A program made the position numbers and the translations under genes. A stretch of 64,000 nt of DNA. Origin: Actinobacteria bacterium HGW-Actinobacteria-4 (lineage in GTDB: Bacteria; Actinomycetota; Actinomycetes; Actinomycetales; Demequinaceae). The stretch is from the NCBI GenBank assembly GCA_002841315.1, contig PHEW01000002.1, positions 1 through 64,000 of the forward strand, in the 5' to 3' direction. Below, piece by piece: positions 1 through 64,000 of this stretch (positions are counted from its first letter, which is position 1; the number at the start of each line of letters is the position of its first letter). Below the pieces are notes generated by a model, which made no database searches, had not been told where the DNA came from, and saw nothing but the letters and a program-made list of their open reading frames with translations.

Positions 1-678
1 GACCATCCCGGTGTGGTCCTCCGACCAGGTCAGATACCGGGCGTCGCGGTTACGCCGCTCACGCTCGCGCACCCCCTGTTCATCAAACCGGGCGATCGCC
101 CGCGCGACCATCCGTCGCACCTCCTGCGCCGTCAACGTCTTCGCCTGAGCAACCAGAGCCCGTTCCAACGCATGCACCTGGTCGCTCGGGGCACGATCAG
201 CGACCGTGTTCAACCCGCTCGCAATCAACCCGGCTGCATCCACCGACAAGTCCCCAGCCAACGCTGCCGCCGCGATAGCCGGATACTTTGGTGACGGAGC
301 AGGAGCAGCCACCCCAGCATCGGCCGCGGCGACACGACCGGTACGCGGATCACGCGGACCCACCGGACCAAGCGCGTCACCGGCCTCGATCGAACGCCGC
401 GACCCAGCCCCCGACCCACCCGTCACCTTCGAAATCAGCGTCTCCGCATCGCCAAAGCCCGCACCGCGCGCAAGCCCACCCCCGGCCATCGTTGGCCTAG
501 AGCGCTGCTTGATCTCCGCGGAGAAACGCGCGAGCAAAGTGTCAGTGAGCCGCCCCAACCGCGCCACCTCAGCATGCGCATCCAACAACTCGTCATGACT
601 CAACCCAGACACGTCAGCAGCCGCGAGATCACTCACCAACGAGCTCACTCGCGCGACCTGTGCCGTATCGATTGCCAT
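1..678 (-). CDS. DUF222 / 13E12-type HNH endonuclease-like protein, N-terminal part (runs off the window edge)
   Basis: Manual minus-strand translation from ATG at 678: MAIDTAQVARVSSLVSDLAAADVSGLSHDELLDAHAEVARLGRLTDTLLARFSAEIKQRS...ALERALVAQAKTLTAQEVRRMVARAIARFDEQGVRERERRNRDARYLTWSEDHTGMV; open to window start, so missing from the ORF track. Confidence 0.8.
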   Translation of the reverse strand, partial: MAIDTAQVARVSSLVSDLAAADVSGLSHDELLDAHAEVARLGRLTDTLLARFSAEIKQRSRPTMAGGGLARGAGFGDAETLISKVTGGSGAGSRRSIEAGDALGPVGPRDPRTGRVAAADAGVAAPAPSPKYPAIAAAALAGDLSVDAAGLIASGLNTVADRAPSDQVHALERALVAQAKTLTAQEVRRMVARAIARFDEQGVRERERRNRDARYLTWSEDHTGMV

Positions 679-793
679 ACCAAACAGTCAACCACCACGG
701 TCTGACATTCACCCCAAACCACCGCAACCTGGGGACACCGGCAGCCGCCACCAGACCTGTGGACATCGCCCGCCCAGCACCGACCCGGCCTGG

Positions 794-1150
794 CTACGCT
801 CCCTCGATCCCCGCAATCACAGTCCGTAGCCGCTCGCGCTCCACAGAGATCCACTGCCCCTCCGAGTAGTTGCGAACAAAGGCCTCGCAGAACTCGACCG
901 GATCCTCGCCCACCACCACACGCACGGGCGTACCGTCCGCGGCGCTCTGCTCAATGAGATCGGCAAGATCCTCCAGCATCGACATCATGATGTCGCCCTC
1001 GGTGACCGCGCCAAAGTACGCAAGGTACCTCTCGAGCGCCTTGTGCGCCGTGCGGTAGGGCTCGGGCAGCGCTTTGACCCGTGCCTTGTGCCGCGCATAT
1101 CGCTTCTTGTTGTCGAAGGATCCGGTCACCTTCTCGATCCAGTTAGCCAT
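794..1150 (-). CDS. DUF1048 family protein
   Basis: 118 aa; MANWIEKVTGSFDNKKRYARHKARVKALPEPYRTAHKALERYLAYFG; immediately downstream of a PadR regulator, as is typical. Confidence 0.75.
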   Translation of the reverse strand: MANWIEKVTGSFDNKKRYARHKARVKALPEPYRTAHKALERYLAYFGAVTEGDIMMSMLEDLADLIEQSAADGTPVRVVVGEDPVEFCEAFVRNYSEGQWISVERERLRTVIAGIEGA

Positions 1151-1152
1151 GG

Positions 1153-1482
1153 CTACTTCCTTTCGTTGTGCAGTTGCGCGAGTCGCATGGTGAGGAAGCC
1201 CCAGTTCTTCCAGAACTCGTCGAGATACTCCTGCCCCAGGGCGTTGAGCGTGTAGACCTTGCGCGGTGGGCCCTTCTCCGACGGGACTTTCTCCACGTCC
1301 ACCAGGCCCTTGTGCTCGAACCGAACTAGCAACGCATAGACGGTACCTTCGGCAATGTCAGGAAACCCCTGCTCCCGGAGCCGCGCCGTGATCTCGTACC
1401 CGTAGGCGGGCGCCAATGCGAGGATCGCGAGCACGATGCCCTCCAACGTGCCCTTCAGCATTTCCGTCATCTGCCGGCCCAT
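1153..1482 (-). CDS. PadR family transcriptional regulator
   Basis: 109 aa; MTEMLKGTLEGIVLAILALAPAYGYEITARLREQGFPDIAEGTVYALLVRFEHKGLV. Confidence 0.88.
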   Translation of the reverse strand: MGRQMTEMLKGTLEGIVLAILALAPAYGYEITARLREQGFPDIAEGTVYALLVRFEHKGLVDVEKVPSEKGPPRKVYTLNALGQEYLDEFWKNWGFLTMRLAQLHNERK

Positions 1483-1509
1483 CGCCCGCTCCTCTCGCTA
1501 CTCTGTATT

Positions 1510-1535
1510 AGTGAGTACTAGTAGATAGTAGCACT
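1510..1535. promoter_or_regulatory. Imperfect dyad AGTGAGTACTA-gtaga-TAGTAGCACT upstream of padR; candidate operator
   Basis: Inverted repeat in an AT-rich patch directly upstream of the PadR-DUF1048 operon. Confidence 0.4.
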
Positions 1536-1626
1536 AAGTACCATAGGCGCAACACTGCGGCCGATGCTGGGGTCGCGGTCCGCCCCAACCTTCCGTCGCG
1601 CACGGCCCCGGCATAGGATCACAACC

Positions 1627-2100
1627 ATGGCCGATGCCCCAGGTCCCCTCCGCTTCGCCTCACCGGAAGACGCCGCCACGCTCGCAGCACTGCTCCGCGA
1701 GTTCAACGCCGAGTACAACTCCCCCACGCCCCCCGCCGCCGTCCTCGAAGAGCGCTACCGCAGCCACCTGGCGGGCGACGCCTTCTGGGCCGTCCTCACG
1801 GGCACACCACCCCACGCGTTCGCCACCGTCTCGCTGCGGCCGTCGGTCTACCACCCCGGCCCCGTGGCGCTCATCGAAGACCTCTATGTACGCCCCGCCC
1901 AACGGGGCCACGGCATCGGCGCCCAGATCATGACGGCCATTCAGGAGCGCGCACGCGCGGACGGCTGCGGCGCCCTCGAGGTCCAAGTCGACGAGCCGGA
2001 CGTGGACGCCATGCGCTTCTACGAACGCCACGGATTCGCACTGCGCGAGCCACTCACCCAGGACCGGGCGCTCCTGATGTGGCTCGAATACGGAACCTGA
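1627..2100 (+). CDS. GNAT family N-acetyltransferase
   Basis: MADAPGPLRFASPEDAATLAALLREFNAEY...LIEDLYVRPAQRGHGIGAQIMTAIQERARADGC...MRFYERHGF; RGHGIG acetyl-CoA motif. Confidence 0.88.
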   Translation: MADAPGPLRFASPEDAATLAALLREFNAEYNSPTPPAAVLEERYRSHLAGDAFWAVLTGTPPHAFATVSLRPSVYHPGPVALIEDLYVRPAQRGHGIGAQIMTAIQERARADGCGALEVQVDEPDVDAMRFYERHGFALREPLTQDRALLMWLEYGT

Positions 2101-2182
2101 CCACGCACCGCGATTTCGGCCGATGCTGAGGCCGGCTTGGTCATCCCGGCCGCCCCAGGCTCGCCTCACCAAACAAACAACA

Positions 2183-2214
2183 GCGGGGAGCGCCTCCCAA
2201 GAGACACTCCCCGC
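2183..2214 (-). terminator. Terminator between convergent GNAT and rsr genes
   Basis: GCGGGGAG ... CTCCCCGC inverted repeat; on the minus strand followed by TGTTGTTTGTTTGG. Confidence 0.65.
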
Positions 2215-2249
2215 CAACCGCCAACCGAGCACCGCAACCACCACCAGCC

Positions 2250-3908
2250 CTAGAGCCCCCGAGAGAACTCCGTGACCAGCGCCGGCACAGCGGCATCGAA
2301 CCCGGAGATGTCCAGCATCCCGGCATCGTTCGGGTCCGCGATGGAGAACTTCGAAGCCAGCGTGGCAAGCACGATCAGCTTCGCGTCGATCCCCATCTCC
2401 GCGCGGTACTTCGCGAGCGCCTGGTGCGGGTGCATAGCCCCTGCCCAGGTCTCGTTGTCGGTGATCACCACAAAGGTGTCCACCTCGAGGCCACGCTCTG
2501 CCGCGTACAGCATCGGCAGCGAGCAGTCCGTGGGACCAAAAGGAAGGTCAGAGACCTCCTGAATGGCCGCATCGAGCCGCATGCGCGGAGTGATCGCCAG
2601 CTGAGTCAGCGCGGCAGCAGCACCAGACCGACCCACCGGACGCACACGCCGCGCTCCGGGAGGGCGATACACCTGCACGCCACCCGTGAACGCCACCACG
2701 TGCGTCATCGGCTCCGTCGCAGCAAGCACCAGCGCCAGCCCCGCCGACGCCTCACGCGGAGTCAGCGGCACCCCAGCCACCCGGGTGAAGGTCATCGAAC
2801 CGGACACGTCCAGCGCGATCAGCGTGCGCTTGCCTGCGGGCTCCACCGTGCCAAAGCTCCGGTAAAACGCCTCATCAAGCGCGTCGACGATGCGCGGGTT
2901 GGGTTCCCACGTTGACTTCCCTTCCATCGAGTGGCCCTGCGCATACGTCCGCAACGCCACCAACACGTTCAGCGGGTGAATGCGCGCCTTGCGGAGCGCC
3001 TCCACATCCACCAACCGTGCTGCGATCATCTCCGTTGCCTCGGACATCGGCTCAAGCACGCCGATGCGCGTGAGGCGCGGCAGCTGACGGATCAGCGCAC
3101 CCAGGGGTACGTTGCCTTCGAGCAGCGCCTCCCAGACCTCGCGGTCGTTCAGCGCTTCCGTAGGCACCATCTCCCAGGTCAGGCCGTGCTCGCGGATCAG
3201 GCCAGGCAATTCAGACGCCGACGCAAAACGCGCCGCCTCGAATCCCTGCACGATGCCAGGCGCTTCACCCGCGTCTCCACGCAGGATCCACTCGCCAAGT
3301 CCCGTGAAGCCAGGCTCCACCAACCGCGGGTGCGCCTTGCGGAACACGTCGCGGTGCGTCCAGCCGTCACGCTGGCGGTACTTGACTGCCTGGTAGGCCA
3401 CCTGGTCAACCGACTTCTCGGTGTACCAAGCCGCTACCGCACGCGCGAGCGCACGGCCCCAGCCACGGAACCCCTGCACGTAGGTGAGGAATCCGAACAG
3501 CGCCGTTGCGGTGCGCGCCACCTTGGGCAGCTGCGCAAGCGCGTAGGCGCGGTCTTCCACTTCACCGAACGATGCCGCGATCGCCAAGGCGAACAGCGCA
3601 GGGTCCTGCTTGGGGGCACGGCCCGCCACGGAGGTCTCAACGATCACGTCCACGAGCTCACGGTGCTGAGCGGACTCAGCGACGCGAATCACCGCCTTGG
3701 CGTTGTCCTTGGTCAGCTGCGCGCCCGAGGCATAGAAGCCCGTGTCCGAACCCAGGATCAGGAAGCGCTTGACACGTTCGAGGTCCGAGATCACGTACAC
3801 AAAGCCACCAGCGTGGTTACGCTTCTGGCCGTCGGCCGCCTTGAGCGACTGAGGGGTAGCCGCACGACCCTTGCGAATCATGAAGCCCTTGAGGTTGATG
3901 TTGGTCAT
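2250..3908 (-). CDS. rsr: TROVE-domain Ro60 orthologue (Rsr), with C-terminal vWA/MIDAS domain
   Basis: 552 aa; GGFVYVISDLERVKRFLILGSDTGFYASGAQLTKDNAKAVI (TROVE N-terminus), KRTLIALDVSGSMTF (MIDAS DxSGS); RBS aaaggaag before ATG. Confidence 0.93.
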   Translation of the reverse strand: MTNINLKGFMIRKGRAATPQSLKAADGQKRNHAGGFVYVISDLERVKRFLILGSDTGFYASGAQLTKDNAKAVIRVAESAQHRELVDVIVETSVAGRAPKQDPALFALAIAASFGEVEDRAYALAQLPKVARTATALFGFLTYVQGFRGWGRALARAVAAWYTEKSVDQVAYQAVKYRQRDGWTHRDVFRKAHPRLVEPGFTGLGEWILRGDAGEAPGIVQGFEAARFASASELPGLIREHGLTWEMVPTEALNDREVWEALLEGNVPLGALIRQLPRLTRIGVLEPMSEATEMIAARLVDVEALRKARIHPLNVLVALRTYAQGHSMEGKSTWEPNPRIVDALDEAFYRSFGTVEPAGKRTLIALDVSGSMTFTRVAGVPLTPREASAGLALVLAATEPMTHVVAFTGGVQVYRPPGARRVRPVGRSGAAAALTQLAITPRMRLDAAIQEVSDLPFGPTDCSLPMLYAAERGLEVDTFVVITDNETWAGAMHPHQALAKYRAEMGIDAKLIVLATLASKFSIADPNDAGMLDISGFDAAVPALVTEFSRGL

Positions 3909-3961
3909 GGTTCACTTCCTTTCTTTGGGTTGGATTGTGCGGGGGTTGGATTCTGCGGGGG

Positions 3962-4085
3962 GTGGACGAGCATGTGACGGACTCGGAGCCGCACGCTCTC
4001 CACTGAGCTACCTCACCTGGGTGAGGGCGGGAGTCGAACCCGCGCACTGCGATCCTGATAACCGAGCTTCCTGCGGCTCGTCCAC
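3962..4085 (-). ncRNA. Y RNA candidate C: circularly permuted tRNA-like RNA
   Basis: Ends pair over 10 bp (GTGGACGAGC/GCTCGTCCAC); CGGTTATC motif; T-arm GCGGG-TTCGACT-CCCGC, then acceptor hairpin CCTCAC-CCAG-GTGAGG, then D-arm TAGCTC-AGTGGA-GAGC; next to rsr. Confidence 0.85.
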
Positions 4086-4092
4086 AACTGAA

Positions 4093-4279
4093 GTGCAGCA
4101 TCGGCCGTAGTAGACAGGCGAACATGGGGTGAGGGTCGGAGCGGCCTTGCGGCCTTCTGCTCTGCCAACTGAGCTACCGGGGCGCTAGCGCCCCGAGCGG
4201 GACTCGAACCCGCGACCTGACACGGGATAGGTGATAACCGACGTCTCTTCGGTTCGCCCTTCTACGGACGATGCTGCAC
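4093..4279 (-). ncRNA. Y RNA candidate B: circularly permuted tRNA-like RNA
   Basis: Ends pair GTGCAGCATCG-t-CCGTAG-aag-GGCGAAC with GTTCGCC-tgtcta-CTACGG-c-CGATGCTGCAC; CGGTTATC motif; T-arm GCGGG-TTCGAGT-CCCGC, acceptor hairpin CGGGGCG-CTAG-CGCCCCG, D-arm GGTAGCTC-AGTTGGCA-GAGC. Confidence 0.87.
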
Positions 4280-4412
4280 ACGGCTTGGGAGCGAACATGA
4301 GGCGAGGATCGGAACCAAGTCCAAAGACCCGGTGCGGAACTTGAATCCGCATACGAGCAGTGCTCGCGTTTACCAGATAACCGATGTCTCTTCGGTTCGC
4401 TCTTTTAGCCGT
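4280..4412 (-). ncRNA. Y RNA candidate A: divergent member with T-arm but no clear D-arm
   Basis: Ends pair ACGGCT-aaaa-GAGCGAAC with GTTCGCTC-cca-AGCCGT; CGGTTATC motif; T-arm GCGGA-TTCAAGT-TCCGC followed by hairpin CCGGGTC-TTTG-GACTTGG. Confidence 0.75.
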
Positions 4413-4477
4413 GAAATCTCTATGGAGTTATGCGTGTTGGGGGATGGCCAGGGCGGCGCATGAGGCGCGGCGGCTGG

Positions 4478-4636
4478 CTAAGAAAGCGCTGAGGAGCGCT
4501 TGGGTGTGCTCAGGGCCGGGCGGTCATGTTGCCTGGGCTCGCTCGCTTTGAGCTGCCAGAGGCCACGTCCGGGCTGGCCGGGGCGCGACTCAATGGCGGC
4601 ATCAATGCCGGCGATGGCGGTATTCAGATCTCGCAT
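4478..4636 (-). CDS. Small 52-aa ORF upstream of the Y RNA array
   Basis: MRDLNTAIAGIDAAIESRPGQPGRGLWQLKASEPRQHDRPALSTPKRSSALS*; RBS-like AAAGGGG upstream of ATG; below the ORF-track length cutoff. Confidence 0.4.
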   Translation of the reverse strand: MRDLNTAIAGIDAAIESRPGQPGRGLWQLKASEPRQHDRPALSTPKRSSALS

Positions 4637-4866
4637 ATCGCACCCCTTTCTTGAGTCTCGGTGTCGGTTGAGCGACGTGTGCCCGCTGTGGGCACGAGGA
4701 CTGACGCTAGAGGGTGGAGGCGCGCGAGCGCAAGGGCGGTTACCAAACCGTTATCGATCAGGGGGTGTTTTCGCGCGTGCTGCTGGCGCTATGGTGGTCC
4801 CCATGACAACCACGACGCAACGAATCAGCGAGCCGCACCTCGCTCCATTCGGCGCGCGGAAGGAGC

Positions 4867-5685
4867 GTGGCTAGGCGCCATCGCCGCACGACGGCGAAGC
4901 ACCTGCCAGCTCACGACCCCCGCGCCCAGCAACTCAAGATCAGGCGCGAACTGCGAGAAGCCGCAGTGGGGCGCCGGTTCCTGGACGACATCTCGTTCAC
5001 GTTCGAACTCGCCTGGTACACAGGTCCGTGGATCAGTATCGCCATCAATGGCACCGTTGCACCCGGGCGGTACGAGCACGTTGGTGACTTCCCGTGGCTC
5101 CAAGCCATCAAGCGCCTATCGCTAGCAGATCACGATGGCGAAAGGACTATCCGTCTCTCAGGCGCCGCATGCGCCGAATGCGAGTGCTGCAAATACGACG
5201 TCCGCTGCGAGGTGGCGGGCCGGTACGTGCGCTGGACCCTCGTGGAGGACCCCGGCCAAACCTGGGTCTTTGACAGGTCCACCTACCGCGAGAAGCTCGA
5301 TCAAGCGCTGGCGGATTGGTACTACTACGAGCCCGAAGAGAGGCGACTGGCCCGCCTGCTGATCGATCACACTCCTTGGGACGGGCCAGAGCAGATGGGT
5401 CTAGACCTCGTCAGTGTCACGATGTTCAGGGGTGAGCTGACCGTCGGGTTCGTTGACGAGTTCTGGAAGTCGAACGTCTACGTCAAGTTCCCCTGGCGGG
5501 CGGAGCACACTCACGATTCGCTGCGAGCCGCGTCCCAGGCAATTGCGGTGTGGGACGTGAGCTTCCTCAATGTCACCTGGCGGCCATGGCGCGACCCCTC
5601 AGCGAAGCCGCCATATCCATCGAACTGGGAGCAGGGGGGTCCGCTCTCGACCGGTCCCGCGATCGATGCCGTGGGGCGCGTTTGA
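4867..5685 (+). CDS. Hypothetical protein
   Basis: 272 aa continuous ORF from GTG with plausible protein composition (CAECECCKYDVRCEVAGRYVRWTLVEDPGQTW...); family not recognised. Confidence 0.65.
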   Translation: MARRHRRTTAKHLPAHDPRAQQLKIRRELREAAVGRRFLDDISFTFELAWYTGPWISIAINGTVAPGRYEHVGDFPWLQAIKRLSLADHDGERTIRLSGAACAECECCKYDVRCEVAGRYVRWTLVEDPGQTWVFDRSTYREKLDQALADWYYYEPEERRLARLLIDHTPWDGPEQMGLDLVSVTMFRGELTVGFVDEFWKSNVYVKFPWRAEHTHDSLRAASQAIAVWDVSFLNVTWRPWRDPSAKPPYPSNWEQGGPLSTGPAIDAVGRV

Positions 5686-5781
5686 GCCGCTCCACTAGCA
5701 CCCCCACCACATCTTCGATAACGTTATCGAACGCGACCACCGCCGCTCGCGTCGGCGCCACATCACACCCCAGGAGCACCC

Positions 5782-6678
5782 ATGTCCCCCGACCAGCTCA
5801 CCTACGACAACCCCGTGGAGCGTCACTCGCACATCGTGCCCAAGGCCTCCTGGCAGCCTCTCCCAGGCCTCGACGCCAAGCTCGACCCCAAGGCAGATCA
5901 CGGCGAGGAAACCTACCGGGGCCTAGGCCGCCTGCCTGGCCGCAAGGCTCTCATCACGGGAGGCGACTCGGGCATCGGCGCCGCCGTGGCCATCGCCTTC
6001 GCGCGCGAGGGCGCCGACGTCGCCATCAGCTACCTCCCCGAAGAGCAGGTAGACGCCGACGCCATCGCCGCCCTGGTCCGCGCAGAGGGCCGCACCTGCG
6101 TGCAGCTTCCCGGCGACATCCGCGACCGCGAGTTCTGCCGCAAACTCGTGGCCGACGCCGTCGAAGGCCTGGGCGGGCTGGACATCCTGGTCAACAACGC
6201 CGCGCACCAGGTCTATCACCAGAGCTTCGATGAACTCGACGAGGATGACCTAGAGCGCACCATCAAGACCAACCTCTACGCCATGAACTGGATCACCCGC
6301 GACGCACTCCCCCACTTGAGCGCCGGCGCGACCATCATCAACAGCACCTCGGTCCAGGGCTACAACCCGTCGCCGCAGATCATCAACTACGCGTCCACCA
6401 AGTTCGCCATCAACGGCTTCACCAAGGCGCTGGCCCACGACCTCGCGCCCCGCGGCATCCGCGTCAACGCCGTCGCGCCCGGTCCCGTGTGGACGCCGCT
6501 GCAGGTCTCGGACGGCCAGCCATCGTCAAAGCTCGACGGGTTCGGGAGCTCGTCGTGGCTGGGCCGGACCAGCCAGCCCGTAGAACAGGCGCCCGCCTAC
6601 GTCTTTCTCGCGTCGCCCGAATCGAGCTTCATTGTGGGCGAGGTGATCAACGTCAACGGCGGAGCCAACGTGCCGTAG
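5782..6678 (+). CDS. SDR family oxidoreductase (YghA-like)
   Basis: GRKALITGGDSGIGAAVAIAFAREGADVAI, ILVNNA, NYASTKFAINGFTKALAHDLAPRGIRVNAVAPGPVWTPL. Confidence 0.92.
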   Translation: MSPDQLTYDNPVERHSHIVPKASWQPLPGLDAKLDPKADHGEETYRGLGRLPGRKALITGGDSGIGAAVAIAFAREGADVAISYLPEEQVDADAIAALVRAEGRTCVQLPGDIRDREFCRKLVADAVEGLGGLDILVNNAAHQVYHQSFDELDEDDLERTIKTNLYAMNWITRDALPHLSAGATIINSTSVQGYNPSPQIINYASTKFAINGFTKALAHDLAPRGIRVNAVAPGPVWTPLQVSDGQPSSKLDGFGSSSWLGRTSQPVEQAPAYVFLASPESSFIVGEVINVNGGANVP

Positions 6679-6757
6679 ACGCACTGCTCTCCGGGGGAAT
6701 CGTTTTCGGCTGATGCTGTGTTCACCTTTCGCGGCACGCTCACCAGAAAGGCTCCTC

Positions 6758-7168
6758 ATGACCACCACACCCGGCCCCGTGCAGATGCGACTCGTCATCC
6801 ACAGCGAAGACCTCGACGCGGCGCTGACCTTCTACCGCGACACGCTGGGGCTCCCGGTCGAGCTCAACCTCGCGTCCGAGGGCAACGCGCGCGTCGTCGT
6901 CCTCGACGCCGGCCGCGCCACGCTCGAACTCATCAACACCCCGCAGCGACACCTCATCGACCAGCTTGAAGTGGGTCGTGACGTCTCGCGCGAGATCCGC
7001 GTGGCCTTCGAGGTCGCCGATGCTCGCGCCACCATCGACGCTGTGGTCACCCTGGGCGCGGAGCTAGTCGCGGCCCCGACCATGACTCCCTGGGGCTCGC
7101 TCAATGCGCGCGTCGAGGGACCGGACGGAGTGCAGCTCACGCTCTTTGAGCAGGTCGAGCCTGAGTAG
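6758..7168 (+). CDS. VOC family (glyoxalase/bleomycin-resistance-like) protein
   Basis: MTTTPGPVQMRLVIHSEDLDAALTFYRDTLGLPVEL...GVQLTLFEQVEPE; RBS AGAAAGG upstream of ATG 6758. Confidence 0.88.
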   Translation: MTTTPGPVQMRLVIHSEDLDAALTFYRDTLGLPVELNLASEGNARVVVLDAGRATLELINTPQRHLIDQLEVGRDVSREIRVAFEVADARATIDAVVTLGAELVAAPTMTPWGSLNARVEGPDGVQLTLFEQVEPE

Positions 7169-7445
7169 GTGCCACTACTGCCGCGCCAGCACGCCTGGCG
7201 ACCCCAGGCGCGCGAGCTCGTGGACCGTTTGGAAGCCGCACGGCAACGCGCGCCGCGGCTTGCCAACTCGCCATCCCACAACGACGTTTAGGTGACGCTC
7301 GCCAGACGCGCGCGCTCACGACAGGACTCTGCGTCATGCGGCACCAGTTCGCGTCGCGCAGCGTCGTCACCGCGCGGCCATCGCCTCCTCGCCACATCGA
7401 ACTGATGACGAACGGCCAAGGCACTGCTGGCCCGAGGGAGCGGTT

Positions 7446-8504
7446 TCAAGCGGGTGGCGCATCGCTTGGTGCAGTGACGATCTTTGCGCCCTTGGAACGG
7501 TTGCAACGCCAGCAGAGTGTCTGAAGGTTCTCGGGACTACTTATCCCACCCTTCGAGACTGGTGTGATGTGATCGACCTCAAGCAAGAGATGAGGCTCTG
7601 CCTGCACCGAGATCCCACACGTGAGACACGTGAAGTCGTCGCGAGTCTTGATTTCGGTCCGCAGCCGGTTGGTCATGAGAGCACGTTGACCGGCCGCGGA
7701 CTTTGCCCAACGAATCTTGTCCACGAGCGTTGCGGAAAGTGCTTCGAGTGTGGGGGTGTTCAGGTCGATTGTCGTGGTCTGGCCACTGTTTCCACCCGCT
7801 GACGTGTACTGGAATTTGTACTGCGGGTAGGGAACATGCACTGGAGACAGTTGCACTCCAACTTGCCTCCAAAACTCGGCGGCATAGCGAGTGAGAATGA
7901 ACTTCGGCGGACTAAACGTCGCCGCGATTGCGGCCTCGCGCTGTTGCACATTCGCTACAGCTTCCTCGAGCCTCGCTATGCTGTCTGCCACCCGCTGGAC
8001 GTCACTCAGTGTGTCTTTGTCGGCTTTGATCGAGAAGTACTTCATCAGGTACTTAATTGGGTCGGTGCTAGCGTTGCGCACGACCTGCAGCGAGGCATTG
8101 TGGACATGCGGCGCGTACTCAGCGACGTTCCTGTCGCGGCTGTTATTCCACGCAGATGTGTTCTCGAACGAGGCTAGGTGGGCATACTGCCCGGTAGCGG
8201 AGCTCCCAAGTTCAAACGTTCCTTGTGACCGAATGTCGGCCAGATAGTTCACGACATCGTTGTGCTCCCGGATTACTCCCTCGACCTCCGAACGAAGGTT
8301 TCGGAACTCCTCCGAGCCAAAGTAACGATCCTTGCGGACCTTCCAAACAATCGGGTTCGCAATGAGGACGGCCGCAATGGCGAGAAGCGTAACGCCACCA
8401 TTACCCGTCGCACTCCCCAGTAGGAAAGGGGCTCCGATCAAGGCGACCCAGAACAGTGACCTTGGCATGAAGATACCCCCTCGTGCACTATGACGATCAG
8501 TCAA
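7446..8504 (-). CDS. HNH endonuclease domain protein with N-terminal transmembrane segments
   Basis: N-terminus LFWVALIGAPFLLGSATGNGGVTLLAIAAVLIA; C-terminus RDDFTCLTCGISVQAEPHLLLEVDHITPVSKGGISSPENLQTLCWRCNRSKG (HNH with CxxC pairs). Confidence 0.85.
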   Translation of the reverse strand: MTDRHSARGGIFMPRSLFWVALIGAPFLLGSATGNGGVTLLAIAAVLIANPIVWKVRKDRYFGSEEFRNLRSEVEGVIREHNDVVNYLADIRSQGTFELGSSATGQYAHLASFENTSAWNNSRDRNVAEYAPHVHNASLQVVRNASTDPIKYLMKYFSIKADKDTLSDVQRVADSIARLEEAVANVQQREAAIAATFSPPKFILTRYAAEFWRQVGVQLSPVHVPYPQYKFQYTSAGGNSGQTTTIDLNTPTLEALSATLVDKIRWAKSAAGQRALMTNRLRTEIKTRDDFTCLTCGISVQAEPHLLLEVDHITPVSKGGISSPENLQTLCWRCNRSKGAKIVTAPSDAPPA

Positions 8505-8559
8505 ACCCTAGCGCACTGGGCAGACACCGGGACATCGGTGCGCGAGTTGCCGGGTGCGC

Positions 8560-8811
8560 GCCACACCCGAACTCACTAATACCCCGCAACGACACCTCAT
8601 CGACCAACTCGAGGTGGGTCGCGATGTTTCGCGCGAGATCCGCGTGGCCTTCCAAGTGGCCGATGCTCGGGCCAGCACCGACGCCGTAGTCACCTTGGGT
8701 GCGGAGTTAGTCGCGCCGCCGACCAGGACTCCGCGGGGATCGCTCAACGCTCGCGTCGAAGCACCCGACGGCGTGCAGCTCACGCTCTTCGAACCGATCG
8801 AACCCGAGTAG
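8560..8811 (+). pseudogene. Partial duplicate (3' part only) of the VOC gene at 6758-7168
   Basis: TPELTNTPQRHLIDQLEVGRDVSREIRVAFQVADARASTDAVVTLGAELVAPPTRTPRGSLNARVEAPDGVQLTLFEPIEPE aligns with the C-terminal half of 6758-7168; N-terminal half absent. Confidence 0.8.
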
Positions 8812-8982
8812 GTGCGCCTGCCGCTGGCCGGCCGCCACGGCAGGCGCCACTGGTCCGACATGGGTGAGGTGCCCTTTGTGCAGGGCCGAACTCGCGCGAG
8901 TGGGGTTCGAACATGCGGCGCGGCTGAAGCGAGCAGTCTGGCCCGTCACTGACCCAAGGGCCGCTAGCGTGGATTCTCGCAC

Positions 8983-11148
8983 CTAAGTGCCAGGCACTCC
9001 GAACACACTCTTGAAGATCTCTCGAAGTTCGATCTCGACCTCTCCTGCATCATCACCGAGGCGGTTTCGCAACTGTTCCTGTGTCGAGCAACCCCGTGTG
9101 AATTCGAGAGCGCCAGCAACTTTGTCTCGTGGATGTCGCGAGCCACCGTAGTAGGTCTCAATTGAGCCGCGTGACAAGACGTACACCCTAGACTCCCTCA
9201 ACTTCGAAATGAGTTCATCTCGGAGGCCCCGCACCTCACCGACGGCACTCCCTAGAGCCTCAAGCCGCTCAGACTTGCGTGAGTAGGCGAAGAATTCCTC
9301 GACAGCACGCTCGAAGTTTTGACGGGCTTCATCGGAATTGTCAAGGGCTTCGCGTGCGCGCTTAACAGCCTCCCAGAGTGCCCTCGCATCTCCGCTTCTA
9401 GCCATGCCCTTCGCCTCTGCCTCCGTGAGCTGAATCTCCCCGTCGGACGGAAGCGACGCATCAAGTTTCGCGAGCAACTTCGTTCGCAACTCACCAACCT
9501 CTTTGGTGGGATCGAGCTTCTCAAAACCGTTGAGCAGTACATCTAGGTCAGCCACCACATGGACCGGCATCTTGAACTTGTCGAAGAACAGACGATAGCT
9601 AGCGATGTTGCCCTTGCCATCGATACTCGCGAAATCGATGTTCTGCTCAACTGGGTCCCAAGCGTCTCCGCCGAGGAGTCTCGCCACGTGCTTGAGCACT
9701 AAGACGTCGCTGTGGCCTTCGACGAGCACCACCTCTTTCGCGAAGAACCCGATGTTGTTGTTTTCGTGACAGATGATCTCCAGTGCCTTCTTCTCCGCAA
9801 GATCGTCGACCCTCACCGGGTCCACGATCGTCTGAGGAGGGAGCGAGTCCTCTGATGGGCCCTTGCGAAACTTGATGAACGATCGAGTGGCGTCGGCGTC
9901 GAAAAACAACGGCGAATGCGTGGACACAAGTACCAAGTGCTCCCTCGCAAACTCTCTCAGCGCTCGAAACAACTGCATCTGCGCCCGCGGATAGAGGTAG
10001 AGCTCGGGCTCCTCGAACAGCAACCAGTAGCGCGGCGCATCGCGCGGTGCGTCGCGCTTCTCGATCCCGCCTCCTCGGAGCGAGGTATAGGTCCTGAGGA
10101 TTGCGAAGAGTACAGCCCGCTTGAGACCGTCACCCTTGCCGGTCACAGGGCCTTCGTACCCGTCGTCGGCGGATATCTCTGCGCCCGCGAGGATGGTCTT
10201 CATCTTCGGAACGGGCACTTCGAGTTTCAGGTCGACTTCGGGGAAACTCTCACGGAGGAAATTATTGATGGTCTTCTCGACGGACCGGACTTGGTCAAGC
10301 CTGTCGTCCACGACCACTCCCGACGAGGGATCCGTCACACGACTCAACTGACGCTGAATTTGCTTGAACCGATCCTCAATGTCCTCGAACTCCTCTTGCA
10401 CTTCTTCGAGAAGGATCCCGAGGAGTTTCCCGAAGGTTGCGGAGTCTGTCGTCTTCACCTCATCAGCGAGGTCCTTCACGGCGGGGATATAGATCGGTTC
10501 AGGCAAGAGGCCCTTGAGTCCATTCTCGATCCCAGTTGCAAGTGGGCCGTCCCGAACCACCAGCTCTTCATCGGGCAGTGCCGCCACCAACATGGCTAAC
10601 GCCTCGACGACTTTAGTCTGCGTCGGCTCTGGCGGTAGATGCGAGTCCAAGTCGGGGATCAGATCGATCACAGTCTTCCGCAACTCGGCCTTCTGCTTGC
10701 CCTTCATGTGTGGCCGGAGATTCTCCACCATCCAGACGTCATTCTTTGGACCGCGCCTCTCAGCGTTCAACTCAGACTTCACTGAGTCGCCATCGAGAGT
10801 GATGGTTCTTACCAACGTCAAGCACCCATCGACCACATCGTTCGCTACGCTATTTCGGTGGGCCTCCGCGAGTCTCTCGATGTCCTGCTCCCCGATATTC
10901 TCGATCTTTAGGGCGATTCGAACTGGCACCGTCTTGTCATAGAAGTCATCGGCGGTTGCCTTGCGCGCTCCTGAACCCGGGATCAACAAGAGCAGTGCGT
11001 GTAGCGCCGATGACTTACCCGAGTTGTTCTCGCCGATGAGGCACCCGAAGTTCGACAACGGCATTTCAACGTCGCGGAGACCCCTGAAGTTCTTGATGTG
11101 CAGAGAGGTGAAGGACATGCCTTCCGATTCGTGTTGTTCGCTCGTCAT
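8983..11148 (-). CDS. OLD-family ATP-dependent endonuclease (AAA ATPase + TOPRIM)
   Basis: 721 aa; LHIKNFRGLRDVEMPLSNFGCLIGENNSGKSSALHALLLLIP (Walker A), LLFEEPELYLYPRAQMQLFRAL (Walker B), VVLVEGHSDVLVLKHVARLLG...VVADLDV (TOPRIM). Confidence 0.9.
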   Translation of the reverse strand: MTSEQHESEGMSFTSLHIKNFRGLRDVEMPLSNFGCLIGENNSGKSSALHALLLLIPGSGARKATADDFYDKTVPVRIALKIENIGEQDIERLAEAHRNSVANDVVDGCLTLVRTITLDGDSVKSELNAERRGPKNDVWMVENLRPHMKGKQKAELRKTVIDLIPDLDSHLPPEPTQTKVVEALAMLVAALPDEELVVRDGPLATGIENGLKGLLPEPIYIPAVKDLADEVKTTDSATFGKLLGILLEEVQEEFEDIEDRFKQIQRQLSRVTDPSSGVVVDDRLDQVRSVEKTINNFLRESFPEVDLKLEVPVPKMKTILAGAEISADDGYEGPVTGKGDGLKRAVLFAILRTYTSLRGGGIEKRDAPRDAPRYWLLFEEPELYLYPRAQMQLFRALREFAREHLVLVSTHSPLFFDADATRSFIKFRKGPSEDSLPPQTIVDPVRVDDLAEKKALEIICHENNNIGFFAKEVVLVEGHSDVLVLKHVARLLGGDAWDPVEQNIDFASIDGKGNIASYRLFFDKFKMPVHVVADLDVLLNGFEKLDPTKEVGELRTKLLAKLDASLPSDGEIQLTEAEAKGMARSGDARALWEAVKRAREALDNSDEARQNFERAVEEFFAYSRKSERLEALGSAVGEVRGLRDELISKLRESRVYVLSRGSIETYYGGSRHPRDKVAGALEFTRGCSTQEQLRNRLGDDAGEVEIELREIFKSVFGVPGT

Positions 11149-11379
11149 GAAGCGGTCTCCTCCGTGCCATCAGGTGGTTTGTTCGTCGGCATCCGTTCGT
11201 TACCCGACAACCGTACGGGATGAGCGAGATGCGCGCGGGTGACACCTGGGCCCAAAGGCCACACCCCAGTCGGGTGCGTTGCATCTCCCCGGCTAAACAC
11301 TTGTCCAGAGTTCCTGACGTTTAGCCAGCGGAGGAACGGGCATAGGCGCACGACTCATGGACTCGGATACCATCATCCA

Positions 11380-11865
11380 ATGATCCGGATTCCCGACACC
11401 AGGTTGCACGTCGGAGGCAAGGTCGACGCTGAGCTTCGCCACGATGATGCGTGGGCCGTAGTGAATACCGCCAAGACTGTGCACTGCGAAATCATGGGCT
11501 GGGGCAACCGTCCTCCATCGGACCACCCAAAATACGTGGAGTTGGAAGATGGACAGTTGCTCTCGTTCAATTGGGTTGACGGTGCTGCGTACCTATTCGA
11601 CTTCCAGGACCGTGGGGTCGAAAGGTTCACCCGCGCTCTTGACTTCATCGACAGGTGGTACCCGACGAAGGACATCCTGATCAATTGCGACCAGGGTCAG
11701 TCTCGCTCACCCACCGTCGCCTTGCTCTACTTGGCAAAGCGGCTTGGGACACTTCCCGACACTTCGTTCGCTCACGCCCGAGAAAGCTTCCAGGTAATCT
11801 ATCCCCCATACGCCCCCAAGGGCATCGCCGACTTCGTCTCTACTAGTTGGAACGAGATCAGGTGA
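11380..11865 (+). CDS. Dual-specificity/protein tyrosine phosphatase-like protein
   Basis: MIRIPDTRLHVGGKVDAELRHDDAWAVVNTAKTVHCEIMG...KDILINCDQGQSRSPTVALLYLAKRLG; CX5R loop CDQGQSR. Confidence 0.75.
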   Translation: MIRIPDTRLHVGGKVDAELRHDDAWAVVNTAKTVHCEIMGWGNRPPSDHPKYVELEDGQLLSFNWVDGAAYLFDFQDRGVERFTRALDFIDRWYPTKDILINCDQGQSRSPTVALLYLAKRLGTLPDTSFAHARESFQVIYPPYAPKGIADFVSTSWNEIR

Positions 11866-12484
11866 AGCCGAGCCGCTGCTCCCAGGCCCCGATCATCCGG
11901 GACCAACGCTGTGGCAGATTCGGGTTCAAGGCACGAAGTCCGGCCGCCTTCGGTGACTCACTCCACCATCGCAACCGCTTACGTTGCCAGCGAATGGATT
12001 CCGCGTCGAGAGTGCCCCAGATTTCGGGGTCACGGTGCCAGAAGTGGACCAGGTCTCCCATCGAAAGGTGAAACACCGGTATCGCTGGAAACCCCGCCTG
12101 CGCAAGCCCCCAAGTTCGATGTCGGCCATTGATCCATTCTTGGCGGCGCGGGTCGATCTGCGGAGACTGACCGAAGGTGAACCACTCGTAGACAATCCGC
12201 TCTTGGTCGCGTGAAAAGCGTCCCGACATCGGCAACTTACTCGACTCAGTGAAGATGTCATGCTCACGACTCTCGACGGTCAGTAGTAACTGCCTCACTG
12301 TCTCGCCGATGGGTTGCCATCCACCCTTCGGCCCCTGAGAATAGCGTGGTGGATCGTCGTCAAGGTCAGGATCGGTCACGGCGGGATGTGAACTCGGAAG
12401 CCAGAACCAAGCAGCGGGTGCATCTATAGGGACATCGAGGCGATGCGTCGCACGTCGACGACGACTGAGCTGATGACGCATCAC
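11858..12484 (-). CDS. Hypothetical protein, coupled to upstream NERD-like gene
   Basis: 208 aa; 4-nt start/stop overlap (12481-12484) with upstream gene; Trp-rich C-terminal half; family not recognised. Confidence 0.65.
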   Translation of the reverse strand: MMRHQLSRRRRATHRLDVPIDAPAAWFWLPSSHPAVTDPDLDDDPPRYSQGPKGGWQPIGETVRQLLLTVESREHDIFTESSKLPMSGRFSRDQERIVYEWFTFGQSPQIDPRRQEWINGRHRTWGLAQAGFPAIPVFHLSMGDLVHFWHRDPEIWGTLDAESIRWQRKRLRWWSESPKAAGLRALNPNLPQRWSRMIGAWEQRLGFT

Positions 12485-13128
12485 GAGACTATTCGCTCTA
12501 CATCAGGTCGACTTAGACGCTGCACGAGCTGTTCAACGTCTCGTGGATCCGCCTCCGGCTGACTTGGGGAGAAAATTTCATCGAGACCGCCCTGTACAAC
12601 GTCGCTCACGCGTGCAAATGCAGGCATGAGCTCCCACACCCTCGCGCGGCGCAGAGTTTCATCGAGCGCCACAGTGTCGGGTACGACGAAAACAGTCGTG
12701 CCATCCATGCCACCCGTGACGCGAAACAGAGCTCCGTACTGGGACTTTGCCTTTGTGCTGTCGAGCCACGGTTGGGGCACGATTTCACCTGACGCACGCC
12801 TCACGATGCCCTTCTTGTTCTCCACACACAAGGTCCCTTTGGCACAGTTCTTCGCATCGACCATCAACCACTTGGTGCCCGAGAGGACAACGTGGTCGAT
12901 ATTTGTCGCCCCAAGGCTGATTGGGCCTAGACCCGCGATGCCCGGTATGTCGCGCAGGTCTGCAACATCGTGAAACAGGTGCGTGACACCCGACCTTTGC
13001 TTAAGCCACGACTCCAACACGCCTCCCACGACGCGCTCGAAGAACGCACCTTGTCTCGCATCATCGCGACTACCGTGACTGGACTCCCCAAGGGATGCTC
13101 CCGGCACGCCGTGCACTACAACCGCCAT
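12481..13128 (-). CDS. NERD-like (nuclease-related) domain protein
   Basis: ARQGAFFERVVGGVLESWL...GATNIDHVVLSGTKWLMVDAKNCAKGTL; D...D-A-K catalytic-like pattern. Confidence 0.65.
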   Translation of the reverse strand: MAVVVHGVPGASLGESSHGSRDDARQGAFFERVVGGVLESWLKQRSGVTHLFHDVADLRDIPGIAGLGPISLGATNIDHVVLSGTKWLMVDAKNCAKGTLCVENKKGIVRRASGEIVPQPWLDSTKAKSQYGALFRVTGGMDGTTVFVVPDTVALDETLRRARVWELMPAFARVSDVVQGGLDEIFSPSQPEADPRDVEQLVQRLSRPDVERIVS

Positions 13129-13319
13129 GACTCCACCTTCCTTTGTTGGTCAGGCTGAGACTAGTTCTAGGGCCTGACACTGGGAGAGGTGAAGAAGCAC
13201 AGGTCAAGTACTAGGAAGTGGTTTCTGCGGCGCTGTTTTGGGAACATGCCGACCTCACGCACCGATCAGCTCGTGCTGCCTGGCGTGGCGTGTCATACCC
13301 CACGCATACCGTTAGGGAC

Positions 13320-13757
13320 ATGACCGCAAATCAAGAAGCAGACTCTTGGATACTGGAGCCCTCGACCTCACGGATCACCGAGTGGATCGAACAGTTCGAG
13401 ACCTATAGTGCCCTCATGCCACACATCGGCCGTATTGCAATTCCATTCCTCTACCCATCCAAGAAGGACCGGCGACATCAGCCGCCAGATCAAGCTCGGA
13501 ACATCGCCGCCGCCTGGTTCGCGGAAGGCTTCAACAGCGAAGATTCCCAGCGATGGTTGGCGGCCAAGTTTCCGCATGATGAGTCGAAGTTCGCCGGTGA
13601 GCTCCGAGACGCAAAGGTGACACCTGAGCGGCTCGACGAAACAATCGTCCATCCCGTCACGGGCCAACCTTCGACCGTGTTGGTCGTCGCGTATACAGCG
13701 CGTCATGATTTCCCATCAGTGGGAAAGGCCTTAGACGCGGCCGGGTACGTTGCATGA
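13320..13757 (+). CDS. Hypothetical protein
   Basis: 145 aa from ATG 13320: MTANQEADSWILEPSTSRITEWIEQFETYSALMPHIGRIAIPFLYPSKKDRRHQPPDQARNIAAAWFAEGF; divergent from the NERD operon. Confidence 0.55.
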   Translation: MTANQEADSWILEPSTSRITEWIEQFETYSALMPHIGRIAIPFLYPSKKDRRHQPPDQARNIAAAWFAEGFNSEDSQRWLAAKFPHDESKFAGELRDAKVTPERLDETIVHPVTGQPSTVLVVAYTARHDFPSVGKALDAAGYVA

Positions 13758-14032
13758 GAACCGCCAAGCAGTTGAACGGAGCGCCGCTCCGGGTTCTGAG
13801 AGAGTGAAGCCACATAGAGTGTGACAGTCCGCGTCGTGACGGCCATGCCGTTGCCACTGAGCCGGGATGCGCGTGGTGCGGCCAGCTCCTGAGCATCTGT
13901 CTCGCACCCATGCGCGCCGTATCGTCACCGTCACGCAAACGCGGCTACGTACGTGACGTGCTTGCTATTGCCCGCTCACACCGCGACGAACACGGCGGTG
14001 ACCTTGACCCTGCGATGGCCTGCGCGGCCCAC

Positions 14033-14782
14033 CTACCCCAGCAGGACCCGCGCCAACATCGCCAACGACACCACCACGATCAGCACCCGCAGCACGAACG
14101 GGTTCGCCCGCAGCAACAGGTGCGACCCGATGTACGCGCCCACCAGTTGGCCCACGATCATCACTCCGCCCACAATCCAAACGATCTTGCCCGCCACCAG
14201 GAACACCAGCAGCGCCGCGAAGTTCGTGGCGAAGTTCAGCGTCTTCGCGACCGCCGTGGACTGGACCATCGGCAACGCCCTCAGCGCCACCCCGCTCAGC
14301 GCGAACAGCGACCCGGTCCCCGGCCCGAACGCACCGTCATACGCGCCAATCGCCGGCACCACCACGCGCCCATACACAGCACCCGGCACGCGCGGCGCCA
14401 GCGGCGGGTGATGCGAGCGCGGCACGAACAAGAAGTACGCAGCCACCAGCGCGAGCACCACCGGGATCACCACGTTCAGCCGCTCGGCGTCCAAGAACTG
14501 AACCGCCACGGCCCCCAAGGCCGAGCCGCCAAATGCCCACAGCATCGGCCGCCTGACGTTGAGCCAGTGAACCCTGCGGCGCCAGATCACTTGATACGTC
14601 GCCATGCCCGTGCCGAAGGAGCTCTGCAGCTTGTTGGTCCCCAGCGCCTGCACCGGCGGCACACCCGCGAGCAACAGCGCGGGCAGCGTGATCAGCCCGC
14701 CGCCACCGGCCAACGTATCCAGCGCGCCCGCGAGTAGCGCAATAGCAGCGAGCGCAAGCAGCACTTCCCACGCGTACTCCAC
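14033..14782 (-). CDS. TauE/SafE (TSUP) family permease
   Basis: GALDTLAGGGGLITLPALLLAGVPPVQALGTNKLQSSFGTGMATYQ; multiple hydrophobic segments. Confidence 0.9.
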   Translation of the reverse strand: MEYAWEVLLALAAIALLAGALDTLAGGGGLITLPALLLAGVPPVQALGTNKLQSSFGTGMATYQVIWRRRVHWLNVRRPMLWAFGGSALGAVAVQFLDAERLNVVIPVVLALVAAYFLFVPRSHHPPLAPRVPGAVYGRVVVPAIGAYDGAFGPGTGSLFALSGVALRALPMVQSTAVAKTLNFATNFAALLVFLVAGKIVWIVGGVMIVGQLVGAYIGSHLLLRANPFVLRVLIVVVSLAMLARVLLG

Positions 14783-14797
14783 GGGGCGAGCCCCGCG

Positions 14798-16315
<1,518 letters not shown>

Positions 16316-16417
16316 CTAGTTGCCGTGTCGAACTACTCACACCACCATAAATGGGGTCTAGCCAAGCCAACCGATTGCGAGTATGAATGACCTAGCGGCA
16401 CTTTGCGACTCGAAGGC

Positions 16418-16446
16418 TTGACTGTCCGGAAAGTCCCATTTAGGAT
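16418..16446 (+). promoter_or_regulatory. Sigma70-like promoter for the whiB-like gene
   Basis: TTGACT - 17 nt - TAGGAT, ~70 nt upstream of the whiB ATG. Confidence 0.65.
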
Positions 16447-16518
16447 ACTTTGTACCGAGGGGTTCTCGCGTCGACGTCGACGCGGTGCCGCCAGCAGAAA
16501 CCTATGTAGGGGGATTGG

Positions 16519-16809
16519 ATGCACACCATCGCCAAGTTGCCAGCGCCCACGCAAGACCAGTGGGAATGGCAGTATGAGGGCTCATGCAGGGAAGCCGATC
16601 CAGAGCTGTTCTTCCATCCTGAAGGCGAGCGCGGCGCAGCACGCCGCCGCCGGGCCGAGGCCGCCAAGGCCTATTGTCAGCGTTGCCCCGTGCTCGAGCT
16701 ATGCCGCGAGCGCTCACTGGAAGCACGCGAACCGTTCGGCGTGTGGGGCGGGCTCAGCGAAGACGAGCGCCACGCCATCCTCGCCGGCCGTCTGAAGAAG
16801 GCCAGCTAG
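16519..16809 (+). CDS. WhiB family transcriptional regulator
   Basis: 96 aa; C...AAKAYCQRCPVLELCRERSLEAREPFGVWGGLSEDER; four-Cys WhiB pattern and GVWGG motif. Confidence 0.95.
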   Translation: MHTIAKLPAPTQDQWEWQYEGSCREADPELFFHPEGERGAARRRRAEAAKAYCQRCPVLELCRERSLEAREPFGVWGGLSEDERHAILAGRLKKAS

Positions 16810-16860
16810 CAGCGAGACCCAACCAGTTTCGCGATTCACCACTGTCGCGACATGACGAAC

Positions 16861-16884
16861 GCCCCGGAGGATTTCCTCCGGGGC
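16861..16884. terminator. Bidirectional terminator between whiB-like gene and groES
   Basis: GCCCCGGAGGA-TT-TCCTCCGGGGC near-perfect palindrome between convergent genes. Confidence 0.75.
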
Positions 16885-16921
16885 GTTCCTCGTGAGCCAC
16901 CAGAAACGGCGGCCCGTCACA

Positions 16922-17227
16922 CTAGTCGATGACCGCGAGGAGGTCGCGGGCCGAGAGAATGAGGTACTCCTCACCCGCGTACTTGACCTCAGTGCCGCCA
17001 TACTTGCTGTAAATCACCTTGTCGCCCACCTTGACATCCACGGGAACGCGGTTGCCATTGTCGTCAATGCGACCGGGTCCGACTGCCACGACTGAGCCCT
17101 CTTGGGGCTTCTCCTTGGCGGTGTCTGGAATGACGAGTCCAGAGGCGGTGGTCTTCTCGGCGTCAGACGCCTTCACCACAACCTTGTCCTCGAGAGGCTT
17201 GATAGAGACCGACACTGCGGACCTCAC
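16922..17227 (-). CDS. groES: Co-chaperonin GroES
   Basis: [45 protein letters not shown]...[34 protein letters not shown]. Confidence 0.98.
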
Positions 17228-17341
17228 CTTCCATCAGTAAAAGTTCGGGAATGTTATCCACAGTCATTCCAAGCGCCTGCCGTCGCGGGGGTCAGGCGGT
17301 TTGGAAGCGGACCGTGCGCCCCATACTGGAGCACCACCAAT

Positions 17342-17368
17342 TTAGCACTCGACCGCAGAGAGTGCTAA
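17342..17368. promoter_or_regulatory. CIRCE operator (HrcA binding site) upstream of groES
   Basis: TTAGCACTC-N9-GAGTGCTAA exact CIRCE consensus. Confidence 0.93.
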
Positions 17369-17408
17369 CCCTGCGCGGCCGTTTCGCTAGGCGTGAAAGG
17401 ATCACCAC

Positions 17409-18605
17409 ATGGATGCGTCCACCGCACGGCTGATCACCAGCCCCGAAGGCCTCAGCCGGCTCGCGTCCCTTCCCCCGTATGACGCCACCAGCGCCTTGGG
17501 CCTGGGCCAGTCGCTGCGCGACCGCGGGGTCAGCCCCGAGCTGGTCGCCGCCGTCATGACCCAGTCACGCCTGCGCGCCGCCGCCGTGCCCAAGTTTGGC
17601 GATTTCGCGGCCGGCATGCTGTTCACGCCGGAGGGCCTCGAACAGGCCACGCGCCTGCCCGTTGCCGCCCGTCACGCCCAACGCTTCCGGGACGCTGGAC
17701 TCAGCACCATCGCCGACCTCACCTGCGGCATTGGGGCCGACGCCATGGCGGCTTCCGCTCTAGGCCTCGCCGTGATGGCATTCGAGATCGACGAACCCAC
17801 CGCACTGATCGCCGACCACAACCTCCGCCACTGGCCAGACACCGTGGTGGTCCACGCGGACGCGCTAGCGGTGGTGCGCACCACTGATGTGGGCGGTGCG
17901 TTCGCCGATCCCGCCCGCCGCACCGCGCGCGGCCGCCGCCACGATCCCAAGGACTACACGCCGTCGTTGGACGCGGTGCTCGAACTCCGCGACTCCATCC
18001 CGGCGCTAGGGGTCAAAGTAGGGCCCAGCATCCCCCACGAGGCCATTCCGGCCGACGTCCATGCCGAGTGGGTCAGCGTGGACGGCTCCGTGGTCGAGGC
18101 CGCACTGTGGTGCGGCCCGCTCGCCAGCGCGCCAGCAGGATCGACACCACGACACTCGGCGCTCGTCATCGATGGCAATCGCGCCACCACGCTGACCGGG
18201 TCAACCGACCGCGCCCCCGTAGGCGAGCTCGAAGAGTACATCTACGAACCGGACGGCGCCGTCATCAGGGCCGGCCTCGTGGGAGAGGTCGCCCACTCCA
18301 TCAACGGCCACCTCATCGACGCGACCATCGCCTACGTCACGGCGCCACACGTGGTTGCGACGCCCTTCGCCACCGGATATCGCGTCCTCGAAACCCTGCC
18401 GTACTCCGTCAAGCGCCTCACCGCGGCCCTGCGCGAGCGCGGCGTGGGACGCGTGGACATCAAGAAGCGGGGCATCGCGATCACCCCCGAGCAGCTCCGC
18501 CCCCAACTGAAGCTCCGCGGCGACGCCCACGCCACCGTGATCGTCACGCGGCAGGCGGGACGCCACGTAGCGCTGATCGTCGAGCCGCTACCGCGCGGCG
18601 ACTAG
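17409..18605 (+). CDS. Class I SAM-dependent methyltransferase (THUMP-like domain protein)
   Basis: IADLTCGIGADAMAASALGLAVMAFEIDEPTALIADHNL; ADPARRTARGRR. Confidence 0.8.
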   Translation: MDASTARLITSPEGLSRLASLPPYDATSALGLGQSLRDRGVSPELVAAVMTQSRLRAAAVPKFGDFAAGMLFTPEGLEQATRLPVAARHAQRFRDAGLSTIADLTCGIGADAMAASALGLAVMAFEIDEPTALIADHNLRHWPDTVVVHADALAVVRTTDVGGAFADPARRTARGRRHDPKDYTPSLDAVLELRDSIPALGVKVGPSIPHEAIPADVHAEWVSVDGSVVEAALWCGPLASAPAGSTPRHSALVIDGNRATTLTGSTDRAPVGELEEYIYEPDGAVIRAGLVGEVAHSINGHLIDATIAYVTAPHVVATPFATGYRVLETLPYSVKRLTAALRERGVGRVDIKKRGIAITPEQLRPQLKLRGDAHATVIVTRQAGRHVALIVEPLPRGD

Positions 18606-18629
18606 CCGTGAACCTGCCCTGACTAGCCG

Positions 18630-20291
18630 CTAGCGTGGCGAGGGGCACGGGCCGTACGGCATGCCCGCGATCGGCACCGGCCACACCGCCTGCGGCGTCA
18701 CCGCGCCCGCCAGGACGTCGGCGAGTCCCGCGAGCGCATCGTGGCTGCGCCCGTAGAGCGCCACGTAGGTCTCGGCACGCGAGTCAGCAAGCGCCCAGGG
18801 CCCGTCCATCGACACCACCACATCCGCGTTGGCACCCTTGACCGAGGAGCCCAGAATCACGATCGACGTGCCGCCTCCGGTGTTCGAGATCCCGTGAACG
18901 GCGAGCGCATCGGCAAGCGCAGCCCGCTCGCCAGGGAAGCCGCCGCGAATCGACACCGTTGAGCCCACCAGCGGCGTCCCGCACAGGTCCGTGACCACCG
19001 TGGCTCCGTTGCCAGCGAGCACCCGCGCGTACGTGCCGTCCAGGGCCTTGGCATCAGCCGAGACCGTCAGGCCCGCCTGCCAGCGCATCAGCAAGATTCC
19101 ACGCGCAGCCGCCTGGTCGAGCGTGGCACGCGACAACTGACCGCTGTTCACCGCCGCGACGATTGCGGCGTGGGCGGCACCCACGTCAGCGGGCATGAGC
19201 ACAATGTCAGCGCCCGCGACCAGCGCCTCGACAGCGACCGCACCCGGCGCACGGCCGTCGGTCACCGCGCGCATGTTCATGGCATCGGTCACGATCACGC
19301 CGGTAAAGCCCAGTTCGTTCCGCAGGTAGGCATACGCATCCGGGTCAACCGTGGAGGGCGTTCCACCCCATTCGGTCACCGCCACGTGGGACATCATCAC
19401 CACCGGTGCGCCCGCGTTGATCGCGCGCTCAAACGGAACCAGGTCGCTCACAGCCAGTTGGGCCACGCTCGCGCCTTGGATAGGCAAAGCGACGTGAGAG
19501 TCCGTGGTCACCGATCCATGGCCAGGGAAGTGCTTGATCGCCGGAACCACACCGCCTTCAATGAAGCCCCCCATGGCCGCGATCACCGTCTCCGCGACCC
19601 GTCCTGGATCGGAGCCCGCAGACCGCGAGCGAATCGTCGGGTCCGCGAGGCCAATGGTGACGTCCGCCACCGGCGCGTAGTTGAGGTTGAACCCCAGCTC
19701 TGCCATGTCAGCACCCATCGCCGCGTAGGCGTTGCGCACCAACGTCTTGTCTCGAGCGGAGCCCGCGGACATGAACGCCGGCATGCCCGGCAACGGACCG
19801 GACAGCCTCGCCACCGTTCCGCCCTCATGATCCACCGAGACAATCACGGGCCAGTCCCGGACCCCGCCACCTTCACGAGCTGCAGCGGTGAGAGCCAGGA
19901 GGGCGCTCTCCGTGGTGACCGCGTCGCCCATGATGATCAACCCACCAAGGTGATGGTCGGCCACCAGGGTGCGCGCGCCGGCGGTGCCGGTGCTGTTGTA
20001 GCTCGCGACAATCACCTGACCAGCCGCCCGCTCGAGAGGTAGCGACTGCGCCGTGGCGAGCGCCGCGTCCCAATCAGCCAGAGAAGGGCCCCACACCAGA
20101 AACTGTTCATCGCGCGTCGGCGATGGACTGGGTGACGGCGACGCGGAGGCCACCGGCGAGGCCGAGGCCGCCACCGTGACGCCGGGGGTCGGGTCTGCGG
20201 GGTCGCGGTCCATCACGAAAGCCCCGAACACCGCGCCGGCGGCCATCGCCACGACCGCTACCCCGCTGGCCGCGATCCAACGCTTGCTCAT
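18630..20291 (-). CDS. Glycoside hydrolase family 3 protein (beta-N-acetylhexosaminidase-like)
   Basis: [69 protein letters not shown]-terminal signal/TM segment. Confidence 0.9.
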
Positions 20292-21328
20292 ACCAACACC
20301 GTCTCGAGCGGCATCGACGAGTCAACGCCAATACCCAGATCGCTGGGAGGCATCCCCCGCCGCACCACCGCCGATCCAAGCGCGGCGATCATCGCGCCGT
20401 TGTCCGTGCAGTACTTGATGGGCGGGATGCGCACCGTGATACCGGCCTCCGCGCACCGCCGCGTGGCCTCATCACGTAACTGACTGTTCGCGCTGAACCC
20501 GCCGCCAATCACCAACGTGTCAACGTCATGCTCGCGGCACGCCGCGATGGTCTTGGTGACCAGGACATCGGCGACGGCAGCCGCGAAACTCGCCGCAACA
20601 TCGGCCGCTGGTACTTCGCGCCCCTGAGCCTCACAGTTCTCGACCCAGCGCGCCACGGCGGTCTTGAGGCCGGAGAAGGAGAAGTCGTACGCGTGCTTAG
20701 CCTGGTCCTTAGGTTTGGACAGCCCGCGCGGGAACGGGATCGCGGTGGGATCACCCTCGCGTGCCAGACGGTCCACATGAGGCCCGCCCGGGTACGGGAG
20801 CCCCAAGAGCCGGCCCACCTTGTCGAAGGCCTCTCCCGCGGCATCGTCCAACGTGTGGCCCAACTCGGTGACGTCTGTGGCGATGTCCTTCACGAGCAAC
20901 AGCGACGAATGCCCTCCGGACACCACCAGCGCCATGAGTCGCTCGGGGAACTCGCCGTGCACCAGTTCGTCAACGGCAGCGTGGCCGATGACGTGGTTGA
21001 CTCCGTAGAGCGGCTTTCCCAGTCCCAACGACAGTGCCTTAGCCGCCGCCACACCCACCGTGAGCGAACCGACCAGCCCAGGGCCAGCCGCGACAGCAAT
21101 GGCGTCGACGTCCGTCAGCGTCACCCCTGCCTGGTCAAGCGCGGCCTGCAAGGTGGGGAGCAACGCGTCGAGGTGGGCCCGGGACGCGACCTCGGGAATG
21201 ATGCCACCAAAGCGGGCATGCTCGTCCATCGACGATGCCACCACATCAGCAAGCAGCGTGGTTCCCCGCACCAGCGCGATGCCTGTCTCGTCGCACGTGC
21301 TCTCTAGCCCCAATACCAGTGGATCCAC
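20288..21328 (-). CDS. tsaD: tRNA threonylcarbamoyladenosine biosynthesis protein TsaD
   Basis: [22 protein letters not shown]...[37 protein letters not shown]; start assigned to GTG at 21328. Confidence 0.96.
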
Positions 21329-21494
21329 GCTCCAACTGTAGCGGCGACGGGCTTGAAGCGGTGCTGTCGCCCTTCCTGTTCTGCTGCTGTCGTGACGGGC
21401 GTGACCACGTTGGCTCACTCTGCGCCTCGTGACAAAGTCGGACTGGGCGAGTAAACTTGAGACAAGTGGATTGGGAAGACCCGATCGGCGCTGG

Positions 21495-21516
21495 GCCCCT
21501 GGAGACTTCCGGGGGC
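21495..21516. terminator. Hairpin downstream of DUF3800 gene
   Basis: GCCCCTGGA-GACT-TCCGGGGGC (one G-T pair). Confidence 0.5.
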
Positions 21517-21526
21517 TTCTCGCTTG

Positions 21527-22270
21527 TCAGGGGTAGACCTTGAGTCCCCATCCCTTCGTGCTACCGGTCATTGGGTTCCTGCGCAGTTTGGGCTCGATCA
21601 CGTCCCATGCGTGGTTGCTTTGCGTGGGTCGCAGGTCGTGGATCCCAATTGGACGCGCCACCATGTCAGCGATCTGCAGCCCCGAACTGTTCGCCTGCTT
21701 GTTGGCACACAGGAACTCCAGCGTGTCAGCCATCCCGGAAACCGAGGTGGTGTCCATGATTCGGCGGAAGGCGAGTTCGAGTTCGTTGTCTTCCTTCCTC
21801 CCGCGGCCTTCGAACACCACTTTGGTGGGTCGACCTCGCTGACCCTTGTCCTGCAGGTGCATGTACACGCGCTCAAGCCCGAATTCAAGCGCGACCTCAT
21901 AGGGGTTGACCGTGTCGCCCCGTCGCTGCCTGAACTCCGCTTTGCGGATCACGGTCGCGACTACTGTGAAGTCCGATTCAGTCATGATCTGGTCAATCTG
22001 ACTCAAGAACGACGCCCGGGTCGGGCCATGGAGCAGGATCTGAAATGGAGGGAGCGACTTGCGAATCTCATGCTCGTGAAGAACGACCATATCGTGACCG
22101 AAGTGCTCGAACTTCAAGCGCTCGACTGCTGGCACGACGGAGTTGATGTACGACGCGATGGGGAAGATGCAGAACGCGAGGACAAACTGCGGGTAGTCGG
22201 GATTGATGTTGGTCAGGCTATGGTCGCCACTCTCGTCGACGTAGACGATGTAGTCGCTGAACCCGGACAT
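21527..22270 (-). CDS. DUF3800 domain protein
   Basis: MSGFSDYIVYVDESGDHSL...; YVDESG N-terminal motif; SSGLQIADMVARPIG C-terminal motif. Confidence 0.82.
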   Translation of the reverse strand: MSGFSDYIVYVDESGDHSLTNINPDYPQFVLAFCIFPIASYINSVVPAVERLKFEHFGHDMVVLHEHEIRKSLPPFQILLHGPTRASFLSQIDQIMTESDFTVVATVIRKAEFRQRRGDTVNPYEVALEFGLERVYMHLQDKGQRGRPTKVVFEGRGRKEDNELELAFRRIMDTTSVSGMADTLEFLCANKQANSSGLQIADMVARPIGIHDLRPTQSNHAWDVIEPKLRRNPMTGSTKGWGLKVYP

Positions 22271-22342
22271 GGCACCAAGGTACAGGCTTCGGTCCAGGAC
22301 CGGTGCGGTGAAGCCGGGGCCGGGCTGGGAGCATCGCAGTCG

Positions 22343-22777
22343 CTAGTCGAGCCGCACTCGCATCACCACGGCGTCCACATTGCCGGGCTGGTAGTAGTTC
22401 TTGCGGACGCGCACATCCTCGAAGCCGTAGCTTCGGTACAGAGCGATAGCGGGCGCGTTCGTGACCGCAACCTCGAGCCACACCTCGCTGGCGCGTTCTG
22501 CGCGCGCCTGCCCCAAGAAGTCCTCCATGAACGCCCTCCCATGACCCGCTCCGCGCGCGTCTTCCACCACCGCGATGTTCATAAGGCTGAAGGCATCACC
22601 GTCGTAGCCGTAGACCGCGTAGCCCACCAGTTGCCCATCCACCTCAATCCCGCGATAGCGCTTCATGCCATGCGCGAAGTCGTCGCGAATCACGGCCGAG
22701 GACCACGCGGCGGGGCCAAAGATCACCTGCTCCTGCTCCGCGACCCACGGGAGGTCGTCCCAGGTGAGGTCCCGCAT
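22343..22777 (-). CDS. rimI: Ribosomal protein S18-alanine N-acetyltransferase RimI
   Basis: MRDLTWDDLPWVAEQEQVIFGPAAWS...MNIAVVEDARGAGHGRAFMEDFL; between tsaD and tsaB; TGATG overlap with tsaB. Confidence 0.9.
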   Translation of the reverse strand: MRDLTWDDLPWVAEQEQVIFGPAAWSSAVIRDDFAHGMKRYRGIEVDGQLVGYAVYGYDGDAFSLMNIAVVEDARGAGHGRAFMEDFLGQARAERASEVWLEVAVTNAPAIALYRSYGFEDVRVRKNYYQPGNVDAVVMRVRLD

Positions 22778-23385
22778 CACTGACGTGGCCCGCCATGCAC
22801 GTCTGGCCGTCGCAGGTACAGCGGCTCCGTGCCAAACTCGACCTGCCCCTGGGAGCGCTGCATCGCAACGACGCGCGCCAACCAAGCGGGGTGGGGGTCG
22901 CCACCGATCGCGCCGGGGAACGCGTCCGGGTAGACCAATGCACCGCGACCCACCACCTCACCGCGCACCGGGACGTCACCGGGCGCGCTGACCTGCGGGC
23001 CGTCGACCCTGACGCCGCCCGCATATGCGGCCCAGTAGACCTCCTTGCGGCGCGCGTCCGCCACCACGGTGACGTCACCCCCATGCGCAGCTCCCAAGGC
23101 GTCCAGGGAACACACGCCATACACCGGGACATCCCACGTCAGTGCCAGGGTCCGGGCCGTCATCAGCCCCACGCGGAGGCCGGTGAAGGGCCCAGGCCCG
23201 GTTCCCACCACCACGGCGACAATGTCGCCACCCGAAACCCCGGCATCGGCCATCGTGGAACCGATCATGCTGGCCAACAGTTCGGCGTGCCCTCGGGGCA
23301 CGAACTCGGTGGATGAGGCAAGCACCGCGTCGCCATCAACCACGCACGCAGAGACTGCTCCTGAGGTGTCAAGCGCGAGGATCAC
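22777..23385 (-). CDS. tsaB: TsaB, tRNA threonylcarbamoyladenosine biosynthesis
   Basis: MILALDTSGAVSACVVDGDAVLAS...VVVGTGPGPFTGLRVGLMTARTLA. Confidence 0.94.
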   Translation of the reverse strand: MILALDTSGAVSACVVDGDAVLASSTEFVPRGHAELLASMIGSTMADAGVSGGDIVAVVVGTGPGPFTGLRVGLMTARTLALTWDVPVYGVCSLDALGAAHGGDVTVVADARRKEVYWAAYAGGVRVDGPQVSAPGDVPVRGEVVGRGALVYPDAFPGAIGGDPHPAWLARVVAMQRSQGQVEFGTEPLYLRRPDVHGGPRQ

Positions 23386-23389
23386 GGCA

Positions 23390-23890
23390 CTACCCTAGGC
23401 CACTCGTGGCCGCAAAGGGCGTGCCCAGCCAACGGTCGCCGTGCCCCTCGATGGAAACCTCGCGCGGGCCGCCAGCGGGGTCCTCGGGATCGAAGGCACC
23501 CGCGTGAGAGCGATCAATCACCACGCGCAGATAGTCATCTGAGAGCGCCTCGGCCATGTGCTCGCCCCACTCGACCACGGTGACGGCATCATCGAGCGAT
23601 GCGTCCAGGTCAAGATCATCAAGTTCAGCGAGCGACGTCAGGCGATACGCGTCAACATGGACCAACGCCGGGCCGCCAACCTCGCTGGGGTGCGTGCGCG
23701 CGATGATGAAGGTGGGGCTCGCGATGGGGCCGCGCACGCCCAGCGCCTCCCCCAATCCTTGGGTAAACGTTGTCTTGCCCGCGCCCAGCCCTCCCGTCAG
23801 GATCAGCACGTCACCGGCGCGCAACACAGGTGCCACGACAGTGCGCGCAAGGTCTGTCATCGCGGCAGGATCCGCGGCTGTGAACTCCAC
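23390..23890 (-). CDS. tsaE: TsaE, tRNA threonylcarbamoyladenosine biosynthesis ATPase
   Basis: VLILTGGLGAGKTTFTQGLGEALGVRGPIASPTFIIARTHPS. Confidence 0.95.
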   Translation of the reverse strand: MEFTAADPAAMTDLARTVVAPVLRAGDVLILTGGLGAGKTTFTQGLGEALGVRGPIASPTFIIARTHPSEVGGPALVHVDAYRLTSLAELDDLDLDASLDDAVTVVEWGEHMAEALSDDYLRVVIDRSHAGAFDPEDPAGGPREVSIEGHGDRWLGTPFAATSGLG

Positions 23891-23894
23891 GCGG

Positions 23895-25004
23895 CTATGC
23901 CCCTACCTGGTGACGCGACTGGCCAAAGTGGCACACAATCTCGTAGTCGATGGTTCCCACGGCCCGCGCCCAATCGGCTGCCGTGGGGCCTCCGGGACCA
24001 ATCAGCGTGACGACATCGCCTTCGGAGACTTCTGAGGACAACCCCAGGTCCACCACGAACTGGTCCATGCACACCCTGCCCGCAATCCGGTAGCGCCTGC
24101 CATTGATGGCCACCTCAGCCACGCCGCCCGCGGCCCGGAACACGCCATCGGCATAGCCAGCTGGCACCAGCGCGAGCGTGGTGGAGTAAGGCGTCACGTA
24201 CTCGTGGCCGTAACTCACCCCTTGGCCAGCGCCCACCTCCTTCACCAGCGCCACATGAGACGTCACCGACATCGCCGGAGTCAGCCCAAAGCGGTGTCCC
24301 TGAGGATCCGGCACCGGCGGTAGCCCGTAGACGGCGATGCCGGGGCGCACCAAGTCGAAGTGCAGATCGCGGCGCGTCAACGTGGCGGCGGAGTTGGCGA
24401 GGTGTCGCACCTCAACCTCGACGCCGCGCTCCTGCGCCTGCCACAGTGCCTGGCGAAACACTGCGGCCTGGGCGTCAATAGTGGGGTGCCCCGGGTTGTC
24501 CGCCCACGCCAGGTGCGACCAGATGCCCACAATCGTGATGTGGCCCGCCCGCTGGGCTTCGATTGCCTGATCCAGGAGCGCAGGGAATTCGGCGACGGTG
24601 ACGCCTTCGCGCCCCAGGCCAGTGTCGATGCACAGGTGCACCCGCGCCGTAGCAAGCCTGTCTTCGGCCCCGGCCACCACAGCCTCCAGCACGGCACGCG
24701 AGTTCACTGACAGATCGATGTCATGCGCAATCAGGAGGCCAGCGTGAACCTCGGGACCATAGAGCCACGTAAGGATCCGTCCCGTGTCGCCCGCAGTCCG
24801 CAACGCGAGCGCCTCACGCGGCTGCGCCACTCCCAGCCAGGTGGCCCCGCCCGCGCGGGCCGCGGCGCCAGCCTCCACCAGACCATGGCCATACGCGTCT
24901 GCTTTCACCACAGCCATCACGGCAGCCCCTGCTGCTTGCTCGCAAAGGGCTTCCACGTTCCGGCGAATGGCGGAGTAGTCAACAGTGATCGCGATGGATG
25001 ACAT
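23895..25004 (-). CDS. alr: Alanine racemase
   Basis: ITVDYSAIRRNVEALCEQAAGAAVMAVVKADAYGHGLVEAG; VCMDQFVVDLG; start assigned to MSSIAITV. Confidence 0.96.
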   Translation of the reverse strand: MSSIAITVDYSAIRRNVEALCEQAAGAAVMAVVKADAYGHGLVEAGAAARAGGATWLGVAQPREALALRTAGDTGRILTWLYGPEVHAGLLIAHDIDLSVNSRAVLEAVVAGAEDRLATARVHLCIDTGLGREGVTVAEFPALLDQAIEAQRAGHITIVGIWSHLAWADNPGHPTIDAQAAVFRQALWQAQERGVEVEVRHLANSAATLTRRDLHFDLVRPGIAVYGLPPVPDPQGHRFGLTPAMSVTSHVALVKEVGAGQGVSYGHEYVTPYSTTLALVPAGYADGVFRAAGGVAEVAINGRRYRIAGRVCMDQFVVDLGLSSEVSEGDVVTLIGPGGPTAADWARAVGTIDYEIVCHFGQSRHQVGA

Positions 25005-25008
25005 AGTC

Positions 25009-25362
25009 CTAGTCTTCCGCAATCACGACCGCAGAGGCGATTCCTGCGTCGTGAGATAGCGACAAGTGGAAGCGTGCCACCCCCAGCACCTGGGCTCGGT
25101 CAGCCACAGAACCACGCACATCCAGCCGGGGCTTGCCGCCTTCTTCGCGGATGATCTCAGCGTCCTGCCAGCTCAGTCCACCGGGTGCCCCGAGCGCCTT
25201 GGCGAGCGCCTCCTTGGCCGCCCAGCGCGCCGCGAGGCTGTTGTGGCCCAGGTGCCGCTCCGCTGGAGTGAAGACCCGATCAAGGAAGCCGGGAGAGCGC
25301 TCAAGCGCCTCTTCGAACCGCGCAATCGCCACCACGTCGATGCCGATGCCCACGATTCCCAT
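25009..25362 (-). CDS. acpS: Holo-ACP synthase
   Basis: [35 protein letters not shown]...[17 protein letters not shown]. Confidence 0.95.
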
Positions 25363-25370
25363 CGCGCTGC

Positions 25371-27236
25371 CTACTCGACCGTCACCGACTTGGCGAGGTT
25401 ACGCGGCTGGTCAACGTCGAGACCCTTCGCCGTTGCGAGTTCGAGCGCAAAGATCTGCAGCGGAATCACACTCAGCAGCGGCGTCATCAACACAGGAGCG
25501 ACCGGGATCGAGAACACATGCTCGGCATGATCGGCGGCCTCGGTGTCGCCCTCTTCAGCGATGACCATGGTGAATGCGCCACGCGCGCGCACCTCTTGGA
25601 TGTTGGACACCACCTTCGAGTGCAGCGACTCGCGGCCGTGGGCGCTAGGAAGGATGATGAACACCGGCACACCCTCTTCGATGAGCGCGATGGGCCCATG
25701 CTTCAGTTCGCCTGCCGCGAAGCCCTCCGCGTGAATGTACGCGAGCTCCTTGAGCTTGAGCGCACCTTCCATCGCGATGGGATAGCCCACGTGGCGGCCC
25801 AGGAACAGCACCGTGTTGTGGTTGGCCATCGAGCGGGCCACCTCACGAATGGGCCCCGATGTGTCGAGAATGCGCTGAATCTTCGCGGGGATCTCGCTCA
25901 ACTGCTCCATGAGCGACGCGATCTCGTCAGGGAACTTGTTGCCACGAATCTCCGCAAGGTAGATGCCCAGCAGGTATGCCGCGGTAATCTGCGCCACAAA
26001 GGCCTTGGTGGACGCAACAGCGATCTCGGGACCTGCGCGGGTGTACAACACGGCATCGGCCTCGCGAGCGATGGTCGAGCCCTGGGTGTTGACAATGCCA
26101 ATCACGCTCGCCCCCTGCTGCTGAGCGTGTCGAATAGCCATGATGGTGTCCATGGTTTCGCCAGACTGGCTGATGGCGACCACAAGGGTCTTAACGTTGA
26201 CCACGGGGTCGCGATAGCGGAACTCGTGCGCGAGTTCCACCTCGACGGGGATACGGCACCAATGCTCGATGGCGTACTTCGCGACCATCCCGGCATACGC
26301 CGCAGTGCCGCATGCAACAACCACAATCTTGTCGACCGAGTTCAGCACCGATTCGTCAATGATTCCGGCGTCCAGCTGCAACTTGCCGCGTTCGTCTACC
26401 CTGCCGCGCAGAGTGTCAGCAACAGCCGCAGGCTGATCGTGGATCTCCTTGTCCATGAACGTCGCGAACCCGCCTTTTTCCGCGGCCGCGGAATCCCAGT
26501 CCACGTGATACGGCTCGCGGTCAACCACGGTGCCGTCAAAGCTTGTGACGCGCACGGCATCGGCCGTCAGCTCGACAACCTCGTCCTGCCCCAGCTCGAG
26601 GGCAGTACGGGTGTGCTCGATGAACGCGACAACGTCGGAACCCAAGAAGTTCTCTCCCTCGCCGATGCCCACCACGAGCGGCGAGTTCCGGCGTGCGCCC
26701 ACCACCGTCCCAGGGTCTTGGGCATCGACGGCGAGTAGCGTGAACGCACCCTCGAGGCGCGACACAAGCGCCCGCATCCCGTCCGCCAACGACAGGCCCT
26801 TCGCGACCTCTGCTGCAAGCAGGTGACCCGCTACCTCGGTATCCGTCTCGGACAAGAAGTCGACGCCCTGCGCGAGCAACTCCTTGCGTAGGGTCGAGTA
26901 GTTCTCAATGATCCCGTTGTGAATGATCGCGATGCGACCGCCAGCCGCGATGTGCGGGTGAGCGTTGGCGTCCGTGGGGGCTCCGTGGGTCGCCCAGCGC
27001 GTGTGGCCGATGGCGGCAGTGGCGTCCGGCAAGGGCCGATCCGCCAGCTGCTTGGCAAGGTTGACGAGCTTGCCTGCCTTCTTCGACGTACTGACCCGCT
27101 CGCGATCGGTCGTCACCGCCGCAATGCCGGCAGAGTCATATCCCCGGTACTCGAGTCGCGCCAGGCCACCCATGACGACACCTTCTGGTCGAGCGCTCGG
27201 CGTCGACGAACCTACGTAACCCACGATTCCACACAT
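25371..27236 (-). CDS. glmS: Glutamine-fructose-6-phosphate aminotransferase (isomerizing)
   Basis: [11 protein letters not shown]... start at 27236; [22 protein letters not shown]-terminal [13 protein letters not shown]. Confidence 0.97.
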
Positions 27237-27303
27237 GCGCTCTAGTGTACGGCCTGGGCTCCTGGAGGCTGAGACCCTGGCGTCGGGACGGAATGACGTC
27301 CAT

Positions 27304-28278
27304 ATGCGCCACAATGGAGCGGTGATCGATACCTCCGACGTGGACGCCTTCAGTCCGTTCATCACCCTCTCACGCGACGAGTGGGCGGCTCTCGCGGACT
27401 CGACTCCCCTACCGCTCACCGAAGCCGACATCGCACGAGTGCGCGGCCTCGGAGACCCGATCGACCTCAACGAAGTGGACCGCGTCTACCGACCGCTGTC
27501 TCGCCTCCTGGACCTCTACTCGGAAGCAACGGGGCACCTCCACGCGGCGACCAGCCAGTTCCTTGGCGAACGCGCTTCCCGCACGCCGTTCGTGATCGGT
27601 GTAGCCGGGTCGGTCGCAGTAGGTAAGTCCACCACTGCACGCCTGCTGCGCGAACTGATGGCACGGTGGCCGGGCTCGCCCCACGTCGCGCTCGTCACCA
27701 CCGACGGCTTCTTGTACCCCAATGCGGAACTCAGCAGGCGCGGACTGCTCGAGCGCAAGGGTTTTCCCGAGTCATATGACCGGCGTGCGCTACGGCAGTT
27801 CATCGCGGACGTGAAGTCCGGCAAACGCGAGGTGCACGCGCCCGTCTACTCGCACCTCAGCTACGACATCGTGCCTGGCGAGAAGATTACCGTGAGCCAC
27901 CCTGACATTCTGATAGTCGAGGGCCTGAATGTGCTCCAGCCTGCGGCGTCTCGGGAACCAGGCGTGGCGGCGCTCGCGGTGAGCGACTTCTTTGACGTCT
28001 CCATCTATGTTGACGCCCAGCAAGAAGACGTACGCCGTTGGTACATCGAGCGGTTCCTGTCGCTGCGTGCCACCGCGTTCGCCCAGCCGGACTCGTACTT
28101 CCACGCCTACTCAACACTCGCTGATGCCCAGGCCACCGAGCGAGCAGGCCAGATTTGGGACGCGATCAACGCGCCTAACCTTGCGCGCAACATTGCTCCT
28201 ACCCGGTCGCGAGCCACCATCATCCTCAGCAAAGCAGGAGACCATCGCGTGGAGTCAGTGCGGCTCCGCAAGCTCTAG
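27304..28278 (+). CDS. coaA: Type I pantothenate kinase
   Basis: [51 protein letters not shown]. Confidence 0.97.
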
Positions 28279-28282
28279 GCGG

Positions 28283-28993
28283 TCACTCAGAGGGTTGCTC
28301 GGTGTCCTTACCGCGGATGTCGCCGGCAAGGTCCGGCAGGTTCACGGGAGTCAGGCCAAGTCGCGTCATAATCTTGTCGACAAGCACGCCGGCCAGGACG
28401 CCGCCCACCACGCCCGCCGTGATCGCGAGCAAGAGGTTGCCCTCAAAGATGGATGCTGCGAACGTGCCTAGCGCGACGCTCCACAGTGCCCAAAGGCTCA
28501 CTCCCACAGCATCGACGCCCATGAAGCGCCCGCGCGGGTATCGCAACGCACCTGCCGTGATGTTAACGGCGACTCTACCCATCGGAATGAACCGCACAGC
28601 GATGATGAAGCTCGTGCCACGGTGCTCAAGTGCGTGCTCGGCCCAGTTCAGCAGCGCAAGGCCCTTGTCCCCACGGAAGATTCGCAGTTTGCGCACGTCG
28701 ATCTTGCTTCCTATGAGGTAAGCAGTTTGGTCGCCGAGCCAGGCACCTGCCGCTGCTGCCAGCACAATGCCGATCAACATGGGATTCTCGAACTGGAGCA
28801 GGCCATTGCCGGACTGTTGCCAGGCCGTCGACGCACCAATCAGGATTGCGTCAGAGGGCACCACCGGCAGGAAGCCGTCGATGAGGGAAACCACAAAGAT
28901 GCCCGCGTAGAGCCACGCCGTCTCGGCGAAGATCACAATAAACTCTTCGGCCCGGGTCATGAGCCCGAGGACGTTCTCCCACAGTTCACTCAC
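28283..28993 (-). CDS. DedA family membrane protein
   Basis: [56 protein letters not shown]. Confidence 0.9.
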
Positions 28994-30351
28994 AGAGCGA
29001 GCCTGTCTGCGACCACCGCCGCGAGGGCCTCCGCATGCTTGCGGGCCTCGTCTTCCGACGTCGCCTCAACCATGACTCGAACCAACGGCTCCGTGCCCGA
29101 CGCTCGTAGCAACACCCGGCCGGCATCACCCAACGTCGCACGGACTTCAGCAACGGCCTCACCAAGCTCTGCGTCGGAATGCACGCGGCTGCGGTCGGTT
29201 CCGGGGACGTTGATCAGCACCTGCGGCAGTGTCTCGATCCCTGCACATTGTGCTCGCAACTCGCCGCCAGCACGCACCTGTGCGCCCAGCAACAAAGCCG
29301 TCAGGACGCCGTCTCCGGTGGTCGCGTACTCGGACATGATGATGTGACCCGATTGCTCACCGCCCAGGGTGAAACCACCAATGCGCATGGCCTCGAGCAC
29401 GTATCGATCGCCTACGGCGCTCTCGACGATGTCGATTCCGGCCGCCTTCATCGCACGGTGAAGCCCAAGGTTGCTCATCACCGTGGCGACCAGGGTGTGG
29501 TGGTAGAGGGTTCCCGCTTGCTGCATCGCTAATGCGAGGAGCCCCATGATTTGGTCACCGTTGACAACGCTTCCGGTGTGGTCGACGGCAAGGCACCGGT
29601 CTGCGTCGCCGTCAAAGGCCACTCCCAGGTCTGCACCATGCTCAGCGACGGCCGCTTGGAGCGACTCCAGGTGGGTGGAGCCCACTCCCGAGTTGATGTT
29701 CAGTCCATCCGGCGATGCGTTGATGGTGATCGTGGTGGCGCCCGCGGCCTCGAGGGCTGCGGGACCAACCACGCTGGCAGCGCCGTGTGCGGCATCCACC
29801 ACGATCGAGACTCCGGCAAGGGGTGCTTCGTGGCCCGCAAACGCCCTCGCGGCACTGACCACGTGGTCGACGTAGCTCTGTGCAAGGTGCGCCGACGGCA
29901 CGATGGTGCCCACCGCGGCGCCTGTGGGTCGATCCCACTGCTCGCCTAGTTGCGCCTCGATTGACTCCTCGACCGCGTCGTCCAGCTTATGGCCGCCGCG
30001 CGCAAAGAACTTGATGCCGTTGTCCGGCATCGCGTTATGTGAGGCGGAGATCACCACGCCAAGGTCGGCGTCAGTGTCGGCTGTCAGGAACGCGATCCCC
30101 GGTGTGGGAAGGACGCCAACATCAAGGACGTCGACACCGGCCGACGCAAGACCAGCAGCGACCGCCGCGCCAAGGAACTCACCAGAGACGCGGGTGTCGC
30201 GCCCAAGGATTGCGCGTGGACGGTGCCCGGAAAACTCGCCCCGTTCGGCAAGCACGTGTGCCGCCGCGACAGCAAGGTCCACGGCGAGTTCCGCCGTGAT
30301 GTCCTTGTTGGCCAGACCGCGTACGCCGTCGGTGCCGAACAGTCGCGCCAT
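28990..30351 (-). CDS. glmM: Phosphoglucosamine mutase
   Basis: [48 protein letters not shown]. Confidence 0.98.
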
Positions 30352-30362
30352 GCGCGTGACGC

Positions 30363-30893
30363 TTAGCGCTTCGAGTACTGAGGGGCGCGGCGTGCCTTCT
30401 TGAGACCGGCCTTCTTGCGCTCCACAACACGAGCGTCGCGGGTCAGGAAGCCTGCCTTCTTGAGGGTGGCACGGTTGGTCTCTTCGTCAATCCCGTTGAG
30501 AGCGCGGGACACGCCCAGGCGCAGTGCGCCGGCCTGACCGGAAGGGCCACCACCGTGAATGCGTGCGTGAACGTCGAACTTATCTTCGATGTCGAGCACC
30601 GCGAACGGCGAGTTCACCAACTGCTGGTGAACCTTGTTGGGGAAGTAGTTCTCGAGCGAGCGACCGTTGAGGACCCACTTGCCGGTGCCAGGCACCAAAC
30701 GAACGCGCGCGATGGCCTGCTTGCGGCGGCCAAGGCCAGCGCCAGGAGCGATCTCCGATGTTCCCTTGCCACGCTCAGGAGCGGACTCGGTGGTGTACTC
30801 GGTGGGTGCCTCAGGTGTCTCCGACGTGTACTCGGCGGGGTTCTCGGTGTCGTTCTCGATCTCGTTCTCGACGTCAGTCGTCACATCTGCCAC
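30363..30893 (-). CDS. rpsI: 30S ribosomal protein S9 (acidic N-terminal extension)
   Basis: [32 protein letters not shown]...[20 protein letters not shown]. Confidence 0.98.
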
Positions 30894-30914
30894 GTGTATG
30901 TCCTATTCTCAGCG

Positions 30915-31358
30915 CTACTGCGCGACCTGGGAAATCTCGAATGCCTGCGGCTGCTGCGCGGCGTGGGGGTGCTCAGGGCCTGCGTACACCTTGAGGTTGG
31001 TCAACTGAGCGGCGCCCAGCTTGGTGTGAGGCAACATGCCCTTGACAGCGTTCTCGATGACGCGCTGAGGGTTCTTGACCAACAGCTCGCCGATCGGAAT
31101 GGCAGACAGACCGCCCGGGAATCCCGAGTGACGGTAGACCATCTTGTCGGTAGCCTTGGCACCGGTCAGTGCCACCTTGTCGGCGTTGATGACGATCACG
31201 AAGTCACCGCCGTCCACGTGAGGAGCAAAGGTGGGCTTGTGCTTGCCGCGAAGCAGCACAGCAACGTGGGAGGCCAGGCGGCCGAGGACCACGTCGGTGG
31301 CGTCGATGACATGCCAGTTCTTGGTGATGTCACCCGGCTTGGGAGAATACGTGCGCAC
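30915..31358 (-). CDS. rplM: 50S ribosomal protein L13
   Basis: [49 protein letters not shown]; start assigned to GTG 31358. Confidence 0.97.
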
Positions 31359-31502
31359 TTGGAAGCCTTCTTTTGCTAGTTCTGGTGGGCGGCAACTTAC
31401 TACCGCAGTATGGCTGGCGCCACAGGTGAACACGCCTCAAAGACGCGGATCCACGTGGAACGCACAACGACGGTCAAGAATACCGGAGAGGGGCCCTCAA
31501 GG

Positions 31503-32381
31503 TCAATCCAGGGTGCGGCGGTTGCGGGTGACTTCCGCGCGCAGGGCCATGTCAGCGTCGGGCGGGTAGACCACGTGCTCCAAGGTGAGCCCATGAGGCA
31601 GCGCTACCTTGACAGCTTGCGACCTGCCGTCAACGGACGTTTGCCGCGCAAGCCAGTCCATGTCACGGCGGCCCTCTCCCACCATGATCACCGCTCCCAC
31701 CAGGGAGCGCACCATGGAGTGACAGAAGGCGTCGGCGCGCACGGTCGCCACCACCAGCCCTTCGTCGGTCCCTGTGGTGGGCCTCTCCCACGAGAACTCG
31801 CGTAATTCGCGCACCGTGGTGGCGCCGTCGCGGGCTCGGCAGAATGGACCAAAGTCGCGCAGGCCCGTCAGCGTCGCCGACGCCGCATTGAGGATGTCGA
31901 CATCCACGGCGCGGCGGTGCCACAGGACGTGCCCACGGCGTAGCGGGTCACGCGTGGTGGGAGAGTCGCTGAGGCGGTAGGTGTACTGACGCTCCTCCGC
32001 CGAGAAGCGGGCATCAAACCCCTCCGGGGCCTCGACACACGCGTTGATCACGATGTCCGGCGGGAGCACCCCATTCAGGCGTTCGAGGAGCGACACCGGC
32101 GGGGTCTTGCCCGATCGCCCTGGGATGCGCTCCCACGCGTCACGGGGGATGTCGCAATGGGCTACCTGACCGCGTGCATGGACGCCGGCATCGGTGCGGC
32201 CCGCCACAGCGAACCTGACCACAAAGTCGGTCTTGGTTCGTACCACGCGTGCTGCGGCGTCGTTCAGGGCACCCTGGATAGTCGGGAGCCCGGGCTGCTC
32301 CGCCCAGCCCAAGTAGGCGCCCCCGTCGTAGGAGAAATCAAGACGGGCCCGCACAACGTCGCTGGAATCCAGCTCAGTCAT
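31503..32381 (-). CDS. truA: tRNA pseudouridine synthase A
   Basis: RARLDFSYDGGAYLGWAEQPGLPTIQGALNDAA; AVAGRTDAGVHARGQVAH. Confidence 0.95.
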   Translation of the reverse strand: MTELDSSDVVRARLDFSYDGGAYLGWAEQPGLPTIQGALNDAAARVVRTKTDFVVRFAVAGRTDAGVHARGQVAHCDIPRDAWERIPGRSGKTPPVSLLERLNGVLPPDIVINACVEAPEGFDARFSAEERQYTYRLSDSPTTRDPLRRGHVLWHRRAVDVDILNAASATLTGLRDFGPFCRARDGATTVRELREFSWERPTTGTDEGLVVATVRADAFCHSMVRSLVGAVIMVGEGRRDMDWLARQTSVDGRSQAVKVALPHGLTLEHVVYPPDADMALRAEVTRNRRTLD

Positions 32382-32418
32382 GGGGCCCGCCTTGACACAC
32401 GAACGAGTTCTCGCTCGC

Positions 32419-33018
32419 CTACTTCTTGTCTTCGTCGGCCGCGTCCGCGTCGCCTGATTCAGCGTCGGCTGCGTCAGTCGCGGCGTCGTCCGTGGTCGGC
32501 TCGTCCGTAGCGGCTTCGTCAACCGCTGCGTCTTCGACGGTCACGTCTTCTGCGACCGCCTCGTCAGCGTCGGCCTTTTCGGCCTTCTTGGGTGCCGCCT
32601 TGGGGGCTGCCTTCTTGGTGGCCTTTTCGGCCTCCTTGCTGACTGCCTTCTTGGCGGGCGTGCCGAACTCGACGAGTTCAATCACTGCCATGGGGGCGTT
32701 GTCGCCCTTGCGGGCACCCACCTTGGTGATGCGGGTGTAGCCACCCTCGCGGTCGGCAAAGCCGGGTCCGATCTCGGTGAAGAGCGTGTGAACCACCGAC
32801 TTGTCCGAGATGATTCCGAGCACACGACGGCGTGATGCAAGGTCGCCGCGCTTGGCGAACGTCACCAGGCGCTCGGCATAGGGACGCAGGCGCTTGGCCT
32901 TGGTCGCGGTGGTCGTGATGCGGCCGTGTTCGAAGAGGCTCTGCGCGAGGTTGGCCAGGATGTGGCGTTCGTGCGCGGGACCTCCGCCGAGGCGGGCACC
33001 CTTAGCTGGGCTAGGCAT
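32419..33018 (-). CDS. rplQ: 50S ribosomal protein L17 with acidic C-terminal tail
   Basis: [53 protein letters not shown]; tail [49 protein letters not shown]. Confidence 0.98.
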
Positions 33019-33035
33019 AGTTCTGTGATCTCCTC

Positions 33036-34025
33036 TTAGTCTTCGCTGCCCGAGAAGTAGACGCCTGCAGAAGAAGCGTCATACTCGGTGCCGCCGTCTT
33101 TGAGCGAGAAGCCCAGCTCGGCAAGCTTTTCTTTAACTTCGGTGATCGACTTCATGCCGAAGTTACGGATGTCCATCAGGTCGTTCTCGCTACGAGCGGT
33201 GAGCTCACCCACGGTGTGGATGCCCTCGCGCTTGAGGCAGTTATACGAACGCTGCGTAAGGTTGAGTTCCTCGACCGGCTGGTTGTACTCCTCCTCGAGC
33301 GACTCTTCGGAGTCCGACGGGCCAATTTCGATACCTTCAGCGGCCTCGTTGAGTCCGCGCGCAAGCGAGAACAACTCGACAAGCGTCGAGCCGGCCGATG
33401 CCAGCGCGTCACGGGCGGAGATCGACGACTTGGTCTCGACATCGATGATCAGCTCATCGAAGTCGGTGCGTTGAGCCACACGGGTAGCTTCCACGCGGTA
33501 CGTGACCTTGAGCACCGGCGAGTAGATCGAGTCAACAGGAATCTGACCGATCTCGGCGTCGTACTGCTTGTTGAGCGTAGCCGGGACGTAGCCGCGGCCG
33601 CGCTCGACGGTCAACTCGACCTCGAACTTCGCCTTCGCATTGAGCGTCGCGACGTGCAGATCCGGGTTGTGGATCTCGACACCTGCGGGAGGAGCGATGT
33701 CTGCCGCGGTCACCGCACCAGCACCAGACTTACGCAGGTACATCACTACGGGCTCGTCGTTCTCCGAGGAGACAACGAGGTTCTTGAGGTTGAGGAGGAT
33801 CTCAGTGACGTCTTCCTTCACTCCCTCAATCGTGGTGAACTCGTGAAGCACGCCCTCGAAGCGGACCGCCGTGATGGCAGCGCCGGGGATCGACGACAGC
33901 AGCGTGCGACGGAGCGAATTGCCAAGGGTGTAGCCGAATCCAGGCTCAAGCGGCTTGAGGGAAAACTGTGAACGGTTGTCCGAAATGACCTTCTCGGTCA
34001 GAGTGGGACGCTGTGCAATCAGCAC
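33036..34025 (-). CDS. rpoA: RNA polymerase alpha subunit
   Basis: [66 protein letters not shown] start at 34025 preceded by GGAAAGGAAAG. Confidence 0.97.
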
Positions 34026-34160
34026 GGTTCTTTCCTTTCCGAGCATCCGCTATTTGATGCTCGAGGGTCCTGGTGAGGATTGGCCTCACCGGGTGTCAAG
34101 GGTATGGAGTTGGGACGAGGCTCAGCCCGGTGCCTGGCGAGACACCGGGCAGGCCTCGGA

Positions 34161-34550
34161 CTAGTTGCGGCGGCGCTTGGGCGGGCGGCAGCCGTTGTGC
34201 GCTTGAGGCGTGACGTCCTTGATGGAGGTCACCTCGAGGCCAGCAGCCGTGAGTGAGCGGATCGCGGTGTCGCGCCCAGAGCCGGGGCCCTTGACGAACA
34301 CGTCAACCTTGCTCATGCCAGCGTCTTGCGCGCGACGAGCGGCTGCCTCGGCAGCCATCTGTGCGGCGTAAGGCGTCGACTTGCGCGAGCCCTTGAAGCC
34401 CACCTGTCCGGACGACGACCACGACACCACTGCACCCGAGGGGTCGGTGATGGAGATGATCGTGTTGTTAAAGGTGGACTTGATGTGTGCCTGGCCGTGC
34501 GCAACTGTCTTCTTGATCTTCTTGCGCGGCTTGCGAGTAGGAGCTGCCAT
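34161..34550 (-). CDS. rpsK: 30S ribosomal protein S11
   Basis: [48 protein letters not shown]. Confidence 0.98.
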
Positions 34551-34553
34551 GGG

Positions 34554-34925
34554 TTATGCCTTCTTCTTTCCAGCGACGGTCTTCTTGCGGCCCTTGCGGG
34601 TACGCGCATTGGTCTTGGTGCGCTGTCCGCGCACGGGCATGCCGCGGCGGTGGCGCAGGCCCTGGTAGTTGCCGATCTCGATCTTGCGGCGAATGTCGCC
34701 CTGGACCTCGCGGCGCAAGTCACCTTCGACCATGAAGTTCGCTTCGATGTACTCGCGAAGTGCGACCAGCTCGGCGTCACCAGCGTCCTTGACGCGCAGA
34801 TCAGCGCTCACGCCAGTGGCGGCGAGGATCTGCTCGGAACGTGTGCGGCCAATGCCATAGATATAAGTGAGTGCGATCACCATGCGCTTGTCGCGAGGTA
34901 GATCGACACCGACGATGCGTGCCAT
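34554..34925 (-). CDS. rpsM: 30S ribosomal protein S13
   Basis: [62 protein letters not shown]. Confidence 0.98.
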
Positions 34926-35054
34926 ATTGTGCTACTCCATCAGTATTCGGAGGTCTAACGCTTGGGTCATCCCGCTGGTTGTGCGGGCCTCGGCCTCCGA
35001 GCCGAGGGTTCCACCCCAAGGGGGCGGTGACCAAACGCGGTCTACTGGTGTCGC

Positions 35055-35168
35055 TTAACCCTGACGCTGCTTGTGGCGCAAGTTCTCGCAGATGACCATG
35101 ACGCGGCCGTTGCGGCGAATAACCTTGCACTTCTCACAGATGGGCTTGACGCTGGGCTTAACCTTCAT
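35055..35168 (-). CDS. rpmJ: 50S ribosomal protein L36
   Basis: 37 aa [37 protein letters not shown]. Confidence 0.98.
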
Positions 35169-35223
35169 GGTTCTTTCCTTCGCCGTCGGCGCTGATGACG
35201 CGGCTTGCGCCGGCGACGACGAT

Positions 35224-35445
35224 TTACTTGTAGCGGTAGACGATGCGGCCGCGGGACAGGTCATACGGGCTGAGCTCCACCACTACGCGGTCCTCAGGGA
35301 GGATCCTGATGTAGTGCTGGCGCATCTTCCCAGAGATGTGGGCAAGGACAAGGTGACCGTTGGTCAGTTCCACTCGGAATGACGCGTTCGGTAGTGCCTC
35401 GACCACTGAGCCTTCGACCTCAATGACGCCGTCTTTCTTGGCCAT
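35224..35445 (-). CDS. infA: Translation initiation factor IF-1
   Basis: [73 protein letters not shown]. Confidence 0.98.
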
Positions 35446-35561
35446 GAACTCCGCTAACGTTGATTGACAGGGCGTTTGGGCGCGCAAAAACGCCCGACGG
35501 ATAACTATACGGCATGAGGGGGCGTGACTCAACCCCGCCTCAGCGAGGGAGTACCGCCATA

Positions 35562-35876
35562 CTAGCGGAAGCTGTTGCGTAGGCGTTGCACTGCAGCGTC
35601 GGCTATCTTGGCGTTGCGGTGATCAGCAAGACTACGAATGACCGAGGCGGGTGTGCGCGAGTTCCTCAGAAGCGCCTCGAGAACAACGACTTGGTGGTCA
35701 TGGCCCAGCGAAATAAGCGCACCCATTGGGCAGTCGGCGCGCGACGCTACCGCCGCCCGGACCTCTGGACTCTTGTGGACGGCGAGGGGCAGCAACTCGG
35801 TTCCGGTTACTCGAGGGTCGAGCGCGCGGGCAATATCTTCCGATGTCCCACGTGTCTGTGACATTCCTAGGGTCAT
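35562..35876 (-). CDS. LRV/HEAT-like repeat protein, short form (copy 2)
   Basis: [73 protein letters not shown]; paralogue of 36748-37065. Confidence 0.8.
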
Positions 35877-35998
35877 GCCAACATCTCCCTTCGCCCTCGA
35901 TGGCCGTGTTGTCCCATTTCGCTCATCGTAAGAAACTATGACGCCAGAAGCGACCTATTGTGAAGAATCCGACACTGTGAGCGCGCGTTAACTCGCTT

Positions 35999-36610
35999 CT
36001 AGTACTGAGGTGGCGCAGCAACGGAGGGGCCCGCCGCCTGCTCTCTCGCGGTGCGCGCGTCTTCAAACACCCTGTCGCGCAGCTCGGGAGTAGCGTGGTC
36101 GGGACTCGTTGGCGCACCATTCGCACGGGCGATGAGCGCCGCACCAGCCGTCTTGCGCACCTTCCGGTCCTTGTGAGCGGCCAGGTTCACCAAAGCCGGG
36201 TGCGGGAGCGCCGGGTTGGTAGCCAGCTGGCGCACCACGGCGACATGCTTATCCTGCGCGAGCACCTCCAGGATGGACGGAATGGCGTGCACGTTGCCCG
36301 CCACTGCCAGCCGGACGTCCAGTGAGTGGTCGTCAGCCAGCGCGACCAGAAGACCCAAAGGACAGTCAGCACGGCTCGCGATAACGGCTCGGACGAAGGG
36401 ATCCCTCGACTGGCCCATGGTCTGGATGTCCTCGCGGCTGAGGTTGGGGCTTCGTGCCGCTTCAAGTGCTGCGTGCTCGGCTTCGACGATGCTCGCGCCT
36501 TGCCCAGCAAGCGTCTGCACCACGGCGGAAGCTGGCGAGTTGCGCATCAGTGACGCAACAATTTGTGCTTGGTGATCGTCGAGTTCCCTCACGTCGACAC
36601 CGCCTTTCAC
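35999..36610 (-). CDS. LRV/HEAT-like repeat protein, long form (copy 2)
   Basis: TMGQSRDPFVRAVIASRADCPLGLLVALADDHSLDVRLAVAGNVHAIPSILEVLAQDKHVAVVRQLATNPALPHPALVNLAAHKDRKVRKTAGAAL; paralogue of 37090-37683. Confidence 0.82.
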   Translation of the reverse strand: MKGGVDVRELDDHQAQIVASLMRNSPASAVVQTLAGQGASIVEAEHAALEAARSPNLSREDIQTMGQSRDPFVRAVIASRADCPLGLLVALADDHSLDVRLAVAGNVHAIPSILEVLAQDKHVAVVRQLATNPALPHPALVNLAAHKDRKVRKTAGAALIARANGAPTSPDHATPELRDRVFEDARTAREQAAGPSVAAPPQY

Positions 36611-36747
36611 CTCGTCGTTGGGGTGACGTCTTGGTACCAGCGATCATAGTTTCCAGGCACGGCGAGTGACCACCCCCGTGTGAGCCACTCCACACAATTG
36701 TCCGTTTTGGCCTCAGGGTCTGGTGGGGGTGGCGACGTCGGTTGAGC

Positions 36748-37065
36748 CTAATCCCCGTTGACGGCCTCGTCTTCAAGACGCTGATGAGCACGATCGCGAA
36801 TGTGCGAGCGTCTGCTCTGCGCGAGGTGGACGATGAGCCCGTGGGGGACGTTGCTGTTGCGCAGGAGCGCTTCAAGGATCTTGGGATCCTCTTCTTGTGC
36901 AAGCGAGAACATGGAGGCCATAGGGCAATCGGGTCGCGACGCAACCGCCACCTTGACCGCCGTGCTCTTATTGGCCGCGAGGCCCACGAGCTCGGCGCCA
37001 GTGGTGTTAGGGTCCTCTGCGCGAGCGAGGTCTTCGCTCTTTGCGCGGCTAAGGGCGAATGCCAT
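36748..37065 (-). CDS. LRV/HEAT-like repeat protein, short form (copy 1)
   Basis: [74 protein letters not shown]. Confidence 0.8.
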   Translation of the reverse strand: MAFALSRAKSEDLARAEDPNTTGAELVGLAANKSTAVKVAVASRPDCPMASMFSLAQEEDPKILEALLRNSNVPHGLIVHLAQSRRSHIRDRAHQRLEDEAVNGD

Positions 37066-37089
37066 CGTCCGCTCCTCTCGTCGATGTGT

Positions 37090-37683
37090 TCACAAGCGTG
37101 CTTCGTCCGGTGCTCGGAATCCGCGCACGGGCGCGGTGCGCGTGGGAGTGGGTGCGTGAGTCGGGGGTTCCACAGGGAGGAAGGGCGCCGAGGTCCGGTC
37201 CGCCGCATCGCGCGCCGCGAGCTCTGCCTTGCGTTCGTCGAACACGCGGTCCCGGAGTTCTGGAATGGCATGGTCCTCAACCACACCCGGGCCCGCTTCG
37301 AACGCTCGGAGTCGGGACACCGCTGCGTCACGGATCTCCTTGCGTTTGTGGGCGGCGAGATCGGCAAGTACGTGGTGCGGCACTGCGGGGTTAGCTACCA
37401 ACGCTTCCACGACACCCGCGTGCTTATCCCTGGCAAGGTACTCCATCACCGACTGCAGTGCGCTCGCATTGCCCGCCACGGCAGTACGTACGTCGGGAAC
37501 ATAGTCGTGCGCGAGAGTCACCATCAAGCCCAAAGGACAGTCTGACCGGCCTGCGATGATCTCCCGCACGTACGCGTTCTTGGACTGCCCCATCGCCTGG
37601 AGCGTGGCCTTGTCGAGTTCCGGTTGGCGAGCTGCCTCGACCTCGTCGCTCGCCCCGGCCGCGTAACTGAATCCTCGTGCCAT
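37090..37683 (-). CDS. LRV/HEAT-like repeat protein, long form (copy 1)
   Basis: AMGQSKNAYVREIIAGRSDCPLGLMVTLAHDYVPDVRTAVAGNASALQSVMEYLARDKHAGVVEALVANPAVPHHVLADLAAHKRKEIRDAAVSRL. Confidence 0.82.
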   Translation of the reverse strand: MARGFSYAAGASDEVEAARQPELDKATLQAMGQSKNAYVREIIAGRSDCPLGLMVTLAHDYVPDVRTAVAGNASALQSVMEYLARDKHAGVVEALVANPAVPHHVLADLAAHKRKEIRDAAVSRLRAFEAGPGVVEDHAIPELRDRVFDERKAELAARDAADRTSAPFLPVEPPTHAPTPTRTAPVRGFRAPDEARL

Positions 37684-37900
37684 GGGAGCCCCCTCAAGCA
37701 TTGCTATCGCTCAGGAGCTCCGGGTTCGAAGCCCCGTTGCAAGGACCACGCTATCCCTCACACGTTGCCGCGCCGTGGCCGCTGTGTGAACAGTAGATTT
37801 CGCTACCACCACCCACTGCGAAGGCGGGGCAACGGTGCTGGGCGCGCGCCGGGTTCAGCGCCGGCCAGAGGCTGTGTGGAGCAACGGGCTCATCGACGAG

Positions 37901-38710
37901 TCAGGGAGCAACCGGGGCCACGCCCCACGGCGCGAGCCCGGAGGCGCCGCCGTCACTCGCGGTCAGCACCCAAATCCCCTTGTCATGCACGGCTACTGAG
38001 TGCTCCCAGTGAGCCGCGCGCGAACCATCCGCGGACACCACCGTCCAGTTGTCGTCGAGGACCTCACTGTCCCCCGTGCCGATCACCAGCATGGGTTCAA
38101 TCGCGATGCACAGCCCGGGTTGCACTCGAGCGCCCTTGCCGCGCGCGCGGTAGTTCAGCACGTCCGGCGCTTGATGCATCGCGGTACCAATCCCGTGGCC
38201 CACGTAACCTTCCAAAGGAAACAGACCCGCAGCATCGGCCACGTCTTCAATGGCCGCTGACACCGTGTCGAGCCGCGTCGCGGTTGAGAGCGCCGCAATC
38301 CCCGCCCACAGAGACCTGCGCGTTTGCTCGACCAGGTCGACGTCCTGGTGAGACAGCGGCTCTCCCACGATGAAGGAGACCGCCGAGTCCCCATGCCAGC
38401 CATCGACGATGGCACCACAGTCCACGGACACCACGTCGCCGTCCGCGAGGACGCGCGCACCCGGGATACCGTGAACCACCTCCTCGTTAACGGAGACACA
38501 ACTGGTCGCAGGGAAGCCGTGATAGCCATAGAAGTTGGAGGTCGCGCCAGCATCGGCGATCACTTGAGCAGCCGCGGCGTCAAGATCTGCCGTGGTTGCT
38601 CCTGCGACGGCAGCGGCGCGGGCTGCGGCAAGCGCGCGCTCCACAATCACGCCCGCCTTGGCCATGATGGCCATCTGAGCGGGAGTCTTGAACTCGATGG
38701 TGCGGGACAC
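37901..38710 (-). CDS. map: Type I methionine aminopeptidase
   Basis: IEFKTPAQMAIMAKAGVIVERALAAARAAAVAGATTADLDAAAAQVIADAGATSNFYGYHGFPATSCVSVNEEVVHGIPG. Confidence 0.97.
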   Translation of the reverse strand: MSRTIEFKTPAQMAIMAKAGVIVERALAAARAAAVAGATTADLDAAAAQVIADAGATSNFYGYHGFPATSCVSVNEEVVHGIPGARVLADGDVVSVDCGAIVDGWHGDSAVSFIVGEPLSHQDVDLVEQTRRSLWAGIAALSTATRLDTVSAAIEDVADAAGLFPLEGYVGHGIGTAMHQAPDVLNYRARGKGARVQPGLCIAIEPMLVIGTGDSEVLDDNWTVVSADGSRAAHWEHSVAVHDKGIWVLTASDGGASGLAPWGVAPVAP

Positions 38711-38711
38711 G

Positions 38712-39278
38712 CTAGCGATGATCGATAGCGGAGATGATCCGCTGGGTGACCTCATCCATGTCACCCAAGCCGTCCACCTGCAGCAGCAGGCCGCGGCCTT
38801 CGTAGAATGCCGTCAATGGCGCGGTGGACGTCGAGTAGACCTCGAGGCGCTTGCGGATGACCGGCTCAGTGTCGTCGGAGCGACCCTCGAGCGTGGCTCG
38901 CATCAAGAGCCGCTCGGTCACGGCGTCAAAGTCCACAGTGAGCTCAATCGCGGTGTCGAGCGACACGCCCTGTTCACCAAGCATCAGGTCCAAGACCACC
39001 GCCTGGTCGGGGTTACGCGGGTACCCGTCAAGCAAGAAGCCGTTGGCGACGTCGGGTTGGCCCAGACGGTCCTGAACCATCGCGTTGGTGACCTCGTCGG
39101 GCACCAAGGCTCCAGCGTTCATGAACTCCTTGGCCTGGCGCCCCAACTCGGTGTCGCCCGAGACGTTGGCTCGGAAGATGTCGCCCGTTGAGATCGCCGG
39201 AATCGAGTAGCGCTCCGCGAGGCGCACCGCTTGAGTGCCCTTGCCTGCGCCAGGTGGACCGAGTAGCACTGCCCGCAT
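38712..39278 (-). CDS. adk: Adenylate kinase
   Basis: MRAVLLGPPGAGKGTQAVRLAERYSIPAISTGDIFR; FLLDGYPRNPDQA. Confidence 0.98.
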   Translation of the reverse strand: MRAVLLGPPGAGKGTQAVRLAERYSIPAISTGDIFRANVSGDTELGRQAKEFMNAGALVPDEVTNAMVQDRLGQPDVANGFLLDGYPRNPDQAVVLDLMLGEQGVSLDTAIELTVDFDAVTERLLMRATLEGRSDDTEPVIRKRLEVYSTSTAPLTAFYEGRGLLLQVDGLGDMDEVTQRIISAIDHR

Positions 39279-40579
39279 TACTTGAGGAACCCTTCGTAGT
39301 GCCGCTGTTCCAACTGAGACTGGATGCGCTTGACTGTGTCGAGTCCAACGCCCACCAGGATCAGGATGGAGGCGCCGCCGAACGGGATGTTCGGGTTGAG
39401 CCCCAGGGCGATGAACACGATGGTCGGCACCAGCGCCACGATCGCGAGGTACAGCGAGCCAGCGGCAGTGATGCGCGAAAGCACGTAGTTGAGGAAGTCT
39501 GCGGTGGGGGCTCCGGGCCGGATACCTGGCACGAACCCGCCGTACTTCTTCATGTTGTCTGCAACGTCATCGGGGTTGAACGTGATCGCGGTGTAGAAGT
39601 ACGCGAAGAAGATGATCAGCAGTGCGTAGAGCACGATGTTGAGCGCCGATCCCGGGCGCGCCACGTTGAACTCAAGCCACTGAATGAACTCGTTGGGGTC
39701 GTCACCTGCAAATTGGGTGATGATCGTGGGCAGCATGAGCAACGATGACGCGAAGATCACCGGGATGATGCCGGCCATGTTGATCTTGATCGGAATGTAG
39801 GTCGAGGACCCGCCCAGGGTCTTGCGGCCCACCATGCGCTTCGCGTACTGGACCGGAATGCGTCGCTGCGACTGCTCGATGTACACCACTGCGGCGATCA
39901 CGATCAGGATCACCACCGCGACGATGATCGAGTTCTGCACGCCGTTCGACGACGTCGCGATGGTCACCGCAGCAGCGGGGAACGATGCCGCGATCGAGGT
40001 GAAGATCATGAGCGACATACCGTTGCCGACGCCGCGCTCGGTGATGCGCTCACCCAACCACATGATCAGCACAGTTCCGGCGGTCATGGTCAACACCATC
40101 ATCGTGATGATGTGCCACGACTGGTCGGGAATGATCGGCACGGGGCAGTTCTGGAAGAACACGTCGTTGCGCGCAAGCGTGATGAACGATGCGGACTGGA
40201 GGGCGGCGAAGCCTACGGTGATGTACCGGGTGTACTGCGTGAGCTTGGCCTGACCGTCGGCACCTTCTTTGTGAAGGGTCTCGAAGCGAGGGATCAGCAC
40301 GCGCAGGAGCTGCACAATGATGGACGCCGTGATGTAGGGCATGATGCCGAGCGCGAAGATCGACAGCTGGAGCAGCGCGCCACCCGAGAAGAGGTTCAGC
40401 ACCTGGAACGCCGTGTTGACGTCGGTCGCCTGGGCGGCACAGAACTGAATGTTGCCGTAGTCAACACCGGGCGTGGGGATGGCAACGCCGAGTCGGTAAA
40501 TGGCAATGATGCCCAGCGTATAGAAGATCTTCTTACGCAGGTCTGGAGTGCGGAATGCACTCATGAAGCCACTCAACAT
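39278..40579 (-). CDS. secY: Preprotein translocase subunit SecY
   Basis: SAFRTPDLRKKIFYTLGIIAIYRLGVAIPTPGVDY; FALGIMPYITASIIVQLL. Confidence 0.98.
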   Translation of the reverse strand: MLSGFMSAFRTPDLRKKIFYTLGIIAIYRLGVAIPTPGVDYGNIQFCAAQATDVNTAFQVLNLFSGGALLQLSIFALGIMPYITASIIVQLLRVLIPRFETLHKEGADGQAKLTQYTRYITVGFAALQSASFITLARNDVFFQNCPVPIIPDQSWHIITMMVLTMTAGTVLIMWLGERITERGVGNGMSLMIFTSIAASFPAAAVTIATSSNGVQNSIIVAVVILIVIAAVVYIEQSQRRIPVQYAKRMVGRKTLGGSSTYIPIKINMAGIIPVIFASSLLMLPTIITQFAGDDPNEFIQWLEFNVARPGSALNIVLYALLIIFFAYFYTAITFNPDDVADNMKKYGGFVPGIRPGAPTADFLNYVLSRITAAGSLYLAIVALVPTIVFIALGLNPNIPFGGASILILVGVGLDTVKRIQSQLEQRHYEGFLK

Positions 40580-40646
40580 GGGCCCTCCACAGGTGAGAGT
40601 GAGACGGTCAGGGCCCGCTCATCACGACGCGGGCCCATCACCGACT

Positions 40647-41498
40647 CTAGTGCTCGTTGACCGAGCCGCCTGCGGCTTCGATCTTGGTCTTCGCTGACTG
40701 CGAAACTTTGTCCGCGTCAACGAGCGTGATCTTGATGTCAAAGGTACCTTCGCCCAGCACCTTCACGGGGCGGTTCTTACGAACGGCACCCTTCGCGACC
40801 AGGTCCTCCTTGGTGATCTTGCCACCCTTGGGGAACAGCTCGGCAATCTGGTCAAGGTTGACCACCTGGTAGTAGACCTTGAAGGGGCTACGGAATCCAC
40901 GGAGCTTCGGGATACGCATGTGGATGGGCGTCTGGCCACCTTCGAAGCGGGCAGGGACTTGGTAGCGAGCGCCAGTTCCCTTAGTGCCGCGACCGGCGGT
41001 CTTACCCTTGGAGCCCTCACCACGACCCACGCGGGTCTTCTTGGTGTGAGCGCCCTGAGCGGGACGCAGGTGGTGCATCTTTAGCGTCGACACCTTCTCG
41101 CCAGCGTCCGAGCCGTTAGAGCCCTTCTTCTTGGCGGCAGGAGCCTTCTTGGTCGCAGGCTTGTCAGCCGCAGCCTTGGCGGCGGGTGCCTTGGCAGGTG
41201 CCTTTGCGGCCGATGCTGCGGCAGCTGGCTTGCTCGCGGCGGGCTTGTCAGCAGCGGGCTTGCTTGCAGTCGACTTCGCAGCGGCAGGCTTCGTTGCAGC
41301 AGCCTTGGTCGCGGCAGGAGCCTTCGCCGCAGCGGCCTTGGGGGCAGCAGCCTTGGCAGCAGGCTTCTTCTCCGCAGCTGCCTTGGTTGCCGCGGGCTTC
41401 TTGGCGGCAGGCGCCTTCTTCTCCGCAGCAGCCGAGGTGGCCGCAGGCTTCTTAGCAGCCGGCTTCTTTGCAGCAGCGGGCTTCTTCTCTTCAGCCAT
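40647..41498 (-). CDS. rplO: 50S ribosomal protein L15 with ~140-aa Lys/Ala/Pro-rich N-terminal extension
   Basis: Core [38 protein letters not shown] starts at residue 141; long form start overlaps the rpmD stop. Confidence 0.95.
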
Positions 41499-41680
41499 TA
41501 TTCGACTTCCTCCACAGTCACCAAGTGGGTGACGGTCTTGACCATGCCGCGGATCTCCGGGCGGTCTTCTTTCACAACAATGTCGCCAATGCGCTTGAGG
41601 CCCAGCGAGCGCAGCGTCTGGCGGTGGTTGGGCTTGGTGCCAATCCCCGACCGCTTCTGCGTAACTTTCAAGCGTGCCAT
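41498..41680 (-). CDS. rpmD: 50S ribosomal protein L30
   Basis: [59 protein letters not shown]. Confidence 0.98.
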
Positions 41681-42252
41681 TACTTCACCCCTGCAGCCTG
41701 GGCGCGCAGCATTGCGGCGGGCGCCACTTCTTCGACGGTCTTGCCGCGACGCGCTGCTACCTGCTCAGGCAGTTCGAGCAACTTGAGCGCAGCGACGGTT
41801 GCGTGCACGATGTTGATCGCGTTGGACGAACCAAGCGACTTGGTGAGCACGTCGTGGATGCCAGCGCACTCCAGAACCGCACGCACCGGACCGCCGGCGA
41901 TCACGCCGGTACCCGGTGATGCGGGACGCAAGAAGACCACACCGGCAGCCGCTTCGCCCTGCACCACGTGAGGAATGGTGCCCTGAATGCGAGGCACGCG
42001 GAAGAAGCTCCGCTTGGCTTCCTCGACGCCCTTGGAGATGGCGGCGGGAACTTCCTTCGCCTTGCCATAACCAACGCCGACGTTGCCGTCACCGTCGCCC
42101 ACGACCACGAGGGCGGTGAAGCTGAAGCGACGTCCACCCTTCACGACCTTGGACACACGGTTGATCGTGACCACGCGCTCGATGAACTTGTTCTCTGGCT
42201 CCGCACCGCGACGGTTGTTGTCGCGGCGGCCCTTGTTCTGTTCAGCCATCAA
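41680..42252 (-). CDS. rpsE: 30S ribosomal protein S5
   Basis: [50 protein letters not shown]. Confidence 0.98.
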
Positions 42253-42278
42253 AATATCCTTTACGTCTCTGGTCCCGG

Positions 42279-42650
42279 CTACAGAGCCAGGCCACCCTCG
42301 CGGGCGCCGTCTGCCACCGCGGCCACACGACCGTGGTACTTGTTTCCACCGCGGTCAAAGACCACCGTGTCGATGCCCGCAGCCTTGGCGCGCTCAGCGA
42401 CAAGCTGACCCACCTTGGAAGCCTTGGCGGTCTTGTCGCCCTTGGTGGCGCGAACATCCGCCTCGAGAGTCGATGCTGACACGAGAGTGCGACCAACGGT
42501 GTCGTCGATCACCTGAGCCATCATGTGACGCGCTGAGCGAGTCACGACCAGGCGGGGACGCGTGGGGCTACCCGAGATCTTCTTGCGAAGGCGGAAGTGG
42601 CGACGCTTGCGCTGAATCGCCTTACCCTTGCCCTTGATGGTGATACCCAT
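42279..42650 (-). CDS. rplR: 50S ribosomal protein L18
   Basis: [47 protein letters not shown]...[24 protein letters not shown]. Confidence 0.98.
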
Positions 42651-42653
42651 GGT

Positions 42654-43190
42654 CTACTTACCTGTCTTTCCGGCCTTGCGGCGTACCTGCTCGCCTGCGT
42701 AACGCACGCCCTTGCCCTTGTAGGGCTCCGGGGGGCGTACCTTGCGAATGTTGGCGGCTACCTCGCCGACCTGCTGCTTGCTGATGCCCGACACCGCGAA
42801 CTTGGTGGGGCTGTCCACGGTGAACGCGATGCCCTCGGGCGCCTTGATGTGAACAGGGTGGGAGAAACCGAGCGCGAACTCGAGGGTCGAACCGTTGAGC
42901 GCCACACGGTAACCCGTGCCGACAATCTCAAGCTTCTTCTCGTAGCCCTCGGTGACGCCCTGCACCATGTTGGCGATGAGAGTACGCGTGAGGCCGTGCA
43001 ACGACTTCGAGATGCGCTCGTCGTCCGGGCGCTTCACCTCGATGGTGTCGTCAGCGCGGTCAATGGTGATGGGCGCAGGGACGTTGTGAGTCAGGGTGCC
43101 CTTGGGGCCCTTAACGGTCACCTGCTGGCCGTCGATGGTGATGTCCACTCCGGAGGGAACCGGAACAGGAAGCTTTCCAATGCGTGACAT
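42654..43190 (-). CDS. rplF: 50S ribosomal protein L6
   Basis: [58 protein letters not shown]. Confidence 0.98.
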
Positions 43191-43208
43191 GGCTGTATTC
43201 CTTTCCCG

Positions 43209-43607
43209 CTACCAGACGAACGCGACGACTTCGCCGCCGACGCCCTTCTTCTCGGCTTCGCGGTCCGTGAGGAGTCCGGAAGAGGTGGACAAAATGGCAA
43301 CACCGAGACCACCCAAGACCTTGGGAAGGTTGGTGGACTTCGCGTAAACGCGGAGGCCGGGCTTCGACACACGGCGCACACCAGCAAGCGAACGCTCGCG
43401 GTTGGGGCCGAACTTCAGTGTCAAGGTCAGGGTCTGGCCTACTTCGGCGTCGGTGACGGCGGAGCCTGCGATGTACCCTTCGGCTTCCAGGATCTTCGCG
43501 ATGTTCAGCTTGAGCTTGGAGTGAGGCATAGCCACGGTCTCGTGGTACGCCGAGTTTGCATTGCGCAGCCGCGTAAGCATGTCTGCGATCGGGTCAGTCA
43601 TTGTCAT
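43209..43607 (-). CDS. rpsH: 30S ribosomal protein S8
   Basis: [44 protein letters not shown]. Confidence 0.98.
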
Positions 43608-43662
43608 GAGTGTTTAACTCTCTCTCGCCATGGTTTCCCGCTAGGGACCTGCGGCGTGTTAG

Positions 43663-43848
43663 TTACCAGCTGCTCTTGGTGATTCCGGGAAGCTCACCAG
43701 CGTGTGCCATCTCGCGAAAGCACACACGGCAGAGGCCGAACTTGCGGTACACGGAGTGCGGACGTCCGCACTTCTGGCACCGGGTGTAGGCGCGTACAGC
43801 AAACTTCTGCTTCTTTGCGGCCTTATTCTTCAGCGCGGTCTTGGCCAT
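43663..43848 (-). CDS. rpsZ: 30S ribosomal protein S14 type Z (zinc form)
   Basis: 61 aa; [46 protein letters not shown]. Confidence 0.98.
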
Positions 43849-43851
43849 CTT

Positions 43852-44412
43852 CTACTTCTCCTTGAAGGGGAAGCCCAGCTGCTTGAGCAGCGAACGACCC
43901 TCGTCGTCGGTAGTGGCGGTGGTGACGATGGTGATGTCCATGCCGCGCACGCGGTCAATCTTGTCTTGGTCAATCTCGTGGAACATTGACTGCTCCGTGA
44001 GTCCAAAGGTGTAGTTGCCGTTGCCGTCGAACTGCTTAGGGCTCAGGCCACGGAAGTCACGGATACGCGGAAGAGCCGTCGACAGCAGACGGTCAAGGAA
44101 CTCCCACATCCGGTCTCCACGCAAGGTCACGTGGCAACCAATGGGCTGGCCCTCGCGAAGCTTGAACTGCGCGATGGACTGGCGTGCCTTGGTGACCTGC
44201 GGCTTCTGACCCGTGATCGCGGTGAGGTCCGTGATGGCGCCCTCGATGATCTTGGAGTCCTTGGCGGCCTCGCCCACTCCCATGTTGACGACCACCTTGG
44301 TGAGGCCTGCAACCTGGTTGATGTTGGCGTGAGAGAACTCTTCGCGCAAGGCGGCGATGATCTGCTCTTGGTACTTGGTCTTGAGGCGCGGCTGCGCGGT
44401 TGCGGTAGCCAT
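43852..44412 (-). CDS. rplE: 50S ribosomal protein L5
   Basis: [45 protein letters not shown]. Confidence 0.98.
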
Positions 44413-44750
44413 CAGATGTCCTTACCCGAGCGCTTGGCGATGCGGACCCGCTGGGTACGCTTGCGGCCTTCGCGTTCGACTTCTTCCGTGCGGTAACCCA
44501 CGCGGGTTCCCTTCTTGGTCTCCGGGTCCACGACCATCACGTTGGAGATGTGGATCGGGGCTTCAACCTGAGTGATGCCGCCCTGTTGGTTGTCGCGACG
44601 CGTGCCAGGCTTGATGTGCTTGGTGACGCGCTGGACACCCTCGACAATCAGGCGCTCGGTTTCGGTGTTCACCTCAAGGACGCGGCCCTGTTGCCCGCGG
44701 TCCTTGCCGGCGATGACGACCACGAGGTCGCCCTTCTTGATCTTCGCCAT
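44412..44750 (-). CDS. rplX: 50S ribosomal protein L24
   Basis: [47 protein letters not shown]. Confidence 0.98.
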
Positions 44751-45121
44751 TAGATGACCTCCGGTGCCAATGAAATGATCTTCATGAACTTCTTGTCACG
44801 CAGCTCGCGGCCCACCGGGCCGAAGATGCGGGTTCCGCGGGGCTCTCCGTCAAGGTTCTTGAGAATCACCGCAGCGTTCTCGTCAAACTTGATGTACGAA
44901 CCGTCGGGGCGACGGCGCTCCTTAGTGGTGCGCACGATCACGGCCTTGACGACCTCGCCCTTCTTGACGTTTCCGCCTGGGATAGCGTCTTTGACGGTGG
45001 CCACAATGGTGTCGCCCACGCCGGCGTAGCGACGCTTCGAGCCACCGAGCACCCGGATGCACAAGATCTCCTTGGCACCGGTGTTGTCGGCGACGCGAAC
45101 ACGCGACTCCTGCTGAATCAT
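44750..45121 (-). CDS. rplN: 50S ribosomal protein L14
   Basis: [50 protein letters not shown]. Confidence 0.98.
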
Positions 45122-45173
45122 GTCTTATCTCCTGTCGTCTGGTTCTCGCCGTAACGAGCCTGGTCGAACGTAG

Positions 45174-45461
45174 TTATTTGGCCTTCTCGACGATCTCAAC
45201 CAGGCGCCACCGCTTGGAAGCGGACAGCGGGCGGGTCTCCATCACGACAACAAGGTCACCAATGCCGGCCGTGTTGGCCTCATCGTGTGCCTTGATCTTG
45301 CTGCTTTGACGCATCACCTTGCCGTAAAGAGGGTGCTTGACGCGCTCCTCGATCTCGACAGTGATGGTCTTGTCCATCTTGTCGGACGTGACGTAGCCGC
45401 GACGCGTCTTGCGTTGCGCGCGGTGGTCCTCCGTCGCCGTTGCCTTCTTGTCAGTACTCAT
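45174..45461 (-). CDS. rpsQ: 30S ribosomal protein S17
   Basis: [45 protein letters not shown]. Confidence 0.98.
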
Positions 45462-45470
45462 AACTCTTCC

Positions 45471-45713
45471 TTACTCGGCCTTCGCGCTGGGCGCGGTCCG
45501 AATGCCGAGCTCGCGCTCGCGCAAGATCGTGTAGATGCGGGAGATGTCGCGCTTGACTGCCTTGAGGCGGCCGTGGTTCTCAAGCTGGCCGGTAGCCGAC
45601 TGAAAACGCAGGTTGAACAGCTCGTCCTTGGACTTCTTGAGCTCCTCAAGCAGACGCTCGTTCTCCATCGCGTCTAGCTCGCTGGGCATCAGGTCTTTGG
45701 TTCCGATGGCCAT
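45471..45713 (-). CDS. rpmC: 50S ribosomal protein L29
   Basis: [63 protein letters not shown]. Confidence 0.98.
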
Positions 45714-46132
45714 TAGATGTCACCACCCTCACGGGTCACAAAACGGGTCTTCATGGGCAGCTTGTGCTGGGCGCGGCTCAATGCTTCACGGGCGAGCGTC
45801 TCATCGACGCCAGCCAGTTCGAACATAACGCGGCCGGGCTTGACGTTAGCGATCCACCATTCCGGCGAACCCTTACCCGAACCCATGCGGACTTCAGCAG
45901 GCTTCTTGGTCAACGGGCGGTCGGGGTAGATGTTGATCCACACCTTTCCACCACGCTTGATGTGACGAGTCATCGCAATACGCGCTGCCTCGATCTGACG
46001 GTTCGTGACGTAAGCAGGCTCGAGAGCCATGATGCCGTAGTCACCAAACGTGACTTCGGTACCACCGGTCGACGCGCCGGAGCGGCCGGGGTGGTGCTGC
46101 TTGCGGTGCTTCACTCGACGAGGAATCAACAT
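45713..46132 (-). CDS. rplP: 50S ribosomal protein L16
   Basis: [78 protein letters not shown]. Confidence 0.98.
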
Positions 46133-46135
46133 GAG

Positions 46136-46975
46136 TTAGGCCTCCTTCGCGGTCTCAGCTGGAGCGGCTGCTTCTGCAGGCGCTTCGGCGGGAGCGGCCG
46201 AACGGGGTGCACCAGCGCGCGGTGCGCCGGCACCTGCACCACGGGGACCACGGTCTCCACCGGTGCGAGGGCCACGGTCGCCGCCGCGTCCTGGCTGCTG
46301 ACGGGGAGCCTTGGCCTGCTCAGCAGCCCATTCCTTCTCCGTCATGTCGCCCTTGTAGATCCACACCTTGACACCGATGACACCAAAGGTGGTCTTGGAG
46401 CGGAAGAAGCCATAGTCGATGTTCGCGCGCAGGGTGTGCAGAGGCACACGGCCTTCGCGGTAGAACTCCGAGCGTGACATTTCAGCGCCACCCAAGCGAC
46501 CCGAGCACTGGACACGGATGCCCTTGGCTCCGGCGCGAAGCGCGGACTGGATGCCCTTACGCATGGCACGACGGAACGCCACTCGCGAGGCGAGCTGTTC
46601 GGCGATGCCCTGAGCGACCAACTGAGCGTCGATCTCGGCGTTGCGCACCTCGAGGATGTTGAGCTGGACCTGCTTGCCCGTCAACTTCTCCAGGTTGGAG
46701 CGAAGCTTGTCGGCCTCGGCTCCACGGCGACCAATGACGATGCCGGGGCGCGCCGTGTGGAGGTCCACGCGGACGCGCTCACGGGTGCGCTCAATCTCGA
46801 CCTTTGACACGCCTGCGCGCTCAAGGCCCTCGGACATCAACTTGCGGATCTTGACGTCTTCGTCCACGTAGTCGCGGTAGCGCTCGCCCTTCTTGGTCGA
46901 GTCAGCGAACCAACGCGAGCGGTGGTCCGTTGTGATACCCAGGCGGTAGCCGTGTGGGTTGATTTTCTGTCCCAC
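46136..46975 (-). CDS. rpsC: 30S ribosomal protein S3
   Basis: [46 protein letters not shown]. Confidence 0.98.
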
Positions 46976-47349
46976 TATCGGGCCCCTTCCTTGACGGCGT
47001 TCTCTGGAGTCGCCACAACCACGGTGAGGTGGCTGGTGCGCTTAAGAATGCGGTTGGCGCGGCCCTGTGCTCGCGGACGGATCCGCTTCATGGTGGGGCC
47101 TTCGTCGGCGGTAATTTCCTTGATGATGAGTTCGGACTCGTCAAAACGCTCGCCAGCGGCCTCAGCCTTGACGCGTGCGTTGGCGATCGCGGACTCGATG
47201 AGCTTGCGCACGTCTTCGGACACCGCTTGCGGCTGGAACTTCAGTGAGGCAGCTGCCTCGACTGCGTTCTGGCCACGAACAAGGTTCACGACGCGACGAG
47301 CCTTCTGCGCAGTCACGCGAACGTATCGCGTCTTCGCCATGGCTTCCAT
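46975..47349 (-). CDS. rplV: 50S ribosomal protein L22
   Basis: [59 protein letters not shown]. Confidence 0.98.
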
Positions 47350-47386
47350 TGCTTAACCTTTCCTTTAACCTTCGCTCGACCCCGCG

Positions 47387-47668
47387 TTAACCGCGGCGGG
47401 CCTTGCGGTCGTCTTTCACGTGGCCCCGGAACGTACGCGTGGGGGAGAACTCGCCGAGCTTGTGACCCACCATCGACTCGGTCACGAACACGGGAACGTG
47501 CTTGCGACCGTCGTGCACGGCAAAGGTGTGTCCCAAGAAATCGGGGGTGATCACGCTACGGCGCGACCAGGTCTTGATGACGTTCTTGGTACCGGCCTCG
47601 TTCTGAGCGTCCACCTTCTTCTGCAGGTGGCCGTCAACGAAGGGGCCCTTCTTCAAACTGCGTGGCAT
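47387..47668 (-). CDS. rpsS: 30S ribosomal protein S19
   Basis: [74 protein letters not shown]. Confidence 0.98.
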
Positions 47669-47680
47669 TAGTCAGGCTCC

Positions 47681-48520
47681 TTATCGCTTGTTCTTGCCGG
47701 TACGACGACGGCGAACGATCATCTTGTCGCTGTCCTTGTTCGCCTTGCGGGTGCGGCCCTCGGGCTTGCCCCATGGGCTCACCGGGTGACGTCCACCAGA
47801 GGTCTTGCCTTCACCACCACCGTGAGGGTGGTCCACCGGGTTCATGACCACACCACGGACGGTGGGGCGCTTGCCCTTCCATCGGTTGCGGCCGGCCTTA
47901 CCCCAGTTGATGTTGGACTGTTCGGCGTTGCCAACCTCGCCAATGGTGGCGCGGCAGCGAGCATCGACGTTGCGGATTTCGCCGGAAGGCATACGCAACT
48001 GGGCGTAGGCGCCTTCCTTGGCAACCAACTGCACCTTGGATCCAGCGGAGCGGGCGATCTTGGCACCGCCGCCGGGCTTGAGCTCGATCGCGTGGATAAC
48101 CGTACCCACGGGGATGTTGCGCAAGGGCAGGTTGTTGCCTGGCTTGATGTCAGCCGCGGCGCCTGCCTCGACAGGGTCACCCTGGGAGAGCTTGTCGGGA
48201 GCGATGATGTAGCGCTTCTCGCCGTCTGCATAGTGCAAGAGCGCGATGCGAGCGGTCCGGTTGGGGTCGTACTCGATGTGAGCGACCTTGGCCGGCACGC
48301 CATCCTTGTCGTGACGACGGAAGTCGATCACGCGGTAGGCGCGCTTGTGCCCGCCACCCTGGTGACGGGTGGTGATGCGACCGGTGTTGTTGCGTCCACC
48401 CTTCTTGTGCAGGGGACGTACGAGCGACTTCTCGGGCGTAGACCGGGTCACCTCAGCGAAGTCGGCAACAGACGAGCCGCGACGGCCCGGGGTTGTCGGC
48501 TTGTACTTACGAATAGCCAT
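47681..48520 (-). CDS. rplB: 50S ribosomal protein L2
   Basis: [69 protein letters not shown]. Confidence 0.98.
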
Positions 48521-48540
48521 GAGTTGTGTCCTGTCCTTGC

Positions 48541-48846
48541 CTAGCCGACGTTGCCGCTGAAGATGTCGAGTGCGGCGCCGCCACCAACGGTGACGATCGC
48601 GCGCTTGACGTCTTTGCGCTTGCCCAGGCCAAAGCGCGTGCGACGCGTCTTGCCCTTGCGGTTGATGGTGTTGACGCTCGTGACCTTGACGCCAAAGATC
48701 TGCTCAACGGCGATCTTGATCTCGGTCTTGTTCGAACGGGGGTCCACCTCGAAGGTGTACTTGCCCTGATCCATGAGCGAGTAGCTCTTCTCCGACACGA
48801 TGGGCCGGATCAGAATGTCACGGGGGTTCTTGTTCAGCGCGGTCAC
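48541..48846 (-). CDS. rplW: 50S ribosomal protein L23
   Basis: [78 protein letters not shown]. Confidence 0.98.
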
Positions 48847-49556
48847 TTGGACTCCTCCGCCTCGGTAGCGGCTGCCTCGGACTCAGTCGCGACAGCCTTC
48901 GCGGACCCGCCCTTGGCCGGTCCAGCGAGGAATACCTCGAGGGCGCCGGCGGTGAAGACGATGTCGTCATTCACCAGCACGTCATAGGTGTTGACCTGGT
49001 CAACGGGAAGCACGTGAATCGAGGCGGCGTTGCGCAACGACTTCCATGCGGCCTCGTCGGCACGCTCCAGGAGCACGAGTGCACGCCGGCCTGCGGACAC
49101 GGCCTCGATCGCGGCAAGCGCGGTCTTGGTCGAAGGCGTCTCGCCCAACACGATGGACTCGATCACGTGAACACGGCCAGCGCGAGCCCGGTCAGACAAA
49201 GCACCGCGCAGGGCGGCTGCCTTCATCTTCTTGGGAGTGCGCTGCGAGTAGTCACGCGGCTGCGGTCCGTGAACAATGCCACCGCCAGCAAACTGAGGTG
49301 CGCGGATCGAGCCCTGACGAGCGCGACCGGTTCCCTTCTGCTTGTAGGGCTTGCGGCCACCGCCGGACACGCGGTCCTTGGTCTTGGTGGCGTGAGTACC
49401 CTGGCGAGCTGCGGCGCGCTGCGCCACAACTACCTGGTGGATGAGGGGGATGTTGGTGACAACGTCGAACACGTCGGCGGGAAGGTCGGCGGTGCCGGTC
49501 TTCTTGCCCTTCGCGTCCACAACGTCAACGGTGAGTGCAGTAGCCACAGTGATCAC
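48843..49556 (-). CDS. rplD: 50S ribosomal protein L4
   Basis: [71 protein letters not shown]. Confidence 0.98.
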
Positions 49557-50215
49557 GCGCCCTTCACAGCGGTGCGGATAAGAACAATGCCACCCTTGTT
49601 GCCGGGGACGGCGCCCTTGACGAGCACCAGGCCCTTCTCGGCGTCAACGGCGTGAACCAACAGGTTCTGGACGGTGCGACGGTCGTTACCCATGCGGCCG
49701 GCCATCTTGAGTCCACGGAACACGCGCGACGGCGTCGAAGCGCCACCGATCGAGCCGGGCTTGCGGTGGTTGCGGTGGGCACCGTGAGAGGCGCCAACAC
49801 CGTGGAAACCGTGGCGCTTCATCACGCCCGCGGTTCCCTTACCCTTGGTGGTTCCCGTGACATCGACCTTCTGGCCGGCCTCGAAAGCCTCGGCGGTGAT
49901 TTCCTGGCCGAGCGAGAACTCCGCGGCGTTCGACGTACGCACTTCGGCAACGTGGCGGCGTGGGGTCACACCGGCCTTCTCGAAGTGGCCCTTGAGGGGG
50001 TCGGTCACGCGGCGGGGGTCAACAGTGCCGAACGCGAGCTGAACGGCGTCGTAGCCGTCGCGCTGAGCGTCGCGCACCTGAGTCACAACGTTGGTGTCTA
50101 CCTGGATCACGGTGACCGGGACTACCCGGCCTTCGTCATCCCACACCTGCGTCATGCCCAGCTTCGTACCAAGCAGCGCCGCAATCGGGCGCTGGGCATT
50201 GGAAGTTGTAGTCAT
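49553..50215 (-). CDS. rplC: 50S ribosomal protein L3
   Basis: [86 protein letters not shown]. Confidence 0.98.
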
Positions 50216-50238
50216 GATGATGAGGGTCCTTACAGCCT

Positions 50239-50547
50239 TTAGAGCTTGATCTCGATGTTGACGTCGGCGGGAAGGTCAAGACGCATAAGCGAGTCGACTG
50301 CCTTGGGCGTAGGGTCCACGATGTCGATGAGGCGCTTGTGAGTGCGCATCTCAAAGTGCTCGCGGCTGTCCTTGTACTTGTGGGGAGAACGGATCACACA
50401 GAACACGTTCTTCTCGGTGGGCAGCGGGACGGGTCCCACCACGGATGCACCGGCACGCGTGACCGTTTCAACGATCTTGCGGGCTGAGGAGTCGATGACC
50501 TCGTGGTCATAGCTCTTCAACCTAATGCGGATCTTCTGTCCCGCCAT
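50239..50547 (-). CDS. rpsJ: 30S ribosomal protein S10
   Basis: [76 protein letters not shown]. Confidence 0.98.
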
Positions 50548-50770
50548 AGCGTGGTTCTGCCTTATCTCTCGAAAAACTGTGGTCTTCTCACACCGACCCC
50601 CGCGCTCGGGCGTGTCGCGCATTGGCGGCACACTTGCGACTTGCCGATTCCTCGACAGGGTCGTGGGTGCGTGTTGGCTGCCCGCAATAGGCAACCTAGA
50701 TATTGTGCCAGAAAAACTGTTCGAACACCAACCACTCCTCCCTGCCCTAGAGCAAGGAGGGTGAGCACAC

Positions 50771-50808
50771 GGTTGCGGGGCCCGACCATGTGGCCAAGCC
50801 CCGCAACC
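50771..50808 (-). terminator. Hairpin downstream of tuf
   Basis: GGTTGCGGGG ... CCCCGCAACC inverted repeat just after the tuf stop. Confidence 0.65.
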
Positions 50809-50832
50809 GAGGCGCGCGTGTTGAGGCGCTTA

Positions 50833-52023
50833 CTACTTGATGATCTTGGTCACCGTGCCGGAGCCGACGGTACGGCCACCTTCACGGATTGCAAAGCCCT
50901 GTCCTTCTTCGATGGCGATGGGCTGAATCAGCTCGATCGTCATTTCCGTGGTGTCTCCCGGCATGACCATCTCGGTGCCTTCAGGCAGCGTGATGACGCC
51001 GGTGACGTCCGTGGTGCGAATGTAGAACTGGGGACGGTAGTTCGTGTAGAAGGGGTTGTGGCGGCCACCCTCGTCCTTGTTGAGGATGTACGCCTTGCCC
51101 TCGAAGTTGGTGTGAGGGGTCGTGGAGCCGGGGGCCACCACTACCTGTCCACGCTCAACGTCTTCACGCTTGGTACCGCGAAGCAGGAGGCCACAGTTCT
51201 CGCCGGCCCACGCCTCGTCCATCTGCTTGTGGAACATCTCGATACCGGTCACCGTGGTCTTCTGCGGTTCGCGGATGCCGAGGATGTCGACTTCAGAGTT
51301 GATCTTGAGCTTGCCACGCTCGACCTTGCCGGTCACCACGGTGCCACGGCCGGTGATGGTGAAGACGTCCTCGATAGGCATGAGGAACGGCTTGTCCATG
51401 TCACGGATGGGCTCGGGGACGTGCTCGTCCACGGCTTCCATGAGCTCGGCAACCTTGGCGGTCCACTTGGGGTCGCCCTCGAGCGCCTTGAGTGCGGACA
51501 CCTGGACAACGGGAACGTTGTCGCCGTCGAAGCCCTGTGCGGACAGCAAGTCGCGCACCTCAACCTCAACGAGCTCAAGGATCTCTTCGTCGTCAACCAT
51601 GTCGGACTTGTTCAGCGCAACCAGCAGGTAGGGAACGCCAACCTGCTTGGCGAGCAGCACGTGCTCGCGCGTCTGAGCCATAGGACCGTCGGTTGCGGCA
51701 ACCACGAGGATTGCGCCGTCCATCTGGGCGGCACCGGTGATCATGTTCTTGATGTAGTCAGCGTGTCCGGGTGCGTCGACGTGCGCGTAGTGGCGCTTTG
51801 CCGTTTCGTACTCGATGTGCGCAATGTTGATGGTGATTCCGCGCTCGCGCTCTTCGGGTGCCTTGTCGATGTCTTCGAAAGGCGTGAAGGGGTTGAGGTC
51901 GGGGAACTGGTCGTGCAGCACCTTCGAGATTGCGGCGGTGAGGGTCGTCTTACCGTGGTCGACGTGCCCGATGGTTCCGATGTTGACGTGCGGCTTAGTC
52001 CGCTCGAACTTGGCCTTAGCCAT
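50833..52023 (-). CDS. tuf: Elongation factor Tu
   Basis: [38 protein letters not shown]. Confidence 0.99.
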
Positions 52024-52146
52024 GTGAGGTTCCTCCTGAGATATTGAGACTGGGGTAGTGATTCAGATCGTTACTGTGGCCCAAGGCCGTGGTGGAGCGT
52101 CATCATCCCTACTGGTCGTATTGTTCCTTATTTTCAACCGGTGGGA

Positions 52147-54249
52147 CTACTCGCCCCGGGTCTTTGCGATGATCTCCTCGGATACTGCGCGAGGAACCTC
52201 GGCATAACTGTCGAACTGCATGGAGTACACCGCGCGACCCTGCGTCTTTGAACGCAGGTCACCAACGTACCCAAACATCTCCGACAGCGGCACCAAAGCG
52301 TCTACCACCTTCACGCCGGTAGCTTCCGTCATCTGACGGATCTGCCCACGCCGTGAATTGATGTCGCCAATCACGTCACCCATGTACTCCTCGGGCGTAC
52401 GTACCTCGACGGCCATCACCGGTTCAAGGAGAACAGGGTCGGCGCGTCGAGCACCCTCCTTGAACACCATCGATCCGGCAATCTTGAACGCCATTTCTGA
52501 CGAGTCAACGTCGTGGTACTGACCGTCGAGCAACGTGGCCTTCACGCCCACCATGGGGTACCCGGCAAGAACGCCGAGTTCCATGGAGGACTGAATGCCG
52601 GCGTCGACCGACGGGATGTACTCACGGGGCACGCGACCACCGGTCACGGCGTTGACAAACTCGTAAGAGACCTCGGAGTCCGAGGGAAGCGGCTCGAAGC
52701 TGACCTGCACCTTGGCGAACTGACCCGAACCACCGGTCTGCTTCTTGTGGGTGTAGTCCACCTTCTCGACTGCCTTGCGAATGGTCTCGCGGTAGGCGAC
52801 CTGCGGCTTACCGACGTTGGCGTCAACCTTGAACTCGCGGCGCATGCGGTCCACCAGGATGTCCAGGTGCAGCTCGCCCATGCCGGCGATGATGGTCTGG
52901 CCAGTGTCGACGTCGAGGTTCACGCGGAACGTGGGGTCCTCTTCAGCAAGCTTCTGGATGGCGATCGACAGCTTCTCCTGGTCGCCCTTGGTCTTGGGCT
53001 CAATCGCCACGGAGATCACGGGCTCGGGGAAGGTCATTGACTCGAGCACCAACGGGTGGGCCGGGTCGCACAGGGTGTCACCAGTGGTGGTGTCCTTGAG
53101 GCCGATCACCGCGTAGATGTGACCGGCAGAGATCGACTCCACCGGGTTCTCCTTGTTGGAGTGCATCTGGAAGAGCTTGCCGACGCGTTCCTTCTTGTCC
53201 TTGGTGGCGTTGAGCACCGGCGCGCCCGCCTCGAGGTGACCCGAGTACACGCGCACATAGGTGAGCTTGCCAAAGAACGGGTGCGAGACAACCTTGAACG
53301 CGAGAGCCGCGAAAGGCTCCGTGGCGTCAGGGTGGCGCTCGATCATCTTCTCTTCGTCGCGAACGTCGTGGCCCTCAATGGCGGGCACGTCGAGCGGGTT
53401 GGGAAGGTAGTCGATGACGGCGTCGAGCATCGGCTGAACGCCCTTGTTCTTGAAGGCGCTACCGCAGAGGATGGGGTAGGCGGTGCCCGCAACGGTGAGC
53501 TTGCGGATGTTCGCCTTGATCTCGGCAGTGGTGAGCTCTTCGCCGGCAAGGAACTTCTCGAGCGTGGCGTCGTCGGCTTCGGCCACAGCCTCGATGAGCT
53601 GTGCGCGGTACTCGTTGGCCTTGTCGACCATGTCGGCAGGGATCTCTTCGATCTCGTATGCCTCGCCCAGGTCGGTCTCGCCACGCCACACGAGCGCGCG
53701 CATCTCGACCAGGTCGATCACGCCAATGAAGTCGTTCTCGGCACCAATGGGCAACTGGATGGGAAGCGGGGTCGCCTTGAGGCGGTCCACGATGGTCTGC
53801 ACGGTGAAGTAGAAGTCGGCACCGAGCTTGTCCATCTTGTTGACAAAGCAGATGCGCGGCACGTTGTACTTGTCAGCCTGGCGCCACACCGTCTCCGACT
53901 GCGGCTCCACGCCTTCCTTGCCGTCGAACACGGCAACCGCGCCGTCGAGAACGCGAAGCGAACGCTCCACCTCAACAGTGAAGTCCACGTGGCCAGGAGT
54001 GTCGATGATGTTGATCTGGTTGTTTGCCCAGAAGCACGTCACAGCGGCGGACGTAATGGTGATGCCGCGCTCCTGCTCCTGCTCCATCCAGTCAGTGGTC
54101 GACGCACCGTCGTGGGTCTCACCGATCTTGTAGTTCACACCCGTGTAGTAGAGGATGCGTTCGGTGGTAGTGGTCTTGCCGGCGTCAATATGCGCCATGA
54201 TCCCAATGTTGCGGACCTTGTTGAGGTCCGTCAGCACGTCCTGAGCCAC
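52147..54249 (-). CDS. fusA: Elongation factor G
   Basis: [62 protein letters not shown]. Confidence 0.99.
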
Positions 54250-54286
54250 GAGGGGTTCTCCTTAAACTTCTCTTGAACTACCGCTG

Positions 54287-54757
54287 CTACCAGCGGTAGT
54301 GGGCGAAGGCCTTGTTGGACTCCGCCATCTTGTGCATGTCTTCACGACGCTTGACCGCGGCGCCAAGGCCGTTGGAAGCGTCAAGGATCTCGTTCATCAG
54401 GCGTTCGGTCATGGTCTTCTCGCGACGCTGGCGCGAGAAGTCAACCAACCAGCGCAGTGCGAGGGTGGTCTGGCGCACGGGGCGCACGTCGACGGGGACC
54501 TGGTAGGTGGCTCCACCAACACGGCGGGACTTGACCTCAAGGGCGGGGCGGATGTTCTCGAGCGCGCGCTTGAGGACCGTCACTGCGTCCTGGCCGCTCT
54601 TCTCGCCAACGCCAGCAAGGGCGCCGTAAACGATGTGCTCGGCAACGGACTTCTTGCCGTCGAGCAACACCTTGTTGATGAGCATGGTCACAATGGGAGC
54701 GCCATAGACGGGGTCAATGATGACCGGTCGCTTGGGAGCTGGGCCTTTACGGGGCAT
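54287..54757 (-). CDS. rpsG: 30S ribosomal protein S7
   Basis: [47 protein letters not shown]. Confidence 0.98.
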
Positions 54758-55131
54758 TACTTCTTCTCCTTCTTGGCGCCATACAAGCTACGGGCCTGCT
54801 TGCGACCCTTGACACCCTGGGTGTCGAGCGAGCCGCGAACGATCTTGTACCGCACACCGGGAAGGTCCTTCACACGACCACCGCGGACCAGCACAATCGA
54901 GTGCTCCTGGAGGTTGTGGCCCTCGCCGGGGATGTAGGCAGTGACTTCGATGCCGGAGGACAGGCGCACGCGGGCAACCTTCCGCAGCGCCGAGTTCGGC
55001 TTCTTAGGCGTGGTGGTGTACACGCGGGTGCACACGCCGCGGCGCTGTGGGCTCGCTTTGAGAGCCGGGGTCTTGGTCTTGGACGCCTTGGGGTGGCGAC
55101 CCTTCCTGACCAGCTGCTGAATCGTAGGCAC
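54757..55131 (-). CDS. rpsL: 30S ribosomal protein S12
   Basis: [81 protein letters not shown] start at 55131. Confidence 0.98.
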
Positions 55132-55399
55132 TACTTCTCCGATGTCTGTTCTGATGATGATGAAAACCGTGGTTGCTCCCCGACCCCCGCGCCCGGGCGT
55201 GTCACGCCTTGAACCCGCCATTCAGGCCCCACACTAGGTGGGACGAGAGGTCGGCCAAGGTGTAACCCGCTCGGCGGTGATCGTTCAGGCCCGAGGGACC
55301 AAACGGCACGCACGCAAACAGGGGCCCGACAGCGCGGGCACGAAGGTCAACGCTACCCCAGCGACAGGGGTTTCGTCAAAGAGCTCTGTCCAAAGACAA

Positions 55400-55430
55400 G
55401 GGCCGGATCGAGGTTTCCCCCGTCCGGCCC
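55400..55430 (-). terminator. Hairpin downstream of rpoC
   Basis: GGGCCGGA ... TCCGGCCC inverted repeat 18 nt beyond the rpoC stop. Confidence 0.65.
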
Positions 55431-55447
55431 TCGCCGTGAACCCCGCA

Positions 55448-59323
<3,876 letters not shown>

Positions 59324-59338
59324 TGTTGCTTCCTTACC

Positions 59339-62300
59339 TTAAATCTCGTCAACGCTGGACGCGTCCGGGCGGCTGGACAGCGAGATTCCGAGGGATTCGG
59401 CGGCCTGATAGGCGTCCTCCTCCGACTCGCGCATCTCCATGACGTGGCCCTCAGTGTTGAGCACCTCGACGTTCAAGCACAGCGACTGCATCTCCTTCAT
59501 CAACACGCGGAAGGATTCAGGCAAGCCAGGCTCGGGGATATTCTGTCCCTTGACGATGGCCTCATATACCTTCACGCGGCCAAGGACGTCGTCGGACTTG
59601 ATGGTCAGCAGTTCCTGCAGCGCGTAAGCGGCACCGTAGGCCTCGAGGGCCCACACTTCCATCTCACCAAAGCGCTGGCCACCGAACTGTGCTTTACCAC
59701 CGAGCGGCTGCTGCGTGATCATCGAGTACGGACCCGTGGAGCGGGCGTGGATCTTGTCGTCCACCAAGTGGTGGAGCTTCAAGATGTACTTGTAGCCAAT
59801 CGACACAGGCTCGGGGAACGGTTCGCCTGTGCGGCCATCCATAAGGATCGCCTTGCCAAACTCGTCCACCATCTGCATGCCGTCGCGACCGGGGTTGGTG
59901 ACGGAGCGCAGGCCACTCAGCGTGGTCTCCGCAATGCCGTCGAACACCGGCGTTGCCACGGGCGTGCCGGGCTCAGACTTCACTGCGCCTTCGGGCAGGT
60001 CCTTGACCCATGCTCCCTTAGCGCCGGTGGCGTCCCAGCCCTGCTTCGCGATCCAGCCCAAGTGGGTCTCGAGTACCTGACCCACGTTCATACGTCCAGG
60101 GACGCCCAGCGGGTTGAGGATGATGTCAACGGGCGTGCCGTCCGGAAGGAACGGCATGTCCTCGATCGGCAGCACCGTGGAGATGACGCCCTTGTTGCCG
60201 TGGCGGCCAGCGAGCTTGTCACCTTCCTGGATCTTGCTGCGCTGAGCGATGTAGACACGCACCAACTGGTTGACTCCCGCGGGAAGGTCGTCGCCTTCCT
60301 CGTCGGAGAACACGCGCACACCGATGACGGTGCCGTGCTCGCCGTGGGGAACCTTGAGCGACGTGTCGCGGACTTCACGAGCCTTTTCGCCGAAGATGGC
60401 GCGCAACAGGCGCTCTTCGGGGGTCAACTCGGTTTCACCCTTCGGCGTCACCTTGCCCACCAGCACGTCGCCAGCGCGAACCTCGGCACCGATGCGGATG
60501 ATGCCCCGCTCGTCGAGGTCAGCAAGGACCTCTTCCGATGCGTTGGGGATGTCGCGGGTGATCTCTTCCGGGCCAAGCTTGGTGTCGCGGGCGTCGACCT
60601 CGTGTTCGTCGATGTGAATCGACGTGAGGACGTCATCCTGCACCAGGCGCTCGCTCAGAATGATCGAGTCCTCGTAGTTGAAGCCTTCCCATGACATGAA
60701 TGCCACGAGCAGGTTCTTGCCCAACGCGAGGTCGCCATCGTCCGTGGCCGGGCCGTCGGCGATAACCGAACCCTCGACCACCTTGTCGCCTTCGTTGACC
60801 AGCACGCGCTGGTTGTAAGACGTGCCCTGGTTGGAGCGCATGAACTTCGCGATCCGGTAGGAGCCGGTGGTGCCGTCGTCGTTGGCGACGGTGACCAGGT
60901 CAGAGGAGACCTCGGTCACGACACCCTTGGCGGTGGCCATGACGACGTCGCCGGCGTCGATAGCCGCGCGGCGCTCCATGCCGGTACCCACAAGCGGGGC
61001 CTCGGAACGAATCAGCGGCACGGCTTGACGCTGCATGTTGGCACCCATGAGTGCACGGTTGGCGTCATCGTGCTCGAGGAACGGGATCAACGCGGTCGCG
61101 ACCGACACCATCTGGCGCGGGCTCACGTCCATGTAGTCCACGGCCTCGGGGGTCACGAACTCGACCTCGCCGCCCTTGGCACGAACCAGCACGCGCTCTT
61201 CGGCGAAGTGGAGGTCATCCTTCAGGGCCGCGTTCGCTTGCGCGATCACAAAGTGGTCTTCGTCGTCGGCCGTCAAGTAATCGACCTTGTCGGTGACCTG
61301 ACCCTTGACAACCTTGCGGTACGGGGTCTCGACAAAGCCCAAGGGGTTGATGCGACCAAAGGACGCGAGCGAACCGATCAGGCCAATGTTGGGGCCTTCA
61401 GGGGTCTCGATGGGGCACATGCGGCCGTAGTGCGACGGGTGAACGTCACGGACGTCCATGCCTGCGCGGTCGCGTGACAGACCACCCGGGCCGAGCGCCG
61501 AGAGACGGCGCTTGTGGGTCAGGCCTGCGAGCGGGTTGTTCTGGTCCATGAATTGCGAGAGCTGCGAGGTTCCGAAGAACTCGCGGATCGCGGCAACCAC
61601 AGGGCGCGTGTTGATCAGGGTCTGCGGCGTGATGGCCTCGACGTCCTGAGTGGTCATGCGCTCACGCACCACACGCTCCATGCGGGACAGGCCCGTACGG
61701 ATCTGGTTCTGGATCAGCTCTCCCACCGCGCGGATGCGGCGGTTGCCAAAGTGGTCGATGTCGTCGGTCTCGACGCGGACGTCGCCAACGGCAGACTTCA
61801 TGGTGGCGTGACCCGCGTGCGCGGCGGCGATGTACTTGACCGTCGCGACGATGTCATCAACGCTCAGGACGGAGTCGCCCAGCTTCTTGTCAACGCCCAG
61901 CTTCTTGTTCAGCTTGTAACGACCCACCTTGGCGAGGTCGTAGCGCTTGGGGTTGAAGTAGAAGTTGTCGAGCAGGTTCTGGCCGGCTTCGACGTTGGGC
62001 GGTTCACCCGGACGGAGCTTGCGGTAGAGGTCAACGAGTGCCTCTTCCTGGCCGTCAACATTGTCCTTGGCGAGAGTCTCGAGCACTGCCGGGTAGTCGG
62101 CGAACTCCTTCTCGATCTGGTCCTTGCTGAAGCCCAGCGACTTAAGGAACAGAGTCGCGGACTGCTTGCGCTTGCGGTCGATGCGGACGCCCACGGCGTC
62201 GCGCTTGTCGATCTCGAACTCGAGCCATGCACCGCGGGACGGGATCACCTTGGCGGTGAAGATGTCCTTGTCCGACGTCTTGTCGGGCGTGCGCTCAAAG

Positions 62301-62818
62301 TAGACACCGGGCGAGCGAACCAGCTGGGACACCACCACGCGCTCGGTGCCGTTCACAATGAACGTTCCGCGCGGGCTCATCAGCGGGAAGTCCCCCATGA
62401 ACACCGTCTGCGACTTGATCTCGCCGGTGGTGTTGTTCATGAACTCAGCGGTGACGAACAGCTGCGCCGCGTAGGTGAAGTCCTTCTCCTTGCACTCCTC
62501 AGGAGTGTGGCGAGGCTCTTCGAAGTACGGGTCCGAGAAGGACAGGGACATGGTCTGTCCGAAGTCCTCGATCGGGGAGATCTCTTCGAAGATCTCGTGG
62601 AGCCCGGCTACCTCGGGGACGTCGGTGCGTCCCTCCTTCTTGGCGGCCTTGATGCGGGCCTGCCAAGCGGCGTTGCCGAGGAGCCAGTCAAAGCTCTCCG
62701 TCTGGAGGCCGATGAGGTTAGGAACCTCAATCGGTTCCGAGATCTGTGCGAAGGAAACGCGGCGAGATGCGCTTCGGTTGGTAATGGCTTGAGCCGATGG
62801 GGTGCGCGAGGCAGCCAA
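59339..62818 (-). CDS. rpoB: RNA polymerase beta subunit
   Basis: [98 protein letters not shown]. Confidence 0.99.
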
Positions 62819-62988
62819 GGGTGGGTCCTTCCCTCATATGATCGTGTGTGACCACGATGTCTAGCCGCGGCTCCACCGGATCCTGGGGCGAAACCGCTTT
62901 CGAGCGGACGCACGCCAGGTAGGCATATGAGGGCAGGGTTATAGACAGCGCAACTACAGAGCCTAGTCGGTTTTGTAGGACTTGTCCA

Positions 62989-63714
62989 CTAGGGCCTTGC
63001 ATCTGCGGCGGGAGCGCGATATAAGGCGGCTTCCCGCCCGGCCCAGGCGGCATCGTCCACTCCCCAACCGAGCAAGCGCACGATCAACGCGAGGGCGCCG
63101 ACAAGGCCCGCCATCGAGATCGGGATGAACAGTGCAGGGCCCAGGATGGGGTCGGCAAACAACAACCATCCCGACGCCGACGCGCCCACCACGACCGCGA
63201 GCCAGCGCGGCACGTATCCTGACCGGAACATCAGCACGGCGAATGCGACGGTCGAGGCTCCCAGGAACATGATGCCGATTCCCGCGGCGATGTCGCCAAA
63301 CGCGACCGCGCCCGTCGCGAGTTCCGCGCGCTGGGACTGATCGAAGCCCTGGGATAGGAGGTCGTGCTCCACCATGGCAAGCGGCGCGATGAGCCCGGTG
63401 CGCGAGGCGGCCTTGATCGCCGTTCCCACAATCCCTAGCGCCAGAGCGAGCACTGCAAGTCCGGGCCCCGCTGGGCGCATGAGCCGATGCCACAACGTGA
63501 CGGCGGCCAGCTGAAAGATCATCTCTACGGTGAGCAGCACCACGGCGAGTCGGTAGGTGCCGGCGTGATCGGTCGCGGCGGCGAGCACTGCTCCGGGTGC
63601 AGCAGGATCGAGGATCGACGTCAGGATCGCACCTTGGCCGACGGCTCCGGCGATCACGGTGAGGAGCATGGCGACGGCGACGCCGCGGGCGATGGTGCTG
63701 GGGCGAACGGTCAT
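62989..63714 (-). CDS. DUF4386-like integral membrane protein
   Basis: 241 aa, multiple hydrophobic segments; LTVEMIFQLAAVTLWHRLMRP, MFRSGYVPRWLAVVVGASASGWLLFADPI. Confidence 0.7.
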   Translation of the reverse strand: MTVRPSTIARGVAVAMLLTVIAGAVGQGAILTSILDPAAPGAVLAAATDHAGTYRLAVVLLTVEMIFQLAAVTLWHRLMRPAGPGLAVLALALGIVGTAIKAASRTGLIAPLAMVEHDLLSQGFDQSQRAELATGAVAFGDIAAGIGIMFLGASTVAFAVLMFRSGYVPRWLAVVVGASASGWLLFADPILGPALFIPISMAGLVGALALIVRLLGWGVDDAAWAGREAALYRAPAADARP

Positions 63715-63827
63715 GGCGGGGTCCAGTCTTCTCTAGATGGAGCTCTTGGTATCGAGACTTACAGTGTATGTACGAGGACGCTATCAGATCCTCACCCGCG
63801 AGCGCAAGAGGCGCACAGGCGCGGGAA

Positions 63828-63857
63828 AGGCGGCAACGGATCGCTCCGCTGCCGCCT
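63828..63857. terminator. Hairpin terminator
   Basis: AGGCGGCA-a-CGGA TCGC TCCG-c-TGCCGCCT followed by CTTT on + strand; reads as terminator of the minus-strand gene entering from the right. Confidence 0.6.
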
Positions 63858-63902
63858 CTTTAGCCGCCGTCCCCCGAGGGTGAGCGGCGCCGCCGCTATT
63901 GA

Positions 63903-64000
63903 CTACGCCGTGGACTCGAGGTCCCGCCGCCGGAACCCCACCACCCCGATCGCGATCAACGCGGCGGCGATGCCGGTCAGCACCAGCAGCGGCACCGCGT
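63903..64000 (-). CDS. C-terminal fragment of a membrane protein, possibly an ABC-type permease (runs off the window)
   Basis: Manual minus translation ...AVPLLVLTGIAAALIAIGVVGFRRRDLESTA*; stop at 63903-63905. Confidence 0.5.
   Translation of the reverse strand, partial: AVPLLVLTGIAAALIAIGVVGFRRRDLESTA

Follow-up and report, generated by a model that had tools for sequence, protein, structure and literature searches.

The minus strand of the 64,000-nt stretch of DNA analysed here (the window, always meaning the whole stretch) carries, at positions 4279 to 4093, an RNA element in which the arms of a tRNA follow one another in circularly permuted order. This element, designated B, raises the questions of which RNA family it belongs to, how much of a tRNA it retains and what a tRNA that has been opened and closed in this way could be used for. 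B is the second of three RNA elements (A, B and C) that run along the minus strand from 4402 to 3962 and lead into a gene for the protein Ro60 (Rsr), read in the same direction from 3908 to 2250; some 50 nt separate element C from the start of its coding sequence. The features of the locus, all on the minus strand, are given below.

4289-4402, minus strand: element A, a Y RNA with a T-arm-like hairpin (4350-4334) and an acceptor-like hairpin (4333-4314), without a D-arm (fold, sequence)
4093-4279, minus strand: element B, probable YrlA-type Y RNA, whole hairpin including the terminal helix (fold z -5.3; Rfam YrlA 38.5 bits; covariance model R1 73.5 bits)
4238-4279, minus strand: 5' strand of the terminal helix of B, with outer stems, GGGCGAAC (4259-4252), the CGAAG internal-loop strand and GUCGG (4242-4238) (MFE pairing)
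4221-4233, minus strand: anticodon-arm-like hairpin of B, CAC-CUAUCCC-GUG (4233-4221), aligned to the homolog model without non-standard pairs
4197-4213, minus strand: T-arm of B, GCGGG-UUCGAGU-CCCGC (4213-4197) (sequence, descriptor, model R1)
4177-4196, minus strand: acceptor-stem hairpin of B, UCGGGGC-GCUAGC-GCCCCGG, closed, without CCA (sequence; acceptor pairs covary in homologs)
4159-4176, minus strand: UA (4176-4175) and D-arm of B, GCUC-AGUUGGCA-GAGC (4174-4159) (sequence, descriptor, model R1)
4143-4154, minus strand: hairpin GGCC-GCAA-GGCC of B, directly 3' of the D-arm (MFE)
4093-4139, minus strand: 3' strand of the terminal helix of B, with CCGAC (4139-4135), the ACCCCAU internal-loop strand, GUUCGCC (4123-4117) and outer stems (MFE; homolog helix statistics)
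3962-4085, minus strand: element C, second YrlA-type Y RNA, with T-arm (4043-4027), acceptor hairpin (4026-4011) and D-arm (4008-3995) (fold; Rfam YrlA 33.4 bits; R1 45.4 bits)
2250-3908, minus strand: Ro60/Rsr gene downstream of A, B and C, 552 aa, TROVE RNA-binding ring and vWA domain (Pfam PF05731, E 1e-43; PF25045, E 3e-57)

Anatomy of element B and its neighbours

The sequence-only reading of this DNA had proposed a T-arm, a closed acceptor hairpin and a D-arm in permuted order on the minus strand, and all of the pieces that it named are present. Of the whole window, only B and C match a descriptor composed of a 5-bp T-stem with a UUCRANY loop, an adjacent acceptor hairpin and a 4-bp D-stem; first-order shuffled windows contain 0.05 matches each on average. 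The three hairpins, predicted to form on folding, all appear in the MFE structure obtained with RNAfold (-92.2 kcal/mol, z -5.3, with 0 of 200 shuffles equally stable), inside a long terminal helix in which 4279-4238 is paired with 4139-4093. In tRNA numbering, the acceptor hairpin has a 7-bp stem (GCCCCGG/UCGGGGC) and a 6-nt loop (GCUAGC). This closure makes a 3' CCA end impossible in B, just as that reading had argued. A contiguous tRNA gene with an open acceptor end is rejected for B: ARAGORN finds 0 canonical tRNA genes in the window, and the Rfam tRNA model scores no higher than 19.6 bits, in a match that spans elements B and C.

One pairing put forward in the same reading is not borne out. 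GTG..GGTC, before the T-arm, was thought to pair with GACC..CAC, after the D-arm, as a stand-in for the anticodon stem. It is absent from the MFE structure, and the corresponding AGGUC/GACC comparison in homologs (five nt before the T-arm against the 3' side) gives 24.7%, vs 21.5% in re-dealt strands. GACC is instead part of the inner Y-RNA helix GUCGG/CCGAC, while GUG closes the local hairpin CAC-CUAUCCC-GUG in the slot of an anticodon arm. This hairpin, with its 3-bp stem, 7-nt loop and U33, has C37 and C38 instead of a purine at 37, and the arm is weak in B itself because of a competing ACCU/AGGU pairing at its site in the MFE. The sequence-only reading had missed this anticodon-arm-like hairpin before the T-arm, which is well developed in homologs, as well as the adjoining Ro60 gene as a partner. 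Hairpins resembling GGCC-GCAA-GGCC also follow the D-arm in some homologs (loci L040, L138 and L176, for example).

Element C has no separate anticodon arm but a short closing stem in its place, and resembles the Rfam consensus form. Element A, which gives no match to the covariance model R1, shares the Ro60-helix sequence of B (GCGAACCGAAGAGAC..UCGGUUAUC..CCGA..CAUGUUCGC). Phage Ro60 loci (L014:1035-1230 and L021:1365-1575) contain additional Y RNAs that have this Ro60 helix but, like element A, a simple tip or one with a T-arm only.

Kinship with YrlA and origin of the locus

At a permissive threshold, the best Rfam family for B is YrlA, Y RNA-like (RF02553), and the match covers the T-arm, the acceptor hairpin and the D-arm. 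Salmonella YrlA (PDB 6CU1) shares with B the T-arm, the closed acceptor hairpin, the UA and the D-arm in the same permuted order, the long terminal helix and an adjoining Ro60 gene, in agreement with the kinship to the Salmonella module suggested earlier from the sequence. The circular permutation of a tRNA in YrlA-type RNA is already published and is not new here: once a circular permutation is allowed for, the bacterial Y RNA structure 6CU1 can be superposed on tRNAs (PMC11472068). YrlA has been reviewed as containing D, T and acceptor-like arms, as being modified by DusA and TruB, and together with a Ro60-Y RNA-PNPase machine (PMC8394870). B and most of its actinobacterial and phage homologs differ from YrlA in having an extra hairpin in the anticodon-arm slot, which in the Rfam consensus is occupied by a short closing stem.

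The scores for YrlA (B, 38.5 bits, E 6e-7; C, 33.4 bits, E 2e-5) lie below the RF02553 gathering score of 69 bits, which is a curation cut-off rather than a biological feature. Since phage and actinobacterial homologs adjoining Ro60 genes likewise reach only 25-47 bits, this cut-off excludes the whole branch. B has an adjoining Ro60 ortholog, 5' and 3' ends in a long stem and the order T-arm, acceptor-like arm, D-arm. With its anatomy, covariation, gene neighbourhood and kinship established by observation, we regard B as very probably a bacterial Y RNA of the YrlA type, belonging to a Ro60 (Rsr) ribonucleoprotein module that was probably acquired from phage. The low Rfam scores, the atypical anticodon loop (C37, C38) and the competing local hairpin of the MFE weigh against this assignment.

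The homologs were collected through Ro60. Searches with tblastn found the protein in 346 phage records, and scans with an alignment as query yielded 80 loci from viruses and 80 from genomes; a single-protein query against genome contigs gave no match, whereas the alignment query did find loci. Phages of Microbacterium, Gordonia and Mycobacterium, and Actinomycetota genomes as well, have the same kind of Y RNA array upstream of Ro60. The permuted module is present in 128 of 187 loci, a set in which a few duplicates and some junctions of tRNA arrays remain. Junctions of tandem tRNA genes are the real source of the descriptor matches at L086, L163, L164 and L186, and the statistics were therefore restricted to modules with a GGUUAYC-type motif upstream, leaving 133 unique modules.

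Across 122 modules, 91% of the cells in the canonical 7-bp acceptor stem are paired, vs 35-54% in controls, with 4-64 both-side changes per pair. An alignment of 52 modules, with the window sequences left out, shows compensatory changes in 16 of 19 pairs, and 98.4% of its cells pair, vs 30-48% when slid. Its modules were chosen by gap length and then hand-thinned (which removed near duplicates as well as some of the modules that lack the extra hairpin), and its helix-1 figure of 96.8% is thus a selected one. The covariance model R1, built from this alignment and hence from no window sequence, matches B with 73.5 bits (E 4e-17) and C with 45.4 bits. In 89% of homologs the outer terminal helix is 8 bp or longer (40% for strands taken from different loci), and the inner Y stem UCGG/CCGA is present in 79% (34% in the control). 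The T- and D-loops are near-invariant and close to the consensus, and together with the strong covariation this bears out the view that they are under selection. In some modules, such as those at L014:1277, L039:1831 and L167:2329, the closed acceptor loop holds an NCCA directly after the 3' strand of the acceptor, which looks as if the 3' end of a tRNA had been joined to its own 5' end.

Other known systems resemble the locus in part. The strand CCGAAG..GGUUAUC (4252-4233 in the window, and in homologs) may resemble the 5' strand in the vertebrate RNAs Y1 and Y4; a review holds that the Y RNAs of bacteria and vertebrates are not homologous (PMC4726728). The Deinococcus radiodurans Y RNA of the Ro60-Y RNA-PNPase complex (RYPER) shares with B the Ro60-binding stem (predicted in B), the tRNA-like tip and the adjoining Ro60 ortholog. 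Its PNPase-binding region consists of two hairpins, one of them T-arm-like (PMC6181284). PNPase is the partner there. Closest to the window by Ro60 clade are phage Ro-like loci (Microbacterium phage Cece, Gordonia phage Cashline, mycobacteriophages), in which a Ro60 gene likewise has upstream Y RNAs. The arrays of Microbacterium phages and of an IMG/VR contig (L021) have the same helix as the window (CGARCCGAAGAG..UCGGUUAUC..CCGA..CAUGUUCG). The window copy differs from these loci in lying in a bacterial chromosome contig, and the Y RNA elements differ in the tip. At one phage locus, that of Gordonia phage Sixama, a tmRNA-like RNA (L022:3474-3895; 88 bits, Rfam) lies between the Ro60 gene and tRNA genes and is missing from the deposited annotation.

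Ro60 of the window is 53% identical to Ro-like proteins of Microbacterium phages and 60% identical to IMG/VR contigs. In a quick tree it falls into a supported set of nine rows (support 95), whose other members, the window's own copy excepted, are viral, Microbacterium phages among them. A search of 199 genomes of relatives found Ro60 in eight, the window's own included, and among the 20 same-genus genomes listed it occurs in none besides the window's own. The locus lies 2.2 kb from the contig end, and the nearest copies of two flanking genes stand apart in relatives from the genus. It is likely, though not proven, that the Ro60/Y RNA locus is a phage-derived island. A few kb from Ro60, an OLD-family nuclease (8983-11148, minus strand; PADLOC Old, 289 bits) and an HNH protein (7446-8504, minus strand) form an accessory, possibly defence-related island beside the core gene guaB (14798-16306).

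The anticodon arm in the homologs

In the homologs, the T-arm is preceded by a self-contained anticodon arm with a 3-bp stem, a 7-nt loop, U33 and a near-random triplet. Among 93 modules defined by a spacing of 20-22 nt between GGUUAYC and the T-arm, and not selected for a hairpin, the full 3-bp stem is present in 76, U33 in 78 and a purine at 37 in 81, while positions 34-36 are near random. About 35 different anticodon triplets are found, and position 37 obeys the 36/37 rule of tRNAs: G37 occurs almost only after G36 (17/18), as in real tRNAs (chi-square p 5e-8, relatedness ignored). In four of the modules (L032, L047, L067 and L134), ARAGORN by itself calls a tRNA that has the anticodon in question.

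The triplet changes much faster than its surroundings. Between near-identical modules of an enlarged set, positions 34-36 differ in 46-66% of pairs, vs 9.4% per site elsewhere, although these 50 pairs, drawn from a small number of clusters, are not independent of one another. U33 differs in 0 pairs, partly by construction, since only modules with U33 were compared. G36 and G37 changed together in 13 pairs, G36 alone in 0 and G37 alone in 2. In Cellulomonas-like modules the anticodon stem is fixed (CCA/UGG) as the loop varies at 34-38, so that whole arms are not being swapped, and several loci have two modules with different triplets. Exact matches to real tRNA loops of the same loci account for 25 of 49 distinct loops; re-dealing the triplets among frames gives an expectation of 16.9 (max 24).

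Because of these statistics for the stem, U33, the 36/37 rule and real loops, most members of the branch, as far as can be judged from sequence, contain a complete permuted tRNA with its opening between the D-arm and the anticodon arm; its anticodon loop is under selection, and its triplet changes fast. An anticodon arm with a variable triplet is undescribed in the Rfam consensus and in the literature consulted, a scope that ends short of the original YrlA papers, and may be a new feature for YrlA. Methylobacteriaceae Y RNAs (L168:2143, L177:1876 and L181:1813) apparently have a different permutation point, inside the D-loop, with GGUAGAGC and an anticodon-arm-like hairpin before the T-arm and AAGCUCA or UAGCUCA after the acceptor hairpin.

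Possible roles of the tRNA-like tip

In the role that we consider most likely, Ro60 would hold the long terminal helix, the Ro60-binding part presumably being this helix with its CGAAG/CCAU internal loop and the UCGGUUAUC..CCGA inner stem. The tip, a circularly permuted tRNA (anticodon arm, variable loop, T-arm, closed acceptor, D-arm), would recruit a partner recognising tRNA or RNA, by analogy with the known YrlA system. As the permuted order is opened between the D-arm and the anticodon arm and the acceptor is closed, the tip folds like a tRNA and can never be charged. Since the tip has been kept as a faithful tRNA, anticodon loop included, in most homologs, at least one partner probably reads the loop; a modification enzyme such as TrmD or an anticodon nuclease would fit the anticodon statistics.

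The second of these candidates leads to an alternative that can hold together with the role just described, although we consider it rather unlikely. An unchargeable tip with a swappable loop could be a decoy or bait, that is, a substitute substrate or inhibitor for anticodon nucleases of host defence, toxins or a colicin-like kind; in a further and similarly unlikely part of this explanation, Ro60 would stabilise or handle the tip and the triplet would change in step with nuclease targets. The rapid change of 34-36 beside a constant U33, the joint changes of G36 and G37, the excess of exact real-tRNA loops and the loci with two different triplets would all fit, as would the presence of Ro60 and Y RNA in RNA-repair operons and the suggestion that YrlA is a competitive inhibitor of an anticodon nuclease (PMC7790460). 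The same study found Salmonella YrlA, by description without an anticodon arm, uncut by the SOS anticodon nuclease. In addition, the loop of B is degenerate, C is without the arm, no nuclease partner emerged from the analysis and the near-identical pairs are not independent. The tip could also be a remnant of capture, if Y RNA genes had repeatedly taken up tRNA, for example at a tandem tRNA gene junction, and had inherited an anticodon loop with no present role. This we find doubtful. NCCA in 6 of 75 acceptor loops (expected 1.4; max 5 in 500 shuffles) speaks for it and host tandem tRNA gene junctions resemble the module weakly (39.6 and 31.7 bits), but the stem that stays fixed while 34-38 varies, and the covariation and invariant U33, which indicate ongoing selection, argue against it, and none of the recovered host tRNAs matches B across all arms. 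Descent of B from one host tRNA was rejected: its acceptor is like that of tRNA-Thr(GGU) (3' strand 7/7, 5' strand 6/7), but its T-arm is not (12/17), and it has a different anticodon.

Two further explanations can be set aside with much more confidence. Permuted tRNA genes of Cyanidioschyzon and Thermoproteota have the 3' part of the tRNA before the 5' part, keep a CCA and an intervening segment and are processed to functional tRNAs. The arm order and the near-canonical tRNA core of B are similar, and it is nevertheless highly improbable that B is such a red-algal or archaeal kind of gene, circularised and processed into a working tRNA. Both of its acceptor strands belong to a single hairpin, whose 6-nt loop (GCUAGC) has no NCCA, the break lies between the D-arm and the anticodon arm, and the ends run into the Y-RNA helix, not into a splice motif. 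The required intervening sequence with CCA and splice motif is absent, which already contradicts this candidate. A chance or DNA-level inverted repeat resembling tRNA arms has only the GC richness in its favour and is practically negligible, being refuted by the descriptor counts (two matches found against the shuffled mean) and by the compensatory changes in homologs.

Ro60 and Y RNAs range from phages to humans. A large bacterial and phage branch of Y RNAs may, as a tentative possibility that its sequences raise, consist of permuted tRNAs with a hypervariable triplet, held by Ro60 as uncharged decoys or baits, with the B locus as a phage-derived member. The kept anticodon arm and a fast-changing triplet that obeys the 36/37 rule point to a partner that reads the anticodon loop, which makes the partner question directly testable. 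Through this arm, phage Ro60 may be linked to tRNA-cleaving defence.
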